Below are positions 1 through 64,000 of a stretch of DNA of 64,000 bases, one piece after another. A program made the position numbers and the translations under genes. Source of the DNA: Petrachloros mirabilis ULC683 (GTDB lineage: Bacteria; Cyanobacteriota; Cyanobacteriia; Thermosynechococcales; Thermosynechococcaceae). Within the stretch, counting starts at the first letter, position 1; each line of letters starts with the position of its first letter. The notes beneath the pieces are model-generated. The model had not been told where the DNA came from. It made no database searches and saw nothing but the letters and a program-made list of their open reading frames with translations. The DNA is taken from the NCBI RefSeq assembly GCF_009939295.1, contig NZ_WVIC01000018.1, positions 1 to 64,000 of the forward strand, read 5' to 3'.

Positions 1-152
1 AAGTACTCGATTAGATATTTTTGCTAGTATGTAGTTTGCATGCTTAACAGCTTAGTGAAAACAGATAAGCTTTACTATCAAATTTTCCTGGCTCAGCCTG
101 CCCTGCTGGCGGAGTTGATCCCCGGACTGCCTGTTGACTGCGGGTTTGGGTA

Positions 153-289
153 GTGATCCGCAAGTAGTGGTAAGCTAGAAGTCTTGTCCTGCAAACACTC
201 TAGCTTATATAAGCTCGTATAAAATATACAACAATAGCTGTAATGAACGGCTGGCAAGGGCTTGAGTCGCGCCACTACTTGCGGATCAC
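153..289. repeat. 18-bp perfect inverted repeat enclosing about 100 bp
   Basis: Bases 153-170 read GTGATCCGCAAGTAGTGG, and 272-289 are the exact reverse complement. Just inside the left arm, TAAGCTAGA (171-179) is matched by TCTAGCTTA at 199-207, so the left part can fold on its own as well. The size and arms suit a MITE-like or decayed palindromic element. No open reading frame is credible inside it, and no second copy was seen in this window. Confidence 0.6.
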
Positions 290-455
290 GACCCGCGCTG
301 GTAACAATCATCGCCCAACGTGCCTACCGACGCGAAGTGGCGTGGGGTGAGCCGGAAGGTCGCCGCGTGCATGGTCGTCTCCTCCCCTTTCTAGTACTCG
401 TCTCCCCATAACGCGAGTGCAGGGGACGGAAGGCGCGCCCGATTTCTGCGTGATT

Positions 456-491
456 GCGGGTCAGGGGCGGAAAGTGCCGCCCCTGACCCGC
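456..491. repeat. Perfect 15-bp stem-loop upstream of toxin-antitoxin pair
   Basis: GCGGGTCAGGGGCGG at 456-470 pairs fully with 477-491 across the 6-base loop AAAGTG. No T-run follows, so it is not a canonical terminator on either strand. It lies about 90 bases before the first DUF433 gene, directly before the motif GTTAGCTG at 497-504. It may be a folded recombination site, a REP-like palindrome or an attenuating hairpin; the sequence alone does not decide. Confidence 0.6.
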
Positions 492-580
492 AGGCCGTTA
501 GCTGGCAATCTTCTGAAACAGAGAAGCAGAAAATTGTTGCCATTGGATTATCATCGAACTAAAGCTTTGGTACGTAAACC

Positions 581-874
581 ATGCAAGCAACTGTTGATAT
601 TGGTACGTTGATTGCCCAAACTCCTGGAACTTGTGGCGGTCGTCCTCGAATTGTCGGAACTCGTATTACGGTTCAGAATATTGCAATCGACTTTAATGCA
701 GGTATGAGACCTGAGAGCATTGTCACAGAGAGGACGCATCTAACGCAAGCACAAGTTTACGCAGCCTTAGCTTACTACTACGCAAACAAAGAAGCAATTG
801 ACGCAGAGATAGCGGCTTATCATAAGGAATTTGAGAATCTGGAAGCTGAGTATCAGTCAGGTCAGCGAGCGTGA
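581..874 (+). CDS. DUF433 family antitoxin (VapB-like), pair 1
   Basis: A 97-residue protein with the DUF433 pattern: a winged-helix-type fold with the start GGRPRIVGTRITVQNI (about residues 19-34) and the ALAYYYANKEAIDAEI helix near residue 63-78. DUF433 proteins usually precede a DUF5615 PIN-like protein and act as its antitoxin and probably as an autorepressor; this is family knowledge. The neighbour fits exactly, because the DUF5615 start GTG overlaps this stop codon (GTGA at 871-874). ATG at 581 keeps the whole conserved N-terminus. Assignment to the family is firm; the antitoxin role is inferred from context. Confidence 0.85.
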   Translation: MQATVDIGTLIAQTPGTCGGRPRIVGTRITVQNIAIDFNAGMRPESIVTERTHLTQAQVYAALAYYYANKEAIDAEIAAYHKEFENLEAEYQSGQRA

Positions 875-1242
875 GCCAAATTCGCCTCTATCTTGACGAA
901 GATGCTCTTCAAGATGCTTTATTGCGGGCTCTTCAGAATTCTGGTGTAGATGTGATGACAGTTGATGATGCTGACAGGCTAAGTTTTTCAGACGAAGATC
1001 AACTCACTTGGGCAGCACAGCAGATGCGCGTTATTTATAGTTTCAATATGGGAGACTTTCATCGCCTGCATAGTATTTTCTTGGCTGAGGCAAAAAGTCA
1101 CAGCGGTATTATTCTGGCTCCACAGCAGCGTTACTCGATTCGCGAACAATTACGGGGACTGTTGAAACTGATTGCAGAAAAGTCTGCTGAAGATATGATT
1201 AACCAGTTGATTTTCCTCAGTGCCTATGTCCGGGCTAGCTGA
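871..1242 (+). CDS. DUF5615 PIN-like toxin, pair 1
   Basis: A 123-residue DUF5615 (PIN-like, Mut7-C related) protein. The acidic start RLYLDEDALQDAL holds the first conserved acidic residues, and VDDADRLSFSDEDQLTWA with YSFNMGDFHRL provides the later Asp-containing motif; members normally have TRDxDF here, so NMGDFHRL is a slight variant of the usual active-site segment. Predicted to be a metal-dependent RNase toxin. It starts with GTG at 871, overlapping the antitoxin stop by 4 bases, so translation is coupled. Length is normal for the family. Activity is inferred, not shown. Confidence 0.8.
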   Translation: MSQIRLYLDEDALQDALLRALQNSGVDVMTVDDADRLSFSDEDQLTWAAQQMRVIYSFNMGDFHRLHSIFLAEAKSHSGIILAPQQRYSIREQLRGLLKLIAEKSAEDMINQLIFLSAYVRAS

Positions 1243-1266
1243 AGCGCTAGACTCGACAGCTAACAA

Positions 1267-1833
1267 GTGCTTGCACACGGAACGGCAGCGTATGCTATCA
1301 GCAGCCAGGTTCAGCGGTTATACCTGAACGAACTGCGAGAGGCTACCAATCTACCGCTATCCTTGGCTCTGTTGCGCTTGATTGTATTGCCGGATCGGTC
1401 GTTGCCCGATGCGGCTAGGCAGGTACTCGAACGGGCTAAAGGCCAAGGGGAAGTCGCCTTTCAATCCATCCTTGATAGTTTGGAAGCTATACTAATCAAC
1501 AGATTTCCCCAATTCACCACCGAGGAGATTTTGGCCATGCTGGATCTAAAAATGGCTGATATTCGGCAAACTCGCTTCTACCAAGAGGTCTTTGCAGAAG
1601 ACCGCGAAGAGGGTCGCGAGCTTGGGGCGCAGCAGGGAGAAGCGGCGGCGGTGATTCGGTTGCTGACGCGACGGTTGGAGTCATTGCCAGAGGCTCAGGT
1701 GGCTCATATTCGGGAGTTGCCGCTGCCGCAGTTGGAGGCGTTGCTAGATGTGGTGCTGGATTTGGCGGATGGGGCTGAGCTAGCAAATTGGCTGGCGGCG
1801 CACCCGGTGACGACATCAGAACCAACCCAATGA
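1267..1833 (+). pseudogene. C-terminal fragment of DUF2887/DUF4351 (Rpn-like) nuclease
   Basis: The 188-residue reading frame matches only the back part of cyanobacterial DUF2887 proteins (Rpn/PD-(D/E)XK putative transposase family): QRLYLNEL and LPLSLALLRLIV, then ILAMLDL.MADIRQTRFYQEVFAED, then a C-terminal DUF4351 segment (VIRLLTRRLESLP, LEALLDVVLDL). The N-terminal nuclease domain with the catalytic residues, roughly 100 residues, is absent. An in-frame TAA lies at 1261-1263, just before the first possible start (GTG 1267). Family similarity begins only near 1295, so the first ten codons look like foreign sequence. I read it as a remnant joined by recombination; a short expressed protein cannot be excluded. 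Confidence 0.6.
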
Positions 1834-1921
1834 ACAATTCTCAGAGACGAAGTGGGAGAGCGTTGATGGTGTTAGCTGGGCTTGCTAGGATGATCGTACT
1901 TGTGCGGCGGGGGGTTATGCA

Positions 1922-2239
1922 ATGGCAGTAGCTTCAACTGAATATAAGCATATTCAGCTTGATGACCAGGGGACAGCCATCATTGCGGGTAGCACGATGA
2001 AGGTGGTGGAACTGGTCACATCTCATTTGGCGGACGGTTGGGATGCAGGAGAGCTTCATGCTCAATATCCGCATCTGAGTTTGGGGCAGATTTATTCAGC
2101 TTTGGCCTATTACTGGGATCATAAAACGACGATTGATGCAGAGATTGAACGTCAGTTTGAGTTTGCAGAAGCCCTTCGTAAGCAAGCTTCACCATCGCCA
2201 ATTCGAGAGAAGCTACGGGCAAAAGGATTGCTGGTGTAA
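1922..2239 (+). CDS. DUF433 family antitoxin, pair 2
   Basis: A 105-residue DUF433 protein. The pattern IAGSTMKVVELVTSHLADGW (residues about 21-40) and SLGQIYSALAYYWDHKTTID (about 52-71) corresponds to the first copy at 581-874 but is clearly diverged, so this is a separate lineage rather than a fresh duplication. ATG at 1922 follows a G-rich ribosome-binding stretch (GGGGGG near 1909-1914). The partner toxin gene starts 3 bases after this stop. Antitoxin and autoregulator role is inferred from family and gene pairing. Confidence 0.85.
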   Translation: MAVASTEYKHIQLDDQGTAIIAGSTMKVVELVTSHLADGWDAGELHAQYPHLSLGQIYSALAYYWDHKTTIDAEIERQFEFAEALRKQASPSPIREKLRAKGLLV

Positions 2240-2241
2240 GT

Positions 2242-2598
2242 TTGCAATTTTATATGGATGAGAATGTTCCCAAGCAAATTACAAATGGGTTAAGGCGGCG
2301 AGGCATTAATGTCTTGACTGTGCAAGAAGACAATCGGGCTAGATTGCCCGATCCGGGGGTTCTCTCGAGAGCAACGGAACTGAGTCGGGTATTGTTTTCA
2401 CGGGATAGCGACTTTTTGGTAATCGCCCAAAGTTTACAGGCTGAAGGGATGGCTTTTGCTGGAGTTATTTATGCTCATTCAAAGGCTGTGAGCATTGGCG
2501 ACTGTATTAGAGATTTGGAATTGATTGCCAAGGCTTGTGATCGTGAAGTCTGCCCCCAGCAAACCCACCTACCTATTCACCACGTTACCAACCGATGA
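2242..2598 (+). CDS. DUF5615 PIN-like toxin, pair 2 (altered C-terminus)
   Basis: A 118-residue DUF5615 protein with the expected QFYMDENVPKQI start, LTVQEDNRARLPDPGVLSRA middle and the active-site-like segment LFSRDSDFLVIA (S/T-R-D-x-D-F), which is more canonical than in pair 1. It begins with TTG at 2242, needed to keep the conserved QFYMDE start; an ATG lies 4 codons later. After LELIAKACD the last 20 or so residues do not look like the family, so the end may be fused to unrelated DNA near 2550. Predicted RNase toxin; whether the altered tail leaves it active is unknown. Confidence 0.75.
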   Translation: MQFYMDENVPKQITNGLRRRGINVLTVQEDNRARLPDPGVLSRATELSRVLFSRDSDFLVIAQSLQAEGMAFAGVIYAHSKAVSIGDCIRDLELIAKACDREVCPQQTHLPIHHVTNR

Positions 2599-2779
2599 AA
2601 CCGCTCCTGCACTACTTCAATTTGGCCACCTCTATCTCAACAGCACCACAGGCAACATCCCCTGGAAACAGTTTCCTACTGTGTTGCAGTCGGCCAATGT
2701 TGCCAAAATTCCAGCAGTATAGGGATAGTAGAAGACTAGCAAAACAAGACAAGATCAAATAATCTTATTTGGCGAGATA

Positions 2780-3127
2780 TTAACCTACTGCATAATCACT
2801 CAACTCACGCACAAAAGGAGGATGAAAACCGAGCACAATATCTTTTTTTGGCACACCTAAATCTACCAAATCAGCCGCGATATCATGCTCAGTCGAGTTA
2901 TGAAAAATCCAGATTTTCTCACTGCGAATATCTAGATGCATAACACAGTGATGAATCCACCGCTTATGATGCCATCCAAAATGAACAATTTGATAATGGT
3001 TGCGCTGTATATCGAAGATGGCTTCAACTTCAATATCCCCATAGGCAGGTTTACTCTTGGCATAGTTTAGCAAAAGTTGTTGCACAATTTGCTGATAGTG
3101 GGTCAGATTGCTACTTACATTTTCCAT
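2780..3127 (-). CDS. xisI: XisI protein (fdxN element excision controlling factor)
   Basis: A 115-residue XisI family protein: HYQQIVQQLL, then FDIQRNHYQIVHFGWHHKRW with the typical W..rrvh region, then KIWIFHNSTEHDIAADLVDLG and the family ending KKDIVLGFHPPFVRELSDYA. XisI and XisH were first described as accessory factors for excision of the fdxN element in heterocystous Anabaena, but the pair is widespread in cyanobacteria without that element and its biochemical role is not settled. ATG at 3127 was chosen because it gives the family start; it overlaps the reconstructed xisH end by 13 bases, as usual for this pair. This gene is intact while its partner is broken. Confidence 0.85.
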   Translation of the reverse strand: MENVSSNLTHYQQIVQQLLLNYAKSKPAYGDIEVEAIFDIQRNHYQIVHFGWHHKRWIHHCVMHLDIRSEKIWIFHNSTEHDIAADLVDLGVPKKDIVLGFHPPFVRELSDYAVG

Positions 3128-3532
3128 CGGGAAATTTCCTCTAGCTTGATGTCGCAAACAATCAGATTTACATTATTTTCTTCTAACATAGATGCCGGAA
3201 AATCTAGTTGAAAAAAGCCATTGTAAGTCAAATCTGGAACAGCTAAGTAGAGTATGCGATCAGGATCTTCCCGACGTAGGGCCGCTCGATAGTTAATGAA
3301 CTGCCCCTAGGGCTGTATGAAATTCTGAGATTGCTGATGCACTTGCCAGAAAACTTTTAACTTCAACGGCAATCCTCGTACCCTCTCGTTCTGCGGCTAG
3401 CAGGCGCTCTGCCCCCAGATCGATTTCCATATCTACGCCACCTACCTTGAGTTGTAGCGGATCGTGGGTCACAGTCCACCCATCTTTAATCAAAGCAGTT
3501 TTAACAATTTGGTGAAAGCGATCCCTAGCCAC
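3115..3532 (-). pseudogene. xisH: xisH with one-base frameshift
   Basis: The first frame encodes DGWTVTHDPLQLKVGGVDME and EREGTRIAVEVKSFL, then SEFHTALG, all typical of XisH (a restriction-endonuclease-like fold with the D...ExK residues). It stops at TAA after 79 residues. Dropping one G from the GGGG run at about 3305-3308 restores QFINYRAALRREDPDRILY and LYLAVPDLTYNGFFQ up to EEISRWKM and a stop at 3115-3117. The repaired protein would be 138 residues, the normal length. So it is either a very recent pseudogene, a phase-variable homopolymer or a sequencing error. The repaired end overlaps the xisI start by 13 bases. Confidence 0.8.
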
Positions 3533-3577
3533 TATTCAATCGTTCCTCCCCATAAGATCAAATTCTTCCCACAACCA

Positions 3578-3768
3578 ATGATAGCCCGCTCTCATCAGCC
3601 CCTAATACGTCTGCTCCGCTAGGGTAAACTCTACCAAGGGCAGATTAGGGTCGCGATCGCCGCCTCTATTCTCAACACCATTTTTGACCTGGCCCCGCCC
3701 TACCTCATCGGCATCGCCATCGATGTGGTGGTTAACGACCCTCCTGACCAACACGACTCGGCCAGTCG
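3578..3768 (+). pseudogene. N-terminal remnant of an ABC exporter (membrane-spanning domain)
   Basis: From ATG 3578 the frame reads IARSHQPLIRLLR, an in-frame TAG at 3620-3622, then GKLYQGQIRVAIAASILNTI and FDLAPPYLIGIAIDVVV. This is the start of the first transmembrane helices of a type-1 ABC exporter (MsbA/HlyB-like, fused TMD-NBD). The rest of the gene is missing: similarity ends before 3769, where a dispersed repeat begins. Stop codon plus truncation make it a clear remnant. Family call rests on about 45 residues. Confidence 0.6.
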
Positions 3769-3862
3769 TAAGCGTCCCTACGACTATTCTGGCTGAGCGA
3801 AGTCGAAGCCAAAACTTACCGAAGATGTCCCCTTCGACTCCGCTCAGGGGACAGTTACAATC
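3769..3862. repeat. 94-bp dispersed repeat, copy 1
   Basis: Bases 3769-3862 match the reverse complement of 11303-11396 over the whole length with about ten mismatches. Shared core pieces include CGAAGTCGAAGCCAAAAC and ACCGAAGATGTCCCCTTCG. Internally GTCCCCTTCGACTC and GCTCAGGGGAC can pair. No reading frame is conserved. It sits directly at the break of the ABC exporter remnant, suggesting insertion or recombination there. Confidence 0.75.
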
Positions 3863-4349
3863 AGTCGTGCCTTGATCTCAATCAACCTGAAGCAGTGATC
3901 TAGATCGCTGCCCCCTCTGATGCGCCATGGAAAGATGAAGGTGACGCAATCAAGGAGAAGAATGGTTATGGACGCCAGGTATCGATTGGGGGCTCGGATG
4001 CTGCTCGTCATGATCACCGCCCTGGTTCTCCAGGGGGTGAACCTCAACCCCCCTGTGAGCGAACAGATCCTCACCCCACAAACACTCACCTCTCTGAACA
4101 CCCATTAAAGCGGAATCAGTTTGGGTTTGGCTATGATAGAGAAAGCGGCCAAGCCACTTGCTCAAGTCTCGGCATTCCACCGAAGTGCAACCACCGAAGT
4201 CGAGCCACTAAAGTCCAGTCTTAGTATTGGCACTCTCCTGTTCTAGGGTGAACCAGCCCCTATAAACTGAGCCGTCTTCGAGCCGCGACATCAATCGGCA
4301 AGCAGTTCGCCGTGCCATTTTTGTAGCTTAGCGATGGGGATGTGCTGTT
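3863..4349. other. Non-coding gap before perR
   Basis: No gene is supported. Several reading frames of 60-100 codons are open on both strands, but none shows a recognisable family, a ribosome-binding site or codon use like the neighbours. The regulator promoter must lie in the last part. No clear Fur/PerR palindrome was recognised. Confidence 0.4.
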
Positions 4350-4871
4350 TTGAATACCCAACCGACACCGATTCGAGATCAACCGATTCAGTCCTTAGAA
4401 GATGCCCTAGACCAATGTCAAAAATTGGGTATGCGCCTGAGTCGTCAGCGCCGCTCTATCTTAGAGCTGCTCTGGCAAGCCCAAGAACATTTGTCGGCTC
4501 GGCAAATTTATGACCGCCTAAATCAACAAGGCAAAGATATTGGCCATACTTCGGTGTATCAAAATCTAGAAGCACTCTCCCAACAAGGCATCATTGAATG
4601 TGTAGAGCGCTCAGATGGACGGCTGTACGGCAACATTAGTGATTCCCATAGCCATGTCAACTGCCTGGACACCCATCAAATTTTAGACATCCATATTCAG
4701 TTGCCCGCTGAGGTGCTTGCCCAAGTCGAAGCCCAAACCGGTATTAAAGTCACAGACTACCGAATTGACTTTTATGGGTATCAGCAAGTCGTGTCTCAAG
4801 GCGCTGCCCATGAATCTGCAACACATTGCAACAGACTCCAGGCCTCTACGCCATCGGATTCACAGCCCTAA
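4350..4871 (+). CDS. perR: Fur-family regulator, PerR/FurC type
   Basis: A 173-residue Fur-superfamily repressor. The winged helix spans about residues 25-95 (GMRLSRQRRSILELLWQAQE, HTSVYQNLEALSQQGII), and the dimer/metal domain contains GRLYGNISDSHSHVNCLDTH and the ending VTDYRIDFYGY. The lack of CxxC zinc pairs and the DSHSHVNC motif match the cyanobacterial PerR (FurC) branch, which senses peroxide through metal-catalysed His oxidation, rather than Fur (FurA) or Zur. The start is TTG at 4350, needed to keep the conserved SLEDALDQC segment; GGGGA lies 9 bases upstream. It is monocistronic. The C-terminal tail after FYGY (about 30 residues) is unconserved. Confidence 0.8.
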   Translation: MNTQPTPIRDQPIQSLEDALDQCQKLGMRLSRQRRSILELLWQAQEHLSARQIYDRLNQQGKDIGHTSVYQNLEALSQQGIIECVERSDGRLYGNISDSHSHVNCLDTHQILDIHIQLPAEVLAQVEAQTGIKVTDYRIDFYGYQQVVSQGAAHESATHCNRLQASTPSDSQP

Positions 4872-4956
4872 GCAATCGGAGTTCGGCTCTAAGTTCAGGG
4901 TTTAACGGGGGCAATCGATTCTAAACTAGATTAGGCGTAGGAATTGCGGTGTTAGA

Positions 4957-5099
4957 AACGGCTTGAAACGTTTCTAACGCCTCGTACCCGCCCCCTAAAT
5001 CCCCCATTCTGGGGGACTTAAGAGTGATCAAAGCCCCCCAGAATGGGGGGTTGGGGGGCGAATGTAGAGCATGGGAAGACTTTTAAAACAGTCTCTTAG
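4957..5099. repeat. GAGGC-ended MITE-like repeat, copy A
   Basis: The unit runs from GCTTGAAACGTTTCTAACGC through CCCCCTAAATCCCCCATTCT and the complementary AGCCCCCCAGAATGGGGGG to TTTTAAAACAGTCTCTTA. The central arms CCCCCATTCTGGGGG and CCCCAGAATGGGG form a large GC-rich stem. Related copies are at 11080-11302, 14875-15029, 19745-19913 and 60373-60509. It fills most of the space before hemE and could affect its transcription; no transposase is associated. Confidence 0.75.
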
Positions 5100-5161
5100 A
5101 TGGCATCTGCCAGGCTCATACTGCCAGTTCATTGTGTTGGAGATAAGGAGAAGCAGTTTGT

Positions 5162-6229
5162 ATGGCTGGATCTAACCCCAGTGTCCCCCGTCTGTTGCGG
5201 GCAGCCCGTGGCGAAGTGCTAGACCGCCCCCCTGTCTGGATGATGCGGCAGGCGGGTCGGTATATGAAGGTGTATCGGGACTTGCGAGAGCAGTATCCTT
5301 CTTTTCGGGAGCGCTCTGAAAATCCGGATTTGGCTGTTGAAATTTCGCTGCAACCCTTTCGGGCGTTTGCCCCCGATGGGGTAATTTTGTTCTCGGATAT
5401 TCTGACACCGCTGCCTGGCATGGGGATTCCCTTTGATATTCATGAGGGGCGGGGGCCGTTGATTGATCCACCCATTCGCTCTTTGGAACAGGTACAGCAG
5501 TTGCGTTCCCTTGATCCAGAATCAGCACTGCCTTTTATTCGTCAGATTTTGCAAACCCTGCGCCAGGAAGTGGGCGATCGCGCTGCGGTCTTGGGTTTTG
5601 TCGGGGCACCCTGGACCCTAGCGGCTTATGCCATTGAGGGCAAAAGTTCCAAAGACTACGCCCTGATTAAGGGCATGGCCTTTTCTGAGCCAGCTATTTT
5701 GCACCAATTGCTCAGCCACCTGGCAGATGCGATCGCAGACTATGTGCGCTATCAAATTGACTCCGGGGCCCAGGCGGTGCAGATCTTTGACTCTTGGGCA
5801 GGGCAACTTAGTCCCCAAGATTTTGAGGCATTGGCGCTGCCCTATATCCAGCACATTGTGCAACAGGTGAAAGCCACCCATCCGGAAACGCCCTTAATTC
5901 TCTATATCAGTGGCAGCGCTGGCATTCTCAAGCTCATGGCTCGCTCAGGGGTTGACATCATCAGCCTGGATTGGACTGTGGATATGGCTGAAGCCCGGGC
6001 ACTCCTGGGGCCAGACATTGGGGTTCAGGGCAATATGGATCCGGGGATTTTGTTTGGGTCAAAGACACTGATTCGCGATCGCGCCCTCGAAATCATCCGT
6101 AAAGCTGGCAATCGCGGCCACATCATGAATTTAGGCCATGGCATTTTGCCAAAGACCCCTGAAGACCATGCCGCCGTGTTCTTTGAAACAGTTCAGCAGG
6201 CCGATCAACTGCTCACCGCAACGGCCTAA
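5162..6229 (+). CDS. hemE: Uroporphyrinogen decarboxylase
   Basis: Removes the four acetate carboxyl groups of uroporphyrinogen III to give coproporphyrinogen III, a cytosolic step shared by haem, chlorophyll and bilin synthesis. The 355-residue length is normal. Both family signatures are present: [13 protein letters not shown] with the catalytic-site arginines (about residues 21-33) and [16 protein letters not shown] (about 143-158). [19 protein letters not shown] and [10 protein letters not shown] are also conserved. ATG at 5162 is preceded by GGAGATAAGGAG with good spacing. The gene stands alone and converges with the diguanylate cyclase gene; a dispersed repeat lies upstream. Confidence 0.97.
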
Positions 6230-6291
6230 AGCCAGATGAGAGACTCAGATGGCTCTGCCAGATGGCCAGTCTCATACCCCGCCTCAGGAGG

Positions 6292-8859
6292 TTACTCGGG
6301 TTGAAACACCTGCACCATGTTGCGTCCGGCTTGCTTTGCCGCATACATGGCCATGTCCGCCTGTTTTGACAGCTCTTGAATCGTGGAGCCATGCTCCGGG
6401 TATAGGGCAATGCCGATGCTGGCGGAAATCCTCAGCCTATGACCCTCGATCAAAAAGGGGCAACTGAGCTGATCGCAAATGCGGTGCGCGATCACCACTG
6501 CATCCTCCCCGGTGGCCACCACCGGCAAGAGCACCACAAATTCATCACCGCCAATCCGACCCACCGTATCCGAAAGGCGCAGGCAATCTCTGATGCGCTC
6601 TGCCACCGCTTGCAGTAGTCGGTCTCCCATTTCATGCCCCAGGGTATCGTTCACCGTTTTGAACCGATCCAGATCCAGAAACAGGAGCGCCAGATACCGA
6701 CCTTCTCGCTCAGCCCGATGCAGTGCCTGTTGTGCCAGATCAAAAAAAAGCACCCGATTGGGCAAATCTGTGAGCCAGTCGTAGTGTGCCAGGTGTTGGA
6801 TATGTTCTGCGGTCTGCTTTTGCTCAGTAATGTCCCGGGCAATGCCCATGCAAGCACTTACCTGCCCCTGTTCGTCAAAGAGGGGCGAAACATTGGAGGT
6901 GTGCCATCGCCATGTCCCATTTTGACATTGCACCCGATACTCGATACCGCTCCGTTTCGATGCCGTTTTCAGAACCTGGGTGAGAAACACCTGACACTGA
7001 GGCCAATCCTCAGATACCACAAAGCGATCAAAGGGTTGTCCAATGACATCACGGGTGTCATGCCCCAAGAGTTCTGTCCAATTAGGGGATACGTAGCTGA
7101 GAATGCCATCCAGGGACAGCGCAAAGATAATGTCATTGGCACTCTCCACATAGACCCGGAATTTTTCCTCACTGGCCTTGAGTGAAGCTTCTAGATGTTT
7201 CCGCTCCGTAATGTCGTTGGCATAGCCAGTCCACAAAATGCTGCCATCTTCTAAAATTTGGGGAATGTCATAGGCATCAATCCAGATAATTTGGTCGCGG
7301 GCATTCCGCATCCGAAATTCACAGTGCCAGGGAGACAGGGTGGCAGCCGAATCCATGCTCTCCTGCATGACGCGATCGTAGTCGTCGGGGTGAATCCGGC
7401 TCAGCAAGGGCTCGGCATCCTCCTCTACCTCCGCAGGGGTGAGACCAAAAAAGGTTTCAATCGTGCTGCTGGCGTAGGGGAAACAAAAAGTGCCATCGGG
7501 TTTGAGCTGTAGCTGATAGACAAAACCGGGCAGCGACTGGGTGATCCGCTCAAGCTTTTGGGTCAACTGCACCTGCTGGGTCATATTTCTAGAGATGCCC
7601 ACTAAGAGAGTGACTGCTCCATCTGCGTTGAGCATCGGGGTGAGAGTTGTGTGCCAGGTGGATGTGCCTGCGGGCTGCTCTAGGGTGAGTTCATAGGTCA
7701 GCGTTGCTTTTTGGGCAGCACATTGGCTGTAGTGGGCGGTGACTTGGGCGGCGATGTGCGGGGGCAGAAACGACTCTGGGGGCTGATGGATCATTTTCGA
7801 GGGGAGTACCCCGCATTGGTTGCCATGGGCGGCGTTTGCGCTCAAATAGCGGAAGGTGTTCTCCCCTTGGCTCACTTCGACCAGAAAAATGGCGTCTGAG
7901 GCATGGTCAAAAATACTGCGGTAAATTTCCTGCGATCGCCGTTCATTTTGGAGAGCCTGACTCAACTTTTTAGCGAAGCCATAGCCAATCAACACCGGGA
8001 TTAGCCATAAAAATGCTGCTCCCACCGTGGCAAATCGCCAGGATGCCAGTGCCATTCCCAAATTGGCCGTTCCCATCACAATCAAGTCGTACCCAACCAG
8101 AGGATATAGGGCAACCAGACGAGGATGGCCATCCCATGATCTCGAAACCCTAATGATCTGGGGATGGGTCACTGGCAGTTGAACTTGCCGATGCAACACT
8201 GGAACCTGTCCAGTTGGCAGGTCAATGGGGGGAACTCGCAAAAGCAGTTGCCCCTCCTGGTGCATTAAGGCCACAGAGCGATTGGGACCATCCATGGAGG
8301 CTGAAAAGTTTTCTGCCAGCGAGTGAATGGATACAATCACAACACCAATGCCCAGCAGGTCACCTTCGGGGTTACGAACCGCACGCGAAAGGGTTAAAAA
8401 CCACTCTCCAGTTGAAGCTGGCTGTGGCGCGCTGATCCAGACCCGGCGGCCACCAAGCTGAGACCCAAGGTGACCCAGATCGCGCAGTTCAGGCGCATTC
8501 TTTGTCCTCACCTGCACGACACCTTGAGCATCCTTAATGAGCAGCCCATGAATGTGAGGGTTGGTTTCCTGGCGATGCTCCAGGAGCTGCTCAATCCCTT
8601 GGATATTTTGGGATCTAGAGTCGGCCACATAATCTGCTGTCGCTTGGGCAATCAGTCGATCTAGATCGCTCAAAATATTTTCAGTGAGCAGGGCGTAGGT
8701 GTGCGCCGTCTCCTGAACCGTGATTTTAGTTTTGGCGTATTCTCTCTGATAGCCCCAATAGCTGCCCACGCCCAGAAACACTGCCACCCCCAAACTCCCC
8801 AAGGCCCAAATCCACAGCGGCCTTTGGTAAATGTGACTGATGAGGCGATTTGCTTTCAT
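6292..8859 (-). CDS. Membrane diguanylate cyclase with three PAS domains
   Basis: An 855-residue inner-membrane signalling enzyme predicted to make cyclic di-GMP from GTP. Order: transmembrane helix about 14-38, a periplasmic sensor of about 225 residues (Cache-like topology), transmembrane helix about 270-298, PAS domains near 313-427, 435-555 and 567-682, then a GGDEF domain to the end. The active-site motif is intact (GRIGGDEFVVLLP, GGDEF at about 770-774), and RLSD five residues before it is a canonical RxxD product-inhibition site. No EAL domain follows, so it is a synthase only. ATG 8859 starts a short positive N-terminus before helix 1; a start 20 codons upstream is possible. Confidence 0.9.
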   Translation of the reverse strand: MKANRLISHIYQRPLWIWALGSLGVAVFLGVGSYWGYQREYAKTKITVQETAHTYALLTENILSDLDRLIAQATADYVADSRSQNIQGIEQLLEHRQETNPHIHGLLIKDAQGVVQVRTKNAPELRDLGHLGSQLGGRRVWISAPQPASTGEWFLTLSRAVRNPEGDLLGIGVVIVSIHSLAENFSASMDGPNRSVALMHQEGQLLLRVPPIDLPTGQVPVLHRQVQLPVTHPQIIRVSRSWDGHPRLVALYPLVGYDLIVMGTANLGMALASWRFATVGAAFLWLIPVLIGYGFAKKLSQALQNERRSQEIYRSIFDHASDAIFLVEVSQGENTFRYLSANAAHGNQCGVLPSKMIHQPPESFLPPHIAAQVTAHYSQCAAQKATLTYELTLEQPAGTSTWHTTLTPMLNADGAVTLLVGISRNMTQQVQLTQKLERITQSLPGFVYQLQLKPDGTFCFPYASSTIETFFGLTPAEVEEDAEPLLSRIHPDDYDRVMQESMDSAATLSPWHCEFRMRNARDQIIWIDAYDIPQILEDGSILWTGYANDITERKHLEASLKASEEKFRVYVESANDIIFALSLDGILSYVSPNWTELLGHDTRDVIGQPFDRFVVSEDWPQCQVFLTQVLKTASKRSGIEYRVQCQNGTWRWHTSNVSPLFDEQGQVSACMGIARDITEQKQTAEHIQHLAHYDWLTDLPNRVLFFDLAQQALHRAEREGRYLALLFLDLDRFKTVNDTLGHEMGDRLLQAVAERIRDCLRLSDTVGRIGGDEFVVLLPVVATGEDAVVIAHRICDQLSCPFLIEGHRLRISASIGIALYPEHGSTIQELSKQADMAMYAAKQAGRNMVQVFQPE

Positions 8860-9392
8860 TTTGGCATCAAGGTGAGATCCAATCTTAAGGCCATCCCAGG
8901 TCTGAGGAGCAAGCACCACACAGCCAAGCCTCTATTTTTAGTCTGCCCGTCTCCAAAGCAGTGACTCCCAATGATTTGTTTCAGCACGCTCAGCCAGATT
9001 GCCATGAATGGATTGACCCGATGGGGTGACCCTTGAGCAGGGCATTTTCAAGATTTGCATTGAGTTGATGTCTAAATCGCAATAGGTGGCTTGCGGATCG
9101 GTACAACAACCCAGAAGTTTGGGGTATCTTACCCTATAGTTCATCACGATAGGTTCGATAAATTTTAGATATAGACTCAAGCGGCCAACGAGTTAGATAT
9201 AGCGGTTTACAGATCAATGGAGTACATGGGGTGCAGGGGGCAGTGCCCCCTGCATCGGGGTTCCACCCCCACACCCCGTATCTCACTCAGGTGAGAACCG
9301 CTATAGACTTTGACACAACCTAGATTAAGTCTAGTTCAGTGTAAAAGTTTCTCGCCTTTAGCCCCCTGAGAATTTTTTGGCAGGTAAAGAAT
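8860..9392. other. Gap between diguanylate cyclase and small protein gene
   Basis: No gene is supported between the two divergent genes. It contains the palindromic repeat at 9198-9305. Bases 9323-9337 read CTAGATTAAGTCTAG, a 5-bp inverted repeat around a 5-base spacer, which could be an operator of the small gene at 9393. An open frame on the minus strand (8938-9180) shows no family features. Confidence 0.45.
9198..9305. repeat. 108-bp nested palindromic element, copy 1
   Basis: The outer ends TATAGCGGTTT and AGAACCGCTATA are complementary. Inside, GGGGTG and CACCCC pair, and the core GCAGGGGGCA and TGCCCCCTGC is a perfect 10-bp hairpin with a one-base loop. The same unit occurs at 59174-59282 and 62012-62116 with few changes, including the internal AGATCAATGGAGTACATGGG and CTCACTCAGGTGAGAAC. 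No reading frame is conserved. The size and terminal repeats suit a non-autonomous MITE or REP-like element. Confidence 0.8.
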
Positions 9393-9569
9393 ATGAATCC
9401 TCGTTTACAGAACTCTTCTGCCCAATCCTCTTCAGGATCTGTCGATCCTGAAAGTCATAGCTTTGACTTTGATCTGTGGGCCAGTGCCGTGCGCTCTCAA
9501 ATGTTAGAAGCCCTCGAAAAAAGCTGGACAGCGGGTCGCTCTAGCCGCAAACCTGAGTCTCATAGCTGA
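9393..9569 (+). CDS. Small conserved-looking protein, 58 residues
   Basis: ATG at 9393 opens a 58-residue frame with a serine-rich start and a core HSFDFDLWASAVRSQMLEAL that resembles short cyanobacterial proteins with an FDLWA.AVR.QML motif seen in other genomes; I do not know a function. No signal peptide or membrane helix. GGCAGG 9 bases before the start can serve as ribosome-binding site. It lies 99 bases before the formaldehyde dehydrogenase gene on the same strand and may share its transcript. Confidence 0.6.
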   Translation: MNPRLQNSSAQSSSGSVDPESHSFDFDLWASAVRSQMLEALEKSWTAGRSSRKPESHS

Positions 9570-9668
9570 GTCTAGGATGCATTTAGCTGAGTGAGGCTGC
9601 CAACTCTTTGATTTTCTCTAGCCACGGGTGTATTACTGGTATTAACCCGATTAAGCTAGGACAACACC

Positions 9669-10781
9669 ATGGATGTTAAGGCTGCTGTCGCCTGCCAAGC
9701 CGGAAAACCCCTCAAAATTGAAACAGTCCAGCTTCAGGGTCCTCAAGTCGGCGAAGTGCTAGTCGAAATCAAAGCGACAGGGGTTTGCCACACTGACGCC
9801 TTTACGCTATCGGGCGCTGATCCAGAAGGACTATTTCCCAGCATTCTCGGCCATGAAGGGGCAGGGGTGGTCGTGGAAGTCGGCTCAGAAGTAAAGTCCC
9901 TCAAGCCCGGTGACCATGTAATTCCGTTGTACATTCCAGAATGTCGCTGCTGTGAATATTGTCTCAGTGGCAAAACCAATCTTTGTCAGGCCATTCGGGT
10001 CACCCAGGGGCAAGGGGTCATGCCCAATGGCAGTAGCCGGTTTTCGCTAGATGGCCAGCTCCTCTATCACTATATGGGCACTTCGACCTTTGCCCAATAC
10101 ACAGTGGTACCAGAAATTGCCCTGGCTAAAGTGAGAGAAGACGCCCCTTTTGAGAAAATTTGCCTAATTGGCTGTGGCGTCACTACAGGCATTGGTGCCG
10201 TGATCAATACTGCCAAAGTCGAGCCTGGTGCAAACATCGTCGTATTTGGCCTGGGCGGTATTGGCCTCAACGTGATTCAGGCCGCTCGCATGGTCGGAGC
10301 CAACATAATTATCGGCGTAGACTTAAATCCTGAAAAGCGGGAACTAGCCGAAAAACTGGGCATGACCCATTTTGTTAACCCCAAGGAGGTAGAGGGCGAC
10401 TTAGTGCCCTACCTAGTGGATCTCACTGGCGGTGGGGCAGACTACAGCTTTGAATGTATTGGTAATGTCAAGGTTATGCGACAGGCATTGGAGTGTTGCC
10501 ATAAAGGTTGGGGGGTCAGTGTGATTGTTGGGGTCGCTGGGGCTGGGCAAGAAATTAACACCCGACCCTTTCAATTAGTAACGGGACGAGTGTGGAAAGG
10601 AACGGCCTTTGGTGGGGCGAGAGGGCGCACCGATGTGCCCAAAATTGTGGACTGGTATATGAAAAACAAAATTGAGATTGACCCACTAGTGACCCATGTG
10701 ATGCCCTTGGCACAAATCAATCAGGCGTTCGATTTGATGCATGAAGGTAAATCTATTCGCAGTGTGATCACCTTTCCTTAG
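9669..10781 (+). CDS. frmA: S-(hydroxymethyl)glutathione dehydrogenase (class III alcohol dehydrogenase)
   Basis: A 370-residue zinc-dependent medium-chain dehydrogenase that oxidises the glutathione adduct of formaldehyde with NAD, and can reduce S-nitrosoglutathione. Catalytic zinc ligands are visible in [11 protein letters not shown] (Cys about 40), LGHEGAG (His about 62) and [10 protein letters not shown] (Cys about 170). The structural zinc site is [15 protein letters not shown]. The Rossmann motif is [13 protein letters not shown]. Length and conserved pieces such as [14 protein letters not shown] and GKSIRSVI identify class III. The usual partner S-formylglutathione hydrolase (frmB) is not next to it. 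ATG 9669 gives the standard N-terminus. Confidence 0.95.
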
Positions 10782-10830
10782 TCGTGTCTGACCCATTGGG
10801 GGAATCGTTGCACATCGTGAAGGGCGACGG

Positions 10831-10920
10831 CTAAGCTGTCAGTATCAACAGCATCCATAGGGGATGCCTGGGTCCACGGTGATGGTTGGGAATTTGTTTT
10901 AATTGTTCTATGAGGGTCAT
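10831..10920 (-). pseudogene. Remnant of ISAs1-family transposase N-terminus
   Basis: On the minus strand ATG (10918-10920) opens a 29-codon frame beginning MTLIEQLKQIPNHHRGPRHP and ending PLWMLLILTA before TAG. This is the characteristic start of ISAs1-type transposases (family start is close to LIEhLkqIPDhR, then a hydrophobic stretch). Nothing of the DDE catalytic domain remains. Called from a short match, so confidence is moderate. Confidence 0.5.
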
Positions 10921-11079
10921 GGACTGAACTCTTTTGTTTTGTTACTCAGTCCATCCTCATTTTTCTATCTTTGTATGAAACCACACTGCTCAGTGCTTAT
11001 GGTGACCACCATTCCCCTCCAGATTCCCAAAACCCTGCGGGTCAGCGACGAGCAGCGATTGCACTTTATCTACACCACT

Positions 11080-11302
11080 AAGAGGCTGTCTTTAAGCTGT
11101 TAAGCATCTAAACTGCATGTTGATCGCTCTCAAGTCCTTGCCACAAGGGGATCGACCTGGAAATTTAAATGCCGATCAGCTTAAAGTCTTGCTCTACATT
11201 CGCCCCCAACCCTCCATTCTGGGGGCGATCGGTCTACCGCTTACTTCTCAAGATACAAGGGGGCGGGTGCAAGGCGTTAGAAATGTTTCAAACCGCCTCT
11301 TA
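11080..11302. repeat. GAGGC-ended MITE-like repeat, copy B (long form)
   Basis: It starts with AAGAGGCTGTCTTTAAGCTG and ends with GTTTCAAACCGCCTCTTA, an imperfect terminal inverted repeat. It contains CCCCCAACCCTCCATTCTGG and GGGGGCGGGTGCAAGGCGTT, as in the other copies. Bases 11093-11183 carry an extra module that also occurs, reverse-complemented, at 19814-19912. So long and short forms of the family coexist. Confidence 0.7.
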
Positions 11303-11396
11303 GATCGTAACTGTCCCCTGAGCCGAGTCGAAGGGGACATCTTCGGTAGGTTTTGGCTTCGACTTCGTTCAACCAGCATAGTTGTAGGGACGCTTA
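11303..11396. repeat. 94-bp dispersed repeat, copy 2 (inverted)
   Basis: The reverse complement matches 3769-3862 at close to 90 percent of positions. Both copies share CCGAAGATGTCCCCTTCGAC and AAGTCGAAGCCAAAAC. Here it directly abuts the end of MITE-like copy B, so one element has inserted next to or into another. Confidence 0.75.
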
Positions 11397-11461
11397 TCTT
11401 AGAGCAGGGGTTCACCCCTCAAAGCACTTGATGCTTGTAGAACAGAAAACCGTCTAGATCC

Positions 11462-11534
11462 CTAGTGCTTTGTCAGCCTTAAAATTATGAGTTTGGGATT
11501 TCAACCCCCAAAATAATTCTTGACAGTCCACTAG
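11462..11534. repeat. 73-bp long hairpin with CTAGTG ends
   Basis: CTAGTG at 11462 and CACTAG at 11529-11534 are complementary, followed inward by TTGTCA/TGACAG and AAAATTAT/AATAATT with a few bulges, and TTTGGG/CCCAAA near the centre. The last bases form the stop codon of the TPM-protein gene (minus strand, TAG at 11531-11533). It may be a tiny palindromic element that also acts as terminator, although no T-run is obvious. Confidence 0.55.
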
Positions 11535-12334
11535 GCTTCAGAAGCCGGAGCCGAGCTAGAAAAGGAGGTCAAATAGGCCACTAAGAAGCCAATAGCAAAC
11601 CCAGAAATATTACGCACCAAGGGAATCCATTCAGAGGTACGTACCACCACTGGCCCAATCCCAAAGGAGATGAACAACATTCCCCACAAAGGCGAAAAAA
11701 TCAACATCCATTGCCATGCCAAGACTTGACCGGGTTTACGAGGACGGCCGGCAAAGCCACAGATAATGCCCCCAATCACAGACGTTACTAACGTCAAAAT
11801 CCATTGCTCTTGGGGCAAACCTGGCACCACCCGGCAGCCGCCTTGTTCCAGGCACGTTTCAATGGACTGCATCGACTGGATAATGGACTGGTCTTCGCCG
11901 TTATCCCGGACATAATATTGATTGCCAAAGCGCGTTTGCAGCTCGACCCAAAACGTTCGAGGCAAAAGGGGATACAGCGCATCACCCACATTGAAATTGA
12001 GTAAGTTGCCACCCCGGGCATCCGCTACCAGCAACACACTCTTTTCATCTAGGTTCCAGAACGCTTTAACAGCAGTTCCCGGGGTTCGGTCAAACTGAGT
12101 CAAAACTCTCAACTTCCAACCGGTCTCCGACTCAAAATGATCTAGCTCTTGAGCGAGATTCTGCTCTTGAAGACTGGTCAACGTTTGAGCCAAGTCAATG
12201 ACTGGGGTGGGCGCATCAGGCAAAAGTTCTGGCGCTTCATAGGCTTGAGCATTTGGCGCTAACAACCAAAGGCTCAGACTGAGCAAGAATCCCAGGCAGA
12301 TTGTGACCTGCCGTTGGACTGAGATGCGCTTCAT
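11531..12334 (-). CDS. TPM-domain membrane protein (Psb32/TLP18.3-like)
   Basis: A 267-residue protein with an N-terminal signal sequence (VTICLGFLLSLSLWLLAPNA, cleavage probably after AQA), a TPM domain (about residues 40-165: VIDLAQTLTSLQEQNLAQEL, GWKLRVLTQFDRTPGTAVKA, SVLLVADARGGNLLNFNVGD) and two or three C-terminal membrane helices. TPM proteins in cyanobacteria and chloroplasts include Psb32 and TLP18.3, which help photosystem II assembly and repair in the thylakoid lumen. The match to that group is by domain and topology, so the symbol is left open. ATG 12334 gives a classic signal peptide; GTG 12361 is an alternative start. Confidence 0.75.
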   Translation of the reverse strand: MKRISVQRQVTICLGFLLSLSLWLLAPNAQAYEAPELLPDAPTPVIDLAQTLTSLQEQNLAQELDHFESETGWKLRVLTQFDRTPGTAVKAFWNLDEKSVLLVADARGGNLLNFNVGDALYPLLPRTFWVELQTRFGNQYYVRDNGEDQSIIQSMQSIETCLEQGGCRVVPGLPQEQWILTLVTSVIGGIICGFAGRPRKPGQVLAWQWMLIFSPLWGMLFISFGIGPVVVRTSEWIPLVRNISGFAIGFLVAYLTSFSSSAPASEA

Positions 12335-12953
12335 GGGCAACCTGTAGGCGATGAACTGCACAGCTTTAATATCTTAACACTTATTAACGTTTCTCTAATA
12401 TAAGGCTCACCCCCATCTTTGTGAACGTTGCGCCCGATTTTATGAGGGTGGGTTTGCCGAACTTGCCAACTTTCCTTCATGTAGTATTATTGTAATACGA
12501 TGCATGAGTGCATAAAATATGTTATTTGCTGCACCAAAAAAATCGCGTTACTGTTAAACTAAACCGTTTAGAGCTGAGGAGCGAAACAATTTGCACCTAG
12601 CAAGCGTCGAGCACAAGCGTGGGCAATCTTGAGGCGATGCCTAAAATATAGAGTCTGCATCTGCCGGAAGGATGAGGTATTTTGCCTCAGGATTACGGAT
12701 ATTCCTACTTTAAGACGTTTGTGATCTCAACGTCAGTCCCCTAAGATAAGACTAATTACGAACTCATACTGACTTCGTATTAGGCCACCAAAAACTTAAG
12801 TTGTCTGTTGCTGGAGTTGTTTGTCACTCTTTGTTCCTCAATGATCTAAGTCAATCACTCAGGTTGTCGAATCCACGAGCCGACTCGTGAGATTCATTGC
12901 ATTTTGTTCCAGCAGATCCATCTGTTCGCCTTTTAGGGGGTTATCGAGTACCC
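12335..12953. promoter_or_regulatory. Long divergent control region before sigma factor
   Basis: More than 550 bases separate the TPM gene from the sigma factor gene with no credible coding frame. Visible palindromes are GTATTATTGTAATAC (about 12484-12498), ATGCATGAGTGCAT just after, and CTAAACCGTTTAG (about 12559-12571). Such spacing suggests multiple promoters or a long untranslated leader, as is common for stress-responsive sigma genes. The palindromes are candidate operators only. Confidence 0.35.
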
Positions 12954-13943
12954 ATGTCTAAGCTGAAATCTAACCGACAATCTAAGTCCACCACCTTGCC
13001 TGCCGGAACAGACATGGTTCGCACCTATCTGCATGAGATTGGTCGGGTGCCGCTGTTGTCTCATGAGCAAGAGATTGTATATGGCAAACTGGTGCAGCAA
13101 ATGATGGCGCTGCTGGAACTCAAAGAGTCTTTGAGCGATGACTCTGACCAGGAGCCTTCACAAAAGGAATGGGCCAAAGCAGCCAAGCTCTCTGAGCCTG
13201 AGCTAGAGCGACAGCTTCAGTCAGGGCAGCGCGCCAAGCAAAAAATGATTGAGGCGAATCTGCGCTTGGTGGTATCGGTTGCCAAAAAGTATCAGAAGCG
13301 CAATCTAGAGCTACTCGATTTGATCCAGGAGGGTACGTTAGGGCTGGAGCGAGGGGTAGAAAAGTTTGATCCTACCCGGGGCTACAAGTTTTCGACCTAT
13401 GCTTACTGGTGGATTCGTCAGGCAATCACCCGCGCCATTGCTCAGCAGGCTCGAACCATTCGTCTACCCATTCACATCACCGAAAAACTCAACAAAATCA
13501 AAAAGGCTCAGCGGGAATTAGCCCAGCAGCTAGGCCGCAGTGCCACGCCTGCTGAAATTGCTGAGGCTCTTGAATTGGAACCAGCTCAAATTCGGGAGTA
13601 TCTGACCATTGCCCGTCAGCCTATCTCTCTGGATTTGCGAGTGGGGGATAACCAAGATACGGAACTACGAGATCTCTTAGAAGATGATAGTCAATCTCCC
13701 GAACAATTCACTACTGGGGAGGCTTTGCGGGATGACATCAACCAGCTCTTAGAGGAATTGACCCCTCAACAGCGAGAGGTGTTAACCCTGCGCTTTGGCC
13801 TCAACAATGGCAAAGAATTGTCTCTGGCGAAGGTGGGGCAGCAACTCAGCCTCAGCCGAGAGCGGGTACGTCAGCTTGAGCGACAAGCCCTGGATTATTT
13901 ACGTCGTCGCAAACTAGAAGTGCGCGAGTATCTGGCAAGTTAA
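12954..13943 (+). CDS. Group 2 RNA polymerase sigma factor (SigB/SigD-like)
   Basis: A 329-residue sigma-70 factor lacking region 1.1, as in group 2. Region 1.2 DMVRTYLHEIGRVPLLSHEQ; region 2 MIEANLRLVVSVAKKYQKRN, LDLIQEGTLGLERGVEKFDP, YAYWWIRQAITRAIAQQ; region 3 near IHITEKLNKIKKAQRELAQQ; region 4 LTPQQREVLTLRFGL with the helix-turn-helix SLSRERVRQLERQALDYLRR. It directs polymerase to stress or starvation promoters. Which paralogue (SigB, SigC, SigD or SigE) cannot be decided safely. ATG 12954 follows AGGGGG; a TTG 19 codons upstream is less likely. The next gene starts 5 bases after the stop. Confidence 0.92.
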   Translation: MSKLKSNRQSKSTTLPAGTDMVRTYLHEIGRVPLLSHEQEIVYGKLVQQMMALLELKESLSDDSDQEPSQKEWAKAAKLSEPELERQLQSGQRAKQKMIEANLRLVVSVAKKYQKRNLELLDLIQEGTLGLERGVEKFDPTRGYKFSTYAYWWIRQAITRAIAQQARTIRLPIHITEKLNKIKKAQRELAQQLGRSATPAEIAEALELEPAQIREYLTIARQPISLDLRVGDNQDTELRDLLEDDSQSPEQFTTGEALRDDINQLLEELTPQQREVLTLRFGLNNGKELSLAKVGQQLSLSRERVRQLERQALDYLRRRKLEVREYLAS

Positions 13944-13948
13944 GCCCC

Positions 13949-14824
13949 ATGGCGCACCTCACCCAACGACGCCCAGAGAACGTGGCGGGTGATCTCTATG
14001 TCGATCGCACCTGTATCGACTGTGATACCTGCCGCTGGATGGCTCCTGCTGTCTTTCGGCGCGAGGGGGAACAATCGGCGGTGTTTCATCAGCCCGCTGG
14101 CTCTGCTGAGCGACTGAGTGCGCTTCAGGCGTTATTGGCCTGCCCAACGGCTTCGATTGGTACGGTGAACAAGCCCAGTGATATTCAAGCCGCTCAGAGC
14201 AGTTTTCCGATTCCAATTACTGAAACGGTGTATCACTGTGGCTACCATGCCGAAAGCGCTTACGGGGCGGCTAGCTACTTGATTCAACGTCGGGAAGGGA
14301 ATATTCTCGTCGATTCTCCCCGATTTGCTCCACCCTTGGTCAAACGCTTAGAAGCCATGGGTGGGGTTCGGTATCTGTACCTAACCCACCGAGATGATGT
14401 TGCGGATCACCAGAAGTATCACGATCACTTTGGTTGCGATCGCATTCTCCACGCAGACGACATCACCGAGAACACCCGCTGCATTGAAACACCCCTATCC
14501 GGCACCGACCCGATTTCATTGGCACCAGACTTAACCATTCTGCCGGTACCTGGGCACACCCAGGGGCATACGGTCTTGCTATACCGCAATCAGGTTTTGT
14601 TTAGCGGCGATCATCTAGCCTGGTCTGAGCAGATGCAACAACTGATTGCCTTTCGGCGCGCTTGCTGGTATTCCTGGCCGATGTTGCTGAACTCCATGAA
14701 GACCTTGCTGAACTACTCCTTTGAGTGGGTCTTGCCGGGGCATGGCAGGCGCTATCATGCCTCGGCTGCCGCTATGCAGCAGGCGTTGCAAGCCTGTATT
14801 GCCTGGATGGAGCGTACTCCCTAG
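13949..14824 (+). CDS. Ferredoxin-like domain fused to metallo-beta-lactamase-fold hydrolase
   Basis: A 291-residue cytosolic protein. The N-terminal part (about 17-75) is a 4Fe-4S ferredoxin module, CIDCDTCRWMAP with a distant CPTASI supplying the fourth cysteine. The rest (about 95-285) is a metallo-beta-lactamase fold: ILVDSPRF, LTHRDDVADH as a variant of the HxHxDH motif, PVPGHTQGHTVLL, LFSGDHLAW and WVLPGHGRRYH. Similar fusions occur in cyanobacteria and plants; the substrate is unknown. It starts 5 bases after the sigma factor stop, so the two are almost certainly cotranscribed. That suggests a redox or stress role, which is inference. Confidence 0.85.
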   Translation: MAHLTQRRPENVAGDLYVDRTCIDCDTCRWMAPAVFRREGEQSAVFHQPAGSAERLSALQALLACPTASIGTVNKPSDIQAAQSSFPIPITETVYHCGYHAESAYGAASYLIQRREGNILVDSPRFAPPLVKRLEAMGGVRYLYLTHRDDVADHQKYHDHFGCDRILHADDITENTRCIETPLSGTDPISLAPDLTILPVPGHTQGHTVLLYRNQVLFSGDHLAWSEQMQQLIAFRRACWYSWPMLLNSMKTLLNYSFEWVLPGHGRRYHASAAAMQQALQACIAWMERTP

Positions 14825-14874
14825 TTAAATTTAGACCTCTCCGCACGCTCAGCCTTAGGTGCTACCGTGTATAC

Positions 14875-15029
14875 ACAGGTCTTGAAAAGATTCAAAATCT
14901 TTGCGCTCGCCCCCCTAGCCCCCCAAGTTTGGGGGGAATATAGTCCCAGCTTTTGTTGATCTCCCCCCAGAATTGGGGGGTCGGGGGGGCTAATGCAGGG
15001 ATGAATGAGGCTTTTCAGACGGCCTCTTA
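14875..15029. repeat. GAGGC-ended MITE-like repeat, copy C (diverged)
   Basis: Between two convergent genes, GCCCCCCTAGCCCCCC...GGGGGG and the partner CCCCCCAGAATTGGGGGG form the central GC-rich arms, ending in CTTTTCAGACGGCCTCTTA like the other copies. It is more diverged than copies A and E. In this place it may also act as a bidirectional terminator. Confidence 0.6.
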
Positions 15030-15033
15030 AACC

Positions 15034-15261
15034 TTAGGCCGGGGTTTTTTGTAAATCAGCCTGCTCCTCGGGCAAGATAGCCCCTTCGACGGGACAAACT
15101 TGTAGACAAATTCCGCAGTCAATGCAAGTTGCAAAGTCGATCCAGTACCAGTCTGTTCCTTTGGTATTCTTGCCAGGGCCTTCATGAATACAGGCAACGG
15201 GGCAAGCATCGACGCAATCGGCAATCCCCTCACAAACCTCAGTGACAATGGTGTGCGCCAC
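15034..15261 (-). CDS. Bacterial-type 7Fe/8Fe ferredoxin
   Basis: A 75-residue soluble electron carrier. The second cluster motif is classical, CIDCGICLQVCP (Cys 46, 49, 52, 56). The first, CEGIADCVDACPVACI (Cys 10, 16, 20, 24), follows the 7Fe-ferredoxin pattern with C-x3-C-P, so the protein probably carries one 3Fe-4S or 4Fe-4S cluster and one 4Fe-4S cluster. It differs from PsaC and from plant-type ferredoxins. Partner enzymes are not shown by the sequence; the neighbours (Fe-S/lactamase fusion and DUF4336) are also redox or hydrolase proteins. ATG 15261 gives the normal family start. Confidence 0.9.
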   Translation of the reverse strand: MAHTIVTEVCEGIADCVDACPVACIHEGPGKNTKGTDWYWIDFATCIDCGICLQVCPVEGAILPEEQADLQKTPA

Positions 15262-15323
15262 GGTGTTCTCTCCCTTTGTAAACTTTGCGTTACAGTCTTC
15301 TCTAGCCTATCGTGATCTGGGTG

Positions 15324-16556
15324 CTAATCGAGTGAGTTTAGATGCGGCGTCGAGGGCAGAATACCCTGTTGGATCAATCTGGCCTCAATGCGCTCTAGGC
15401 AGGCAAAGTCTGACTTCGGCAAAGATGTTTCTGGAAGATTGGGTCTTTTTAGAAAGTTAAAAGCTTGCTGAAACTGGGGTGGATTGACGGCTATGGGAGC
15501 GGCTAAGTGACAGGGGATAACTCGCTCAAAGTTCCAGCTTGCCACCTGCTGGACCCAGTTGAGGGTGGCTTCGGGGGCACGATTGAGAATGAGCTTTTGT
15601 AAAATGGGTGCTACGAACAGGCGTCCACCCTGATGGAGTGCCTCGAAGGAAGCAGGCCAATCCGAGCGCCAGCAAAAGGGAAACCAGCCAAAGTAGTTCT
15701 GTCGGGATTTCACAGGGGCTTTACGGGCATCACGGAGAGACTGGCCAAAGGGCACTACCTCCAGGGCACTGGGTTGAAAGTAAAAAGCAAATAGAGCAAT
15801 GCGCTGCCAGCCTTTGCGGCGATTCGCTTCTGTGTCTTCTACTGAGTCTAAGGCATGGTCTTTAGCGTGGTACAGCAGGGGAGCAGGGTACTGCTGCACA
15901 ATCGGGGGTGGGAATTCTGGCACCGAGACCCCCAAGTCTGTCAACAGTAGGGTACAGGATGGGACATGGAAGAAGGCAACCTCTGCAAAGGAGCCTAACC
16001 CAAAGTCAATGGAGCCGAGGATAGCGTAGCTAAAGTCTTGGTTAAAGGGCGCTTCTTGACTATCGGGGGGCAATACATGGGTGCGATCGCTGGGTAAACC
16101 CAACCAACTCAGGGGCAAGTTGAGCGGAAAACTCCACTGGTGAGGGCTGACATAAATCTGAGCCTGGGGAAATCGACGCCCAAATGACCCGACAAATACT
16201 TTGTGCTCAAGCCCCGACGTGGTGGGCAGAATAATATATTTCACCGGGCCGTGGGCAGCCACGAGCCCTTGCATTAAGCGCAGACATTCTCGGGTGGGGG
16301 CAATGGGGGCATAGACAAGCAGACCCCCCTGGGTCAGCTTGATCACAGTCATGCGAATGGGGACAATCACGGCCAGAATGCCCTGCACTTGTTCCAAGAC
16401 CCAGAGGGTATTGGGTAGGATCTCACGACAGAGGGTTTGGCGTTGTCCGTAGGGATAGAGCGGAAGCAATGGCCAAAGCGGCCAAGACCAATCCCGCGAT
16501 CGCGGTTGATTAGTGGGTTGCTGGTGATGGGTTTGGCTCACCTGATTTTCTTCCAT
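15324..16556 (-). CDS. DUF4336 domain protein (metallo-hydrolase-like)
   Basis: A 410-residue cyanobacterial/plant DUF4336 protein. The pattern begins with SWPLWPLLPLYPYGQRQTLC and TLWVLEQVQGIL, then VIVPIRMTVIKLTQGGLLVY, HGPVKYIILPTTSGLEHKVF and, late, FERVIPCHLAAPI. DUF4336 is distantly related to the metallo-beta-lactamase fold, but the canonical HxHxDH residues are not evident, so enzyme activity is uncertain. ATG 16556 with AGGT upstream was chosen over a start 39 codons earlier, whose extra residues are not protein-like. It sits 62 bases after the ferredoxin on the same strand order and is divergent from uvrA. Confidence 0.8.
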   Translation of the reverse strand: MEENQVSQTHHQQPTNQPRSRDWSWPLWPLLPLYPYGQRQTLCREILPNTLWVLEQVQGILAVIVPIRMTVIKLTQGGLLVYAPIAPTRECLRLMQGLVAAHGPVKYIILPTTSGLEHKVFVGSFGRRFPQAQIYVSPHQWSFPLNLPLSWLGLPSDRTHVLPPDSQEAPFNQDFSYAILGSIDFGLGSFAEVAFFHVPSCTLLLTDLGVSVPEFPPPIVQQYPAPLLYHAKDHALDSVEDTEANRRKGWQRIALFAFYFQPSALEVVPFGQSLRDARKAPVKSRQNYFGWFPFCWRSDWPASFEALHQGGRLFVAPILQKLILNRAPEATLNWVQQVASWNFERVIPCHLAAPIAVNPPQFQQAFNFLKRPNLPETSLPKSDFACLERIEARLIQQGILPSTPHLNSLD

Positions 16557-16714
16557 ATCTATACCTGTACCTCTTACTGTGCCTGCTTTGATTGAATCGT
16601 CAAAGGGGCACGTCATCCAAATGAAATGACCCCACAGAGCAGCCCAACGAGATCGCTCCCTAGTACTTTGCAACTAAGCGTTACAATCATCAAATATTCT
16701 GTCAGCGTGTGACT

Positions 16715-19700
16715 ATGGCTCGTCGTCAAAAGGCTCAAACTCTTCAAGCTGCGGATGTAACGGTGCCATTGTCTCCTGCCTCGTCTGTTCGCAATACGAT
16801 TCAGATTCGGGGGGCACGCCAGCATAATTTACAAAATATTGACCTGGAACTCCCCCGCGATCGCTTGATTGTATTTACGGGGGTTTCTGGCTCCGGCAAG
16901 TCTTCTTTGGCCTTTGACACCATTTTTGCCGAGGGGCAGCGCCGCTATGTGGAGTCCCTGAGCGCCTATGCCCGCCAGTTCCTAGGCCAGGTGGATAAGC
17001 CCGATGTGGATGCCATTGAGGGGCTAAGTCCGGCGATTTCCATTGACCAAAAATCGACCTCCCACAACCCCCGCTCGACGGTGGGGACGGTCACCGAAAT
17101 TTATGACTATCTGCGGCTGTTGTATGGACGAGCCGGAACCCCCCACTGCCCCCACTGCGATCGCACCATTTCGCCCCAGACCCTCGACCAAATGATCGAT
17201 CAGATCCTGCAACTGCCGGATCAGACCCGCTTCCAAATTCTGGCACCGGTAGTGCGGGGCAAGAAAGGCACCCATCGTAAGCTCCTCTCTAGTTTGGCCT
17301 CAGAGGGCTTTGTGCGGGTGCGTGTCAACGCAGAGGTGCGCGAGCTCAGCGACAACATCGAGCTAGACAAGAACCACAAACATGACATCGAAGTGGTGGT
17401 GGATCGCCTGGTCAAAAAGCCCGACATTCAGGAGCGGCTAGCCGATTCCCTGGCCACCTGCCTGAAGCGCTCTGACGGCATTGCCATGGTGGAAATTCTG
17501 ACCCAGACCACCGAAAAGGTGGTGTCGTTTCCCGCTCCTGCCGATCTGAAAGCAGCGGAAGCCAACGGTATCTACGGCCAGAGCAATGGTGAAGCCCTGG
17601 CCAAGATGTTGTTGTTTTCAGAAAACTTCGCCTGTCCCGAGCATGGTGCAGTGATGGAGGAGCTGTCCCCCCGCTTATTTTCGTTTAACTCGCCCTACGG
17701 CGCTTGCCCCCACTGTCACGGCTTGGGCACTCTGCGGGTGTTCTCCCCAGAACTGGTGGTGCCGGATCCGAAGCTGCCAGTGTATGCTGCGATCGCACCC
17801 TGGTCTGAGAAAGACAACACCTACTACTTTTCCCTGCTCTACAGCGTCGGCCAAGCCCTCGGCTTTGAACTGCAAACCCCCTGGGCAGACCTCACCCCCG
17901 AGCAGCAGCACACCCTCCTCTTTGGTACCCAAGACCCCATCTACATGGAAGTAGACTCCCGCTACCGCGAGTCCAAGGGCTATCACAAACGCTACGAAGG
18001 CGTGATTCCCCTCCTAGAGCGCCACTACCGCGAAACCACCTCCGAGCAATATAAACAAAAGCTAGAGCAATACCTAGTCGAACAAGTCTGCGAAGTCTGC
18101 CACGGCCAACGCCTCAAGCCTGAGTCCCTCGCCGTCCGCGTTGGCCAGTACAACATTGTTGACCTCACCGCCGTCTCCATCCGCGATTGCCTAGCTCGGG
18201 TGGAGTCCTTGCAGCTCACCCCCCGTCAGCGCCAGATTGGACACCTAGTGCTCAAAGAAGTCAAAGCCCGCCTCCAGTTTTTGCTAGACGTGGGGCTAGA
18301 CTACCTCACCCTGGATCGCACCGCCATGACCCTCTCTGGCGGTGAAGCCCAGCGCATCCGCCTGGCCACCCAAATCGGTGCCGGACTCACCGGCGTCCTC
18401 TACGTTCTAGATGAACCCAGCATTGGTCTACACCAGCGGGACAACCATCGCCTTCTCAACACCCTCACCAAACTCCGAGATCTGGGCAACACCCTAATCG
18501 TGGTCGAACACGACGAAGACACCATCCGCGCCGCCGATCACCTGGTCGATATTGGCCCCGGCGCGGGGATTCACGGCGGCAAAATCGTGGCTCAGGGATC
18601 TCTAGAGGATCTTCTGCAAGCCCCAGACTCCCTCACTGGCGCTTACCTCTGCGGTCGGCGACAGATTGTCACCCCCACCGAGCGCCGCCCCGGCAACGGA
18701 CGCACCCTGAGGCTGATCGATGCCCATCGCAATAACCTCAACCACATTGATGTGGAAATTCCCCTGGGCAAACTGGTCAGCATCACTGGCGTCTCCGGCT
18801 CCGGCAAATCCACTCTGATGAATGAGCTGCTCTACCCGGCCTTGCAGCATCACTTTGGTCACAAGGTTCCCTTTCCCAAAGAGCTGAATCGGATCGCAGG
18901 GCTGAAATCCATTGATAAGGTGATTGTGATTGATCAGTCCCCCATTGGCCGCACCCCCCGCTCTAACCCGGCCACCTATACCGGCGTCTTTGATGTAATT
19001 CGCAGCATTTTTGCCGAAACCATCGAAGCCAAGGTGCGCGGCTACAAACCGGGTCAATTCTCCTTCAACGTCAAAGGCGGGCGCTGCGAAGCCTGCGGCG
19101 GCCAGGGTGTCAACGTCATCGAGATGAACTTTTTGCCCAACGTCTATGTGCAATGCGAGGTCTGCAAAGGAGCCCGCTACAACCGCGAAACTCTGCAAGT
19201 GAAGTACAAAAGCCAATCCATTGCCGATGTCTTAAACATGACCGTAGAAGAGGCTCTAGACCTGTTCCGCAATATTCCCAAAGCCGAAGCACGCTTGCAA
19301 ACCCTGGTGGATGTAGGTCTGGGCTATGTGCATCTGGGGCAAACCGCCCCCACCCTCTCCGGCGGCGAAGCTCAGCGGGTGAAGCTAGCTACAGAACTCT
19401 CACGTCGAGCCACCGGCAAAACCCTCTACTTGATTGATGAGCCCACCACTGGCCTTTCCTTCTACGATGTCCATAAGCTGCTGGACGTGATGCAACGCTT
19501 GGTCGATAAAGGCAACTCCGTACTGGTAATTGAGCATAACTTAGATGTGATTCGCTCCTGCGACTGGGTGATTGACCTCGGTCCTGAGGGCGGCGATCGC
19601 GGCGGTGAACTGGTGGCTTGGGGCACCCCAGAAGAAGTGGCTAGGGTGCCAGCCTCTTACACAGGGCAATATCTCCAGCAGGTGTTGGCTCACCACCCAC

Positions 19701-19723
19701 GCCAGCCTAGCAATTCAGTTTGA
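16715..19723 (+). CDS. uvrA: UvrABC excinuclease subunit A
   Basis: The damage-recognition ATPase of nucleotide excision repair; works as a dimer with UvrB. It has 1002 residues, slightly longer than the usual 940-970. Two ABC ATPase modules are complete: Walker [13 protein letters not shown] (about residue 57) and [12 protein letters not shown] (about 695), signature motifs [12 protein letters not shown] and [16 protein letters not shown], and Walker B regions [11 protein letters not shown] and [11 protein letters not shown]. Zinc modules are seen in [15 protein letters not shown]...CPHCHG and CEACGGQG...CEVCKG. ATG 16715 is preferred over GTG 16709. The gene is rich in HIP1-related GCGATCGC sites. 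Confidence 0.97.
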
Positions 19724-19744
19724 GAATGATTTGCCCGATCATAT

Positions 19745-19913
19745 GTCCCCCTGGGGGATTTAAGGAGCGGGTGCAAGGCGTTAGAGACTTTTCAAACCGC
19801 CTCTATAGGGAGATAAGCTGATCGGCATTAAATTTCTGAGCTGATCCCCTTGCACCAAGGGATTTAGAGCGATCATCATGCAATTTAGATGCGTAACAGC
19901 TTATCCGGAGGAT
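19745..19913. repeat. GAGGC-ended MITE-like repeat, copy D
   Basis: Bases 19745-19806 carry GGGGGATTTAAGGAGCGGGT, AAGGCGTTAGAGACTTTTC and AAACCGCCTCTAT. Bases 19814-19912 are the reverse complement of the extra module at 11093-11183, sharing TGATCGGCATTAAATTT, ATCCCCTTG and GTAACAGCTTA. The orientation of parts differs from copy B, so the family has been rearranged. It lies between uvrA and the terminator of the ycf35 operon. Confidence 0.65.
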
Positions 19914-19950
19914 TAGATTCATTAGAGAAGCCAGTCCAGTCTCCAGACAC

Positions 19951-19980
19951 AAAAAAGGGTTAATCATACAGATTAACCCT
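19951..19980 (-). terminator. Rho-independent terminator of RHH-ycf46-ycf35 operon
   Basis: On the minus strand AGGGTTAATC, loop TGTAT, GATTAACCCT forms a perfect 10-bp stem followed by TTTTTT. It lies 27 bases after the ycf35 stop codon and is the clearest operon end in this part of the window. Confidence 0.9.
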
Positions 19981-20007
19981 AATGAAAATTGGGAACGCGC
20001 AGATTGC

Positions 20008-20361
20008 CTAGCTGTGAACGACTAGCTTGACATTGGCATTTTGAAGACCAGGCCGCTTTACCTCTGCAAGGGTTTTGTTAATTGCATACTTTTGATTAAT
20101 GGCGTTAATTAACTCAGTTTGATTATGTTTTTTGGCAACACCCCAGAGGTCTGCAACCAAGTCAAACGAGCCATCGGTATTCCGAGACCAACCCAAATCA
20201 TATTCGCCATCCAGGACGGCAACAATGTCGGATCGAACCCGCTGACCGTTATAGCCCCGAACATCCGCATCATTTTTGACCGAAATACCTAGGTCTTTTA
20301 GAGAAGACTTAAGAACTTCAGCATCAGAGATTTTGGTGCGGAGAGTGCTAAAGTGAGACAT
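20008..20361 (-). CDS. ycf35: Ycf35 (DUF1257 family protein)
   Basis: A 117-residue DUF1257 protein nearly identical in pattern to the cyanobacterial and red-algal plastid Ycf35 family: MSHFSTLRTKISDAEVLKSS, ADVRGYNGQRVRSDIVAVLD, YDLGWSRNTDGSFDLVADLW and NAINQKYAINKTLAEVKRPG. No catalytic motif is known, and its biochemical function is unresolved. It is the last gene of an operon with the Ycf46 AAA ATPase (142-base spacer) and an RHH protein, and it ends at a strong terminator, so a joint function with Ycf46 is likely by context. ATG 20361 gives the full conserved start. Confidence 0.9.
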   Translation of the reverse strand: MSHFSTLRTKISDAEVLKSSLKDLGISVKNDADVRGYNGQRVRSDIVAVLDGEYDLGWSRNTDGSFDLVADLWGVAKKHNQTELINAINQKYAINKTLAEVKRPGLQNANVKLVVHS

Positions 20362-20503
20362 TCAGGAATCCTCCAGAAACTTGAAATAAACAACGCTTGA
20401 ATTCAGAGAAGAACCGCATTCATCGAAAAAATAGAGATGACGGTTTTTGAGACATCACTAGCCTGGGGCTAGTCTTTACTCCTGCTGGGAACAGGAGAAA
20501 GCT

Positions 20504-22009
20504 TTAGAACTCTAGTCGCTGATACTCAGCAACTGAGGCGGCGGCTGGCCGAGCCCGCTGTCTGGCCCAGTCTCGCAGCGCACTTACCTGCTCGGTCATG
20601 GTCTTGGAAAGGGGCAGGGTAGCGCGGCTAGCCGCAATAATATCGAGTTGGGTAAACTCACGCCCTTGAGCAAAGGCTTCATACATGGCTGCAATAATGG
20701 CTTGCTCAATTTCAGCACCGGAGAAGCCGTCACAGACGTTTGCCAACTGTTCAATATCAAAACGCTCAATTTCTCGGCGGCGCTTAGATAGGTGAATTTC
20801 AAAAATTTGCTGGCGCTCTTCTTTGTTAGGCAAGTCTACAAAAAAGATTTCATCAAAGCGTCCTTTGCGAAGGAATTCACCCGGCAGCCGCTCCACTCGA
20901 TTTGCTGTGGCCATAACAAACACCGAGGAGGTTTTTTCCTGGAGCCAAGTTAAAAATGATCCAAAAATCCGACTGGAGGTACCACCATCGGAGTCAGATG
21001 ACCCTGCTCCCCCAGCAAAGGCTTTGTCCATTTCATCAATAAATAGAATAGCTGGAGAAATAGACTCAGCCGTTTTCAGCGCATTTCTCAGGTTGGCCTC
21101 CGAGCGTCCAACCGTGGAGCCGTCGTAGACGCGCCCCATGTCTAGCCGCAACAAAGGCAAACCCCACAGCCGGGATGTGGTTTTAGCAATCAAGGACTTC
21201 CCACACCCTGGAACCCCAAGAATTAACATGCCCTTGGGCTGAGGAAGACCATATTCTCGGGCTCGTTCACTAAAAGCATTGGAGCGTTGACAAAGCCAAT
21301 GTTTCAACTCTTCCAGTCCACCGACCATATCTAGGGTTTCGTCAATTTCCATAAACTCTAGAATGCCGTTGCGTCGAATCAGTTGCTTTTTCTCAGATAG
21401 AACGATATTAACTTCAGCTTCTGTTAGTTGGCCTGCGGTTACTTTTGCCTTTCGATATACCTTTTCAGCTTCATCTAGGGTTAGTCCCAGGGCTGCCTTC
21501 ACCAGCTTTTCACAGGTGTCGGGAGAGGTTCGACGCAGGGATGACCCCACATGATCGGCTAAGACTTGATCCAGATCGCAGAGGGTCGGCAAAGGAAAGT
21601 CTAAAACAATAACGTCTTTTTCAAGTTCGATGGGAATCTGCTGAACTGGCGACATCAAAATAATGGCTTTTTCTGTGCCTTTGAAGCTGGCGATGGCATC
21701 TCGAAGCCAGCGCACCACTTCGGGACTGTCCAGGAATGGATGTAGATCTTTGAAGACAAACAACGCTGGATCGCGCTCACGAATGGCAGACTGAAGTGCC
21801 ATTTGTGGCGAAACAGTGCTGTGATGGGTGTTGCCTCGGGGCTGCCCTAGCTCCAGGGTGCCATGGGTCATGGTCCAGACAAAGACCCGCCGCTGAGGTT
21901 TGGCTTGAGCCAGCGCCGCAATGGCTTGCTCTGCCCGCTCTTCTTCGGGAGTCACGAGGTAGATCAAAGGATATTGAGCTTTGATGAGAATGCTGAGCTC
22001 TTCTTTCAT
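20504..22009 (-). CDS. ycf46: Ycf46-type AAA+ ATPase
   Basis: A 501-residue cytosolic AAA+ protein matching Ycf46 of cyanobacteria and plastids. The N-terminal domain starts LSILIKAQYPLIYLVTPEEE. The ATPase core has Walker A GVPGCGKS (265-272), Walker B ILFIDEMD (321-328), the arginine region GSSRIFGSFLTWLQE and sensor motif VFVMATANR. A C-terminal helical lid ends near DIIAASRATLPLSKTM. Ycf46 has been linked to CO2 utilisation and photosynthesis regulation in Synechocystis; its targets are not well known. It lies between the RHH gene and ycf35 on one strand, and the set resembles a stress-responsive operon known from that organism. Confidence 0.9.
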   Translation of the reverse strand: MKEELSILIKAQYPLIYLVTPEEERAEQAIAALAQAKPQRRVFVWTMTHGTLELGQPRGNTHHSTVSPQMALQSAIRERDPALFVFKDLHPFLDSPEVVRWLRDAIASFKGTEKAIILMSPVQQIPIELEKDVIVLDFPLPTLCDLDQVLADHVGSSLRRTSPDTCEKLVKAALGLTLDEAEKVYRKAKVTAGQLTEAEVNIVLSEKKQLIRRNGILEFMEIDETLDMVGGLEELKHWLCQRSNAFSERAREYGLPQPKGMLILGVPGCGKSLIAKTTSRLWGLPLLRLDMGRVYDGSTVGRSEANLRNALKTAESISPAILFIDEMDKAFAGGAGSSDSDGGTSSRIFGSFLTWLQEKTSSVFVMATANRVERLPGEFLRKGRFDEIFFVDLPNKEERQQIFEIHLSKRRREIERFDIEQLANVCDGFSGAEIEQAIIAAMYEAFAQGREFTQLDIIAASRATLPLSKTMTEQVSALRDWARQRARPAAASVAEYQRLEF

Positions 22010-22082
22010 GACCTTTGTCTCTTAGCGGAGGCGTTCAGGAGCATGTGGAATATCTAGGGATTGGCAGTCTAATCCTGGAATA

Positions 22083-22406
22083 CTAGACGTTGACGGGAAC
22101 CAAGGGCTCCGGAGCTTGAACATTGAGTTCATCGCCAATCAGTAAGGCAGGTTGCTCTTTTAAGGCAACCATTTCGCCAGAACGAACAACCACGTTGGTT
22201 AAACATTCTGGACAAGCGTACACCTGATGGGCTGAACCCTGGGCTGTAAACTCTACAGATTCCACCACTTCAGAATGATCCAGGTAAAAAGAGAGGGCTC
22301 GCTCTGCTAGAGCAGACATGGGTTCTGCATCAACTGCCGCCTTGATCTTGAGTTGCCGATGCAGCTCTGGCGGAAGGTAAAGCGTAACTTTGTGTTTGTC
22401 TTGCAT
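22083..22406 (-). CDS. Ribbon-helix-helix-like protein at head of ycf46 operon
   Basis: A 107-residue protein. The N-terminus KVTLYLPPELHRQLKIKAAV (about residues 5-24) followed by MSALAERALSFYLDH is a ribbon-helix-helix DNA-binding pattern. The C-terminal half has VYACPECLTNVVVRSGEMVA, with a CxxC pair that could bind zinc together with other ligands or serve as a redox switch. It is 73 bases upstream of ycf46 and probably regulates its own operon. ATG 22406 is chosen; a TTG 4 codons earlier would add little. Close relatives stand before ycf46 in other cyanobacteria; the exact role is unknown. Confidence 0.75.
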   Translation of the reverse strand: MQDKHKVTLYLPPELHRQLKIKAAVDAEPMSALAERALSFYLDHSEVVESVEFTAQGSAHQVYACPECLTNVVVRSGEMVALKEQPALLIGDELNVQAPEPLVPVNV

Positions 22407-22844
22407 ATAACTTTTCAAGTTTTACCCGGGTATGAGTGCCACCTTAAGGGAGAGTCCCTAAAACTGTCAAGCTGGCACACCAGCATGACGTCAATATTGT
22501 TACATTTCGTAATTTTATGGAGGGCAGCTCAATGAATTTGTTGAGCCATTAAGCCAAAAAATCTGGGTATTTTTAGGGAATTTCTTTATAAGAATTAGCA
22601 ATAAATAAGGGAGTGCGATCGCACTCCCCTCCCTGAAATCAGCGCACCTTAACCCCAAAATAAAGTGCCTTAAAACACCAAACAGCCCCAATGTTGCTCA
22701 GGGTTTTGCAGTTCACGTCGAAGAATTGCCGAGGGACGTTCTGTTGGTTGGCAGCGAGTTTAGAGGTGACTCATGATAAATTAGTTGATATTAACTCTCA
22801 ATAATGATTTATCCTAGTTAAATGTACTCATTGGAGAATTCAGT
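22407..22844. promoter_or_regulatory. Divergent control region between RHH operon and futA1
   Basis: The 438-base gap drives two divergent units. It holds a perfect 20-bp palindrome at 22609-22628 and, 34 bases before the binding-protein start, AATAATGATTTA (22800-22811), which resembles half of a Fur box. A similar AAGAATGATATA stands before the second binding-protein gene. No gene is supported inside. Confidence 0.35.
22609..22628. repeat. Perfect 20-bp palindrome centred on HIP1
   Basis: GGGAGTGCGATCGCACTCCC is fully self-complementary and contains the cyanobacterial HIP1 octamer GCGATCGC at its centre. It may be a chance extension of HIP1, a binding site or a terminator stem for an unseen transcript; no T-run follows. 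Confidence 0.6.
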
Positions 22845-23894
22845 GTGAGAAGACGTCAGTTTCTTTCCTACTTGGGATTAGCCGGGGCAACCGGAGCCTT
22901 GTTAATTGCCTGTAACGGTCAGCCAGTAGTAGAAACCCCTAATGGGCAAGCAGATGTGCCTGCGGGTGAGCAAACCCTAGTCATTTATTCCGGGCGCAAC
23001 GAAGAGCTGATCGGTGGCATTCTTGAGCAATTTCAAACCGACACCGGCATCAGCGTGGATGTTCGCTACGGCGACACTGCTGAATTGGCCGCCACAATTT
23101 TAGAAGAAGGCAATAACAGTCCCGCAGACATCTTTTTTGGCCAAGATGCTGGGGCTCTGGGCGCACTACAACGAGAAGGTCGCACCCGGTCGTTACCAGA
23201 AAGCATTCTCAGTCGAGTCGATCCCCGGTTTCGCTCACAAGAAGGCGAGTGGATTGGCATTACGGGGCGTGCTCGGGTGCTCGACTACAACACCGAGCTG
23301 ATCTCAAACGAATCGGAATTGCCCAATTCCGTTTGGGATCTAACCGAACCCCAATGGCAAGGTCGAGTGGGCTGGGCACCGACCAATGGCTCTTTCCAGT
23401 CTTTTATTACTGCTATGCGGAAAATTGAGGGAGACGAACGCACCCTAGAGTGGCTAGAAGCCATGAAGGCCAACGATGCCCAGGTCTATCGCAACAACAC
23501 CGCAATTGTGGAAGCCCTAGGGCGGGGGGAAGTCGCTATTGGCTTAGTCAATAACTACTACCTAGCCCGCTTTAAGAAAGAAGACCCGAACTTTTCCGTT
23601 GCTCATCACTATCCCCAAGGAGACATCGGAGCCATGATCAATGTGGCTGGGGTCGCAATTCTCAACACCACGGATGCCCCCGAAGCTGCCGAGACCTTTG
23701 TTGAGTATCTGCTCCAGCCCAGTTCTCAGCAATTCTTTGTCGAGGAGGTCAGCGAATACCCCCTGATTACGGGAGTTACGCAGCCCGCAGATCAAATTCC
23801 CCTGGCTGAAATCAACCCCCCCAATATTGACCTCAGTGATTTGGCTGACTTGGAAGGAACGCTGGCGCTCTTAAATCAAGCGGGTGTTTTGTAG
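22845..23894 (+). CDS. futA: Iron(III) ABC transporter binding protein, lipoprotein form (FutA-like)
   Basis: A 349-residue periplasmic ferric-iron binding protein. The N-terminus RRRQFLSYLGLAGATGALLI followed by AC is a twin-arginine signal ending in a lipobox (LIAC), so it is probably exported folded and lipid-anchored. The mature part has LVIYSGRNEELI, VRYGDTAELAATILEEG, SPADIFFGQDAGALGAL and VNNYYLARF, including the paired-tyrosine motif (NNYY) typical of FutA/FbpA iron ligands. GTG 22845 follows GGAG by 9 bases. A paralogue lies at 25282-26292. The permease gene is 2.4 kb away and an ATPase gene is not in the window. Confidence 0.9.
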   Translation: MRRRQFLSYLGLAGATGALLIACNGQPVVETPNGQADVPAGEQTLVIYSGRNEELIGGILEQFQTDTGISVDVRYGDTAELAATILEEGNNSPADIFFGQDAGALGALQREGRTRSLPESILSRVDPRFRSQEGEWIGITGRARVLDYNTELISNESELPNSVWDLTEPQWQGRVGWAPTNGSFQSFITAMRKIEGDERTLEWLEAMKANDAQVYRNNTAIVEALGRGEVAIGLVNNYYLARFKKEDPNFSVAHHYPQGDIGAMINVAGVAILNTTDAPEAAETFVEYLLQPSSQQFFVEEVSEYPLITGVTQPADQIPLAEINPPNIDLSDLADLEGTLALLNQAGVL

Positions 23895-23903
23895 CTGCTT
23901 GGC

Positions 23904-24851
23904 TCACTCTTGCTGCCAGGGGAGACGACTCCAGATGGTAACCAAAACTGCTTGCTGGTCAGAGGTAGACTCGACCGTGATGTGTTTTGCTGACTCCCCA
24001 TTTTTAGGCAGCAAACGATACTGGGGTGCCCCCTCATAGGCACCCGAGGGCGTAACGCTAAACCCGTTTTCCTGAAGCTGGGATTTATAGCGCTCTAACA
24101 AAGCTTCGGGGTTGGCAGCCGTCGGCACCATAAACTGACCCAAAATATGAGGATGCCGTTCCCCATTGCGGTTCAAATAGTTTTGTGCCCGGCTGACATC
24201 TAGGACTTCCGTAGGCCCATCAATCACCTGTCCCTCCCCAAAGACCGGTATTCCGGCAATCTCTGCCAGAGGCTCTGGCTTAGGCTCTGGTTGTGGAGCA
24301 GATACATTGACCGCAGGATCTTGCCTTTCTGCCTGGATCTCAGTTTGGGTGGGCACAGGGTTAGGTTGGGCAGGATCCTGAACCGTTGCCTGGGGTTGAG
24401 GGGCAGGCAATGGTTTGGGCGCAGGAGTCGGCTGTAAGGTTGGGGGCGGCTTCGCCACAGAAGCTTGGGGATTAGGAACCTCCTTGGGTACCGGGGGTGG
24501 CATAAAAGCAGACCCATCAGGAATAGGCACAGGGATCTCCTGAGCGGGTAGATCAACCAGTGGAATCTCGACCTGCTCTGAGTAACTTTGGGGCTTCGGA
24601 GCCATTGGCAGCGGTATCCACAATAACAAACCATGTAGAGCCGCTGAACCCAAAATCAACAGCCCCATAGGGGTTTTGAAGGGACTAGAGACTCTGAGGA
24701 CTCTTGCCTTGGGCATGTTCCCAGGCTCTTGGGGTTCAAGGGTAGGCTGGCCAATGGTGTGTTGCTGCTGCAAGACAATTGCGATCAATTGCTCAGGGGG
24801 CAATGACTGCAAAATTTCAAGATCAAAGCGCGAAGAGCGGTCAGGTTGCAT
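23904..24851 (-). CDS. TonB-like single-pass proline-rich protein
   Basis: A 315-residue protein of unknown function with the layout of an energy transducer. A cytoplasmic segment of about 55-65 residues precedes one membrane helix (MGLLILGSAALHGLLLWIPL), then a long Pro/Ala/Gln-rich periplasmic stretch (about 85-215) and a folded C-terminal domain (FGEGQVIDGPTEVLDVSRAQ, PEALLERYKSQLQENGFSVT). The C-terminus is not a recognisable TonB_C domain. The gene lies head-on between two iron-binding-protein genes, 9 bases after the end of the first. This hints at TonB-dependent siderophore uptake, but that is inference. ATG 24851 was chosen over TTG 24947. Confidence 0.6.
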   Translation of the reverse strand: MQPDRSSRFDLEILQSLPPEQLIAIVLQQQHTIGQPTLEPQEPGNMPKARVLRVSSPFKTPMGLLILGSAALHGLLLWIPLPMAPKPQSYSEQVEIPLVDLPAQEIPVPIPDGSAFMPPPVPKEVPNPQASVAKPPPTLQPTPAPKPLPAPQPQATVQDPAQPNPVPTQTEIQAERQDPAVNVSAPQPEPKPEPLAEIAGIPVFGEGQVIDGPTEVLDVSRAQNYLNRNGERHPHILGQFMVPTAANPEALLERYKSQLQENGFSVTPSGAYEGAPQYRLLPKNGESAKHITVESTSDQQAVLVTIWSRLPWQQE

Positions 24852-25281
24852 ACCCAGCAAACAAGTAGTCTGTGAAGTTGAATTGGATGGATGTCTGAGT
24901 GCCAGAACATTGATGGGGTGAAATATTGAGGGTCTCTGGCTTGTCAAAATGTGCCTACATAAACACCTGCTTTAATCAAAAATTTCGCAATTGTGGCACA
25001 AACAGGATTTTGACAGGGTTATCCTTAATTTCTATAACTTCTCAATTGTATTAACGTTGACTTTTCCCAGTCTTTTGGGTATGGTTTGCACTCAGATTAG
25101 CTTAGCAAAACAGCTCCAGCAAATACTGAGAGGCCATAAGTGATTTACTGAGCACTGTAGACAAGACCAGCAGAGAGAAGGGATGCCCCAAATCAATTGC
25201 AAATAATTCTTGTCTAATTTTATATAAGAATGATATAGTCGGTGTCAACTATTGAGAATTACTTTGAATAAGGAGTACCCT
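24852..25281. promoter_or_regulatory. Divergent control region between TonB-like gene and futA2
   Basis: An AT-rich gap of 430 bases with no supported gene. AAGAATGATATA (25226-25237), 45 bases before the GTG start, resembles part of a Fur box and parallels the motif before the first futA gene. AAGGAG at 25270-25275 is the ribosome-binding site that fixes the GTG start at 25282. Confidence 0.35.
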
Positions 25282-26292
25282 GTGGTTGCCATTAAACCCA
25301 AACAGCTTGCCCTGGGGCTAGCTACGCTGGCTGTAACTTGGGGCGTGACATTGGTTGGTGTAGTCAGCGCCCAAACGCTGACCCTGTATTCGGGACGAAA
25401 TGAGGCACTGATTGGCCCGCTGATTGAAAAAGCAAAGGCCGAGCTGGGACTAGACATCCAAGTTCGCTACGGCGATACGGCTGAGCTTGCCGCCACAATC
25501 CTTGAAGAAGGCCAAAACAGCCCTGCCGACATTTATTTTGGTCAAGACGCGGGTGCTCTGGGCGCTTTGCAAAAAGCAGGGCGAGCTGTGGTTTTACCAG
25601 CTTCGATTCTAGAAAAGGTGGATGAGCGGTTTCGCTCACCCCAAGGACAGTGGATTGGTATTTCAGGCCGTTCTCGGGTGCTAGACTACAACACGAATCG
25701 TGTCCAGGCGCGTGATCTGCCCCGATCTGTCTGGGAACTCACTACCCCAAAATGGCGGGGACGAGTGGCTTGGGCACCCACCAATGGCTCTTTTCAGTCC
25801 TTCGTAACTGCCATGCGCATGATTGAGGGTGAAGAACGAACCCGCGAGTGGCTCACCGCTATGAAAAATAATGGTGCTGTGGTCTATCGCAACAACACCA
25901 CTATTGTGGAAGCACTCGGTCGTGGCGAAATTGACATCGGCTTGGTGAACAACTATTACCTGGCGCGCTTTAAGCGAGAAGATCCTAATTTCCCGGTGGC
26001 TCATCATTTCACCCGAGGAGACTCCGGCTCTATGATCAATGTGGCGGGAGTGGCGATTCTGGATACAGCAGACTCTCTTGAAGAGGCTCAAGCCTTTGTC
26101 GAATTTTTGCTCAGTCCGGAGTCTCAGCGCTTTTTTGCGGAGGAGACCACGGAATATCCGTTGGTGGTGGGCATTCCTCATCCACCGGAGCAAGTACCCA
26201 TTGATGAAATCAACCCCCCTCGCATCGACTTGAGTAATCTGGCCGATTTAGACGGGACACTCAGTTTGCTTCAAGAGGTGGGCGTGTTGTAG
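25282..26292 (+). CDS. futA: Iron(III) ABC transporter binding protein, soluble form (FutA-like)
   Basis: A 336-residue paralogue of the protein at 22845-23894, matching along its length (LTLYSGRNEALIGPL, VRYGDTAELAATILEEGQ, SPADIYFGQDAGALGALQ, VNNYYLARFKREDPNFPVAH). Its export signal is different: LALGLATLAVTWGVTLVGVV then SAQ is an ordinary Sec-type signal with AQ cleavage and no twin arginine or lipobox. GTG 25282 is favoured because AAGGAG ends 6 bases earlier. The permease gene starts 45 bases downstream, so this copy forms the transporter operon. Expected to be induced by iron limitation; a full Fur box is not certain. Confidence 0.9.
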   Translation: MVAIKPKQLALGLATLAVTWGVTLVGVVSAQTLTLYSGRNEALIGPLIEKAKAELGLDIQVRYGDTAELAATILEEGQNSPADIYFGQDAGALGALQKAGRAVVLPASILEKVDERFRSPQGQWIGISGRSRVLDYNTNRVQARDLPRSVWELTTPKWRGRVAWAPTNGSFQSFVTAMRMIEGEERTREWLTAMKNNGAVVYRNNTTIVEALGRGEIDIGLVNNYYLARFKREDPNFPVAHHFTRGDSGSMINVAGVAILDTADSLEEAQAFVEFLLSPESQRFFAEETTEYPLVVGIPHPPEQVPIDEINPPRIDLSNLADLDGTLSLLQEVGVL

Positions 26293-26337
26293 TAGCATTT
26301 CAGATGCTGAGATAGGGGTTCTGGAGTCGGCATTTCT

Positions 26338-28083
26338 GTGTACTCCAGGGAGGCCATAGAGGGGATTGAACAAAAGGCTGTGACCAAATCAAGGCTGAAT
26401 CTGAGGGATCCAAAGGGGCGGCCCTGGTTTGGTCAAGTCTTTCTGGCTGGAAATCCCCCTTTTTTGATGGTGTTGCTGGCTGCTGTGCCAGCAACAGGTA
26501 TTCTTTTGCTGTTATTTTATTTGGGGATGCGAGCTGCTGGGGCGGGGCTGCCAGAGTTTTGGGCGATTATCTCCCAGCCCCGTACCCTTGAAGTGCTCCT
26601 CAACAGTATTGGGATGACGGTGGCCATTACGCTGCTATCGGCTTTAATTGCGATTCCCCTGGCTTTTTTGACGGTGCGCACGGATTTGCCCTGGCGACGG
26701 TTTTGGTTGGTGGTGACGACTTTGCCCTTGGCGATTCCAACCTATGTGGGCAGTTTTGCCCTGATTGCGGCTGTGGGGCCTCGGGGCAGTATTTTGCAAA
26801 TGCTCCTGCAACCCTTGGGGGTGGAGCGTTTACCGTCCATTTATGGGTGGCCTGGGGTGATTTTAGCCATTGGTCTATTTACTTATCCCTATCTTTTGTT
26901 GAGTGTGCGGGCGGGACTCCAAGGGATGGATCCCAGTATGGAGGAGTCGGCTCGGGTGCTGGGCTATGGATCGCGCGCCACCTTTTTGAAGGTCACATTG
27001 CCACAACTGCGTCCTTCGATTGCGGCGGGCTCTTTGCTGGTGGCGTTGTACGCTCTCCAAGATTTTGGCACACCTGGATTGATGCGGTTTAACTCGTTTA
27101 CCCGTGCCATTTTTATCCAGTATCGAGCCAGTTTTAACCGCAATACGGCGGCGGCGTTGGCTCTGGTTTTAGTGGTGCTAGTGCTGGGAATTTTGTTCTT
27201 GGAATATTGGGCGCGATCGCGAGCCGTCTACTACAGCCGAGGATCTGCCGTTCCCCGCGAGCAGACCTTAATTCCCCTAGGGAGATGGAAGTGGCCTGCC
27301 GTGGTTTTCTGTGCGCTAATTGCCAGTATCAGCTTCGCCATGCCAATTGGTGTCATTGCCTTCTGGCTGATTCGAGGCTTGATCTATGGTGGTGCCAGCG
27401 ATCGCCTCTTGTCTACGCTCTTGCCTATTATTTGGAACTCCGTTTATGCTGCTGGCCTGGCAGCCTTAATCGCTATTATCTTTGCCCTACCCGTCGCCAT
27501 CTTATCGGTGCGATTCCCCAGTCGCCTGTCAACCTTGCTAGAGCGCTGTTCCTATTTGGGATTTGGAATGCCTGGGATTGTCGTGGCGCTCACCCTAGTA
27601 TTTTTTGGTGCCAACTTTGCCCCATGGTTGTACCAAAAACTTCCCATGATGCTGTTTGCCTACCTGGTATTGTTTTTACCCCAGGCCATTGGCACCATCC
27701 GCAGTTCTCTGTTGCAAGTTAACCCCTCCTTAGAAGAGTCAGCACGGGTCTTGGGTCGTAGCCCTTGGCAAACCCTCCAAGAAGTCACCCTGCCTCTAGT
27801 TCGACCGGGAATTATCAGTGGGGGCATGTTGATTTTCCTGACTGCGATGAAAGAACTGCCAGCCACCCTGCTCCTGGCTCCCATTGGCTTTAGAACTCTA
27901 GCCACCCAAATTTGGCAAGCCACTGCCGAAGATGCTGCCTTTGCCAACGCGGCGGCGGCAGCTCTGGCCATTTTGGCCGTGTCTACTCTGTCCACCCTGA
28001 TCATCCTGTCTCAGGAGCGCATTTTGCCTAGACCCAATCTGTCCAGCAGCCGCAATGATTCAACCTCGATTATAGATAGCTAG
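26338..28083 (+). CDS. futB: Iron(III) ABC transporter permease (FutB-like)
   Basis: A 581-residue inner-membrane permease made of two fused CysW/ThiP-type halves, as in FutB/FbpB. Each half has six or so helices and an EAA loop that docks the ATPase: SMEESARVLGYGSRATFLKV (about residue 200) and SLEESARVLGRSPWQTLQEV (about 465). It follows futA2 by 45 bases and starts with GTG 26338. Only the ATP-binding subunit FutC is missing here and must be encoded elsewhere. The 3' end overlaps the convergent pentapeptide gene by 14 bases. Confidence 0.92.
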   Translation: MYSREAIEGIEQKAVTKSRLNLRDPKGRPWFGQVFLAGNPPFLMVLLAAVPATGILLLLFYLGMRAAGAGLPEFWAIISQPRTLEVLLNSIGMTVAITLLSALIAIPLAFLTVRTDLPWRRFWLVVTTLPLAIPTYVGSFALIAAVGPRGSILQMLLQPLGVERLPSIYGWPGVILAIGLFTYPYLLLSVRAGLQGMDPSMEESARVLGYGSRATFLKVTLPQLRPSIAAGSLLVALYALQDFGTPGLMRFNSFTRAIFIQYRASFNRNTAAALALVLVVLVLGILFLEYWARSRAVYYSRGSAVPREQTLIPLGRWKWPAVVFCALIASISFAMPIGVIAFWLIRGLIYGGASDRLLSTLLPIIWNSVYAAGLAALIAIIFALPVAILSVRFPSRLSTLLERCSYLGFGMPGIVVALTLVFFGANFAPWLYQKLPMMLFAYLVLFLPQAIGTIRSSLLQVNPSLEESARVLGRSPWQTLQEVTLPLVRPGIISGGMLIFLTAMKELPATLLLAPIGFRTLATQIWQATAEDAAFANAAAAALAILAVSTLSTLIILSQERILPRPNLSSSRNDSTSIIDS

Positions 28084-29062
28084 AGCCATCGGGCATGGTT
28101 GCCCCCGTCAAAATTGCCTGAGTCAGGATAGCTGAGCTGAGCTCAGCTCTGGATAAATTAGCATCAGTTAGGTCAGCCTGGGTCAAATTGGTTCGAGCCA
28201 GATAAGCCTCAACCAACATTGCCCCTACCAGGGATGCCCCCTGAAGATTGGCACGACTCAAATCCACCCGGCTTAGTTTGGCCTGCTTCAAATTAGCTTG
28301 CGCTAAAGTAGCCTGACCCAACTTGGCATCTGCCAGTAATGCCCCTTCTAAGTTGCAGGCTGTGAGGTTGGCCCCCTGAAGCAACACCCTTTCTAGGCGA
28401 GCAATTTGGAGTTGGGCACCGGACAAATCAGCCCCGGACAGATTGGCATCTGAAAGTGAAGCATCTTTAAAGTTGGCCTCTCGGAGGTTAGCCCCCGAAA
28501 GATCAGTACTCCGCAAGTTAGCCTCTCGCAAATTTGCCCCTTCTAAATTAACTCGGGAGAGATTGGCTCCTTTGAGGTTAGCCCCGCGCAGATCCACTTC
28601 GGTCAAAATTGCCCCGCGCAAATCAGTGCAGTCGCCTCGAGTTTCTTCCCGCAAATTAGCTCCTCGCAGGCAAGCGCCCCGCAGATTGGTACTCATCAAC
28701 TGAGCTTCCCGCAGATCAGCATCCAGTAAATTTGCATCCATGAGATCGGCCAACGCGAGTTGAACGGCGAACAAAGTTGCCCCTTGGAGGCTAGCCCCGT
28801 GAAGATTGGCATCCGTCAAGTTAGCCTGCCCCAAGTCTGCCTGGTTGAGGTTGGCTCCACTGAGATTAGCCTGCGCTAAATTACAGTGCCGCAAGTTAGC
28901 TCGACTCAGGTAGGCTAAGCTCAAATCCGCACCTGCTAGGTCACAGTGCTGTAGATTGGCTCCAATCAGGTCAGCCCCAACGAGATCAAAATTCCGCAGC
29001 GACTGACCCCGAAAATCTGTCTTCCCTGATGCATATAAATCCAGTAAATCATTAGCATTCAT
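28070..29062 (-). CDS. Pentapeptide-repeat protein
   Basis: A 330-residue protein that is almost entirely A(D/N)LxX pentapeptide repeats from about residue 18 (RGQSLRNFDLVGADLIGANL) to residue 320, which predicts a right-handed quadrilateral beta-helix. It has no signal peptide or membrane helix. The end ATMPDGSSYL is the common cyanobacterial terminal cap. Such proteins are numerous in cyanobacteria, and functions are mostly unknown; some bind proteins or mimic DNA. It overlaps the upstream gene by 4 bases (ATGA), so translation is coupled. The 5' part of the overlap at its end belongs to futB on the other strand. Confidence 0.9.
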   Translation of the reverse strand: MNANDLLDLYASGKTDFRGQSLRNFDLVGADLIGANLQHCDLAGADLSLAYLSRANLRHCNLAQANLSGANLNQADLGQANLTDANLHGASLQGATLFAVQLALADLMDANLLDADLREAQLMSTNLRGACLRGANLREETRGDCTDLRGAILTEVDLRGANLKGANLSRVNLEGANLREANLRSTDLSGANLREANFKDASLSDANLSGADLSGAQLQIARLERVLLQGANLTACNLEGALLADAKLGQATLAQANLKQAKLSRVDLSRANLQGASLVGAMLVEAYLARTNLTQADLTDANLSRAELSSAILTQAILTGATMPDGSSYL

Positions 29063-30003
29063 TGTGGGCGCACAAAAAATTGACAGGTCAAGTCAGCGTC
29101 GTCATCGACCTCGGAAGAGGGATGGGGTGACCCCATAGCGGAGGCTAGGGTCATTAAATCAACGGTAGCGTTGAAGCCAGTCAACAAAGATTGAGAGTCC
29201 TCTGTAGCCGGCCCGGTTGTTTGCTCGTAGAGGGGGCGCACAGCCCGAACAATGGCCTCAGCGTCCTGACGCATTTGTTCTAGAGGCGGCAATTCGGCAA
29301 ATCCTGTAGCCAACTGATCGAGGCATTGTTCAAGACGGCTGGCCATTGGATAAGACTGAACGAGCTGCCGAATGAGTTGATCCAAAGACCATTGCTGGAG
29401 ACTGTCCCAGTCCTGACGACTAAAGCCAAATGGATGATCCACGGCTGAAAAGATTAAAATCTTAGCCCGGAGGGGATTGGCGTATTTGATGATTGCTAAT
29501 CGAGCCTCAAAGTGGTCATAGTCAAGATCTGCCATGCCCTCCGTGGCTCTGGGGTGAGGGGGGGGTTGGGTTGCTGGCGGTAGGGTAGCGGGCGGTACTG
29601 TAGCGGGTGGCACTGTAGCGAGTGGCACTAGGGTGGGTGAAGCTGTGGTTGGCGGCACTATGGCGGGGGTTGCCGGGGAGCTTACCGTTTCTCGTGGAGT
29701 ATTGTGAGAGGTGTAGAGTGGGCTGACAATGCCGAGGATAATCTGGCTAATGGCTAGGTATCGCTCAGGTTTATTGAGTTGCTTTGCAACCTGGATAAGC
29801 TGCCCCTGCAAAGCTGCTGGGGTTGGGGCTTGCTGCTGTAAGGATTGAATCAGTCCTAAAATCGGGGCGTTGAGCAAAATTTGGGGATCATTTTCCCAGC
29901 GATGATGGTAAATCGCGTATATCAGCTTATGGATGCGGAGTGCTTCGGGGTGCTGTTGAAGCATATCCACAATGGCTGTCAACGTGGGGTCAGAAAAAGC
30001 CAT
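29059..30003 (-). CDS. Unknown protein with ATxPP tandem linker
   Basis: A 314-residue protein I cannot place. An N-terminal helical region (about 1-100: MLQQHPEALRIHKLIYAIYH, YLAISQIILGIVSP) is joined to a second helical region (LDYDHFEARLAIIKYANPLR, FSRQDWDSLQQWSLDQLIRQ) by a low-complexity Thr/Pro/Ala linker in which A-T-x-P-P units repeat (DNA about 29560-29650). No membrane helix. The stop codon overlaps the start of the pentapeptide gene (ATGA), which suggests they act together. ATG 30003 is used; TTG two codons earlier is possible. No ribosome-binding site is evident. Confidence 0.65.
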   Translation of the reverse strand: MAFSDPTLTAIVDMLQQHPEALRIHKLIYAIYHHRWENDPQILLNAPILGLIQSLQQQAPTPAALQGQLIQVAKQLNKPERYLAISQIILGIVSPLYTSHNTPRETVSSPATPAIVPPTTASPTLVPLATVPPATVPPATLPPATQPPPHPRATEGMADLDYDHFEARLAIIKYANPLRAKILIFSAVDHPFGFSRQDWDSLQQWSLDQLIRQLVQSYPMASRLEQCLDQLATGFAELPPLEQMRQDAEAIVRAVRPLYEQTTGPATEDSQSLLTGFNATVDLMTLASAMGSPHPSSEVDDDADLTCQFFVRPQ

Positions 30004-30105
30004 GTTCAATCTGGGAGGAGAAATCTGATAGAAGAAAAATATGCTAATGTGTCACCCTAGCACTTATAGTATTCCCCTGCCGGTTGTAAAAGAGCATTCT
30101 ATGAG

Positions 30106-31134
30106 ATGCAAGGATTATCACAAACTGTGACTTCTCGTCTGGCAACCCCTTTAGCTATTGGAAATTGTCAAGTCAATAGTCGGGTTTTGCAGTCTCCCTT
30201 ATCTGGGGTGACAGACCTGGTCTTTCGAGGTTTGGTGCGCCGCTACGCGCCAGAGTCTATGCTGTATACGGAAATGATTCATGCCAGCCAGGTGACCCAT
30301 GTGCGAGAACTGCCCAAAGTCATGGAGATTGATTCCCAAGAACATCCTATCAGTATGCAACTGTTTGACGGTCGTCCAGACTTTATGGGAGAAGCGGCGC
30401 AAGTGGCGGTTGCTGGGGGTGCTGCCACGATTGATATCAATATGGGGTGTCCGGTGAACAAAATCACCAAAAAAGGTGGGGGGTCTTCGCTATTGCGCAA
30501 CCCAGGGTTGGCAGAGTCTCTGGTGAGTACGGTGGTGAATGCGGTTTCCGTGCCGGTGACGGTTAAAACGCGTTTGGGTTGGGATGAAGCGGAAATCACT
30601 ATTCTCGATTTTGCTCGCCGGATGCAGGATGCGGGGGCTCAGATGATCACCATTCATGGTCGTACTCGTGCTCAAGGGTATCAAGGTGCTGCCCGCTGGG
30701 AGTGGATTGGGCGCGTTAAGGCGGCTCTTACGGTTCCGGTGATTGCCAATGGTGATATTGTCTCAGTAGAGTCTGCGATACAGTGTCTGGCGGAAACGGG
30801 AGCCGATGGCGTTATGTGCTCTCGGGGAACGTTAGGAAATCCTTTTTTGGTGGGTGAAATTGATCAATTTCTGAAAACGGGTCAGATGCCCCCCACGGTG
30901 ACGGTCATTGAGCGGCTGCGTTGTGCCCAGGAACATTTACAGTCTTTGTGGTGCTATAAGGGTCAGCGCGGGATTCAGCAGGCCCGAAAACACATGACTT
31001 GGTATGTCAAAGGGTTTGCTGGAGCGGCTGAACTGCGCGATCAACTCTGTGTGATGGACTCTGTAGCGACGGGTCTGGCTTTGCTGGAGTCGGCTATTCT
31101 GCGACTCCAGAATGCTGCGGACGCGCTACCATGA
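30106..31134 (+). CDS. dus: tRNA-dihydrouridine synthase (DusB-like)
   Basis: A 342-residue FMN- and NADPH-dependent enzyme that reduces uridine to dihydrouridine in the tRNA D-loop. Conserved segments are QSPLSGVTDLVFR, MLYTEMIHASQV, MQLFDGRPDFM, INMGCPVNKITKKGGGSSLL with the catalytic cysteine, VKTRLGWD, TIHGRTRAQGY and IANGDIVS. The length and the GCPVNKI motif suit the DusB branch, though the exact paralogue is a family-level call. ATG 30106 is the second of two overlapping ATG triplets and the one in frame. Confidence 0.92.
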   Translation: MQGLSQTVTSRLATPLAIGNCQVNSRVLQSPLSGVTDLVFRGLVRRYAPESMLYTEMIHASQVTHVRELPKVMEIDSQEHPISMQLFDGRPDFMGEAAQVAVAGGAATIDINMGCPVNKITKKGGGSSLLRNPGLAESLVSTVVNAVSVPVTVKTRLGWDEAEITILDFARRMQDAGAQMITIHGRTRAQGYQGAARWEWIGRVKAALTVPVIANGDIVSVESAIQCLAETGADGVMCSRGTLGNPFLVGEIDQFLKTGQMPPTVTVIERLRCAQEHLQSLWCYKGQRGIQQARKHMTWYVKGFAGAAELRDQLCVMDSVATGLALLESAILRLQNAADALP

Positions 31135-31170
31135 AAGCCAGTTCATAAACTAGTTTGATTGTGTGAGGGC

Positions 31171-31842
31171 ATGTCTCAGTCTGATTTACAAGACCTTGCA
31201 GCGCAACTTGAAAGTGGCAATTCTCGCGATCGCATGTTGGCCTTAGCGGCTCTGCGAGAATTTCCCGCTGTAGACGCGGTACCGCTAATCAAGAAAGTCC
31301 TTTACGACGACAATATTCCGATCCGCTCTATGGCCATCTTTGCCCTGGGGGTCAAGCCTACTGAGGAATGCTACCCCATTTTGGTCACCCTATTGGAAGC
31401 GGATGAAGACTATGGCATCCGCGCTGATGCAGCAGGAGCCCTAGGCTACCTGGGGGATGTCCGTGCCTTTGAATCGCTGGTGCGGGCGTTTTACGAAGAT
31501 ACCAGTTGGCTGGTGCGCTTCAGTGCGGCGGTGGCTCTCGGCAACTTAGGTGAACCCCGTGCCCAACCCGTATTGCTGGATGCCCTCAAAAGTTCAGAAG
31601 TCGTGGTACAACAGGCTGCGATCTCAGCCCTTGGGGAAATCGGTGCCATTGAAGCCATTGAAGCCATTCTTGAGTTTGTGCAATCTGAAGACTGGCTGAT
31701 TCGTCAGCGCCTCGCCGAAGCCTTAGGAAACCTCAACGATCCCCAAAGCCTGTCGGCTCTCAAATATCTGCAAAAAGATAGCCACCCTCAAGTGGCCGAG
31801 GCCGCCACCCATGCCCTGCTCCGACTACAATCTGAGTCATGA
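31171..31842 (+). CDS. HEAT-repeat protein (E/Z lyase-like fold)
   Basis: A 223-residue all-helical protein of about six HEAT repeats of roughly 31 residues, with the recurrent pattern VR..A..ALG.lGd: DDNIPIRSMAIFALGVKP, EDYGIRADAAGALGYLGDVR, DTSWLVRFSAAVALGNLGEP, VVQQAAISALGEIGA and DWLIRQRLAEALGNLNDP. Cyanobacterial HEAT proteins of this type relate to phycobilin lyases, NblB or IaiH; no catalytic residues separate them here, so I do not name one. The stop overlaps the tsaE start (ATGA), so the two are cotranslated. ATG 31171 preferred; TTG 31159 possible. Confidence 0.8.
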   Translation: MSQSDLQDLAAQLESGNSRDRMLALAALREFPAVDAVPLIKKVLYDDNIPIRSMAIFALGVKPTEECYPILVTLLEADEDYGIRADAAGALGYLGDVRAFESLVRAFYEDTSWLVRFSAAVALGNLGEPRAQPVLLDALKSSEVVVQQAAISALGEIGAIEAIEAILEFVQSEDWLIRQRLAEALGNLNDPQSLSALKYLQKDSHPQVAEAATHALLRLQSES

Positions 31843-32300
31843 CCTCATCCCTCTGGCTCCCCAACCTCCAAGCCACACAAGCCTTGGGGGTGACTTTGGG
31901 AGAAACCCTAAGCCCAGGGACTGTGATCCTCCTAACCGGAGATCTCGGTAGTGGCAAGACCACCCTAATTCAGAGCTTAGGCCAGGGGTTAGGCATTACC
32001 GATGTCATTGTCAGCCCCACCTTTACCCTGATCCAGGAATATCCAGAAGGACGAGTTCCCCTCTATCACTTTGACCTGTATCGGTTGACCCCCCCAGAGG
32101 TGGCAGAGCTACACCCCGAACTCTACTGGCAGGGCACCGAGATCCCTTTGGGAATTGTAGCCATTGAATGGCCAGAACAATTGTCCCAGTGGCCTTCTGA
32201 CTACCTACAACTGCGGCTCAGCCATCGAGACAACGGTCGCCAACTAGACTGGCACCACCAAGGCAAAGGAAATATACCGCCCCCCTTGCTGAGCCTATGA
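31839..32300 (+). CDS. tsaE: tRNA threonylcarbamoyladenosine biosynthesis ATPase TsaE
   Basis: A 153-residue P-loop ATPase that with TsaB and TsaD transfers threonylcarbamoyl to A37 of ANN-decoding tRNAs. Walker A GDLGSGKTTL (about 34-43), SPTFTLIQEY, the HFDLYRL motif and IEWPEQL are all typical. ATG 31839 overlaps the HEAT gene stop by 4 bases. The 3' end overlaps the convergent radical SAM gene by 6 bases. Length is normal. Confidence 0.93.
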   Translation: MTSSLWLPNLQATQALGVTLGETLSPGTVILLTGDLGSGKTTLIQSLGQGLGITDVIVSPTFTLIQEYPEGRVPLYHFDLYRLTPPEVAELHPELYWQGTEIPLGIVAIEWPEQLSQWPSDYLQLRLSHRDNGRQLDWHHQGKGNIPPPLLSL

Positions 32301-33878
32301 GGCACGAGCCATCGGTAGCGCGTCCGGGCGCTCAGTGGCAGCCTGAGCGAGGTAGGCTGCCAACTGAGCTTCAATTTCAGAGCGGACAATTTCCCGATAG
32401 TCAATGAAGTGCTCCAGATGGGCACAGTTGACGATGTAAGCTTTCAACATGCGGGGGTTACGCCGAGCCATTGCCCCCAACTGTCGCCAAAACAGCCCCC
32501 GAGTCGATCGCCGAATACCCTGACGCCAAGTAATAATCATCAACGCCCGCAAATCAGCCAACTCCGGCTGCACAAAAGCGCGTTTGAACTTTCTTGGCTG
32601 CATGTCCACAAAATGGCGGAAGACCCGCCCCAGATAGCGGTGGGGGTCATACAACTCCCAGAAGCAGCGAACATATTCCTGGGCAATGTCCTCTAGGGGA
32701 CGGGTGGGGACAAAGTTCATGAGGGTGGCTTGATGACCATTGGCTTCCTGTTCCCTCCCTTGGAGACGTCCTTCGCGCTCTAGCCGATGCCACAGTGCCG
32801 TGTTGGGCAAAGCCTGCAACATGCTAAAGAGCGCTTGGGGAATGGCAGTGGCCTCGACAAACTCAATGATGCGATCGCCCGCTCTTGGCTTTTCGCCATC
32901 AAAGCCGACAATAAATCCAGCCATCACCCGCAACCCAGCCTTATTAATCGATTGCACCGTCTCAACCAGAGGACTACGGGTGTTTTGGTGTTTTTGAGTG
33001 TGAGAGAGACTGTCCGTATCAGGGGTCTCAATCCCTAAGAAAACCGCCGTAAAGTTGGCCGCAATCATCATTTGCATCAGCTCTGCATCCTGCGCCAAAT
33101 CCACCGAGGCTTCCGTGGAAAAACTAAAGGGGTATCCCCGCTCCTGCATCCAGGGCACTAGAGCCTGCAACATCCGCTTGACATTGCGCTTGTTGCCAAT
33201 GAAGTTATCGTCCACCATGAATACCGACCGTCGCCAGCCCAGGTCGTAGAGCACCTGTAGCTCCGCCAGCAATTGTTCCGGGGTCTTGGTGCGCGGCTTG
33301 CGACCATACAAGACAATAATGTCGCAAAATTCACACTGGTAGGGGCAGCCTCGGGAGAACTGCACCGACATCTCGCTGTAGGCACTTAAATCCAGAAGGT
33401 CAAACCGGGGAATCGGAGATGTGGTGACATCTGGCTTTTCCCCATCAGCGCGAAAGACCCCCTCAGTCTCGCCACGCCCCAGGGCTTCAACCCAGAGGGG
33501 GAGGGTAATTTCGCCCTCATCTAAAACCAAAAAGTCAGCCCCCGCAGCTTTGATTGGCTCGGGCACTGAAGTGGCAAAGGGCCCCCCCACAGCCACGGGC
33601 TTGCCTCGCCGTTTGGCTTCTGCAATTAAATCAAACAGATCTGCTTTCTGCACAATCATGCCAGACAAGATCACCAATTCTGCCCAGTACCAGTCGGCTT
33701 CTGTTTCGGGGCGAACATTGCGGTCAACCAGGCGAAATTCCCAAGTCTGGGGCAAGATCGCGGCAACAGTAATCAAGCTCAGCGGTGGCAGTGAAACTTG
33801 GCGGCCAATCAGTTCTAAAGCTTTATCAAAAGACCAAAACGACTTCGGAAATTTGGGATTTAACAGGAGCGCTCGCAT
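32295..33878 (-). CDS. B12-binding radical SAM protein (DUF4070 type)
   Basis: A 527-residue protein. An N-terminal cobalamin-binding-like Rossmann domain (RALLLNPKFPKSFWSFDKAL, AELVILSGMIVQKADLFDLI, GKPVAVGGPFATSVP) precedes a radical SAM core with the cluster motif CPYQCEFCDI (CxxxCxxC) and FMVDDNFIGNKRNVKRML. The C-terminal DUF4070-like part includes HRYLGRVFRHF. Related enzymes modify hopanoids or other lipids, or do unknown C-C or C-methyl chemistry; the substrate is not shown. ATG 33878 (MRALLLNP) matches the family start; the longer upstream frame is not conserved. Overlaps tsaE by 6 bases at the 3' ends. Confidence 0.88.
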   Translation of the reverse strand: MRALLLNPKFPKSFWSFDKALELIGRQVSLPPLSLITVAAILPQTWEFRLVDRNVRPETEADWYWAELVILSGMIVQKADLFDLIAEAKRRGKPVAVGGPFATSVPEPIKAAGADFLVLDEGEITLPLWVEALGRGETEGVFRADGEKPDVTTSPIPRFDLLDLSAYSEMSVQFSRGCPYQCEFCDIIVLYGRKPRTKTPEQLLAELQVLYDLGWRRSVFMVDDNFIGNKRNVKRMLQALVPWMQERGYPFSFSTEASVDLAQDAELMQMMIAANFTAVFLGIETPDTDSLSHTQKHQNTRSPLVETVQSINKAGLRVMAGFIVGFDGEKPRAGDRIIEFVEATAIPQALFSMLQALPNTALWHRLEREGRLQGREQEANGHQATLMNFVPTRPLEDIAQEYVRCFWELYDPHRYLGRVFRHFVDMQPRKFKRAFVQPELADLRALMIITWRQGIRRSTRGLFWRQLGAMARRNPRMLKAYIVNCAHLEHFIDYREIVRSEIEAQLAAYLAQAATERPDALPMARAS

Positions 33879-34378
33879 GAAGAGTAGCCTTTGGGGAAAA
33901 GAAGCTGGAAGCAAAAGGTAAGACCATAAGGTCTCTCGAAAGCCTTAGAAAAGCCAATTTTTCTGGATTTTACCCCGATTTTTGGCGACCCTGGTGGATT
34001 GTTAGAAATTGTCGTGACTTAGAGTCCCATCACCCATCTAAAGCAATAGAAGCCTCCCTGATTGACTGCCCAAACTCACTGCCTTCATCCCCTAGCGCCT
34101 GCTCCTCTTGTGGGAGAACGGGAACAAGCGTGGATACAGACCCCCAGCCGCTATCCCGCTCTGGCAAAGGGGTTGGGGGTCTTAAAGAGGCATCAGTCAA
34201 CCCTGAGGCTTCCATATTCTTCGGGTGAAATCTAATTTGCCGTAACGTAAGTTTACATTTCCCAGATGGATTAATAAGAATTAATAGCACTGATTGAGGC
34301 CAAGGTATTTACAATGCGACTTGACCATACTATTAATAGCTATATCATTCCAGTTCCTTTGAATAAGTATATTTTCTT
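33879..34378. other. Gap between radical SAM gene and small ORF
   Basis: No gene is supported. A GC-rich hairpin-like stretch (AGACCCCCAGCC ... GGGGTTGGGGGTCT, about 34137-34183) lies inside, and the right half is AT-rich (TATTAATAGCTATATCATTC at about 34330-34349), plausible as promoter DNA for the small frame at 34379. An open minus-strand frame at 34030-34290 lacks any family features. Confidence 0.4.
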
Positions 34379-34531
34379 ATGAATTCATTCTCCTCACTGA
34401 TTCGCTCTAAAACCAGCATGGCCATTGGTCTATACATATTAGTATTTGTCAGTTTAGGGGTATTGGCTCGCGCTCAACTCAATGCTATGCAGTTAGTCCA
34501 GCCCAGTCGAGCCGTCCTGGGCGGCCAATAA
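34379..34531 (+). CDS. Possible 50-residue membrane or secreted small protein
   Basis: ATG 34379 opens a 50-residue frame with a positively charged start (SSLIRSKTS), one hydrophobic segment (MAIGLYILVFVSLGVLA) and then ARAQLNAMQLVQPSRAVLGG. It resembles a signal peptide with cleavage near ARA or a single-pass peptide. No family is recognised. It ends 11 bases before the convergent end of uvrC. Codon use and composition are compatible with a gene, but support is only moderate. Confidence 0.4.
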   Translation: MNSFSSLIRSKTSMAIGLYILVFVSLGVLARAQLNAMQLVQPSRAVLGGQ

Positions 34532-34542
34532 AGAGATTGACC

Positions 34543-36420
34543 TCACTCTGAGGGATGAAAGTAGTCATAGATTTGCTGGGCTAGGCGGGGGCCAATATGG
34601 GGGACTTGAGCCAGTTGTTCGGGGGTGGCCTCACGAATGTAGTCGATGGATCGAAACACCCCTAAGAGTTGCTTCTGGCGGTGATGTCCTAACCCTGGAA
34701 TATCATCTAGTCTTGAGCGTCGCTGCCGATCAAGGCGCTGCTGTCGATGAAAGCTGATGGCAAACCGATGGGCTTCGTCCCGGAGGCGGCGCAGCAGTTG
34801 GACGCTGGGTTGATCTGGATTGGTGACTAGCGGAAGTTTGGCTCCTGGTAAAAACACTTCTTCTCGCTGTTTGGCGAGGCTGATGACCACCACTGGTGAG
34901 ACTAGATTTAATGTCTCTATGGCTGCTACAACCGCAGAAAGCTGCCCTTTGCCGCCGTCAATCATGACCAGATCAGGCCAGTCTTCGGGTTCGGGGGTTG
35001 CGGTGGAATCGGCATAGCAACGAAAGCGTCGTTGAATGACCTCGGTGAGGCTGGCAAAGTCGTCAGAGTGGCCAGGGCGTACCTCGGGGTTGCGAATTTT
35101 GTAGCGGCGGTAGTATTGCTTGGCGGGCAGCCCATCAATAAAGACGACGCGGGAGGCAACGGCATCGGATCCTTGCACATGGGAAATGTCGTAACCTTCG
35201 ATGCGGCGGGGGGTCTCGGGCAGATCCAACAGGGCAGCCAGATCTGCGAGGGCGGCGGTGTTGCGATCGCAGCTTTTCTGGGTTCGTTCCAGTTCATACT
35301 GGGCATTGCGCGCCACCATTTCAATCAAGTCGGCCTTGGATTGACGCTGGGGCATTAGCAGCGCCACCTTGCGCCCCTTGTAGCGACTCAGGTATTCCGC
35401 CAGGATCTCAGCCTCGGGGAGTTCCGTCTGCACCAGAATCTCTGTGGGCACTTCCACCGGATCAGCACTGGCATAATGTTCTTCCAGCACGCGTTGAAGA
35501 ATAGCGCCTTCGGAACCAGCTTGGGCATCGGCCACAAAGCCCAGCCGTCCCACCAAGCGACCGGCTCGAATTTGAAACAATTGCACACAGGCATACTGAG
35601 CATTTTTGGCCAGGGCAATAGCATCCCGCGACACCGTGTCATCGGGCAAGGCCACCTTTTGATCAGCTCCCAGGGTTTGCAGCCCCCGAATTTGATCGCG
35701 CAGCCGCGCCGCGTACTCAAAATTCAAATCAGTCGCGGCTTGCTCCATCTGCGCCGTGAGCGTGTCAATTAGCTCACCGGTGCGCCCCTGGAAAATCATC
35801 GCCACCTTTTGCAGCGTTTTGCGGTAGTCCTCAGGGGAGATCAACTGCTGGCAAACCCCAGGACACCGGCCAATGTCGTAATTGAGGCAGGGGCGATCTT
35901 TGAACAGGGGTTTAGGACGCTGGCGCAGGGGAAACAGGCGTTTGACTAGGCGCAGCGTTTGGCCGAGGGTGCGCGAGTCTACATAGGGGCCATAGAACTT
36001 ATCTTTTTGCTCCTGTCGCCGCCGCTTGCGAGTGATAAAAATGCGGGGATAGGTGTCTGACCAAGTGATGCACAGATAGGGATATTTTTTGTCGTCCTTG
36101 AGCAACACGTTGAAGTGGGGCTGGTGCTGCTTGATTAAATTGGCTTCTAGGGCTAGGGCTTCGGCTTCGGTATCGGTGACAATGAATTCAATCTCCACCA
36201 CCTGGCGCACCATCAGCTCTAGGCGTGGCCCCAGCAGTTCGATTTGGCGAAAATAGGAGCGGACCCGCGATCGCAGCTTTTTGGACTTGCCAATGTAGAG
36301 AATCTGGTCGCTAGCATCGCGCATCAGGTATACCCCCGGCTCAGGGGGTATTTCTCTGAGACGAGCTTGTAAGCGCTCCTGTGCTTTGAGGAGTGGAAGA
36401 GTCAATGCAGACAGGGACAC
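34543..36420 (-). CDS. uvrC: UvrABC excinuclease subunit C
   Basis: The nuclease that cuts on both sides of a lesion after UvrB loading. It has 625 residues. The N-terminal GIY-YIG domain is [20 protein letters not shown] with R and E further on, followed by the UvrB-interacting UVR segment ([20 protein letters not shown]), an RNase H-like endonuclease domain ([32 protein letters not shown]) and helix-hairpin-helix motifs ([33 protein letters not shown]). The open frame runs 35 codons farther upstream with hydrophobic, unconserved sequence; GTG 36420 ([18 protein letters not shown]) fits the family start. Divergent from the Uma2 gene. Confidence 0.93.
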
Positions 36421-36523
36421 CGTTAGACAACAAGTGAAAAGACCTATTCCATTGTGGAGCAAAACTGGCTCGAAGGAATTACCTATACTGAGGATGAATG
36501 CTAGGAGCACCAGGAGCAGCGCC

Positions 36524-37093
36524 ATGGGTCAAGCAGCAACAGGGCAAGTGCGGTGGACAATCGCTGATGTTGATCTGCTGACAACCGACGAGTGGAAGCG
36601 CTATGAAATTATCGATGGAGAGTTATTTGTGACCAGGGCACCCCACTGGAAGCACCAAATTACTCTAGACAATATCTGTGCAGAGTTACAAGTGTGGTCA
36701 CAAGCGACGGGACAAGGTAGAGCTGTCTCAACACCTGGAATTATCTTCACTGAGACCAATAGCGTGATTCCAGATGTGGTATGGGTGAGCCGCGATCGCC
36801 TGTCTATACTGTTGGATGAGGCGGGTCATTTAACAGGCGCACCTGAGTTGGTGGTGGAGGTGTTATCCCCAGGGGTAACAAATGAGCGTCGAGACAAAGA
36901 AGCCAAGCTCAAGCTTTATTCGATTCAAGGCGTTCAGGAATATTGGATTGTCAATTGGCAGTTGCAGCAGGTTGAGGTGTATCGTCGGGACAATACTCAG
37001 TTGGCGCAGGTGGCAACTTTATTAACGGAAAACACCCTAACGTCGCCCCTGCTACCTGAGTTTTGTTGTCTAATTGAGCGCTTTTTCGCTTGA
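36524..37093 (+). CDS. Uma2 family (DUF820) putative nuclease
   Basis: A 189-residue member of the Uma2/DUF820 group, which has a PD-(D/E)XK restriction-endonuclease fold and is massively expanded in cyanobacteria. Seen: [20 protein letters not shown], the PD motif in [10 protein letters not shown], the E-x-x motif in [11 protein letters not shown], then the lysine helix [20 protein letters not shown]. Biological role is unknown; some are linked to mobile elements. ATG 36524 follows AGGAG by about 9 bases; the frame upstream overlaps uvrC and is not conserved. Confidence 0.85.
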
Positions 37094-37108
37094 TTCTGCC
37101 TCAGAGGG

Positions 37109-38392
37109 CTAGCGGGGTTCCATGTAAGTTTGTACCGAACCATCAGCGCCGAGGACGAGGCGTAAATGAGCCGGAGTTGGTTGGCTCAGTGGTGATACAA
37201 AGGGCTGATTTAAGAGGGGCATTGGGGTTCGGTCTAAGAAAATCTCAGCAGTACTCCCCCAAGGTTGAATCCCTTGCAGTGAACCATTTTGATTCAGAAT
37301 TAGGGTGTACTGAATCGTCTGATCGAGCTCTGTCGGCACCTGCCAGCGCTCAACAAAAAACTGGCGCGCCTCAGCCACTTGCGGAATCACATCCAGCAGC
37401 GCTGATTCAGGAGATCGCATCGCGGCAGGATCTGAGGCAGAGGGGGCAGTGCTAGATCGATTACCCGCAAAGGGCTCTGAGCGCTCAAAGGTGGCTGGGG
37501 CAGCCGGTTGTAGATCCAGCTCAGGGGGAAGTGCAACCAGGGGGGCAGGTAAATCAGTCTGCTTCGCAGCCGTAGGCACCGGAGGTGGCAGAGGCAGAGC
37601 TGCTGGGGGGGCTTCTAGCACTGGTTGGGGGAGAGGATCGGGCAATGCTGGGGTGGGTAGTGGCACACTGGGCAAGAGCGGCGGTGGGGGCTCAAGCGAA
37701 GGCACCCTCAGGGGGGAAGTAGGCGTTGCCGCCACCGAAGCTGGATAGGACTCGTCCGCCAGGGGTGGGGTTTCTTGGCGTGCGGTTTCCACCTCTAAAT
37801 CCTGATTCAGTCCTTGGAGTAACGGCACCGAAGCCGCAGAAATGCCCACCAAAAAAACCACCGCCGCCGCACTCCGCATCCAGGTAGGGGGAGCTTGTTG
37901 CCATCGGGGAGAGGCAGCGACTAGGGGTAGGGTGTCTAATTCAGCCGCGTAGGCATCTAGAGCCGTTGCTAGGTCAAACAGTTGAGTAGTCTTCAGAGAA
38001 ATGATGGGTAGATCGAAGGCCAATGCGCCAACCCTCAGCTCATGCTGCAGTAGCCCTTGGGGCCGCAGAGACACCCCCTGAGTTGCAGGAAACATCTCCC
38101 CATGGGGTGGGCTGACATCTGGTGGATCAAGTTCAAGAGAAGACTGCTCTAGGGGCAACGCCAAGACCGTCTGAATATAAGCCTGCACAGCTTCATGCAA
38201 AGACTCCAGTTGAGTGTGATCACCTCGAATTTCCAGGGGTTCGCGGCTTTTTTCTGGCGACCCTTCAAAACTGAGCAGAAACTGCACTGACTTCACGACC
38301 GGTTGCCGCGTCCAGCGAGAGAGCGCCGAGGTCTGAGCAGTAATCTCTAGGGTACAGGTGGGGGGCGTATAGAGACGAGAAACTTCTGGCAT
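37109..38392 (-). CDS. DUF4335 protein with proline-rich region
   Basis: A 427-residue cyanobacterial protein. The DUF4335 domain covers about residues 1-180 (LYTPPTCTLEITAQTSALSR, SVQFLLSFEGSPE, LGLRVG-like HELRVGALAF, IISLKTTQLFDLATALDAYA). A membrane helix follows (SAAAVVFLVGISAASVPLL), then a Pro/Ala-rich stretch of about 110 residues and a C-terminal domain (WQVPTELDQTIQYTLILNQN). The function is unknown. It lies 102 bases downstream of a DUF3038 gene, its usual partner in cyanobacteria, so they probably work together. ATG 38392 chosen; the annotated frame could begin 3 codons earlier. Confidence 0.82.
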   Translation of the reverse strand: MPEVSRLYTPPTCTLEITAQTSALSRWTRQPVVKSVQFLLSFEGSPEKSREPLEIRGDHTQLESLHEAVQAYIQTVLALPLEQSSLELDPPDVSPPHGEMFPATQGVSLRPQGLLQHELRVGALAFDLPIISLKTTQLFDLATALDAYAAELDTLPLVAASPRWQQAPPTWMRSAAAVVFLVGISAASVPLLQGLNQDLEVETARQETPPLADESYPASVAATPTSPLRVPSLEPPPPLLPSVPLPTPALPDPLPQPVLEAPPAALPLPPPVPTAAKQTDLPAPLVALPPELDLQPAAPATFERSEPFAGNRSSTAPSASDPAAMRSPESALLDVIPQVAEARQFFVERWQVPTELDQTIQYTLILNQNGSLQGIQPWGSTAEIFLDRTPMPLLNQPFVSPLSQPTPAHLRLVLGADGSVQTYMEPR

Positions 38393-38494
38393 GGAACCCA
38401 TTCACTTCAAGATAGTGCCCGATATTTCAATCCTAATCAGGTTTGGGGTGACCGGGAACCGCGTTACAAATTTGGAGTCAGGTTGCGAAGATCT

Positions 38495-39100
38495 TCAGGG
38501 CACTTTGGTTGTGGCTCGATCGAGTAGCGCTAGCCACAATCGCCGCGCCCCTTGGGGGGCGCTATAAAATAGCAGATCGACTAATAGACGCAGCGCCAGC
38601 GTCATCAGGTCTTGAGTTGAGAGCACATCTTCCTCCATCCGCTCTTGGTAAAGGTTGGTGAAGCGATCCAGATAGTCTCCCAAAATTGGAGCTTGGTAGG
38701 GCCGACGGTTTTGAGCCGTTAGCTCTTCTAAGCAGGTGACCGCATCTCGAATCGTGTCTTGATGTTCTTGGGCGAGATAGCAGCTCATTAAAACCAGCGA
38801 TCGCGCCTCCTCAATATCGAGTTTTTTGCGCCCACCGCTGCCCCGCCGCATGGGGTTCGACTGTCGCAATCGCCACAGTGCCACCCGATCTCCCACCATC
38901 TCCTGAACCCCCAGTGCCTCTGCTGCTTGCAGCATCGCCTCTGAACCCAGATGGGTGAGGGATTCCAACGACAGCAATACCAGGTCAATTTGGGTTTTGA
39001 TATTGTCTAGCTGCGCCCCATCCGGAAGCGGATCTTGAAGTCCTGTTAAAGGTGGACTCCGAAAGGTGCGTGCAGTCTGCGTGGAACGAGAAGGCTCCAT
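38495..39100 (-). CDS. DUF3038 protein
   Basis: A 201-residue helical cyanobacterial protein of the DUF3038 family: LDNIKTQIDLVLLSLESLTH, LGSEAMLQAAEALG, VALWRLRQSNPMRRGSGGRK, ARSLVLMSCYLAQEHQD and YLDRFTNLYQERM. No catalytic motif or membrane helix. It heads a two-gene unit with the DUF4335 gene. Function unknown; conserved pairing across cyanobacteria suggests a membrane-linked complex, which is inference. Confidence 0.82.
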   Translation of the reverse strand: MEPSRSTQTARTFRSPPLTGLQDPLPDGAQLDNIKTQIDLVLLSLESLTHLGSEAMLQAAEALGVQEMVGDRVALWRLRQSNPMRRGSGGRKKLDIEEARSLVLMSCYLAQEHQDTIRDAVTCLEELTAQNRRPYQAPILGDYLDRFTNLYQERMEEDVLSTQDLMTLALRLLVDLLFYSAPQGARRLWLALLDRATTKVP

Positions 39101-39286
39101 AGGTTAGGCCAGAGGTATGCCCCCTATCTTATCCAACCGTGGCTGATGCCGATGCACTCTAGATCCTAATACCCTTGAAAGGCTTTCCGTGAAGGGGGTT
39201 CAGAGTGCAGTTAGATGAACTCTTGAGAGAGGGTATGATCAGCAAGGGGGTAAGACCATTGCAACATTGTGGGAGACGAGTGCACT

Positions 39287-39496
39287 ATGAGCGTCAAAAG
39301 CGACCATCCGAACTTAACGGCGATGACTGAAACTGAGGTGCAGCAACTAGCACAGCGCCTCGAAGACGACGACTACGAAACCGCCTTTGCCGCCCTAGAA
39401 GATTGGCATTTACTGCGCTCTGTGGCGTTCCAACGCCCTGAACTCGCTGAACCTTACCTGTATCTTCTCGATCTAGAAGCCTTTGACGAGTCTTGA
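39287..39496 (+). CDS. DUF2555 small protein
   Basis: A 69-residue cyanobacterium-specific DUF2555 protein with the conserved core TEVQQLAQRLEDDDYETAFA followed by ALEDWHLLRSVAFQRPELAE and YLYLLDLEAFDE. Soluble, acidic, function unknown. ATG 39287 gives the usual length; a start 6 codons upstream is possible. Its stop TGA overlaps the coaBC start ATG (TGATG), so translation is coupled. Confidence 0.85.
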   Translation: MSVKSDHPNLTAMTETEVQQLAQRLEDDDYETAFAALEDWHLLRSVAFQRPELAEPYLYLLDLEAFDES

Positions 39497-40707
39497 TGTC
39501 ACCTCGGATCTTAGTTGGGTTAGGGGGGGGCATTGCTGCCTACAAGATTTGCGAGGTAATTTCAACCCTTGTCAAAGCAGACTATGCGGTGCGAGCCATG
39601 CTCACTGATGCGGCTGCCCAATTTATCACGCCGCTGACGGTGACCACCCTGTGTCGGCATCCAGCCTACGATGATGCAGCCCTGTGGCACCCCAATCACT
39701 CTCGCCCCCTGCACATTGATTTGGCAGAGTGGGCGGAGGTGTTGGTTCTGGCACCCTTGACCGCCAATACCCTGGCCAAGTTGGCGATGGGGATAGCTGA
39801 TAATTTGCTGACCAATACGGTGCTGGCATCTCATTGCCCAGTGTTGTTGGTGCCTGCCATGAATACGATTATGTGGCAGCAGCCCACGGTGCAACGCAAT
39901 TGGCAGGAGGTGCTAGGCCAAGGGCGCTTTCATGCTCTGGCACCCACAGCGGGTCGTTTGGCTTGCGACACAGTGGGGATGGGCCGACTCACTGAGCCCC
40001 ATGAAATTATTGCCTATGTTCAATCTCTAGCGCTGACCCATGGGAAACGTGACCTTGCGGGCAAACGGCTGTTGATTTCAGCCGGGGGCACCCGTGAGTT
40101 TTTAGATCCAGTGCGCTTTATTGGTAATCCCGCTACGGGCAAGATGGGACGGGCTTTAGCGCGGGCGGCATGGCATCGAGGGGCGACAGTCACCCTCGTA
40201 CATGGGCCATCAGAAGTGCCTGTGGATCTGCCCACAGCAATTGAGATGCGAGCAGTCACCTCTGCACAGCAGATGCAGGCGGCTTTACTGGCAGCCTTCC
40301 CTGCGGCAGACTGGACGATTATGGCAGCAGCGGTGGCGGATGTGACGCCAACTCAGGTCTTTCCCCAAAAGTTACCCAAGGCGGCCTTGCCTGCTGAGCT
40401 GCCCCTCACACCCGTTGACGATATTCTCAAGGCACTGGGGCAACACAAACACCCCCAACAGCGGTTAATTGGCTTTGCCGCTCAGACGGGCGACATTGTA
40501 GCCCCGGCGCGCCAGAAGCTGATTGCTAAGCAGCTAGATGCCATTGTCGCTAATCCCGTCGATCAGGCTGACAGTGGGTTTGGCTGCGATCGCAACCAAG
40601 GAGTTTTCATTCCCGCCCAAGGCCAGCCAGTGCCCCTCCCCCATAGCGACAAGTTGACCCTGGCTCATCGTATTCTTGACCATGTTCATTTACTGCCTAG
40701 ATTGTGA
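39496..40707 (+). CDS. coaBC: Bifunctional phosphopantothenoylcysteine decarboxylase/synthetase
   Basis: Carries out two steps of coenzyme A synthesis: ligation of cysteine to 4'-phosphopantothenate (CoaB) and decarboxylation (CoaC). The 403-residue protein has the FMN-binding CoaC half with ILVGLGGGIAAYK, PLTANTLAKLAMGIADNLLT and the PAMNTIMW motif (about 125), and the CoaB half from RLLISAGGTREFLDPVRFIG, TGKMGRALARAA, to DDILKALG and ANPVDQADSGFGCD. ATG 39496 overlaps the previous stop; the end overlaps the sulfurtransferase start in the same TGATG manner. Confidence 0.95.
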   Translation: MSPRILVGLGGGIAAYKICEVISTLVKADYAVRAMLTDAAAQFITPLTVTTLCRHPAYDDAALWHPNHSRPLHIDLAEWAEVLVLAPLTANTLAKLAMGIADNLLTNTVLASHCPVLLVPAMNTIMWQQPTVQRNWQEVLGQGRFHALAPTAGRLACDTVGMGRLTEPHEIIAYVQSLALTHGKRDLAGKRLLISAGGTREFLDPVRFIGNPATGKMGRALARAAWHRGATVTLVHGPSEVPVDLPTAIEMRAVTSAQQMQAALLAAFPAADWTIMAAAVADVTPTQVFPQKLPKAALPAELPLTPVDDILKALGQHKHPQQRLIGFAAQTGDIVAPARQKLIAKQLDAIVANPVDQADSGFGCDRNQGVFIPAQGQPVPLPHSDKLTLAHRILDHVHLLPRL

Positions 40708-41573
40708 TGACTGATTTCCCGTTGGTGGTGTCCCCAGCAGCATTAGCGGCGTGGATAGATTACCCATCTGACGATCTATCTCTAGTGATCGTGGACTGCC
40801 GCTTTTCCTTAGCAGAGCCGCACCTGGGCGAACGTCAGTATCTCGACAGTCATATTCCCGGTGCCCACTATTTGCATCTAGATCGAGATCTGTCTGGCTC
40901 CGTTCGTACCCATGGGGGGCGGCATCCCCTGCCCCCCGTTGCGGAGCTAGCCAAAACTCTGGGAAAGATGGGGATTACCTCAAAAACCCAGGTGGTCGTT
41001 TACGATGATTCCCGATTTGCCTTTGCGGCGCGACTGTGGTGGTTGTTGCGTTATTTAGGCCATGACCGGGTGTCGGTGCTAGACGGTGGCTTTCGAGCTT
41101 ACCAAGGGGCAGGCTATCCGGTGACAAGCCTGGTTCCACCTCGGCAGGCGGGATGTTTTGAGCCACAGGTACGCCCTCAAATAGTGATTGATATTCAGGG
41201 GGTGCTGGCCCGTTTGGAGGATCCAGAAGTGGTGCTCATGGATGCTCGTGAAGCCGAGCGTTATCGCGGAGAGCGCGAACCCATTGATCCGGTGGCTGGC
41301 CATATTCCTGGTGCGGTGAATGTGTGTTGGCAGCAGATGACTGATGATCAAGGCTGGATGCAACCCAACCCAATTGATCTGGGGGCTTCATGGGCAGATG
41401 CCCGGGAGATTGTCGTCTATTGTGGATCAGGGGTGACGGCTTGTGTGAATTTGCTCGGGCTGGCGGCCTCGGGATTACAGACGGGTGTTCTCTATGGCGG
41501 CAGTTGGAGCGATTGGTGCTCCTATCCACTGGATGCTCAAGGTATTGCTCAAGTTCCCTCAGAACATGCTTAA
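40707..41573 (+). CDS. sseA: Sulfurtransferase, two rhodanese domains (SseA type)
   Basis: A 288-residue protein with two rhodanese folds. The N-terminal inactive domain includes LVIVDCRFSL and HIPGAHYLHLDRDLSG; the C-terminal domain has DAREAERYRGEREPIDPVAG, HIPGAVNVCWQQM and the active-site loop YCGSGVTACVNLLGL with the persulfide cysteine. CGSGVTA is the 3-mercaptopyruvate form; thiosulfate enzymes have a more basic loop. It is translationally coupled to coaBC (TGATG), so an unsuspected link between sulfur transfer and coenzyme A synthesis, or simple operon packing, is possible. Confidence 0.9.
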   Translation: MTDFPLVVSPAALAAWIDYPSDDLSLVIVDCRFSLAEPHLGERQYLDSHIPGAHYLHLDRDLSGSVRTHGGRHPLPPVAELAKTLGKMGITSKTQVVVYDDSRFAFAARLWWLLRYLGHDRVSVLDGGFRAYQGAGYPVTSLVPPRQAGCFEPQVRPQIVIDIQGVLARLEDPEVVLMDAREAERYRGEREPIDPVAGHIPGAVNVCWQQMTDDQGWMQPNPIDLGASWADAREIVVYCGSGVTACVNLLGLAASGLQTGVLYGGSWSDWCSYPLDAQGIAQVPSEHA

Positions 41574-41688
41574 GAGGTTATACCCCTTGGCAAACAGGGT
41601 TTATCCGGTAGGGGATGGGTGCGCAAGTCCAGTCCCTATGGCAAGATGAGACAGGAATCAGCCTGAAGCCATCCCGACTCCCCCAGAT

Positions 41689-42234
41689 ATGCGACAGCCT
41701 GTCAACATGCGGTATCGTGGCTCCCGCCCCCCCCATCACCAAGCAGATAAAGACAAGTTTTATCCTAAGTCGGTTCTTTACTGGAGACGACGACTTCGAT
41801 ATGTTTACCTACGCTTTTTGCGCCTACAGGGAACGCCTAAGGCGATTGCTCGGGGGCTGGCAGCAGGAGCCTTTACCGGTATGTTTCCGTTTTTTGGGCT
41901 GCAAATCATTTTGGGGGTGCTCCTAGCGGCAGCCGTGCGGGGCAATAAACTGGCGGCGGCGGCAGCCACTTGGATTAGCAATCCATTTACCTATATTCCG
42001 CTGTTTACGTTTAATTTTCGGGTAGGTCGAACCCTCCTAAATACACCAGCACTTCCCTTTGCCCAACTAGATGTCATGGGGCCACAGCAGTGGTTTAGTC
42101 TTGGCACCGATTTATTGGTGACGTTGTTGGTGGGTTGTGTGGTGGTGGGTATCATTGCTGCTACGGTCACCTATTTTGGTGGCCTTTGGCTAATTGAATA
42201 CCTACGGCGTCATCCTCGGCGTCCTTCTCGTTAA
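41689..42234 (+). CDS. DUF2062 membrane protein
   Basis: A 181-residue small membrane protein. DUF2062 is recognised by LQGTPKAIARGLAAGAFTGM, FPFFGLQIILGVLLAAAVRG, NKLAAAAATWISNPFTYIPL and a C-terminal helix TLLVGCVVVGIIAATVTYFG. Two helical hairpins are likely. Function unknown; related domains are found fused to glycosyltransferases. ATG 41689 or 41707 could be the start. It overlaps the convergent DUF92 gene by 4 bases. Confidence 0.85.
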   Translation: MRQPVNMRYRGSRPPHHQADKDKFYPKSVLYWRRRLRYVYLRFLRLQGTPKAIARGLAAGAFTGMFPFFGLQIILGVLLAAAVRGNKLAAAAATWISNPFTYIPLFTFNFRVGRTLLNTPALPFAQLDVMGPQQWFSLGTDLLVTLLVGCVVVGIIAATVTYFGGLWLIEYLRRHPRRPSR

Positions 42235-42983
42235 GGGATCAACCCACCCCAGAGTAGGGCTTGGGCGGTCATGGCTGCGATCGCACCTATAAGTGTATTG
42301 ATCACATTCACCCACTCATTGGTGAGCCAAGACCAACGAGGTTGCAGTGTTGCCCCAATGATACTTTCTAGGTGCGTGGCGATCAGGGCTGCCCCGACAC
42401 AGAGCGCTATCCCTAAAAGTGAGATTAGATCCATTCCCCAAGCCAAAACCGCAATAGCCAGAGAGGCCACCACCCCGGCCAGAGTCCCTTCGAGGCTAAT
42501 GGCTCCCTCTGTCCCAGGCGGAACCAGCTTAAAGGTGGTGACCAGGTAAGTGCGCCGACCGTAGGCTTTACCAATTTCGCTGGCTGTGGTATCCGAGAGC
42601 TTGGTGCTAAAACTGGCCACATAACCTAACACCAGAAGCGGATGTAGGGTAGAAGGCAGTATCAGGGTGCCCAGGGCGCAAAGGGTTGCTGTTGCCGCTG
42701 ACCCCCAAACATTTTCCGGCCCCCTAGCTCCTGAACGCTTCTCGGCAATACCTACCGCTTCCTTTTCGGCCAGTCCAACCCGAGTGACGCCAGAGCCCAC
42801 CAAAAAGTAGAACACCACTACCCCGTAGCCCTGCCATCCCAAAAGACCCCAAATCAGCACCCCCAGCACCCAAGCATGAAGCCAGCCAGCTGGCGTCAAC
42901 AGCTTTTTAAGTCCAAGCCAAGCAGCCACAATCAGTCCCGTATTCAGGACTAGGGCAATTAACCAGGGATTCAAATCTACCAT
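42231..42983 (-). CDS. DUF92 family membrane protein (VTE6-like)
   Basis: A 250-residue protein with about six membrane helices. The family-specific motifs are RKFGW-like GVTRVGLAEKEAVGIAEKRS, RGPENVWGSAATATLCAL and SFSTKLSDTTASEIGKAYG. DUF92 includes plant VTE6 and its cyanobacterial counterpart, proposed phytyl-phosphate kinases that recycle phytol from chlorophyll for tocopherol and phylloquinone; the substrate is assumed here by family. ATG 42983 gives a full first helix. Confidence 0.85.
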   Translation of the reverse strand: MVDLNPWLIALVLNTGLIVAAWLGLKKLLTPAGWLHAWVLGVLIWGLLGWQGYGVVVFYFLVGSGVTRVGLAEKEAVGIAEKRSGARGPENVWGSAATATLCALGTLILPSTLHPLLVLGYVASFSTKLSDTTASEIGKAYGRRTYLVTTFKLVPPGTEGAISLEGTLAGVVASLAIAVLAWGMDLISLLGIALCVGAALIATHLESIIGATLQPRWSWLTNEWVNVINTLIGAIAAMTAQALLWGGLIP

Positions 42984-43084
42984 ACCATTCCCAATCGAAG
43001 ACAGGGGTTCTTCCTAGAAGATTAGCTTATGGGGGTTGAATTTTGAGGAGTTTGCGACTCCTCAAAATTTTCCTGACGGAACAT

Positions 43085-44635
43085 TTAACCACTGCGTAAA
43101 ATCACTTGTTGATCTTTGCGCGCGACCAATTCCAGGGTCAGTGGCCCCGCTGTGTAGACCTGATCGGAAACCACGGCTTCAATTTGAATGGTGCCCAGTG
43201 GCCTTTGTTCTTTGAGGGCTAACAAAAACCGGAACACATCAATCTGACTAAAAGATCCCACCGTGCGCGTCACCGGGTTAGGGAGTACCCCAGAGGCAAC
43301 TGCATGATTACTGGCAGCAGAAAACAAGCGATTGAGGCTGTCGATGAGTTGCTCATCGGTCAGCTCAGACGGGTTCAGGGTAATACTAGAAATGACCTCT
43401 CCTCGACGAAACACCGTAAGATTGGGCGCAATTTCGGGCACCACGATAATTGATTGCTCTCCCACCAGAAAGTTGGCAGCCGATAAAATTCGCACCACAT
43501 AGGGATGGCCATCGGTGATTTGAGACACGAGGTTATCAACATTGCTGCTGGTCATTTGGACAACCTGCTGTTCGGGCGGAAGTTGCTGGAGATTGGCTTG
43601 CCTCATTGCCGTGGAGCGAGCCTGACGGAGCAGGGTCTCAACGAATTGCAAGGCGGTCGCCCGGTCAGAGGTTCCTGAAATGATGTCTGAAGCCAGAATC
43701 TCCCTGGAGCGAATGGCAATATTTCCCTGACGCAGCCCTAGAGCCAAGGCTCCAATGCCTTGCTCCAGCACCCTGCGATTTTCTTCTAGGGCCGCAACTT
43801 CTTGCTCTAGGCTGGCACGCTGGGACAAAAGAGTCTGGCGTTGGGTATTGGCTTCGGTCAGTTGGGCTTGGGTGGCGGCAACGGCTTCGCTGAGTTGTCG
43901 CTGTTGGGCTTCAGCCGCTGCTAGTTTTTGGGTGGCCGCCGCAATTTGAGTCTCTAGTTGCTGTTTTTGGCCTTCAACCTGCTGGAGTTGCACCTGGGCT
44001 TGTCGAACCGAGGCTTCCAGGCTTTGGGTTTGTCGCTCTGCCTGCTGCAGCCGTGCCTGGGCTTGGTCGCGCTGTGCCACTAGCCGCTGTTGCTCGGTGC
44101 GTAACTGTTGCTCTTCGGTGCTAAGCCGCTGAATTTCGCTGCGGAGTTCTTGGGCTTGAGCGACTGAGGCGCTCAGGTTGGCTTGGGCTTCTTGAAAGCG
44201 ACGTTGCAAAATTCGGAGTTGGGTTTCGCTTTCGCGCTCGCGGGCAATGGCGTTGGTGAGAGATTCATTCACACGCCGCAGACGCCGCACGGCTTCGGTT
44301 AGCTCGGCTCTGGACAATGCTAGCTCATCTTCGACCGCTGCTTTTTCGTCTAGGGCTAGATTTAGTTCTTCGGTGGCTTGCTCACTTTGCTGTCTGATTT
44401 CGTCGAAGCGTAGCAGGGCGTCCTGGAGCTCGCGGTTGGTGGCCAGTAAAATACCAATGGTTGAGGTAGAAATCAGGCTGCCTGTGAGGATCGTGACCAA
44501 AACGGCGGTGTTTTTAGGACGGAGATTAAAGAGGCTAAGTCGTGCTTTGCCGACACGGGTGCCGATGCGATCGCCCAGAGTTGCGATCGCACCCCCCAAA
44601 AAAATAATTGCCAGAATCAGGATGTAGCCAGTCAT
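43085..44635 (-). CDS. DUF3084 coiled-coil membrane protein
   Basis: A 516-residue cyanobacterial DUF3084 protein. Two membrane helices at the N-terminus (GYILILAIIFLGGAIATLG, about 3-21; AVLVTILTGSLISTSTIGIL, about 44-63) are followed by a very long coiled coil rich in Gln, Glu and Ala (about 75-295) and a C-terminal folded region (QFVETLLRQARSTAMRQANL, VRILSAANFLVGEQSIIVVP, GTIQIEAVVSDQVYTAGPL). Function unknown; the layout suggests an anchored scaffold. ATG 44635 is the clear start. Confidence 0.88.
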   Translation of the reverse strand: MTGYILILAIIFLGGAIATLGDRIGTRVGKARLSLFNLRPKNTAVLVTILTGSLISTSTIGILLATNRELQDALLRFDEIRQQSEQATEELNLALDEKAAVEDELALSRAELTEAVRRLRRVNESLTNAIARERESETQLRILQRRFQEAQANLSASVAQAQELRSEIQRLSTEEQQLRTEQQRLVAQRDQAQARLQQAERQTQSLEASVRQAQVQLQQVEGQKQQLETQIAAATQKLAAAEAQQRQLSEAVAATQAQLTEANTQRQTLLSQRASLEQEVAALEENRRVLEQGIGALALGLRQGNIAIRSREILASDIISGTSDRATALQFVETLLRQARSTAMRQANLQQLPPEQQVVQMTSSNVDNLVSQITDGHPYVVRILSAANFLVGEQSIIVVPEIAPNLTVFRRGEVISSITLNPSELTDEQLIDSLNRLFSAASNHAVASGVLPNPVTRTVGSFSQIDVFRFLLALKEQRPLGTIQIEAVVSDQVYTAGPLTLELVARKDQQVILRSG

Positions 44636-44896
44636 TGGGTTATGGTTACGATGGCAGGCTGACCCTAACGATTAAAATGTACGCCCAAGCCAGACCCGGT
44701 TCTATGCTGAGATCAAGATCTCAGGGGTCTTCAAATGACTGTTAATATAAATACCCGTGAGTTGGGATTCTCCGTGATTCTACCACTGCTGCTCCAGGCG
44801 CACCGCCTATGTTCCGAACTTGAAACGCTCGGAGTGCTGAAGTCAGAGCGCCCACATCACAGAGCGCTGAGCGCTCCCAAAGCAGATGCAGCAACG

Positions 44897-45268
44897 TTAA
44901 AGCAGCTTTTCAAGGCGCTGCCGAATTTGATCCATTTCGGACAGTGGCGGCCTTGGATCTGCGTCTGAGTGCCAATCAGTTGTGTCCAGATTCATGCCCG
45001 GGGGCACCACCAACGTCCCTTCAGGGACAGGCTGTAAGACATACCCAGCCTCATTACAAAAGGCTCTAACCTCCTCTAGGTCCAAAGGCTCAACCGTTGC
45101 CTCTGGAAAGTCCTGAGCCTCTAGCAACAGCCCAAATCGCGTCGCATCATCTTCTGACTCAAAGGCCAATACCACCTCTTGGGAGAGGCCATTGGCATCA
45201 TTGATCCGTAATGTGTGAATGCCTTCGTTAGCGGTTCGGGCATTGAACAAAAGGACATAAACTGGCAT
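44897..45268 (-). CDS. DUF3110 protein
   Basis: A 123-residue cyanobacterium/plastid-specific DUF3110 protein with the family start MPVYVLLFNARTANEGIHTL and FESEDDATRFGLLLEAQDFP, TVEPLDLEEVRAFC, EAGYVLQPVPEGTLVVPP. Soluble, function unknown. ATG 45268 matches the family start, 8 codons inside the longest frame. Confidence 0.85.
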   Translation of the reverse strand: MPVYVLLFNARTANEGIHTLRINDANGLSQEVVLAFESEDDATRFGLLLEAQDFPEATVEPLDLEEVRAFCNEAGYVLQPVPEGTLVVPPGMNLDTTDWHSDADPRPPLSEMDQIRQRLEKLL

Positions 45269-45520
45269 AAAACTTGATGGGCAGCCGCACAATAAGATGG
45301 TTCAATGTCACTACCATATCGTGAAACCTGTGCCCCTTGACGGATACCGATCTAGTCGGGAACCGGTTATAACAGGTCAGAGACTAGTACGATAGACCCT
45401 ACTGTTGTATTGCTGCTTTCATCATTGCGGGGAAGCAGTCCTGTAGAGTATGTGCTATTGAAGGTGCAGCCGTCATCCATCGGCCTTTGACCCTGCATCT
45501 GTAACGGTGAGGCGTTCCCC

Positions 45521-48500
45521 ATGTCCCAATCATCTCAGCCCGGAGGTCAGCCTCCCCAGCGTCCCCCTCAGACCCCTAGACGTCTCTGGCTAGTGCTTTT
45601 GAGTCGTCCAGTTCTGGGAACGCTACTGGTCTTAGGTGTTGCAGCGAGTTTACTGAGTTGGCGGCTGTGGACTTATATTAATGAAGAGCTAGCTCCCAGC
45701 ATTGCCCAAGACCTGAGTGAATCTCTCGATCGTCCGGTTGAGCTAGGAGAAGTGCAGGGCATTTCATTAACGGGGTTACAGTTTGGCCCCTCTGCCATCC
45801 CCCCCCATCGACGACAGGTTGATAATCAGTGGCAAATAGATCGTGACTCAGCCACCGTCGAGCGAGTCAGTGTTCGTTTTGATTTGTGGAAAGCGCTGTG
45901 GAGTCGCACCCTCGACCTCGATGTTACGCTTTTTAATCCTCAAATTTATTTGAATGAAACGGCCCCTGGCCAGTGGCTTGATACCACCATTACTCAAGAA
46001 GACACTGATGGTTGGTTTCAGGTACAGCTCAAAGCCCTACGCTTTCAAGGGGGTGAAGCCGAACTCCAACCCCTAGCCACAGAAGCCCGAACCATCCAGG
46101 ATCTCAATGGCCGACTGCTTTTTGCCAATCAAAATCAAAATATTCGCATCTACGGCCAGGGGCAACTCGACTCTGGGGGTCGAGCAGACATAGAGGGAGA
46201 ATGGATTCAACCTCGGGAGTCCTTATCCTTAAATATCAAGACCCAGGGGCTGACCCTTTCGCCCCTCATTGGGTTTTTGCCTCCCATTCCCTTTGATGTA
46301 GAAGAAGGCCAAGCCTATGGCACTTGGCAGATCCAGTTTCGCCCTCAGCAGCCCATTCTGGTGAACGGGCAGGGGCATGTACGAGAAGCAGATATTTCCA
46401 TTCCAGAACAGCAGATTCGAGTGGTTGCAGAGCGAATTGAGATTCCGAGACTGCGGGCGTTATTCATCAATGATCAACTCCCCCAGTTGGCCGGAAATCT
46501 AGAGTTGATGGGGGCTCAAGCTTTTGTACCCGAAAATTTAATCTTGCAAAATCGGCGCTCACAGCAGCTCCAGGTTCAAGACTTAAACGGAGAGCTAACC
46601 TTCCTAGATCCCTCTGAGCGAGTCGGGTTTGACCTAGAGGGGCAACTGCAAGTGGGTGGGCAGCTCCGCGCCAAAGGGGAAACAACCCTGCTGTTCAACG
46701 AGATGAACTTTCTGCTCCAGGCGCAAAACGTGGCTGCCCCCCTCCTGAGTCGCGCCTATCAACTCCCCATCGAAATTCAGGCTGGTCAGGTGGATGCCAA
46801 CCTGAATATTCAATTGCGAGATCAACAGCCGCCCGATTTGCAGGGCACTGCTGTGATCAGGAATGCCCAGGCGCAAATTGATCAAATTCCCCAGCCCTTT
46901 AGTCAGGCCAATGGCCGACTGCGGTTTCGAGGATTGACCACCATCTTAGAAGGCTTGAGCGCTCGTTATGGAGAAGTACCGCTCCGAGCCACCGGCAGCA
47001 TTGATCCAGAGCTAGGCTATGCTCTAGATGCCGAAACCGAGATCGTAGATTTTGCCACGGCTCTGAGCACCCTTCAGCTCGATGATCTACCATTCCCGAT
47101 CACCGGACGGGTACAAGCCACCAACTTACAGGTGCGCGGACTGATTGACGACCCCGTACTCACGGGCACCGTACAGACCCCCGGCACCCCGGTCTTAGAT
47201 CAGGTGCCCTTTGAGGAGATTACAGCTCAGTTTCGATTGGCCGCGCCCTTCTTAGATATTTCTCAAATTCAAGCGGTTCCCCTAGCGGGGGGTATTATTA
47301 CGGGTGCTGCGGCTTATAACCTCACCCCCGGAAGCGCTCTGGAAGGGCGGCTGGTGGTACAAAATGTGCCTGGAAATGCTATTGCCCAGCGCTACAATGC
47401 CGATCCTGGCTTTTTGATTGGCCCGGTGGGGGCTCAGGTGAGACTGTTTGGCCCACCTACTAACCTAACGACGCAGGTGCGATTTCAGGCACCGGGAGGC
47501 ACCTACCCCACCACTGGAACCGTGGTGGTTCGCCCTGCTGTTACTTTGTTGCAGGATATTGTGGCTCAGGTACCGGGGGGCAGCCTCCAACTCGCGGGTC
47601 AGATTGCGGCAGGGCAACTTCAGGCCACAACTACCATTCCTGGCATTCGCCTAGCAGCGTTCTCCCCTGAACTGCGCGGGGTACTCTCAGGGCAGTTGCA
47701 GCTTGCTGGCCCCATTGCCACCTTGAGTGCTGACACGATCAGAGCCCAAGGGAATGTGCGGTTTTCGGAAGGCATTGCCCTGATTGAAGAGGCCATTGAT
47801 GCCCAAATTGCCTGGACGGGGCAAGCAATTGCGGTTCAAGATGCCAGTGCCCTAGGCTTTCGAGCCAATGGCCAGATCGGGGCGATCTTGCAAGGACCCC
47901 AAGCCCCCCAACTCACCACCTTGAACCTAAACGTGTGGGCAGATGATTATAATTTGCAGCGCTTGGGGTTAGGGGTACCTGGGGTGCCGCTGCTCGGACG
48001 AGCCGATGTGCAAGGACGATTGACGGGCGCTATCACAGATCCCAGCCTAGTTGCCACCCTAGGCGTGCGAGATTTGGCGGTATCTCAGGTACAGTTTGAG
48101 TCGCCTCTGCGGGGAAGCTTAGCGTTTGACACCAATCAGGGCTTAGATTTGAACCTGAGGGGTGAGCGCGATCGCATCCTAGTCAACCTAGCCTCCGACT
48201 TTGAGCCCCTCGCCATTGACATCCGCCGCGATCAAGCCATTGCTCGGGGTCGCAAAGAAGGCGAGGTCTTTCGGCTAGCCCTTGAGCAGTTCCCCTTGAT
48301 AGCGCTCAATGTCCGACCAGCAGAAGCACTGGGGCTAGGGGCAGCCTCTGGCCTTGCCTCTGGCGACTTCACTCTGCGCTGGGCTGCCCAGGAACTCGAA
48401 GGCACCCTGGCCATTGACCGCCCCGGACTACGACCACTCCAGGGCGATCGCTTCACGGCCAACCTGCGCTACGCCAACGGAGTCGGCACTCTCAGCCAAG

Positions 48501-50812
48501 GCCGCCTGGTAGAAGGTGAGAATGAGCTCCTTCTAGATGCCACCCTCGTCCCTGGAGCAGATCCGCAGTTTTCGGGTCGTTTGGTGGTTGCCCAAGCCCA
48601 AATTGGCGATGTGTTCCGCTCCCTAGAGGCGATTGACTTCACCAATCTCGGCGAAGCCCCCCCGCCCTTGGGATCTGCTGCTGACCTAGACACCGTGCCC
48701 GTGGGCTTGCCCGAAGCCCCCCTACTGCTCCAACTCCAGCGACTAGCAGAAATCGACGCCCTCATCGCCCAGCAACAAGAAATCCAAAATGGTGATGGAC
48801 TGCTCGCCCTCGGGGAACTAGAGGGGTTGTTTAGGGGAGCCATCCAATTTTCTGGCTCCTTACAGGCGGGGATCCAAGCCGATTTTGACTTGCAAGGTCA
48901 AGACTTTACATTGGGAGACTACGCCATCGATGAGGTCGTGGCCACCGGAGACTTCCGCAATGGCACCCTAGAACTCAGCCCACTCCTGCTAGCCACCGAC
49001 AATCGACGAGCTATCTTTCGGGGGCAGTTCGCCGAGCAGCGACAGAGCGGACAACTCCAGCTAACAAATATTCCCCTAGAGCCGCTCAATGACTTGGTGG
49101 AGCTGCCCTTTGCCGTGACGGGCGATCTTGACGGCACAGCTACGCTTGCAGGCGGGCTAGCCAATCCACAAGTTCAAGGCAGTTTTAGTCTCTCGGAGGC
49201 CACCCTCAATGGCTCTGCTGTCCAAAGTGCCCAGGCTCGCTTTACCTATGACCAGGCGCGACTGAACTTTGACAGCCGCGCTGTGATTGCCAATCTTGAT
49301 CCCCTCAGCATTGACGGCAGCATCCCCTATCGGCTGCCCTTTGCTGAAGCTGAGCCAGCCTCAGATCAAATTATTGTTAATGCCAGCGTCCGCAATGATG
49401 GGTTGGGGTTGATAAATTTGCTCACGGATCAAATTGCCTGGGTTGAAGGTCAAGGAAGCGCAGATTTAGCCATTCGTGGCACCCTAGATGAGCCGGAAGT
49501 GCAGGGTCTGATTGCCCTGCGAGATGCCCAATTTACTGCCCCAGCTCTCCCTGACCCCCTGACCAATGTTTCAGGCAGCATTCAGTTTGACCGCGATCGC
49601 ATCATCGTGCCTGCCCTGACCGGGCTGTACAGTGAGGGACAAATTGCCGCTCAAGGGCGGCTGGCAATCTTTGACTCAGTAGCGGCTCAGCAGGCAGCCC
49701 AAAGTGAGCCACTCACCGTGTTGCTGGAGAGTATCGACCTCGATTTAAGAGGGCTGTATCGCGGCCAGGTAGACGGGAACCTAGTGATTACCGGCAGCCT
49801 CTTGCAACCGGAGTTGGGGGGCATCATCGGCCTGAGTAACGGTCAGGTCTTGCTGGCAGACGTGGCCGGTGGAACTGGGGGCAATGGCAACGCCACCAAT
49901 GGTTTGAGTAATGGCTTGGGCAATGGCTTCAATGGCTCCAATGGCTTCCCCCTGGACGAACCTGAAGACAGCATCCAGTTTCGGGGCTTACAGGTCCAGT
50001 TGGGTGACAATATTCGCATTAGTCAGCCCCCTGTTCTCAGCTTCTTAGCCTCAGGGGATGTCACCCTTAATGGATCTTTTAATGCCCCACGCCCTGAGGG
50101 ATTGATTCAGTTTCAGCGCGGCTCTATTAACCTGTTTACCTCCCGATTTCAACTGGATAGGCGTCAGGATAATGTGGCACGTTTTGATCCGGCCTTTGGC
50201 TTAGATCCCTATCTAAATATTGCCATGATCACCACAGTGACAGAGGCCACCCGGGGACGCACCACCATTTTGAATGAATTTGCCGATCTACCCGTGGGAA
50301 CCCTAGGTTCAATTGAGTCAGTGCGGGTGCGGGCGCAGGTAGATGGCCGAGCCAGTGAATTAGTGAATAACTTTGGTGGTGTGGTGGCACTCAGCAGCAG
50401 CCCCAATCGCACCGACAGTGAAATTGTGGCGCTGTTGGGCGGTGGGGTAGCTGAATCAATCGCAGAAGGAGATGCCGAGTTAGCCTTAGCCAACATTGCC
50501 AGCTCAGCATTTTTGACCACCGCCACTGGCTTTTTGAGTGATTTGCTGGGTGCCCGTGCCACCTTCCGAATCTTTCCAGTCTTAATTCCCAACAGTAACA
50601 ACCGAGATCGCTCAGTGCTCCAGTTGGGAGCTGAATTTGGCTATGATGTCACCGACCGGTTCTCAGTATCAGTGCTACAAGTGCTTACGGGGCTGGATGA
50701 GCCGACGCTGTTCAATCTCAGCTATGACATTAACGATCAGTTCCGAATTCGAGGGGGCGTCAACACCGATGGCGATGCCCTGGGCATCCTGGAATACCGC
50801 TTGCGGTTCTAG
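45521..50812 (+). CDS. tamB: TamB-like translocation and assembly protein (DUF490)
   Basis: A 1763-residue envelope protein anchored by one N-terminal helix (VLGTLLVLGVAASLLSWRLW, about 27-46). The periplasmic remainder is a long repetitive beta-strand region, typical of the AsmA/TamB bridge-like lipid-transfer fold, ending in the DUF490 (TamB C-terminal) domain from about residue 1480 (IQFRGLQVQLGDNIRISQPP, LIQFQRGSINLFTSRFQLDR, TDRFSVSVLQVLTGLDEPTL). A short Asn/Gly-rich linker (DNA about 49867-49950) precedes it. TamB works with an Omp85 protein, and related proteins move phospholipid to the outer membrane. pgsA starts 9 bases downstream. Confidence 0.92.
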   Translation: MSQSSQPGGQPPQRPPQTPRRLWLVLLSRPVLGTLLVLGVAASLLSWRLWTYINEELAPSIAQDLSESLDRPVELGEVQGISLTGLQFGPSAIPPHRRQVDNQWQIDRDSATVERVSVRFDLWKALWSRTLDLDVTLFNPQIYLNETAPGQWLDTTITQEDTDGWFQVQLKALRFQGGEAELQPLATEARTIQDLNGRLLFANQNQNIRIYGQGQLDSGGRADIEGEWIQPRESLSLNIKTQGLTLSPLIGFLPPIPFDVEEGQAYGTWQIQFRPQQPILVNGQGHVREADISIPEQQIRVVAERIEIPRLRALFINDQLPQLAGNLELMGAQAFVPENLILQNRRSQQLQVQDLNGELTFLDPSERVGFDLEGQLQVGGQLRAKGETTLLFNEMNFLLQAQNVAAPLLSRAYQLPIEIQAGQVDANLNIQLRDQQPPDLQGTAVIRNAQAQIDQIPQPFSQANGRLRFRGLTTILEGLSARYGEVPLRATGSIDPELGYALDAETEIVDFATALSTLQLDDLPFPITGRVQATNLQVRGLIDDPVLTGTVQTPGTPVLDQVPFEEITAQFRLAAPFLDISQIQAVPLAGGIITGAAAYNLTPGSALEGRLVVQNVPGNAIAQRYNADPGFLIGPVGAQVRLFGPPTNLTTQVRFQAPGGTYPTTGTVVVRPAVTLLQDIVAQVPGGSLQLAGQIAAGQLQATTTIPGIRLAAFSPELRGVLSGQLQLAGPIATLSADTIRAQGNVRFSEGIALIEEAIDAQIAWTGQAIAVQDASALGFRANGQIGAILQGPQAPQLTTLNLNVWADDYNLQRLGLGVPGVPLLGRADVQGRLTGAITDPSLVATLGVRDLAVSQVQFESPLRGSLAFDTNQGLDLNLRGERDRILVNLASDFEPLAIDIRRDQAIARGRKEGEVFRLALEQFPLIALNVRPAEALGLGAASGLASGDFTLRWAAQELEGTLAIDRPGLRPLQGDRFTANLRYANGVGTLSQGRLVEGENELLLDATLVPGADPQFSGRLVVAQAQIGDVFRSLEAIDFTNLGEAPPPLGSAADLDTVPVGLPEAPLLLQLQRLAEIDALIAQQQEIQNGDGLLALGELEGLFRGAIQFSGSLQAGIQADFDLQGQDFTLGDYAIDEVVATGDFRNGTLELSPLLLATDNRRAIFRGQFAEQRQSGQLQLTNIPLEPLNDLVELPFAVTGDLDGTATLAGGLANPQVQGSFSLSEATLNGSAVQSAQARFTYDQARLNFDSRAVIANLDPLSIDGSIPYRLPFAEAEPASDQIIVNASVRNDGLGLINLLTDQIAWVEGQGSADLAIRGTLDEPEVQGLIALRDAQFTAPALPDPLTNVSGSIQFDRDRIIVPALTGLYSEGQIAAQGRLAIFDSVAAQQAAQSEPLTVLLESIDLDLRGLYRGQVDGNLVITGSLLQPELGGIIGLSNGQVLLADVAGGTGGNGNATNGLSNGLGNGFNGSNGFPLDEPEDSIQFRGLQVQLGDNIRISQPPVLSFLASGDVTLNGSFNAPRPEGLIQFQRGSINLFTSRFQLDRRQDNVARFDPAFGLDPYLNIAMITTVTEATRGRTTILNEFADLPVGTLGSIESVRVRAQVDGRASELVNNFGGVVALSSSPNRTDSEIVALLGGGVAESIAEGDAELALANIASSAFLTTATGFLSDLLGARATFRIFPVLIPNSNNRDRSVLQLGAEFGYDVTDRFSVSVLQVLTGLDEPTLFNLSYDINDQFRIRGGVNTDGDALGILEYRLRF

Positions 50813-50821
50813 GCAGCATCC

Positions 50822-51355
50822 ATGACACTGGCGACTTGGATTACGGTTTCGCGCCTATTGGCCATTCCTGTCTTGCTGCTGTGGCTGCACACGGAACCGG
50901 GAACAACACTCCCTAGCGATTTGTTACGCTGGAGTAGTGTGGTCATTTTCCTGGTGGCGGCAGGCACAGACTGGGTTGATGGCTATGTGGCACGTCGGTT
51001 TGATCAGGTGAGCGACCTGGGGAAATTTCTAGATCCCCTGGTGGATAAACTATTGGTGCTTGCCCCCTTGCTCAGCCTGATTGCTTGGGGGGTGATTCCA
51101 GCCTGGAGCGTGTTTTTGATTTTGTTGCGGGAGCTGGCGATCGCAGGTTGGCGGGTTCAGCAAACTCAGATCTCCGGAGCCAACCTCTGGGGAAAGGCCA
51201 AAACGGTCACTCAGATCAGCGCCATTGCCCTGCTGATGGCACCCCTGCCAGCGCCCTGGCCAGCTTGGAGTTTGGGGGTGTATGCCCTGGCCATTGTTCT
51301 GACCCTTGTGTCTGGCATCCTTTATCTATGGCCCCAATCAGCTCAGCCCTTATGA
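50822..51355 (+). CDS. pgsA: CDP-diacylglycerol-glycerol-3-phosphate 3-phosphatidyltransferase
   Basis: A 177-residue integral membrane enzyme of phosphatidylglycerol synthesis, the essential phospholipid of thylakoids. The CDP-alcohol phosphotransferase signature is perfect: DWVDGYVARRFDQVSDLG then KFLDPLVD (D-x2-D-G-x2-A-R-x8-G-x3-D-x3-D, about 51-78). Several helices follow. It starts 9 bases after tamB, so lipid supply and TamB-type lipid or protein export are cotranscribed. Confidence 0.95.
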   Translation: MTLATWITVSRLLAIPVLLLWLHTEPGTTLPSDLLRWSSVVIFLVAAGTDWVDGYVARRFDQVSDLGKFLDPLVDKLLVLAPLLSLIAWGVIPAWSVFLILLRELAIAGWRVQQTQISGANLWGKAKTVTQISAIALLMAPLPAPWPAWSLGVYALAIVLTLVSGILYLWPQSAQPL

Positions 51356-51404
51356 GCCAAGTGTTCTGTCAGGACAATTTTGATGGACTGTAGCCCCTCA
51401 AGAT

Positions 51405-52073
51405 TTAAGCGGGAGAACTGAGTCCCAGACTGGCAATTTCGGCAACTTGAGCCACGGAATCTCTAGCAAGCTGCTGGAGCAAAGAAGTGCTCTCGGCAGT
51501 CTTTAGAGCGGAAAGAGCCTGAGCCAATCGATAGCGCACCTGCCAATCTTCATGGGAAACAAAGGGAGCCAACAAGGGCACTGCTCTATGATCCCCTAGG
51601 TCCCCCAGGGCGCCGATCGCTGCGGTACGAACCAGCTCATATTCAGAGCTCAGGGCATCTTGGAGGACTTCAAAGGCTTGGGTATGTCCGAGTTCCCCAA
51701 GAGAGGAGATGATGCTGAATTTAATTAGCCATTCTGAAGTCTGATAATAAAGATCTCTCAAGTCAGGAAATGCTTCGTGAAGATGCAGAGCACACAGGGC
51801 ATCAGCAGCAGCAGACTGAACGTCAACCTCAGAGTCATGGCGCAAGCGATCGCGCAAGAGGGTTAGGGCTGCCTCTCGGTCTTGTTCCCCTAGCACACTC
51901 ATTTGACTAACGGCAGCATAGCGAACCCGAGCACTGGTATCGGAGGTGGCACCTTTGAGAAGCTTGAAACCAATGTCTGGGGGAAGGGTTCGGATTTGGT
52001 TGACCGCACTCAGGCGTTCCCCAAAGTCTTCAGAGGCAAGGGCTTGCTGCACGGATTCGGGGTTGATAGGCAT
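51405..52073 (-). CDS. nblB: HEAT-repeat protein, NblB-like phycobilisome degradation factor
   Basis: A 222-residue HEAT-repeat protein. The repeats include TSARVRYAAVSQMSVLG, EVDVQSAAADALCALHL, TSEWLIKFSIISSLGELGHT, YELVRTAAIGALGDLGDHRA and DWQVRYRLAQALSALKTAES. Length and pattern match the NblB group, which binds phycobilins or phycobiliprotein subunits and is needed when phycobilisomes are dismantled in nutrient starvation. It is related to the HEAT protein at 31171-31842 but clearly different. Single gene, converging with pgsA. Confidence 0.78.
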   Translation of the reverse strand: MPINPESVQQALASEDFGERLSAVNQIRTLPPDIGFKLLKGATSDTSARVRYAAVSQMSVLGEQDREAALTLLRDRLRHDSEVDVQSAAADALCALHLHEAFPDLRDLYYQTSEWLIKFSIISSLGELGHTQAFEVLQDALSSEYELVRTAAIGALGDLGDHRAVPLLAPFVSHEDWQVRYRLAQALSALKTAESTSLLQQLARDSVAQVAEIASLGLSSPA

Positions 52074-52199
52074 CCTCAGTTTTCCTGGCTTACTGCTGTC
52101 TTTCTATAGATTCTCCTGTCAAAATAGTAAGGGTATGCCGTCCCTTTCCTGACGCCATCCTCACCAATTGCAATGCAACGACATGAAGTAATTGAACCC

Positions 52200-52454
52200 A
52201 TGACTCAGACATCTCCTAACGCCGCTTCAGAACCCGACGCACCCAAGCCAGTCTCGTCAACTGAATTAACTTCGGTTGATCCTGGGGCTGTTTTGTCCCC
52301 AAAGACTGGCCAAATTGAAGATCCCCCCCCTAGCTTTGTCAAACTGGCCATGCGGAATATGGTTCAAAAATCCGGTCAGTCTTTACGGCACTTTGGGCTG
52401 ACCGCAGCGGGGCTGTTGGGTCTATTGGTGGGATTGGCCTACCTCACCCGATAG
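52200..52454 (+). CDS. DUF3285 single-pass small protein
   Basis: An 84-residue cyanobacterial DUF3285 protein: a disordered start, then PPPSFVKLAMRNMVQKSGQS and the membrane helix GLTAAGLLGLLVGLAYLTR at the end. Function unknown. ATG 52200 is used; ATG 52173 would add nine residues. It abuts ybeY and is its usual neighbour in cyanobacteria. Confidence 0.82.
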   Translation: MTQTSPNAASEPDAPKPVSSTELTSVDPGAVLSPKTGQIEDPPPSFVKLAMRNMVQKSGQSLRHFGLTAAGLLGLLVGLAYLTR

Positions 52455-52462
52455 TGTTGAAT

Positions 52463-52954
52463 ATGAACGTCGAAGTTGAGGTACAAACGGCTTATGGTTC
52501 TTTCGCGGCAGCCAGCGCCCAGAGGCGTGAGCCGATGTGGCAACACTGGTTTCAGACCTGGCTGGTGTGTCTCGACCCAAAACTCTCTCCCATTCAAGCC
52601 TATGCCCTAAGCTTACGTTTGACGGATGATCTTGAAATTCGCACATTGAATGCCGCTTACCGCCAACAGGATCGAGCAACAGATGTCCTGGCATTTGCGG
52701 CCTTAGAGGTTATCGGGATACCCCCCGAAATTTGGACTGAGCAGCCTTTGGAGTTGGGGGATATTGTGATTTCGGTCGAGACGGCTCAGCACCAGGCTCA
52801 AAAACAGGGGCACAGCTTAGATCAAGAGCTGGCTTGGCTCGCCTGTCACGGATTGCTGCACCTTCTGGGCTGGGATCACCCTGATGAGGCTCATTTAGAG
52901 ATGATGTTGACACAACAAGCAGAACTGTTGCAGGTAGTGGGATTTTGCCCTTAA
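52463..52954 (+). CDS. ybeY: Endoribonuclease YbeY (16S rRNA 3'-end maturation)
   Basis: A 163-residue zinc endoribonuclease with the family motif HGLLHLLGWDH (His, His, His zinc ligands) near residue 130-140, and YRQQDRATDVLAFAALE and LGDIVISVETAQHQAQKQGH upstream. It acts in rRNA maturation and ribosome quality control. ATG 52463 lies 9 bases after the DUF3285 stop; GTG 52454, overlapping that stop, is an alternative. Confidence 0.93.
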   Translation: MNVEVEVQTAYGSFAAASAQRREPMWQHWFQTWLVCLDPKLSPIQAYALSLRLTDDLEIRTLNAAYRQQDRATDVLAFAALEVIGIPPEIWTEQPLELGDIVISVETAQHQAQKQGHSLDQELAWLACHGLLHLLGWDHPDEAHLEMMLTQQAELLQVVGFCP

Positions 52955-53299
52955 AGCTTCAGACTGCTTCTGCGGCAGAGGTTTGGAGCCTCACTGTTGT
53001 GCATCTCCTGGGCAGATGGAAGTGAGGAGGTGAGATTTAAGCCTGTTCGTCGGAGGCTTGAGATTTTTGAAAATCTGTGATTGAGTAAGATAACTCAGAC
53101 ATTAAAGTAATTTTCCCTCTAGAGAGTTTTCTATTGGATGCTTCTCCATCCACTTCACAATAAGTACAAAAGCTTATATAAACTTAAAATGGGCATCCTC
53201 AATCTTTTGTCCGGTATTCACCAAGGTGCTGCCATTTTGACTGAGGGCGATGGCGAATGAATCACCAGAGCAAGTTCTTGAGATGTAAATTATAAGAAT
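52955..53299. other. Gap between ybeY and dgkA
   Basis: No gene is supported. The middle is AT-rich and may hold the dgkA promoter. On the minus strand the fragment SFAIALSQNGSTLVNTGQKI (about 53180-53255) looks slightly like a WD40-type repeat remnant, but the match is too short to call. Confidence 0.4.
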
Positions 53300-53770
53300 A
53301 TGGCTGAAAAACTTCTCTATCCTCCAACGGCTCGTGTCAGCAACCAGGGAGCCAAGTTCCATTTTCAATCCCCAACCTCTTTTGCCACTGCACGGTCTCT
53401 GCCGCTTAGTTTTAAGTATGCCTGGGCGGGGGTCTCTCATACGTTCCGAACCCAAAGAAATTTTAGAATCCATGTATTTGTCGGTACCCTAGCCATTACC
53501 CTGGGGCTTTTTCTGGGGCTTTCTGGGGTGGAGATGGCAGCGGTCACGCTAACCAGTGCGCTGGTGATGATTTTAGAACTCATGAATACTGCCATTGAGG
53601 CGGTGGTGGATTTGACTGTGGGCTGTACCTATCATCGCTTGGCAAAGACGGCTAAGGACTGCGCTGCGGGCATGGTCTTGCTGTCTGCGATCGCAGCCCT
53701 TGCAGTTGCCGCTATGGTGTTGTTGCCGCCCCTCTCAACTTGGTTACAGTTCTCACTGTTGGAGTTCTAG
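53300..53770 (+). CDS. dgkA: Diacylglycerol/undecaprenol kinase family protein
   Basis: A 156-residue membrane kinase. About 50 N-terminal residues are extra; then the DgkA fold starts at FKYAWAGVSHTFRTQRNFRI, with catalytic-site motif ILELMNTAIEAVVDLTVG (E..N.A.E) and helices HVFVGTLAITLGLFLGLSG and AAGMVLLSAIAALAVAAMVL. It phosphorylates diacylglycerol or undecaprenol in the inner membrane; the choice cannot be read from the sequence. ybeY upstream and trpG downstream are the usual neighbours. Confidence 0.9.
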   Translation: MAEKLLYPPTARVSNQGAKFHFQSPTSFATARSLPLSFKYAWAGVSHTFRTQRNFRIHVFVGTLAITLGLFLGLSGVEMAAVTLTSALVMILELMNTAIEAVVDLTVGCTYHRLAKTAKDCAAGMVLLSAIAALAVAAMVLLPPLSTWLQFSLLEF

Positions 53771-53837
53771 GGTCAAGATTGGGATTCAAGTGCAAAAATA
53801 GATGCATATCGAGTAATCCCAGACCGGAGTATCCACC

Positions 53838-54446
53838 TTGATTTTGGTTATTGATAACTACGATAGCTTTACCTATAACCTGGTTCAATACCTTGGGGAG
53901 CTAGGGTCTAAGTTCCCCGCAGCCCAGGATCTTCAGGTCTATCGCAATGATCAGATCACCTTAGAGCAGGTGAAAGACCTCAAACCGGAAGCCATGGTAA
54001 TTTCACCCGGTCCCGGACGACCTGATCAAGCCGGAATTTCTCTGAAGCTGATTCAAGAGCTGGGGTTACGAACGCCGATTTTGGGCGTTTGCTTAGGGCA
54101 TCAAAGCATCGGGCAAGTTTACGGTGGCCATGTTGTTGCGGCACCTGAGCTAATGCATGGCAAAACCTCTGCCATCTATCACACAGGGGTAGGTGTCTTT
54201 CAGGGGCTTGCCGACCCATTTACGGCTACCCGGTATCACAGTTTAGTGATCGATCGCGAGTCTTGTCCCGAGGTGCTGGAAATTACTGCCTGGACAGAGG
54301 ACGGTATTATTATGGGTGTCCGCCACCGCCAATACCCTCACATTGAAGGGGTGCAGTTTCACCCAGAGAGCATCCTCACCCACTCTGGCAAGGATCTGCT
54401 ACGGAACTTCCTAAATCAAGTGGAACGCTTGCGCTCAGGTGGCTGA
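53838..54446 (+). CDS. trpG: Glutamine amidotransferase of anthranilate/aminodeoxychorismate synthase
   Basis: A 202-residue class I glutamine amidotransferase that supplies ammonia to the TrpE or PabB partner for tryptophan or folate synthesis. The triad is visible: Cys in GVCLGHQSIGQVYGG (about 83), His and Glu in GVQFHPESILTHSG (about 176-178). Other motifs are VISPGPGRPDQAGIS and MHGKTS. The start is TTG 53838, forced by the conserved LVIDNYDSFTYNLVQYLGEL. Partner genes are not in the window, so it may serve both pathways (symbol trpG or pabA). Confidence 0.9.
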   Translation: MILVIDNYDSFTYNLVQYLGELGSKFPAAQDLQVYRNDQITLEQVKDLKPEAMVISPGPGRPDQAGISLKLIQELGLRTPILGVCLGHQSIGQVYGGHVVAAPELMHGKTSAIYHTGVGVFQGLADPFTATRYHSLVIDRESCPEVLEITAWTEDGIIMGVRHRQYPHIEGVQFHPESILTHSGKDLLRNFLNQVERLRSGG

Positions 54447-54570
54447 TTCTGGGGTGGTTGACGGGTGGCTGTATCGGCTGAATCTGTCAAGGGAAATCAC
54501 CCCAGTGGATACGCTAGGCTGGCTGGAGAAATGTATTGCTGCTGTTTTGAGGACAAGAGGCATTGACATC

Positions 54571-54593
54571 TCCTCGACCTAAAGGTGCGAGGA
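54571..54593. repeat. Right-end stem-loop of tnpB element
   Basis: TCCTCG and CGAGGA pair perfectly, with ACC/GGT continuing the stem around a TAAA loop and one unpaired G. The tnpB stop codon lies 4 bases away, so the hairpin would be at the 3' end of any omega RNA made from the minus strand. Confidence 0.7.
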
Positions 54594-54596
54594 TTC

Positions 54597-55862
54597 TTAA
54601 GAGCACAAGACTCTTACTGGCTGTGCCAAGCAGCCTCTAAACTCTCCGAGCGAATCATCGAGCTTACTTGTATGCTTCCGAATTATGTTCAAGGCTCCAT
54701 TCCCATCAGCATTGACCAACCACCCCTTCTCGGTGCGGTACAGGCCACGCTTGACGCGCTTGCCCTTGAATACATACTTCGGCCTATTGTCGGCGTTCCA
54801 CACTGGCAGGATGTCAGCATCAAGCGCAGACGACTTGCTGGTGTAGGACTCCTCTTGTTCAACGCACTCAATCCCGTATCGTTCGCAGAGGCTTTCCAGC
54901 TTGCGCTTAAAGGTAAATATCGGGATCTGAGTGAAATTCTGATTGTTTCGCTTGCCCATATTGCCCCCTTGCTTGAGGTCAGGGTTGTAACCGATAACAA
55001 TCTTGCTGATGCCATTAGTGCGGCACCAATCAACGATATACCTGGCAGACTTATTCAGAAAGTCATTGACCTTGTGGTTGCGTCTGTCAAGCAGCTTGGC
55101 TTGCCGGTGGGTCAATCCGACAATACCTTGCCTGTCCTTAATGGCCTGAAGGCGGGCATTCTCCTTGTTGTACCACTGGTTGATGGACTTAACCCGCTTG
55201 CCGTCAACGATGAACGACTGGCGGGTGCTGAGGACGCAGGTGGCGAAGTTATCCAGCCCCAGGTCAATTCCAAGTATCTCGCCTGTTTGTATAGCCTGTT
55301 CGACCGCTGGTGCTTCGTAGATATAGGCCACATCAAAGTATCGCGCACCCAGCCTAGGGATGATGCGAACCTCTTTGACGACCTTATCCCGCAGCCTCTC
55401 GGGGACTTCAAATTGAACGTCTCCGTACTGACGGCGAAAAGAACGGGACATTGGAACCTTGAAGATCCAATCCTTGCCGCTCATCTTGGCCCAGTCCCTT
55501 GGGCGGACAGGAATCATCAGCAGAAAGTGTCCATCCTTCGGCAGGTATCCAGGTATCTTGACTTTGGCCTGATATCCTCCCGACTGCTTAAGCTGCAACA
55601 GTTTGAAGAACGACCGGAAAGACCTGTCTACAATCTTCAAGGTTTGCTGCGCTATGTCGGTAGGCAACTCTTTGTAGTTTTCGTTCTCCTTTGCGTAGTG
55701 ATAATTACCCTCGTAGGAAAGGTACTTGTGCTCTTGGAAAAAGTATTGCCGCACGTTAAAGAGGCCCACGTTGAACATGTTTTTGCTCAAGTGGCACATC
55801 TGCCTCAGCGCGTCAGATTGCTTTTTATCCAACCGAAGGCGGTTAGTTTGGCTCAAGAACAT
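54597..55862 (-). CDS. tnpB: TnpB RNA-guided nuclease (IS605 OrfB), zinc-finger-less type
   Basis: A 421-residue TnpB. The RuvC active site is complete: D200 in LGIDLGLDN, Glu near 337 in CVEQEESYTS, and D386 in VNADGNGALNI. The N-terminal part (SKNMFNVGLFNVRQYFF, AQQTLKIVDRSFRSFFKLL) is the REC/wedge-like region. The usual C4 zinc finger (CxxC...CxxC) after YTS is missing; YTSKSSALDADILPV is followed by a GKRVKRGLYRTEKGWLVNAD segment, as in one cyanobacterial clade. Members cut DNA guided by a right-end RNA. ATG 55862 is preceded by a hairpin. A long antisense frame over it is an artefact. Confidence 0.9.
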   Translation of the reverse strand: MFLSQTNRLRLDKKQSDALRQMCHLSKNMFNVGLFNVRQYFFQEHKYLSYEGNYHYAKENENYKELPTDIAQQTLKIVDRSFRSFFKLLQLKQSGGYQAKVKIPGYLPKDGHFLLMIPVRPRDWAKMSGKDWIFKVPMSRSFRRQYGDVQFEVPERLRDKVVKEVRIIPRLGARYFDVAYIYEAPAVEQAIQTGEILGIDLGLDNFATCVLSTRQSFIVDGKRVKSINQWYNKENARLQAIKDRQGIVGLTHRQAKLLDRRNHKVNDFLNKSARYIVDWCRTNGISKIVIGYNPDLKQGGNMGKRNNQNFTQIPIFTFKRKLESLCERYGIECVEQEESYTSKSSALDADILPVWNADNRPKYVFKGKRVKRGLYRTEKGWLVNADGNGALNIIRKHTSKLDDSLGEFRGCLAQPVRVLCS

Positions 55863-55975
55863 TTCGTATTCCCGCTAGATGCTAGCTATTCTAGCGGGAA
55901 CTCTAGAATAATGCCAGCAAAGCTGGCGCTCCTATCCCTCCCCGCCCTGAAGTGCGGGGGTCCCCGGAGGTTCTG

Positions 55976-56743
55976 ATGGTTGCAACGTCTGTGCGATCGC
56001 ATCTCACCATCACATGGGAGCCTCTCCCAGCGGATTTTATTTTACCCGATGACCCTGTGGAAAGTAACCTACAACCTCTGCTAGCCGCAGCCCTACGTGA
56101 GTCTTTAGAGCTAGCGGGTCGATTACACCCACCCATGTTAGTGGCGTCTAACTTTGGCCTGTGTGCCAAGGTCAACCAGAAGACGGTGGTCAAAGCCCCA
56201 GACTGGGTTTACATCCCGGCAGTGCGCCCCCACCCTGATAGTGAAATCCGCCGCAGCTACACCCCCCAAGCCGAGGGTGACACCGTAGCAGTGGTGATGG
56301 AGTTTATTTCTGAAACCGATGGCCATGAGTACTCTATTAATCCGCACTACCCCTACGGCAAGTGGTATTTCTATGAGCAAATTCTCCAGGTGCCTCTTTA
56401 CGTGATTTTTCACCCCTTATTCGAGGTAATCGAGGTATATGCGCTCATTCAGGGGCAGTACCAACAACAGTCACCGGATGAGTTAGGCCGTTATTGGATT
56501 GCCCCTCTCAACTTATTTTTAGGAACTTGGACAGGCTCAAAAGCTGAGGTAACGGGTTGCTGGCTACGCTGGTGGGATCAGTCTGGTCTACTTTTGCCCT
56601 GGGGAGTAGAGCAAGTGGCTCAAGAACGCCAACGAGCAGAGCAAGAGCGCCAACGAGCAGAGCAAGAACGCCAACGAGCAGAGCGATTAGCTGAACAGTT
56701 GCGCCAACTGGGGGTCAACCTAGAAAATGGCCAACAGGCATAA
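55976..56743 (+). CDS. Uma2 family (DUF820) nuclease with tandem-repeat C-terminus
   Basis: A 255-residue Uma2 protein with WEPLPADFILPDDPVESNLQ, KAPDWVYIPAVRP carrying the PD motif and VAVVMEFISE with the acidic ExS motif of a PD-(D/E)XK fold, followed by LYVIFHPLFEVIEVYAL. The C-terminus is a charged coiled coil built from three exact-like repeats of QERQRAE (DNA 56621-56683, 21-bp units). ATG 55976 follows CGGAGG. It lies immediately beyond the left end of the tnpB element (within about 10-20 bases) and 36 bases before an ABC permease gene. Function unknown. Confidence 0.82.
   Translation: MVATSVRSHLTITWEPLPADFILPDDPVESNLQPLLAAALRESLELAGRLHPPMLVASNFGLCAKVNQKTVVKAPDWVYIPAVRPHPDSEIRRSYTPQAEGDTVAVVMEFISETDGHEYSINPHYPYGKWYFYEQILQVPLYVIFHPLFEVIEVYALIQGQYQQQSPDELGRYWIAPLNLFLGTWTGSKAEVTGCWLRWWDQSGLLLPWGVEQVAQERQRAEQERQRAEQERQRAERLAEQLRQLGVNLENGQQA
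56621..56683. repeat. Three 21-bp tandem repeats within Uma2 gene
   Basis: CAAGAACGCCAACGAGCAGAG is repeated three times, the middle unit with one change (GAGCGCC). Each unit codes for QERQRAE, extending a coiled coil. Because units are a multiple of three, copy number can change without a frameshift. Confidence 0.8.
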
Positions 56744-56779
56744 GCCCAGCAAGTGAGCCGAGGAGTTAACCAGCCCTAC

Positions 56780-57649
56780 ATGGACAGACAACCGAGGATG
56801 GTCAATAACCCATTCATAGGAGCGATCACCCCCTATGTCTGGCGCGGGATTCAATACTTATTTCTGACGGCCATTGCGGTGGTGATGCTGATACCACTGC
56901 TGTGGTTAATCAGCACGGCATTCAAATCCCCTACAGAAAATATCTTTCAGTTTCCGCCCCAGTTTTTGCCTCAGCAACCTACCCTAGATAACTTCGTGCG
57001 GGTTTGGAAAACCCAACCCTTTGGGCGGTATTTCTGGAATAGTTTACTGGTGGCCACCTTAACGGTGACCCTGAACCTCATCTCTAGTGCCCTGGCTGCT
57101 TATCCCCTGGCTCGATTGAACTTTGCAGGCAAGGACTGGATTTTTGCGGCGGTGGTATCCACCATCATGATCCCCTTCCAAATCGTGATGATTCCCTTAT
57201 ATATTCTCACGGTGCAGTTGGGGTTGCGGAATACTTATTTGGGGGTCATTTTTCCAGCGATTGCCTCTGCTTTTGGCATTTTTCTATTGCGTCAAGCCTT
57301 CCAGGGAGTTCCCAAAGATCTAGAAGAAGCCGCCCGTATGGATGGCTGCTCAGAGTTGGGGATTTGGTGGCATGTGATGTTGCCTGCGGTGCGTCCAGCT
57401 CTGGTGACGCTGGCTATTTTTGTCTTTATTGGCTCCTGGAGTGAGTTTTTGTGGCCGTTAATTGTCTTAGATGAACCCAACTACTACACGTTGCCCCTGG
57501 GCGTGGCCACTCTTGCCGGAACTTTCTCTCTGGACTGGCGACTGATTGCAGCAGGCTCTGTGATTTCTATCGCGCCTATTTTGATTTTCTTTTTGTTTAT
57601 GCAGCGCTATATTGTTCCGTCCGAGGTCGGCAGCGGTGTCAAGGGCTAA
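56780..57649 (+). CDS. Carbohydrate ABC transporter permease (MalG type)
   Basis: A 289-residue inner-membrane permease of the CUT1 sugar-uptake class. Six helices are expected; the first is YLFLTAIAVVMLIPLLWLIS. The EAA loop that docks the ATPase is DLEEAARMDGCSELGIWWHV followed by MLPAVRP. Helix-rich end SVISIAPILIFFLFMQRY. Partner MalF-type permease, binding protein and ATPase are not adjacent, so the set is split in this genome. ATG 56780 is tentative: GTG 56753 or ATG 56798 could also be used. Confidence 0.88.
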   Translation: MDRQPRMVNNPFIGAITPYVWRGIQYLFLTAIAVVMLIPLLWLISTAFKSPTENIFQFPPQFLPQQPTLDNFVRVWKTQPFGRYFWNSLLVATLTVTLNLISSALAAYPLARLNFAGKDWIFAAVVSTIMIPFQIVMIPLYILTVQLGLRNTYLGVIFPAIASAFGIFLLRQAFQGVPKDLEEAARMDGCSELGIWWHVMLPAVRPALVTLAIFVFIGSWSEFLWPLIVLDEPNYYTLPLGVATLAGTFSLDWRLIAAGSVISIAPILIFFLFMQRYIVPSEVGSGVKG

Positions 57650-57736
57650 CGTCGGGTTTCTGAGCGGGTCTCCAGGCCGGAGCGCGAAGACCGAAATTTT
57701 CCTACAGAATTTGGGACTACAGAACTTAGGTTGGAG

Positions 57737-59017
57737 CTAGGGAGATTTCAAGGGTTGCGTGACTGTTTGGGTTGACGACGCAGATCGCAAGATATGGCCG
57801 ACGCTGCGATCGCGCCTCACATAACTCTGAAGCCAAGTCAATAATACAAAGAGTCGATTTCGGTATCCCGGCAAATAGATAAGATGTACCAACAACCAGA
57901 GACTCCAGGCTAAAAATCCAGTGAGGTTTACTCCAGCAATTCGGCCCACACCGCTGTAGCCACCAATAATCGCCAAACGACCTTTTTGAAAATATCGAAA
58001 GGGTTGGGGGGTGACTCCCCGTAACTGGCGTTTGAGATTTTGAGCCACGGTAACCCCCTGTTGTAAAGCCTCGGGCGCTACCCCAGCTAGGGGCTGGCCC
58101 CGATGCAACACATGGGCCAGATCACCCAGGGCATAAATATTGTCATAGTCTGCCAATTGCAGAGTTGATTGCACCCACAGCTTGCCCGTAGAGCTCACCG
58201 TCACATCCAAGGAAAGCTTGGGGTGAGCCACAGCTAAACCTGCGGCCCAAATTGGGGTTGCTGTGGGTAAAATTTGCCCCTGCTCCAATTCCACCCAGTC
58301 TGCGCTCACACCGCAGACTCTTGTTTCGAGCATGACTGTGACCCCAAGACGCTGCAGATGGCGCACCGCAAAATCTCCAAGGGCATCCGGAAACTCCGGA
58401 AAAAGTCGAGTTCCGGCATGAACCAAGGTGATCTGCACCGAGTGAGCGTCTAAGGTGGGAAAGTCTCGCCGCAAAGCACCCTTGACCCACTCATTCAGGG
58501 CACCCGCAACTTCAACCCCAGTCGTGCCACCCCCCACAATCACAAAACTGAGCAACGCCTGACGCGCCTGTGGATCTAGAATTTGGGTGGCTCGCTCAAA
58601 GCAGGTAAGGATTTGATTGCGAAGTGCGATCGCATCAGCCAACGTCTTCAGTGCAAAAGCATACTCCGCCGCCCCCGAAATACCCAGAAACTGAGCACGA
58701 CTGCCCGTGGCGACCACCAAAAAATCGTAGGCAAACTCCCCCCTATCCGTGACCACCACCTGGCGATCCGCCTCGATTTGCAGAATCTCCGCCCAACAAA
58801 AATTCACATTTTTTGCCCGTCGCAAGAGTCGCCGGACGGGGTAAGCAATGTGGTATGGCTCTAACTGTGCCGTTGCTACCTGATACAGCAGCGGCACAAA
58901 GGTGTGATAGTTTTGTCGATCAATAAGCCAGACCTCAGCCTCAACCCCAGCCAAAGATTGGGCTGCTTGCAAACCAGCAAATCCGGCACCCAGGATGACA
59001 ATTCGCGTCCGACGCAT
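57737..59017 (-). CDS. ndh: Type II NADH dehydrogenase (NDH-2)
   Basis: A 426-residue peripheral membrane flavoprotein that passes electrons from NAD(P)H to quinone without proton pumping. FAD site IVILGAGFAGLQAAQSLAG (residues 6-24), NAD site SFVIVGGGTTGVEVAGALNE (about 158-177), and the C-terminal FAD contact NIYALGDLAHVL. The quinone-site-like AAEYAFALKTLADA and C-terminal helical anchor LAWSLWLLVHLIYL are also seen. Cyanobacteria carry several paralogues (NdbA, NdbB, NdbC); which one this is cannot be decided. Single gene. Confidence 0.9.
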   Translation of the reverse strand: MRRTRIVILGAGFAGLQAAQSLAGVEAEVWLIDRQNYHTFVPLLYQVATAQLEPYHIAYPVRRLLRRAKNVNFCWAEILQIEADRQVVVTDRGEFAYDFLVVATGSRAQFLGISGAAEYAFALKTLADAIALRNQILTCFERATQILDPQARQALLSFVIVGGGTTGVEVAGALNEWVKGALRRDFPTLDAHSVQITLVHAGTRLFPEFPDALGDFAVRHLQRLGVTVMLETRVCGVSADWVELEQGQILPTATPIWAAGLAVAHPKLSLDVTVSSTGKLWVQSTLQLADYDNIYALGDLAHVLHRGQPLAGVAPEALQQGVTVAQNLKRQLRGVTPQPFRYFQKGRLAIIGGYSGVGRIAGVNLTGFLAWSLWLLVHLIYLPGYRNRLFVLLTWLQSYVRRDRSVGHILRSASSTQTVTQPLKSP

Positions 59018-59349
59018 AAAATTCTGCGGAAAAGTAACCCTTAAAGGTAGCGCTGCTGACCCTAACGCCAGACTGTCCTTTTACAAAGGGTAACAAATCC
59101 ATTCAAAGGTGCCACTCAAAATTGAAAGTCACCGAGACTCCAAAGCCCCAGTGACTCTCAACATCACGACCTCTATAGCGGTTTACAGATCAATGGAGTA
59201 CATGGGGTGCAGGGGGCAGTGCCCCCTGCGTGGGGGTTCCACCCCCACACCCCGTATCTCACTCAGGTGAGAACCGCTGTAATAGAGTCTAGACTCAAAC
59301 CGCCTAGCCAATGTGAACCATCAGCTAGAGTTGAAAAATATCCGCCTCG
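59018..59349. other. Gap between ndh and apcF
   Basis: No gene is supported between ndh (which reads away from it) and the 3' end of apcF. The second copy of the 108-bp palindromic element (59174-59282) occupies the middle; it may serve as apcF terminator. The rest holds nothing recognisable. Confidence 0.5.
59174..59282. repeat. 108-bp nested palindromic element, copy 2
   Basis: Nearly identical to 9198-9305: TATAGCGGTTTACAGATC at the left, the perfect core GCAGGGGGCAGTGCCCCC then TGC, and GTGAGAACCGCTGTAATA at the right, where the outer pair is partly lost. It lies beyond the 3' end of apcF. Confidence 0.8.
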
Positions 59350-59859
59350 CTAAATATTTTGTTCACTGAGTTGACGACTCAAGTAATCGAAGGGCTCATC
59401 CAAGAAGCCCTTGGCGTCAATACCAGCCTCTATAACCTGAGCTCGCACAAGATCCTTCATGATTTGAATCCCTTGAACTGTTGGGCCAATAGGCACCCCT
59501 AGAGAATTGTAGGTGTCTCGCAACCCTTCTAAAACTCGCTCATCTAACACATCTTTATCTCCAGCAACCAGGGCATAGCTGGCATAGCGCAGGTAATAAT
59601 CCATATCTCGCAGGCAGGCGGCATAGCGCCGGGTGGTGTAGGCATTTCCCCCTGGCTGAATCAGTTCAGGTAGCTCGTCAAACAAGCGCAAACCGGCCTC
59701 TTTGACAATTCCAGCAGCATTGGATGTAATCACTGCCGCTGCCTGTACGCGCGTGGTTCCCGATTCGAAGTAAGACTTCAGTGTATCGAGGGCGTCGCGG
59801 TCAAAGTACCGTCCCGAGATGTCATACCGGCCAATCAGGGCTGTAACTGCGTCCTGCAT
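59350..59859 (-). CDS. apcF: Allophycocyanin beta-18 subunit ApcF
   Basis: A 169-residue phycobiliprotein of the phycobilisome core that joins ApcE and ApcD in passing excitation to photosystem II. The family start is MQDAVTALIGRYDISGRYFD. The bilin-binding cysteine lies in TTRRYAACLRDMDYYLRYAS (about residue 81). The ending GIDAKGFLDEPFDYLSRQLS and the length separate it from ApcB (161 residues). ATG 59859 follows GGGAGAGGAACG. Monocistronic, with a long upstream gap. Confidence 0.93.
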   Translation of the reverse strand: MQDAVTALIGRYDISGRYFDRDALDTLKSYFESGTTRVQAAAVITSNAAGIVKEAGLRLFDELPELIQPGGNAYTTRRYAACLRDMDYYLRYASYALVAGDKDVLDERVLEGLRDTYNSLGVPIGPTVQGIQIMKDLVRAQVIEAGIDAKGFLDEPFDYLSRQLSEQNI

Positions 59860-60574
59860 ACGTTCCTCTCCCAAATATCCAGTTAATGTTCTAGTGGTGT
59901 TTAAGGTGACTTACTGAGCGTCCGTCCTTGGGTATTTTTGCTGAGGATCCTTGAGATGTAAGGGCACAATAATGCCCAACACGGTTGCCTAACACTGTAT
60001 TTGCCAACCCATTACATCCACAGCAAAGAAGCTCTGGTATTTGATTGTCTCAGATTCTCAGCCTCAAACTCACTTACTTCGCAAGTCTTAATTAAGTTAT
60101 GTATCTTCCTATCAGTACAGCCTCCCTGTCCACCTAGATTAGGAGCCCTACCTTTATAAAATTGTGACGGAATAGTTGGCTCAAGAGAAAAATAGTAGCC
60201 AATGATACAAAACAGCCCCGGGGCACTCTCTACGATAAGAGGCTGACTTAAGCAGTTTGCCACTCCATGCTGGGTCGCACTTTGCTGCCTAGCGTGGGAG
60301 GTTCAAATCAAATGGCGAAGCTGTAGCCCTGGAATGTTGACCCGATGAGATTCAATATCGTGCTTGAGCCTCAGAGGCAGTTTAAAACGTTCCTAACGCC
60401 TTGCACCCGACCTCTAAATCCCCCATTCTGGGGGACTTAAGCGTGATCAAAGCCCCCCGGGAGGGAGGGCAAATGTCGAGCATGGGAAGACCTTAAAGAC
60501 AGCCTCTCACACTCCCGGTATTTGCAGCCTTAGCTTGCTCACTCGCCCTACACATGTGTCTCAAGGAGTAATTC
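59860..60574. promoter_or_regulatory. Divergent control region of apcF and glnA
   Basis: A 715-base gap between two divergent, probably highly expressed genes. It carries the MITE-like repeat copy E (60373-60509) only 65 bases before glnA. AAGGAG at 60564-60569 is the glnA ribosome-binding site. I searched for an NtcA site (GTA-N8-TAC) within the last 300 bases and found none that is convincing. No coding frame is supported. Confidence 0.5.
60373..60509. repeat. GAGGC-ended MITE-like repeat, copy E
   Basis: Left end AGAGGCAGTTTAAAACG and right end CCTTAAAGACAGCCTCTCA form imperfect terminal inverted repeats. The interior has CCTAACGCCTTGCACCCG, CTCTAAATCCCCCATTCT, GGGGGACTTAAGCGTGATCA and AGCCCCCC. 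It is the best-preserved short copy and ends 65 bases before the glnA start codon. Confidence 0.8.
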
Positions 60575-61996
60575 ATGCCCCAGACCCCACAAGACGTCTT
60601 GAATTGGATTCAGAACGAAAACATTCAAGTTGTTGACCTCAAGTTCATTGACATGCCGGGCACCTGGCAGCACCTCACCCTCTACCACGATCAAATTGAT
60701 GAAAGCAGCTTCACGGATGGGGTTGCCTTTGACGGGTCAAGTATTCGGGGTTGGAAAGCGATTAACGACTCTGATATGGCCATGGTGCCGGATCCGATCA
60801 CGGCCTGGATTGATCCGTTCATGAAAGAGCCGACCCTCAGCATGATCTGTACGATTAAAGAGCCTCGTACCGGACAGTTGTACGATCGATGCCCACGAGC
60901 CATTGCCGAGAGGGCTCTAAACTACCTAGCCAATACTGAGGTTGGTGATACGGCCTACTTTGGCCCTGAGGCGGAATTTTTTATTTTTGATGACGTGCGC
61001 TTTGATCAGAAAGAAAACGAGTGCTATTACCACGTCGATAGCGTAGAAGGTCGCTGGAATACAGGACGCCAAGAGGAAGGGGGCAACCTCGGCTACAAAC
61101 CTCGGTATAAAGAGGGCTACTTTCCGGTGCCCCCAACGGATTCCATGCAAGATATTCGTACCGAAATGCTGCTGACCATGGCCAAGTGCGGGGTGCCAAT
61201 TGAAAAGCAGCACCATGAGGTGGCTACTGGCGGACAAGCAGAGTTAGGCATTAAATTTGGCCCCATTATTCAGGCGGCTGACTATTTGATGACCTACAAG
61301 TACTGCATTAAAAACGTGGCTAGAAAGTACGGCAAGACCGTTACATTCATGCCCAAACCCTTGTTTAACGACAACGGCTCTGGAATGCATACCCACATGT
61401 CGCTTTGGAAAGCGGGGCAGCCTTTGTTCTGGGGAGATGGCTATGCCAACCTCAGCCAAGTTGCCCTGTGGGCTATTGGCGGCATTCTGAAGCATGCCCC
61501 AGCACTATTGGCGTTTACAAATCCTACCACCAACTCTTACAAGCGCTTGGTGCCTGGGTTTGAGGCTCCTGTCAATTTGGCCTATTCTCAAGGCAATCGC
61601 TCAGCTTCGGTGCGAATTCCCCTTACAGGGAGTAATCCAAAAGCAAAACGCTTTGAGTTTCGGTGTCCGGACGCTACCTCTAACCCCTATCTGGCCTTTT
61701 CGGCCATGCTGTGTGCGGCAATTGACGGGGTGAAAAACCAAATTGATCCGGGCAGTCCCCTGGATGTTGATATTTACGATCTCAGTCCTGAAGAATTAGC
61801 CAAAGTTCCTTCGACTCCAGGATCCTTGCTTGATGCCCTAGAAGCGCTGCGGCAAGACAATGGGTTCCTGACAGCAGGAGGTGTCTTTAGTGATGACTTT
61901 ATTGAGAATTGGATCGAGTACAAGCTCGACAATGAGGTGAACCCCATGCGCTTGCGTCCTCACCCCTATGAGTTTGCGCTTTACTACGATGTCTAA
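60575..61996 (+). CDS. glnA: Glutamine synthetase type I
   Basis: Central enzyme of nitrogen assimilation: glutamate, ammonia and ATP give glutamine. The 473-residue length is typical of dodecameric GSI. Motifs: [21 protein letters not shown], the metal/ATP site [52 protein letters not shown] and [15 protein letters not shown]. The loop DIYDLSPEE keeps the tyrosine that is adenylylated in enteric bacteria, although cyanobacteria regulate GS through inactivating factors, which are not encoded here. ATG follows AAGGAG by 6 bases. A repeat sits where the promoter would be. Confidence 0.98.
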
Positions 61997-62011
61997 GCGG
62001 GCTGGGTTAAG

Positions 62012-62116
62012 TTATGGCGGTTGACAGATCAATGGAGTACATGGGAGGGGGCAGTGCCCCCTGCGTGGGGGTTCCACCCCCACACCCCGTACCTCACTCA
62101 GGTGAGAACTGCTATA
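62012..62116. repeat. Nested palindromic element, copy 3
   Basis: Starts TTATGGCGGTTGACAGATC, continues AATGGAGTACATGGG, lacks a few bases (ATGGGAGGGGGCAG instead of GGGGTGCAGGGGGCAG) and ends GGTGAGAACTGCTATA. It lies 16 bases after the glnA stop codon, so it is almost certainly included in the glnA transcript. Confidence 0.8.
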
Positions 62117-62166
62117 GCTGTGAGCGTTAGCGAGCAGCCTGTTTGGCTAAATAGCCGGTAAAGTAG

Positions 62167-62197
62167 TAGCTACCCCTTTCTGGGTAGCTATTTTTTT
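62167..62197 (+). terminator. Rho-independent terminator after glnA
   Basis: TAGCTACCC, loop CCTTTC plus T, GGGTAGCTA is a perfect 9-bp stem followed by TTTTTTT. It closes the glnA transcript, 25 bases before the next gene. Confidence 0.92.
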
Positions 62198-62221
62198 GAG
62201 TTTTTGCTGAAGACATCATAC

Positions 62222-63457
62222 ATGGCTGACGATGTAAAGCAGTCGCCCATCAGTTTGGCGCTGTATGTTCTTAAACGTATCCTGGATATTATCTTAAAGC
62301 TATGGCGGGAGGACTCCGAGACCAGTGTAGATTCTAAACAAATGCAGGTGCATCAGACAGAAATGCTGTCACAGGACTCTCAAGCGATGCCTCCAGAAGA
62401 AGATGTTGCATTCCCTATGGCGGAGACCCAGTCAAACTCATCTGAGACTGATTTTGCTGCGTCAAGGTTGGATTCGGTAGACTCAGATTCTCCCCATTCA
62501 CTGGAGCCTACTGAGGTGATAGATGATTTATCAAGGGAGACTGCTGATGAGGATCTAGAAGTCCATGTTGAGATTAACCAGGTGGAGTCTGTAGTGCCCC
62601 TGAGCCTTGATGAACAGCCCTTCGATGAATCTGAGGGCAGCCATCTGGAGCCTACCCCAGAGACCCTACCTGAAGAGGAGACAGGGGATTTACTGACAGA
62701 CTGGCGAACTTTAGCCTGGCAGGGAGATGAGGAGGCACTGCAAAGGGGGCTCAACCAAGCGCTAGCAAACTATCAAGCTCAGGTGGCTGAGTTGGCCACC
62801 AAGGGAGACTGTTTACAAGTCAGTGTTGAGGGTGAAGATGTACCCATTCAGGATGAGGTGGTGCCAATCCTCCAGGGTATTTTGCAGGATCTCAACTTAT
62901 CTCGGGTCACTCGTCTGGAAATTTTTGGTCAAAAAATTGGGCACGAGTTGCCTTTTTGGATGGCTCAGATGGATCTAGACGCCCCAGTCTGGACCTCTGC
63001 ACCTGAGGGGGTTGAGTTGGACACAACTTCTCATCTGGCTTCTGCAGAAGCCGAAAATCCCGCTGACCAGACCAGTGAGCAATTGTTAATGGACTATGCG
63101 GCGGGGCAACGAGATTTTGCGAAGTCAGACTGGGGCGCTGTGAAGCTACCCAAAGCTTGCCTGAATTTGAGCAATTTTCAGGAGAGTCATTTGGTCTGGG
63201 CTAATTTTCAGGGGGCAGGTCTTTGGCATGTCAATTTTAGTGGGGCAAAGCTGCGCCATGCGGACTTAAGCGGCGCGAATCTTCAGGGTGCTATGCTCAA
63301 TGGGGCTGATTTACGCTGCGCCAATCTCCGGGGCGCGAATCTGAGTTGGGCACAGCTACAAGGTGCTAATTTGACAGATGCAGATTTGACAGATGCTAAT
63401 TTACACCAGGCGCAGTTGGATCATGTGATTATGCCAGACGGCACTTGCCTGGATTGA
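62222..63457 (+). CDS. Pentapeptide-repeat protein with acidic N-terminus
   Basis: A 411-residue protein. The first 20 or so residues (SPISLALYVLKRILDIILKL) are an amphipathic or membrane-associating helix, followed by about 125 very acidic, Ser/Glu-rich residues without predicted fold. A middle domain (about 160-260: LTDWRTLAWQGDEEALQRGL, VTRLEIFGQKIGHELPFWMA) recurs in cyanobacterial proteins of unknown role. The C-terminus (about 315-405) has pentapeptide repeats such as ANFQGAGLWHVNFSGAKLRH, closing with MPDGTCLD like the protein at 28070. ATG 62222 is used; TTG 62204 gives six more residues. Function unknown. Confidence 0.82.
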   Translation: MADDVKQSPISLALYVLKRILDIILKLWREDSETSVDSKQMQVHQTEMLSQDSQAMPPEEDVAFPMAETQSNSSETDFAASRLDSVDSDSPHSLEPTEVIDDLSRETADEDLEVHVEINQVESVVPLSLDEQPFDESEGSHLEPTPETLPEEETGDLLTDWRTLAWQGDEEALQRGLNQALANYQAQVAELATKGDCLQVSVEGEDVPIQDEVVPILQGILQDLNLSRVTRLEIFGQKIGHELPFWMAQMDLDAPVWTSAPEGVELDTTSHLASAEAENPADQTSEQLLMDYAAGQRDFAKSDWGAVKLPKACLNLSNFQESHLVWANFQGAGLWHVNFSGAKLRHADLSGANLQGAMLNGADLRCANLRGANLSWAQLQGANLTDADLTDANLHQAQLDHVIMPDGTCLD

Positions 63458-63466
63458 TTGATTCAG

Positions 63467-64000
63467 CTAGACCGTTGGGGGGTTATCTAGGATGGAGCGC
63501 ATCCCTTCAATGGTGCCAGGAATAGAGCGTGGATCCATAAACATCACTTTGCTGCTGTCGCTGGTGCCAATTTCAGTGCCCATATCTAGGTAGTTTTGGG
63601 CTAGCAAGAACTGAAGGGAAGCGATGGCTTTGGGGTCGGTGTTGAGTGCGTTGGAAATAATCTCAATGGCTTTGGCGGTGGCGTCTGCTCGCAGGACTTG
63701 TTGCTCTCGTTCGGCTTGAGCCCCCAATACGGTGGCTTGTCGTGCCCCTTCGGCAGCTAAGATGGCCGCTTTTTGCTGGGCTTCTGCTTCAAGTACTTGG
63801 GCTTCTGCAACGCCACGGGCGGTATTGACGGCGGCTTCTCGTTCTCCTTCGGAGGTGAGAATGGCGGCGCGCTTACGACGCTCAGCGGACATTTGCAACT
63901 CCATAGAGTCTTGGACGGCTTTGGAAGGGGTGATGTCTCGGATTTCGACTCGGGTGACTTTGACTCCCCAAGGATCTGTGGCGCTGTCGAGTTCCTGGAG
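63467..64000 (-). CDS. SPFH/band 7 protein, 3' part (stomatin/HflC-like)
   Basis: The gene runs off the right edge. The visible 177 residues are the C-terminal half of an SPFH (stomatin/prohibitin) protein: [40 protein letters not shown], then an Ala/Glu-rich coiled coil ([20 protein letters not shown]) and [15 protein letters not shown], ending [11 protein letters not shown]-like. Such proteins form membrane scaffolds that assist FtsH proteases and turnover of membrane proteins. The N-terminal membrane helix lies outside the window, so the start and full length cannot be given. The stop is 9 bases from the convergent pentapeptide gene. Confidence 0.9.

What the first reader, a model, noticed from the sequence alone, without database searches (positions are those of the whole stretch)
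54545..55966. Solo TnpB without zinc finger, with predicted omega RNA
The nuclease keeps all three RuvC acidic residues but lacks the usual C4 zinc finger, and no TnpA is present. The right-end hairpin lies 4 bases after the stop, so an omega RNA would start inside the gene and use DNA beyond 54563 (toward lower coordinates) as guide. Such solo TnpB genes can be domesticated or retained by homing. The minimal active site and small size make this a useful natural variant to study.
Basis: partly seen in the sequence, partly recalled or inferred. Interest (0 to 1): 0.55.

Follow-up and report, generated by a model that had tools for sequence, protein, structure and literature searches.

The report
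TnpB element inserted at start codon
A cyanobacterial jumping-DNA element that carries only an RNA-guided DNA cutter has landed exactly in front of a neighbouring gene's start codon, and many of its relatives have done the same, which suggests that this family's target motif often coincides with start codons.

Summary
The finding is real and its anatomy is now resolved. Window 54563-55975 (1413 bp) is a solo-TnpB (IS1341-type) element of the IS200/IS605 family. The 421-aa TnpB keeps D200/E338/D386 and has a confident full TnpB fold (pLDDT 89.7; Z 22.3 to ISFba1 TnpB, 20.6 to ISDra2 TnpB). The missing C4 zinc finger is no quirk of this copy: none of 56 full-length sequences (window copy plus 55 relatives) nor of 57 fresh clean ones has it. 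An omega RNA is well supported: synonymous conservation rises in the last ~30 codons, and 12 of 26 predicted pairs show double changes. The ends follow the IS608 guide/cleavage code; predicted TAM CCAT.
New: in cyanobacterial relatives the target is YCAT, the complement of ATGR. The window element sits immediately 5' of the ATG of a Uma2-type gene. Start codons are hit at 11 of 25 discovery and 16 of 47 fresh sites, against 4% of all and 12.8% of intergenic ATGR. Some left tips, this one included, place an outward Shine-Dalgarno (GGAGGT) before that ATG. Cleavage, omega-RNA expression, the TAM, and expression supplied to the neighbour are inferred, not shown.

The parts
54563..55975 (-). whole element, 1413 bp, inserted between 54562 and 55976
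   Evidence: IS608-type end code and flank comparison with relatives
54597..55862 (-). tnpB, 421 aa, zinc-finger-free RuvC nuclease
   Evidence: AF2 model pLDDT 89.7; Z 22.3 to 8iaz, rmsd 5.0, 344 aligned
54563..54692 (-). predicted omega RNA scaffold (last ~31 codons plus right end); 5' limit approximate
   Evidence: synonymous conservation in the last ~30 codons; 26 pairs, 12 with double changes, on 12 sequences; model R1 finds only this copy in the genome, 150 of 1106 first-look candidates scored
54543..54562 (-). predicted guide (first ~20 nt after TCAA; exact length unknown)
   Evidence: position by analogy with known TnpB systems (recalled); no perfect second site in the genome
54563..54566 (-). 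right cleavage tetranucleotide C_R = TCAA
   Evidence: seen in many relatives; identical to IS608 (PMC5934647 passages)
54593..54596 (-). right guide tetranucleotide G_R = GAAT, directly after the stop
   Evidence: sequence; identical to IS608
54572..54592 (-). right-end hairpin CCTCG..CGAGG
   Evidence: alone z -1.77, 10 of 200 shuffles fold as well; helix 5 with 4 double-changed pairs
55869..55900 (-). 32-nt inverted repeat (11-bp perfect arms) 6 nt before the tnpB ATG
   Evidence: (0 of 100 shuffles); 37 of 59 fresh loci have one against 5.65 by shuffling
55888..55917 (-). promoter-like site CTGGCA-18-TAGAAT, -10 inside the inverted repeat
   Evidence: 1 found; shuffle mean 0.1
55940..55959 (-). 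left-end hairpin CCCCGC..GCGGGG
   Evidence: this 51-nt stretch alone folds no better than shuffles, z -0.11; the 113-nt left end z -3.88
55961..55964 (-). left guide tetranucleotide G_L = GGGA
   Evidence: goes with the TAM base
55966..55971 (+). GGAGGT, outward-facing Shine-Dalgarno in the element's left tip
   Evidence: 8 of 32 discovery tips and 9 of 53 fresh tips have a match of 5 or more, shuffles 0.96 and 1.2
55976..55979 (-). left flank C_L / predicted TAM CCAT (reverse complement of ATGG)
55976..56743 (+). Uma2-family gene whose start codon abuts the element
   Evidence: PF05685; in-frame stop 4 codons upstream in the empty site; several homologues align from residue 1

Best explanation
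It is a non-autonomous, solo-TnpB IS200/IS605-family element. A Y1 TnpA supplied in trans, now or in the past, moves it as single-stranded DNA; the left cleavage site CCAT is chosen by pairing with G_L (GGGA) and the right site TCAA by G_R (GAAT). TnpB, made from a promoter in the left end, binds an omega RNA cut from the 3' end of its own mRNA and uses the flanking DNA as guide to cut the re-sealed empty site next to CCAT, so that repair restores the element. In the cyanobacterial clade the target motif YCAT is the complement of a start codon plus purine, so insertions pile up directly in front of ATGs; the left tip, which here carries GGAGGT, probably restores a ribosome-binding site and makes the insertion tolerable. 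Shown by sequence: ends, motif code, predicted fold, active-site residues, RNA covariation, start-codon enrichment. Inferred: cutting, RNA processing, TnpA in trans, benefit of the Shine-Dalgarno.
For: Family and fold. RuvC triad invariant in 47 rows. Omega RNA. End code: TAM base and G_L agree in 27 of 29 discovery loci with the GRNAC motif (35 loci with a TAM picked by eye out of the 43, 6 of the 35 without motif) and in 52 of 53 fresh loci (59 examined, 6 without YCAT plus motif); 7 of 18 printed Bacillota and Synergistota loci read TTAT/AAAA by eye. Start codons: 11 of 25 and 16 of 47 against 76 of 1901 ATGR and 57 of 446 intergenic ATGR. Abutted genes include conserved ones, e.g. Ycf4, SppA-like, HbpS-like. 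TnpA was found beside 20 of 99 TnpB loci, all aligned at 42.5% identity or less.
Against: No activity data. The TAM was not tested and is taken from insertion flanks. Clade A (CCAT) and clade B (TCAT) may be a single evolutionary switch, so the code test has few independent events. No DNA-level empty site was found in relatives. 14 of 25 and 31 of 47 sites are not at start codons by the criterion used. The outward Shine-Dalgarno is missing in most tips of several subclades (e.g. Okeania, Prochloraceae). No intact TnpA was seen in the draft genome. Several loci (6 of 43, 6 of 59) show no such left end.
Confidence: 0.8

Rival explanations
1. The element is an inert relic: immobile and without nuclease function, kept by chance.
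For: Single copy, no intact TnpA in the draft genome, no empty site found.
Against: Intact 421-aa frame, invariant RuvC triad, intact ends that fit the pairing code, perfect 11-bp arms of the inverted repeat.
Confidence: 0.2
2. It has been domesticated as an RNA-guided regulator of the flanking genes (TldR-like).
For: Solo gene placed next to a start codon.
Against: Catalytic residues retained; IS-like sporadic spread: 16 of 386 genomes drawn over the phylum and 78 of 388 of one order have a close relative (at most 4 candidates scored per genome, so lower bounds); the 15 abutting ORFs translated differ from each other.
Confidence: 0.05
3. Start-codon enrichment has nothing to do with the element's design: YCAT is simply its target, and insertions just 5' of genes survive best because they do not break coding sequence.
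For: Most sites are not at starts (31 of 47; 14 of 25); the Shine-Dalgarno is lineage-limited.
Against: Enrichment also holds against intergenic ATGR only (12.8%), although that background is ORF-based and rough.
Confidence: 0.45

Closest known systems
IS1341-group (solo TnpB) elements of the IS200/IS605 family
   Same: One tnpB gene between left and right ends, no transposase gene (group as described in passages of PMC9956272); RE with GAAT-hairpin-TCAA.
   Different: Zinc-finger-free TnpB clade; left target YCAT instead of TTAC (IS608) or TTGAT (ISDra2), both named in PMC5934647 passages.
ISDra2 TnpB / ISFba1 TnpB
   Same: Fold over 329-344 aligned residues, RuvC nuclease, omega RNA at the 3' end of the gene (recalled).
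   Different: No C4 zinc ribbon; 14-18% identity over the aligned part; different predicted TAM.
IS608 (Helicobacter pylori) end code
   Same: C_R TCAA and G_R GAAT identical; the C_L/G_L pairing rule fits (PMC5934647, passages read; the rule as I extend it is my inference).
   Different: C_L CCAT with G_L GGGA here, TTAC with AAAG in IS608.
IS10/IS50-type protection from outside transcription (recalled, not looked up)
   Same: An inverted repeat around the promoter with its 3' arm just before the start codon could hide the ribosome-binding site in read-through RNA.
   Different: Here only inferred from sequence; the arms may instead be an operator or part of a divergent promoter.

Membership tests
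RNA-guided TnpB nuclease | family profile match over the curated cut-off | tested here: met
   NF040570 202.4 bits, cut-off 100
RNA-guided TnpB nuclease | RuvC D-E-D triad | tested here: met
   D200, E338, D386 invariant in 47 rows
RNA-guided TnpB nuclease | C4 zinc finger (usual in the family; I do not take it as defining) | tested here: not met
   absent here and in the 55 relatives; present in 8 of 8 other PF01385 hits of the genome
RNA-guided TnpB nuclease | omega RNA from the 3' end of the gene | tested here: met
   as sequence evidence only; expression not testable here
RNA-guided TnpB nuclease | RNA-guided cleavage next to a TAM | not testable with these tools
   needs an assay
IS200/IS605 family, IS1341 group | subterminal hairpins with guide/cleavage tetranucleotide code | tested here: met
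IS200/IS605 family, IS1341 group | no tnpA in the element | tested here: met
   no other gene in the element; no Y1 profile hit in this part of the genome
IS200/IS605 family, IS1341 group | mobilised by a Y1 TnpA in trans | not testable with these tools
   inferred from the ends
IS607 family | serine recombinase and its ends | not tested
   no search for serine recombinases was made; the ends fit the Y1 code
TldR (nuclease-dead TnpB) | loss of the RuvC catalytic residues | tested here: not met
   triad intact

The most novel reading that the evidence does not exclude
This clade of TnpB elements has specialised on start codons: the target/TAM YCAT reads ATGR on the other strand, and the left end is a portable 5' leader (outward Shine-Dalgarno, and an inverted repeat that may act as a divergent promoter) which takes over expression of the gene it lands on. 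Even insertions in front of important genes such as ycf4 or an S1 gene would then be harmless, and TnpB homes into start codons.
Probability: 0.3. Interest if true: 0.75.

Novelty: new variant of a known kind. Interest (0 to 1): 0.55.

Why it matters
It gives a concrete, testable case of how a transposon's target motif can match a universal feature of host genes so that insertion does little harm, which bears on the open question of how solo TnpB elements persist. It also offers a zinc-finger-free TnpB clade with a predicted TAM (YCAT), a defined omega RNA and defined ends, ready for activity tests. If the left end really drives the gene behind it, these elements are mobile 5' leaders.

Tried and rejected
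Empty site by DNA similarity around trpG in the 29 genomes of the family search: none alignable across the insertion point (also none in the loci). One Uma2-like gene lies near trpG in one of them (G012). Rfam: no family at gathering score in the window. phmmer of the single sequence against PDB sequences: nothing at 0.01; the 47-row profile found 11 sequences, mostly Cas12f. Automatic left-hairpin detection was noisy and was replaced by the GRNAC motif, chosen after seeing the flanks. Guide search with YCAT and up to 3 mismatches: 7 places, one of them the locus itself and none perfect; the reversed control gave 0; by a rough estimate of my own 7 is near chance, so I draw nothing from it. The 463-aa antisense ORF over tnpB is a by-product of codon use: 1000 of 1000 synonymous shuffles keep it open. 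Divergent promoter: only one promoter-like site was found, on the tnpB strand, so it is unsupported for this copy. Papers: (TnpB, TCAT, TAM as whole words) found none; searches listed no paper whose title or start of abstract reports start-codon insertion; some searches were on other points. I saw listings, and passages of PMC9956272 and PMC5934647 only; the library lacks most subscription papers.

Rows dropped or uneven. TAM assignment: of 43 loci, 35 got a TAM by eye; L169, L028, L177, L032, L035 and L068 got none and L003, L175 are duplicates of sites kept. Among the 35, L036/L038 and L060/L061/L062 are copies of the same sites. L022 counts as a miss because its first motif was taken, though the one next to the hairpin fits. 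Of the 25 start-codon sites, L178 is out (too little flank) and L025 counts as a non-start (open frame upstream); L024, L026, L041 and L066 have long ORFs but no usable right end and are outside the 25. Fresh set: 73 loci, 13 at sites already used and 1 with a short left flank left out, 59 examined, 6 without YCAT plus motif, 48 with both flanks; L203 (flank holds N) had counted as a start and was dropped, so 17 of 48 became 16 of 47. The figures on 73 loci and 69 proteins include the 13 repeated sites; one search gives those for fresh loci only. The omega-RNA alignment used 12 of 18 sequences printed; I left out the four Okeania and Hydrocoleum types with an extra hairpin, L173 and L180. In one search the first set (6) lies inside the second (14); only the Okeania set is separate.

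Full report
What is there. A single tnpB gene lies at 54597-55862 on the minus strand (421 aa). It matches the TnpB family model NF040570 at 202 bits (cut-off 100) and Pfam OrfB_IS605 and Cas12f1-like TNB. The AlphaFold2 model built from a 47-row alignment is confident (pLDDT 89.7; residues 297-307 under 50) and matches solved TnpB and Cas12f structures along its length (ISFba1 TnpB Z 22.3, rmsd 5.0, 344 aligned; ISDra2 TnpB Z 20.6, rmsd 4.8, 329 aligned). D200, E338 and D386 are invariant in the 47-row alignment.

Zinc finger. It is also missing elsewhere: among 56 full-length sequences (the window copy and 55 relatives, 33-83% identical; 53 distinct) none has CxxC between RuvC-II and RuvC-III, 55 by script and L094 by eye. 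None of 57 clean proteins of the fresh set has it; the two CxxC hits are the C-terminal tail CRGC. The other eight PF01385 hits of this genome each hold two CxxC motifs. So this is a clade trait, not a defect of this copy.

Solo state. With a profile of five Y1 transposases, TnpA was found beside 20 of 99 fetched TnpB loci, all of them aligned at 42.5% identity or less (flanks up to 3 kb, shorter for many; the later loci L169-L264 were not searched). The own genome has a single copy of this TnpB and only two weak Y1 hits: a short fragment with a stop near a contig end, and an ORF that looks like a REP-associated transposase to me (the label is recalled). The genome is a draft of 79 contigs.

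Omega RNA. Synonymous codons are unusually conserved in the last ~30 codons in the sets tested: 0.66-0.88 observed against 0.42-0.69 expected by amino acid (windows from codon 391 on). The first set lies inside the second; the Okeania set is separate. One further window (codons 311-330) passed the same mark in the nearest set only. The consensus fold of 12 sequences has 26 pairs, 12 with changes on both sides; in all five measures 0 of 500 shuffles reached the observed value, and the signal falls when the partners are slid. The covariance model finds only this place in the genome (150 of 1106 first-look candidates scored).

Ends and target. Right end: GAAT directly after the stop, a hairpin, then TCAA at 54566-54563. 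This is the G_R/C_R pair of IS608 (passages of PMC5934647). At the left end relatives share YCAT just outside the element and a GRNA tetranucleotide before the left hairpin. C goes with GG and T with GA: 27 of 29 loci with the motif (35 with a TAM picked by eye) and 52 of 53 in the fresh set, scored by a fixed script (59 examined). In 7 of 18 printed Bacillota and Synergistota loci (all 7 Bacillota) I read TTAT with AAAA. This fits the IS608 pairing rule. On the tree the window's clade is CCAT and its sister TCAT, so by my reading the number of independent switches is small. The element is therefore 54563-55975, with CCAT as predicted TAM.

Start codons. CCAT reads ATGG on the other strand: the start of the Uma2-type gene at 55976. 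In the joined empty site an in-frame stop lies 4 codons upstream. Among 25 discovery sites with both flanks, 11 sit at the start of an ORF of 80 codons or more with a stop within 30 codons upstream. Background in the flanks: 76 of 1901 ATGR, and 57 of 446 intergenic ATGR; p = 1.1e-9 and 1.2e-4. The fresh set, whose flanks I had not seen when the script was written, gave 16 of 47 (p = 2e-11 and 1.5e-4). The abutted ORFs include conserved proteins whose profile match begins near residue 1: Ycf4, HbpS-like, DUF29, a TrpD-like transferase, a LeuA-like enzyme, an SppA-like peptidase, and an S1 protein (the S1 and LeuA-like matches are below the NCBIfam cut-offs, and the S1 site, L066, is outside the 25). 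The sites are not fully independent, and the start criterion is ORF-based.

Left tip. Here the tip places GGAGGT 4 nt before the ATG (55966-55971; ATG at 55976). A Shine-Dalgarno match of 5 or more is found in 8 of 32 distinct discovery tips (shuffles 0.96) and 9 of 53 fresh tips (shuffles 1.2), in each case with 0 of 2000 shuffles as high. Related tips share it by descent, and most tips lack it.

Inverted repeat. A 32-nt inverted repeat ends 6 nt before the tnpB ATG; a promoter-like -10 (TAGAAT) lies in it. Cyanobacterial relatives keep arms of similar length and spacing. In a 23-sequence alignment that I selected for one register (CGC-18-GCG) 90.8% of cells pair and 3 of 8 pairs have changes on both sides; 0 of 500 shuffles reached the percentage paired, the changed cells or the covariation score, but 158 and 278 of 500 reached the number of changed pairs and of pair types. 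On the tree one pair switched once, and the 5' letter of another changed three times. In the fresh set 37 of 59 have such a repeat against 5.65 by shuffling. It may be an operator, a hairpin that hides the ribosome-binding site in read-through RNA, or part of a divergent promoter; I cannot separate these.

Reading. The most likely account is a solo-TnpB element of the IS200/IS605 family that is or was moved by TnpA in trans and is retained by TnpB cutting of the empty site, with a target motif that in cyanobacteria coincides with start codons. Whether the element is built for start codons or merely survives there is open; I give the former about 0.3.

Noticed in passing
55869-55900: Conserved inverted repeat around the tnpB promoter-like -10 in cyanobacterial relatives; function open.
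   Followed up: partly
55913-55927 (-): Terminator-like hairpin GCCAGCTTTGCTGGC with a T-rich tail between the left end and the inverted repeat (1 found, shuffle mean 0.2).
   Followed up: no
54585-55976 (+): 463-aa open frame antisense to tnpB; explained by codon use (1000 of 1000 synonymous shuffles stay open).
   Followed up: yes
L004, L007, L010-L018 (genome G018): A same-family genome has 12 matches to a related TnpB, 11 of them at 37-40% identity, beside an intact or truncated Y1 TnpA.
   Followed up: no
L031, L034, L037: Okeania- and Hydrocoleum-type relatives carry a long extra hairpin inside the coding 3' end of tnpB, extending one stem of the predicted omega RNA (sequences).
   Followed up: no
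56620-56690: The Uma2-type gene has tandem ERQRAEQ repeats near its C-terminus.
   Followed up: no
L159 (own genome C64, near 31323): 181-aa ORF with a weak Y1 match, RAYT-like by eye.
   Followed up: no
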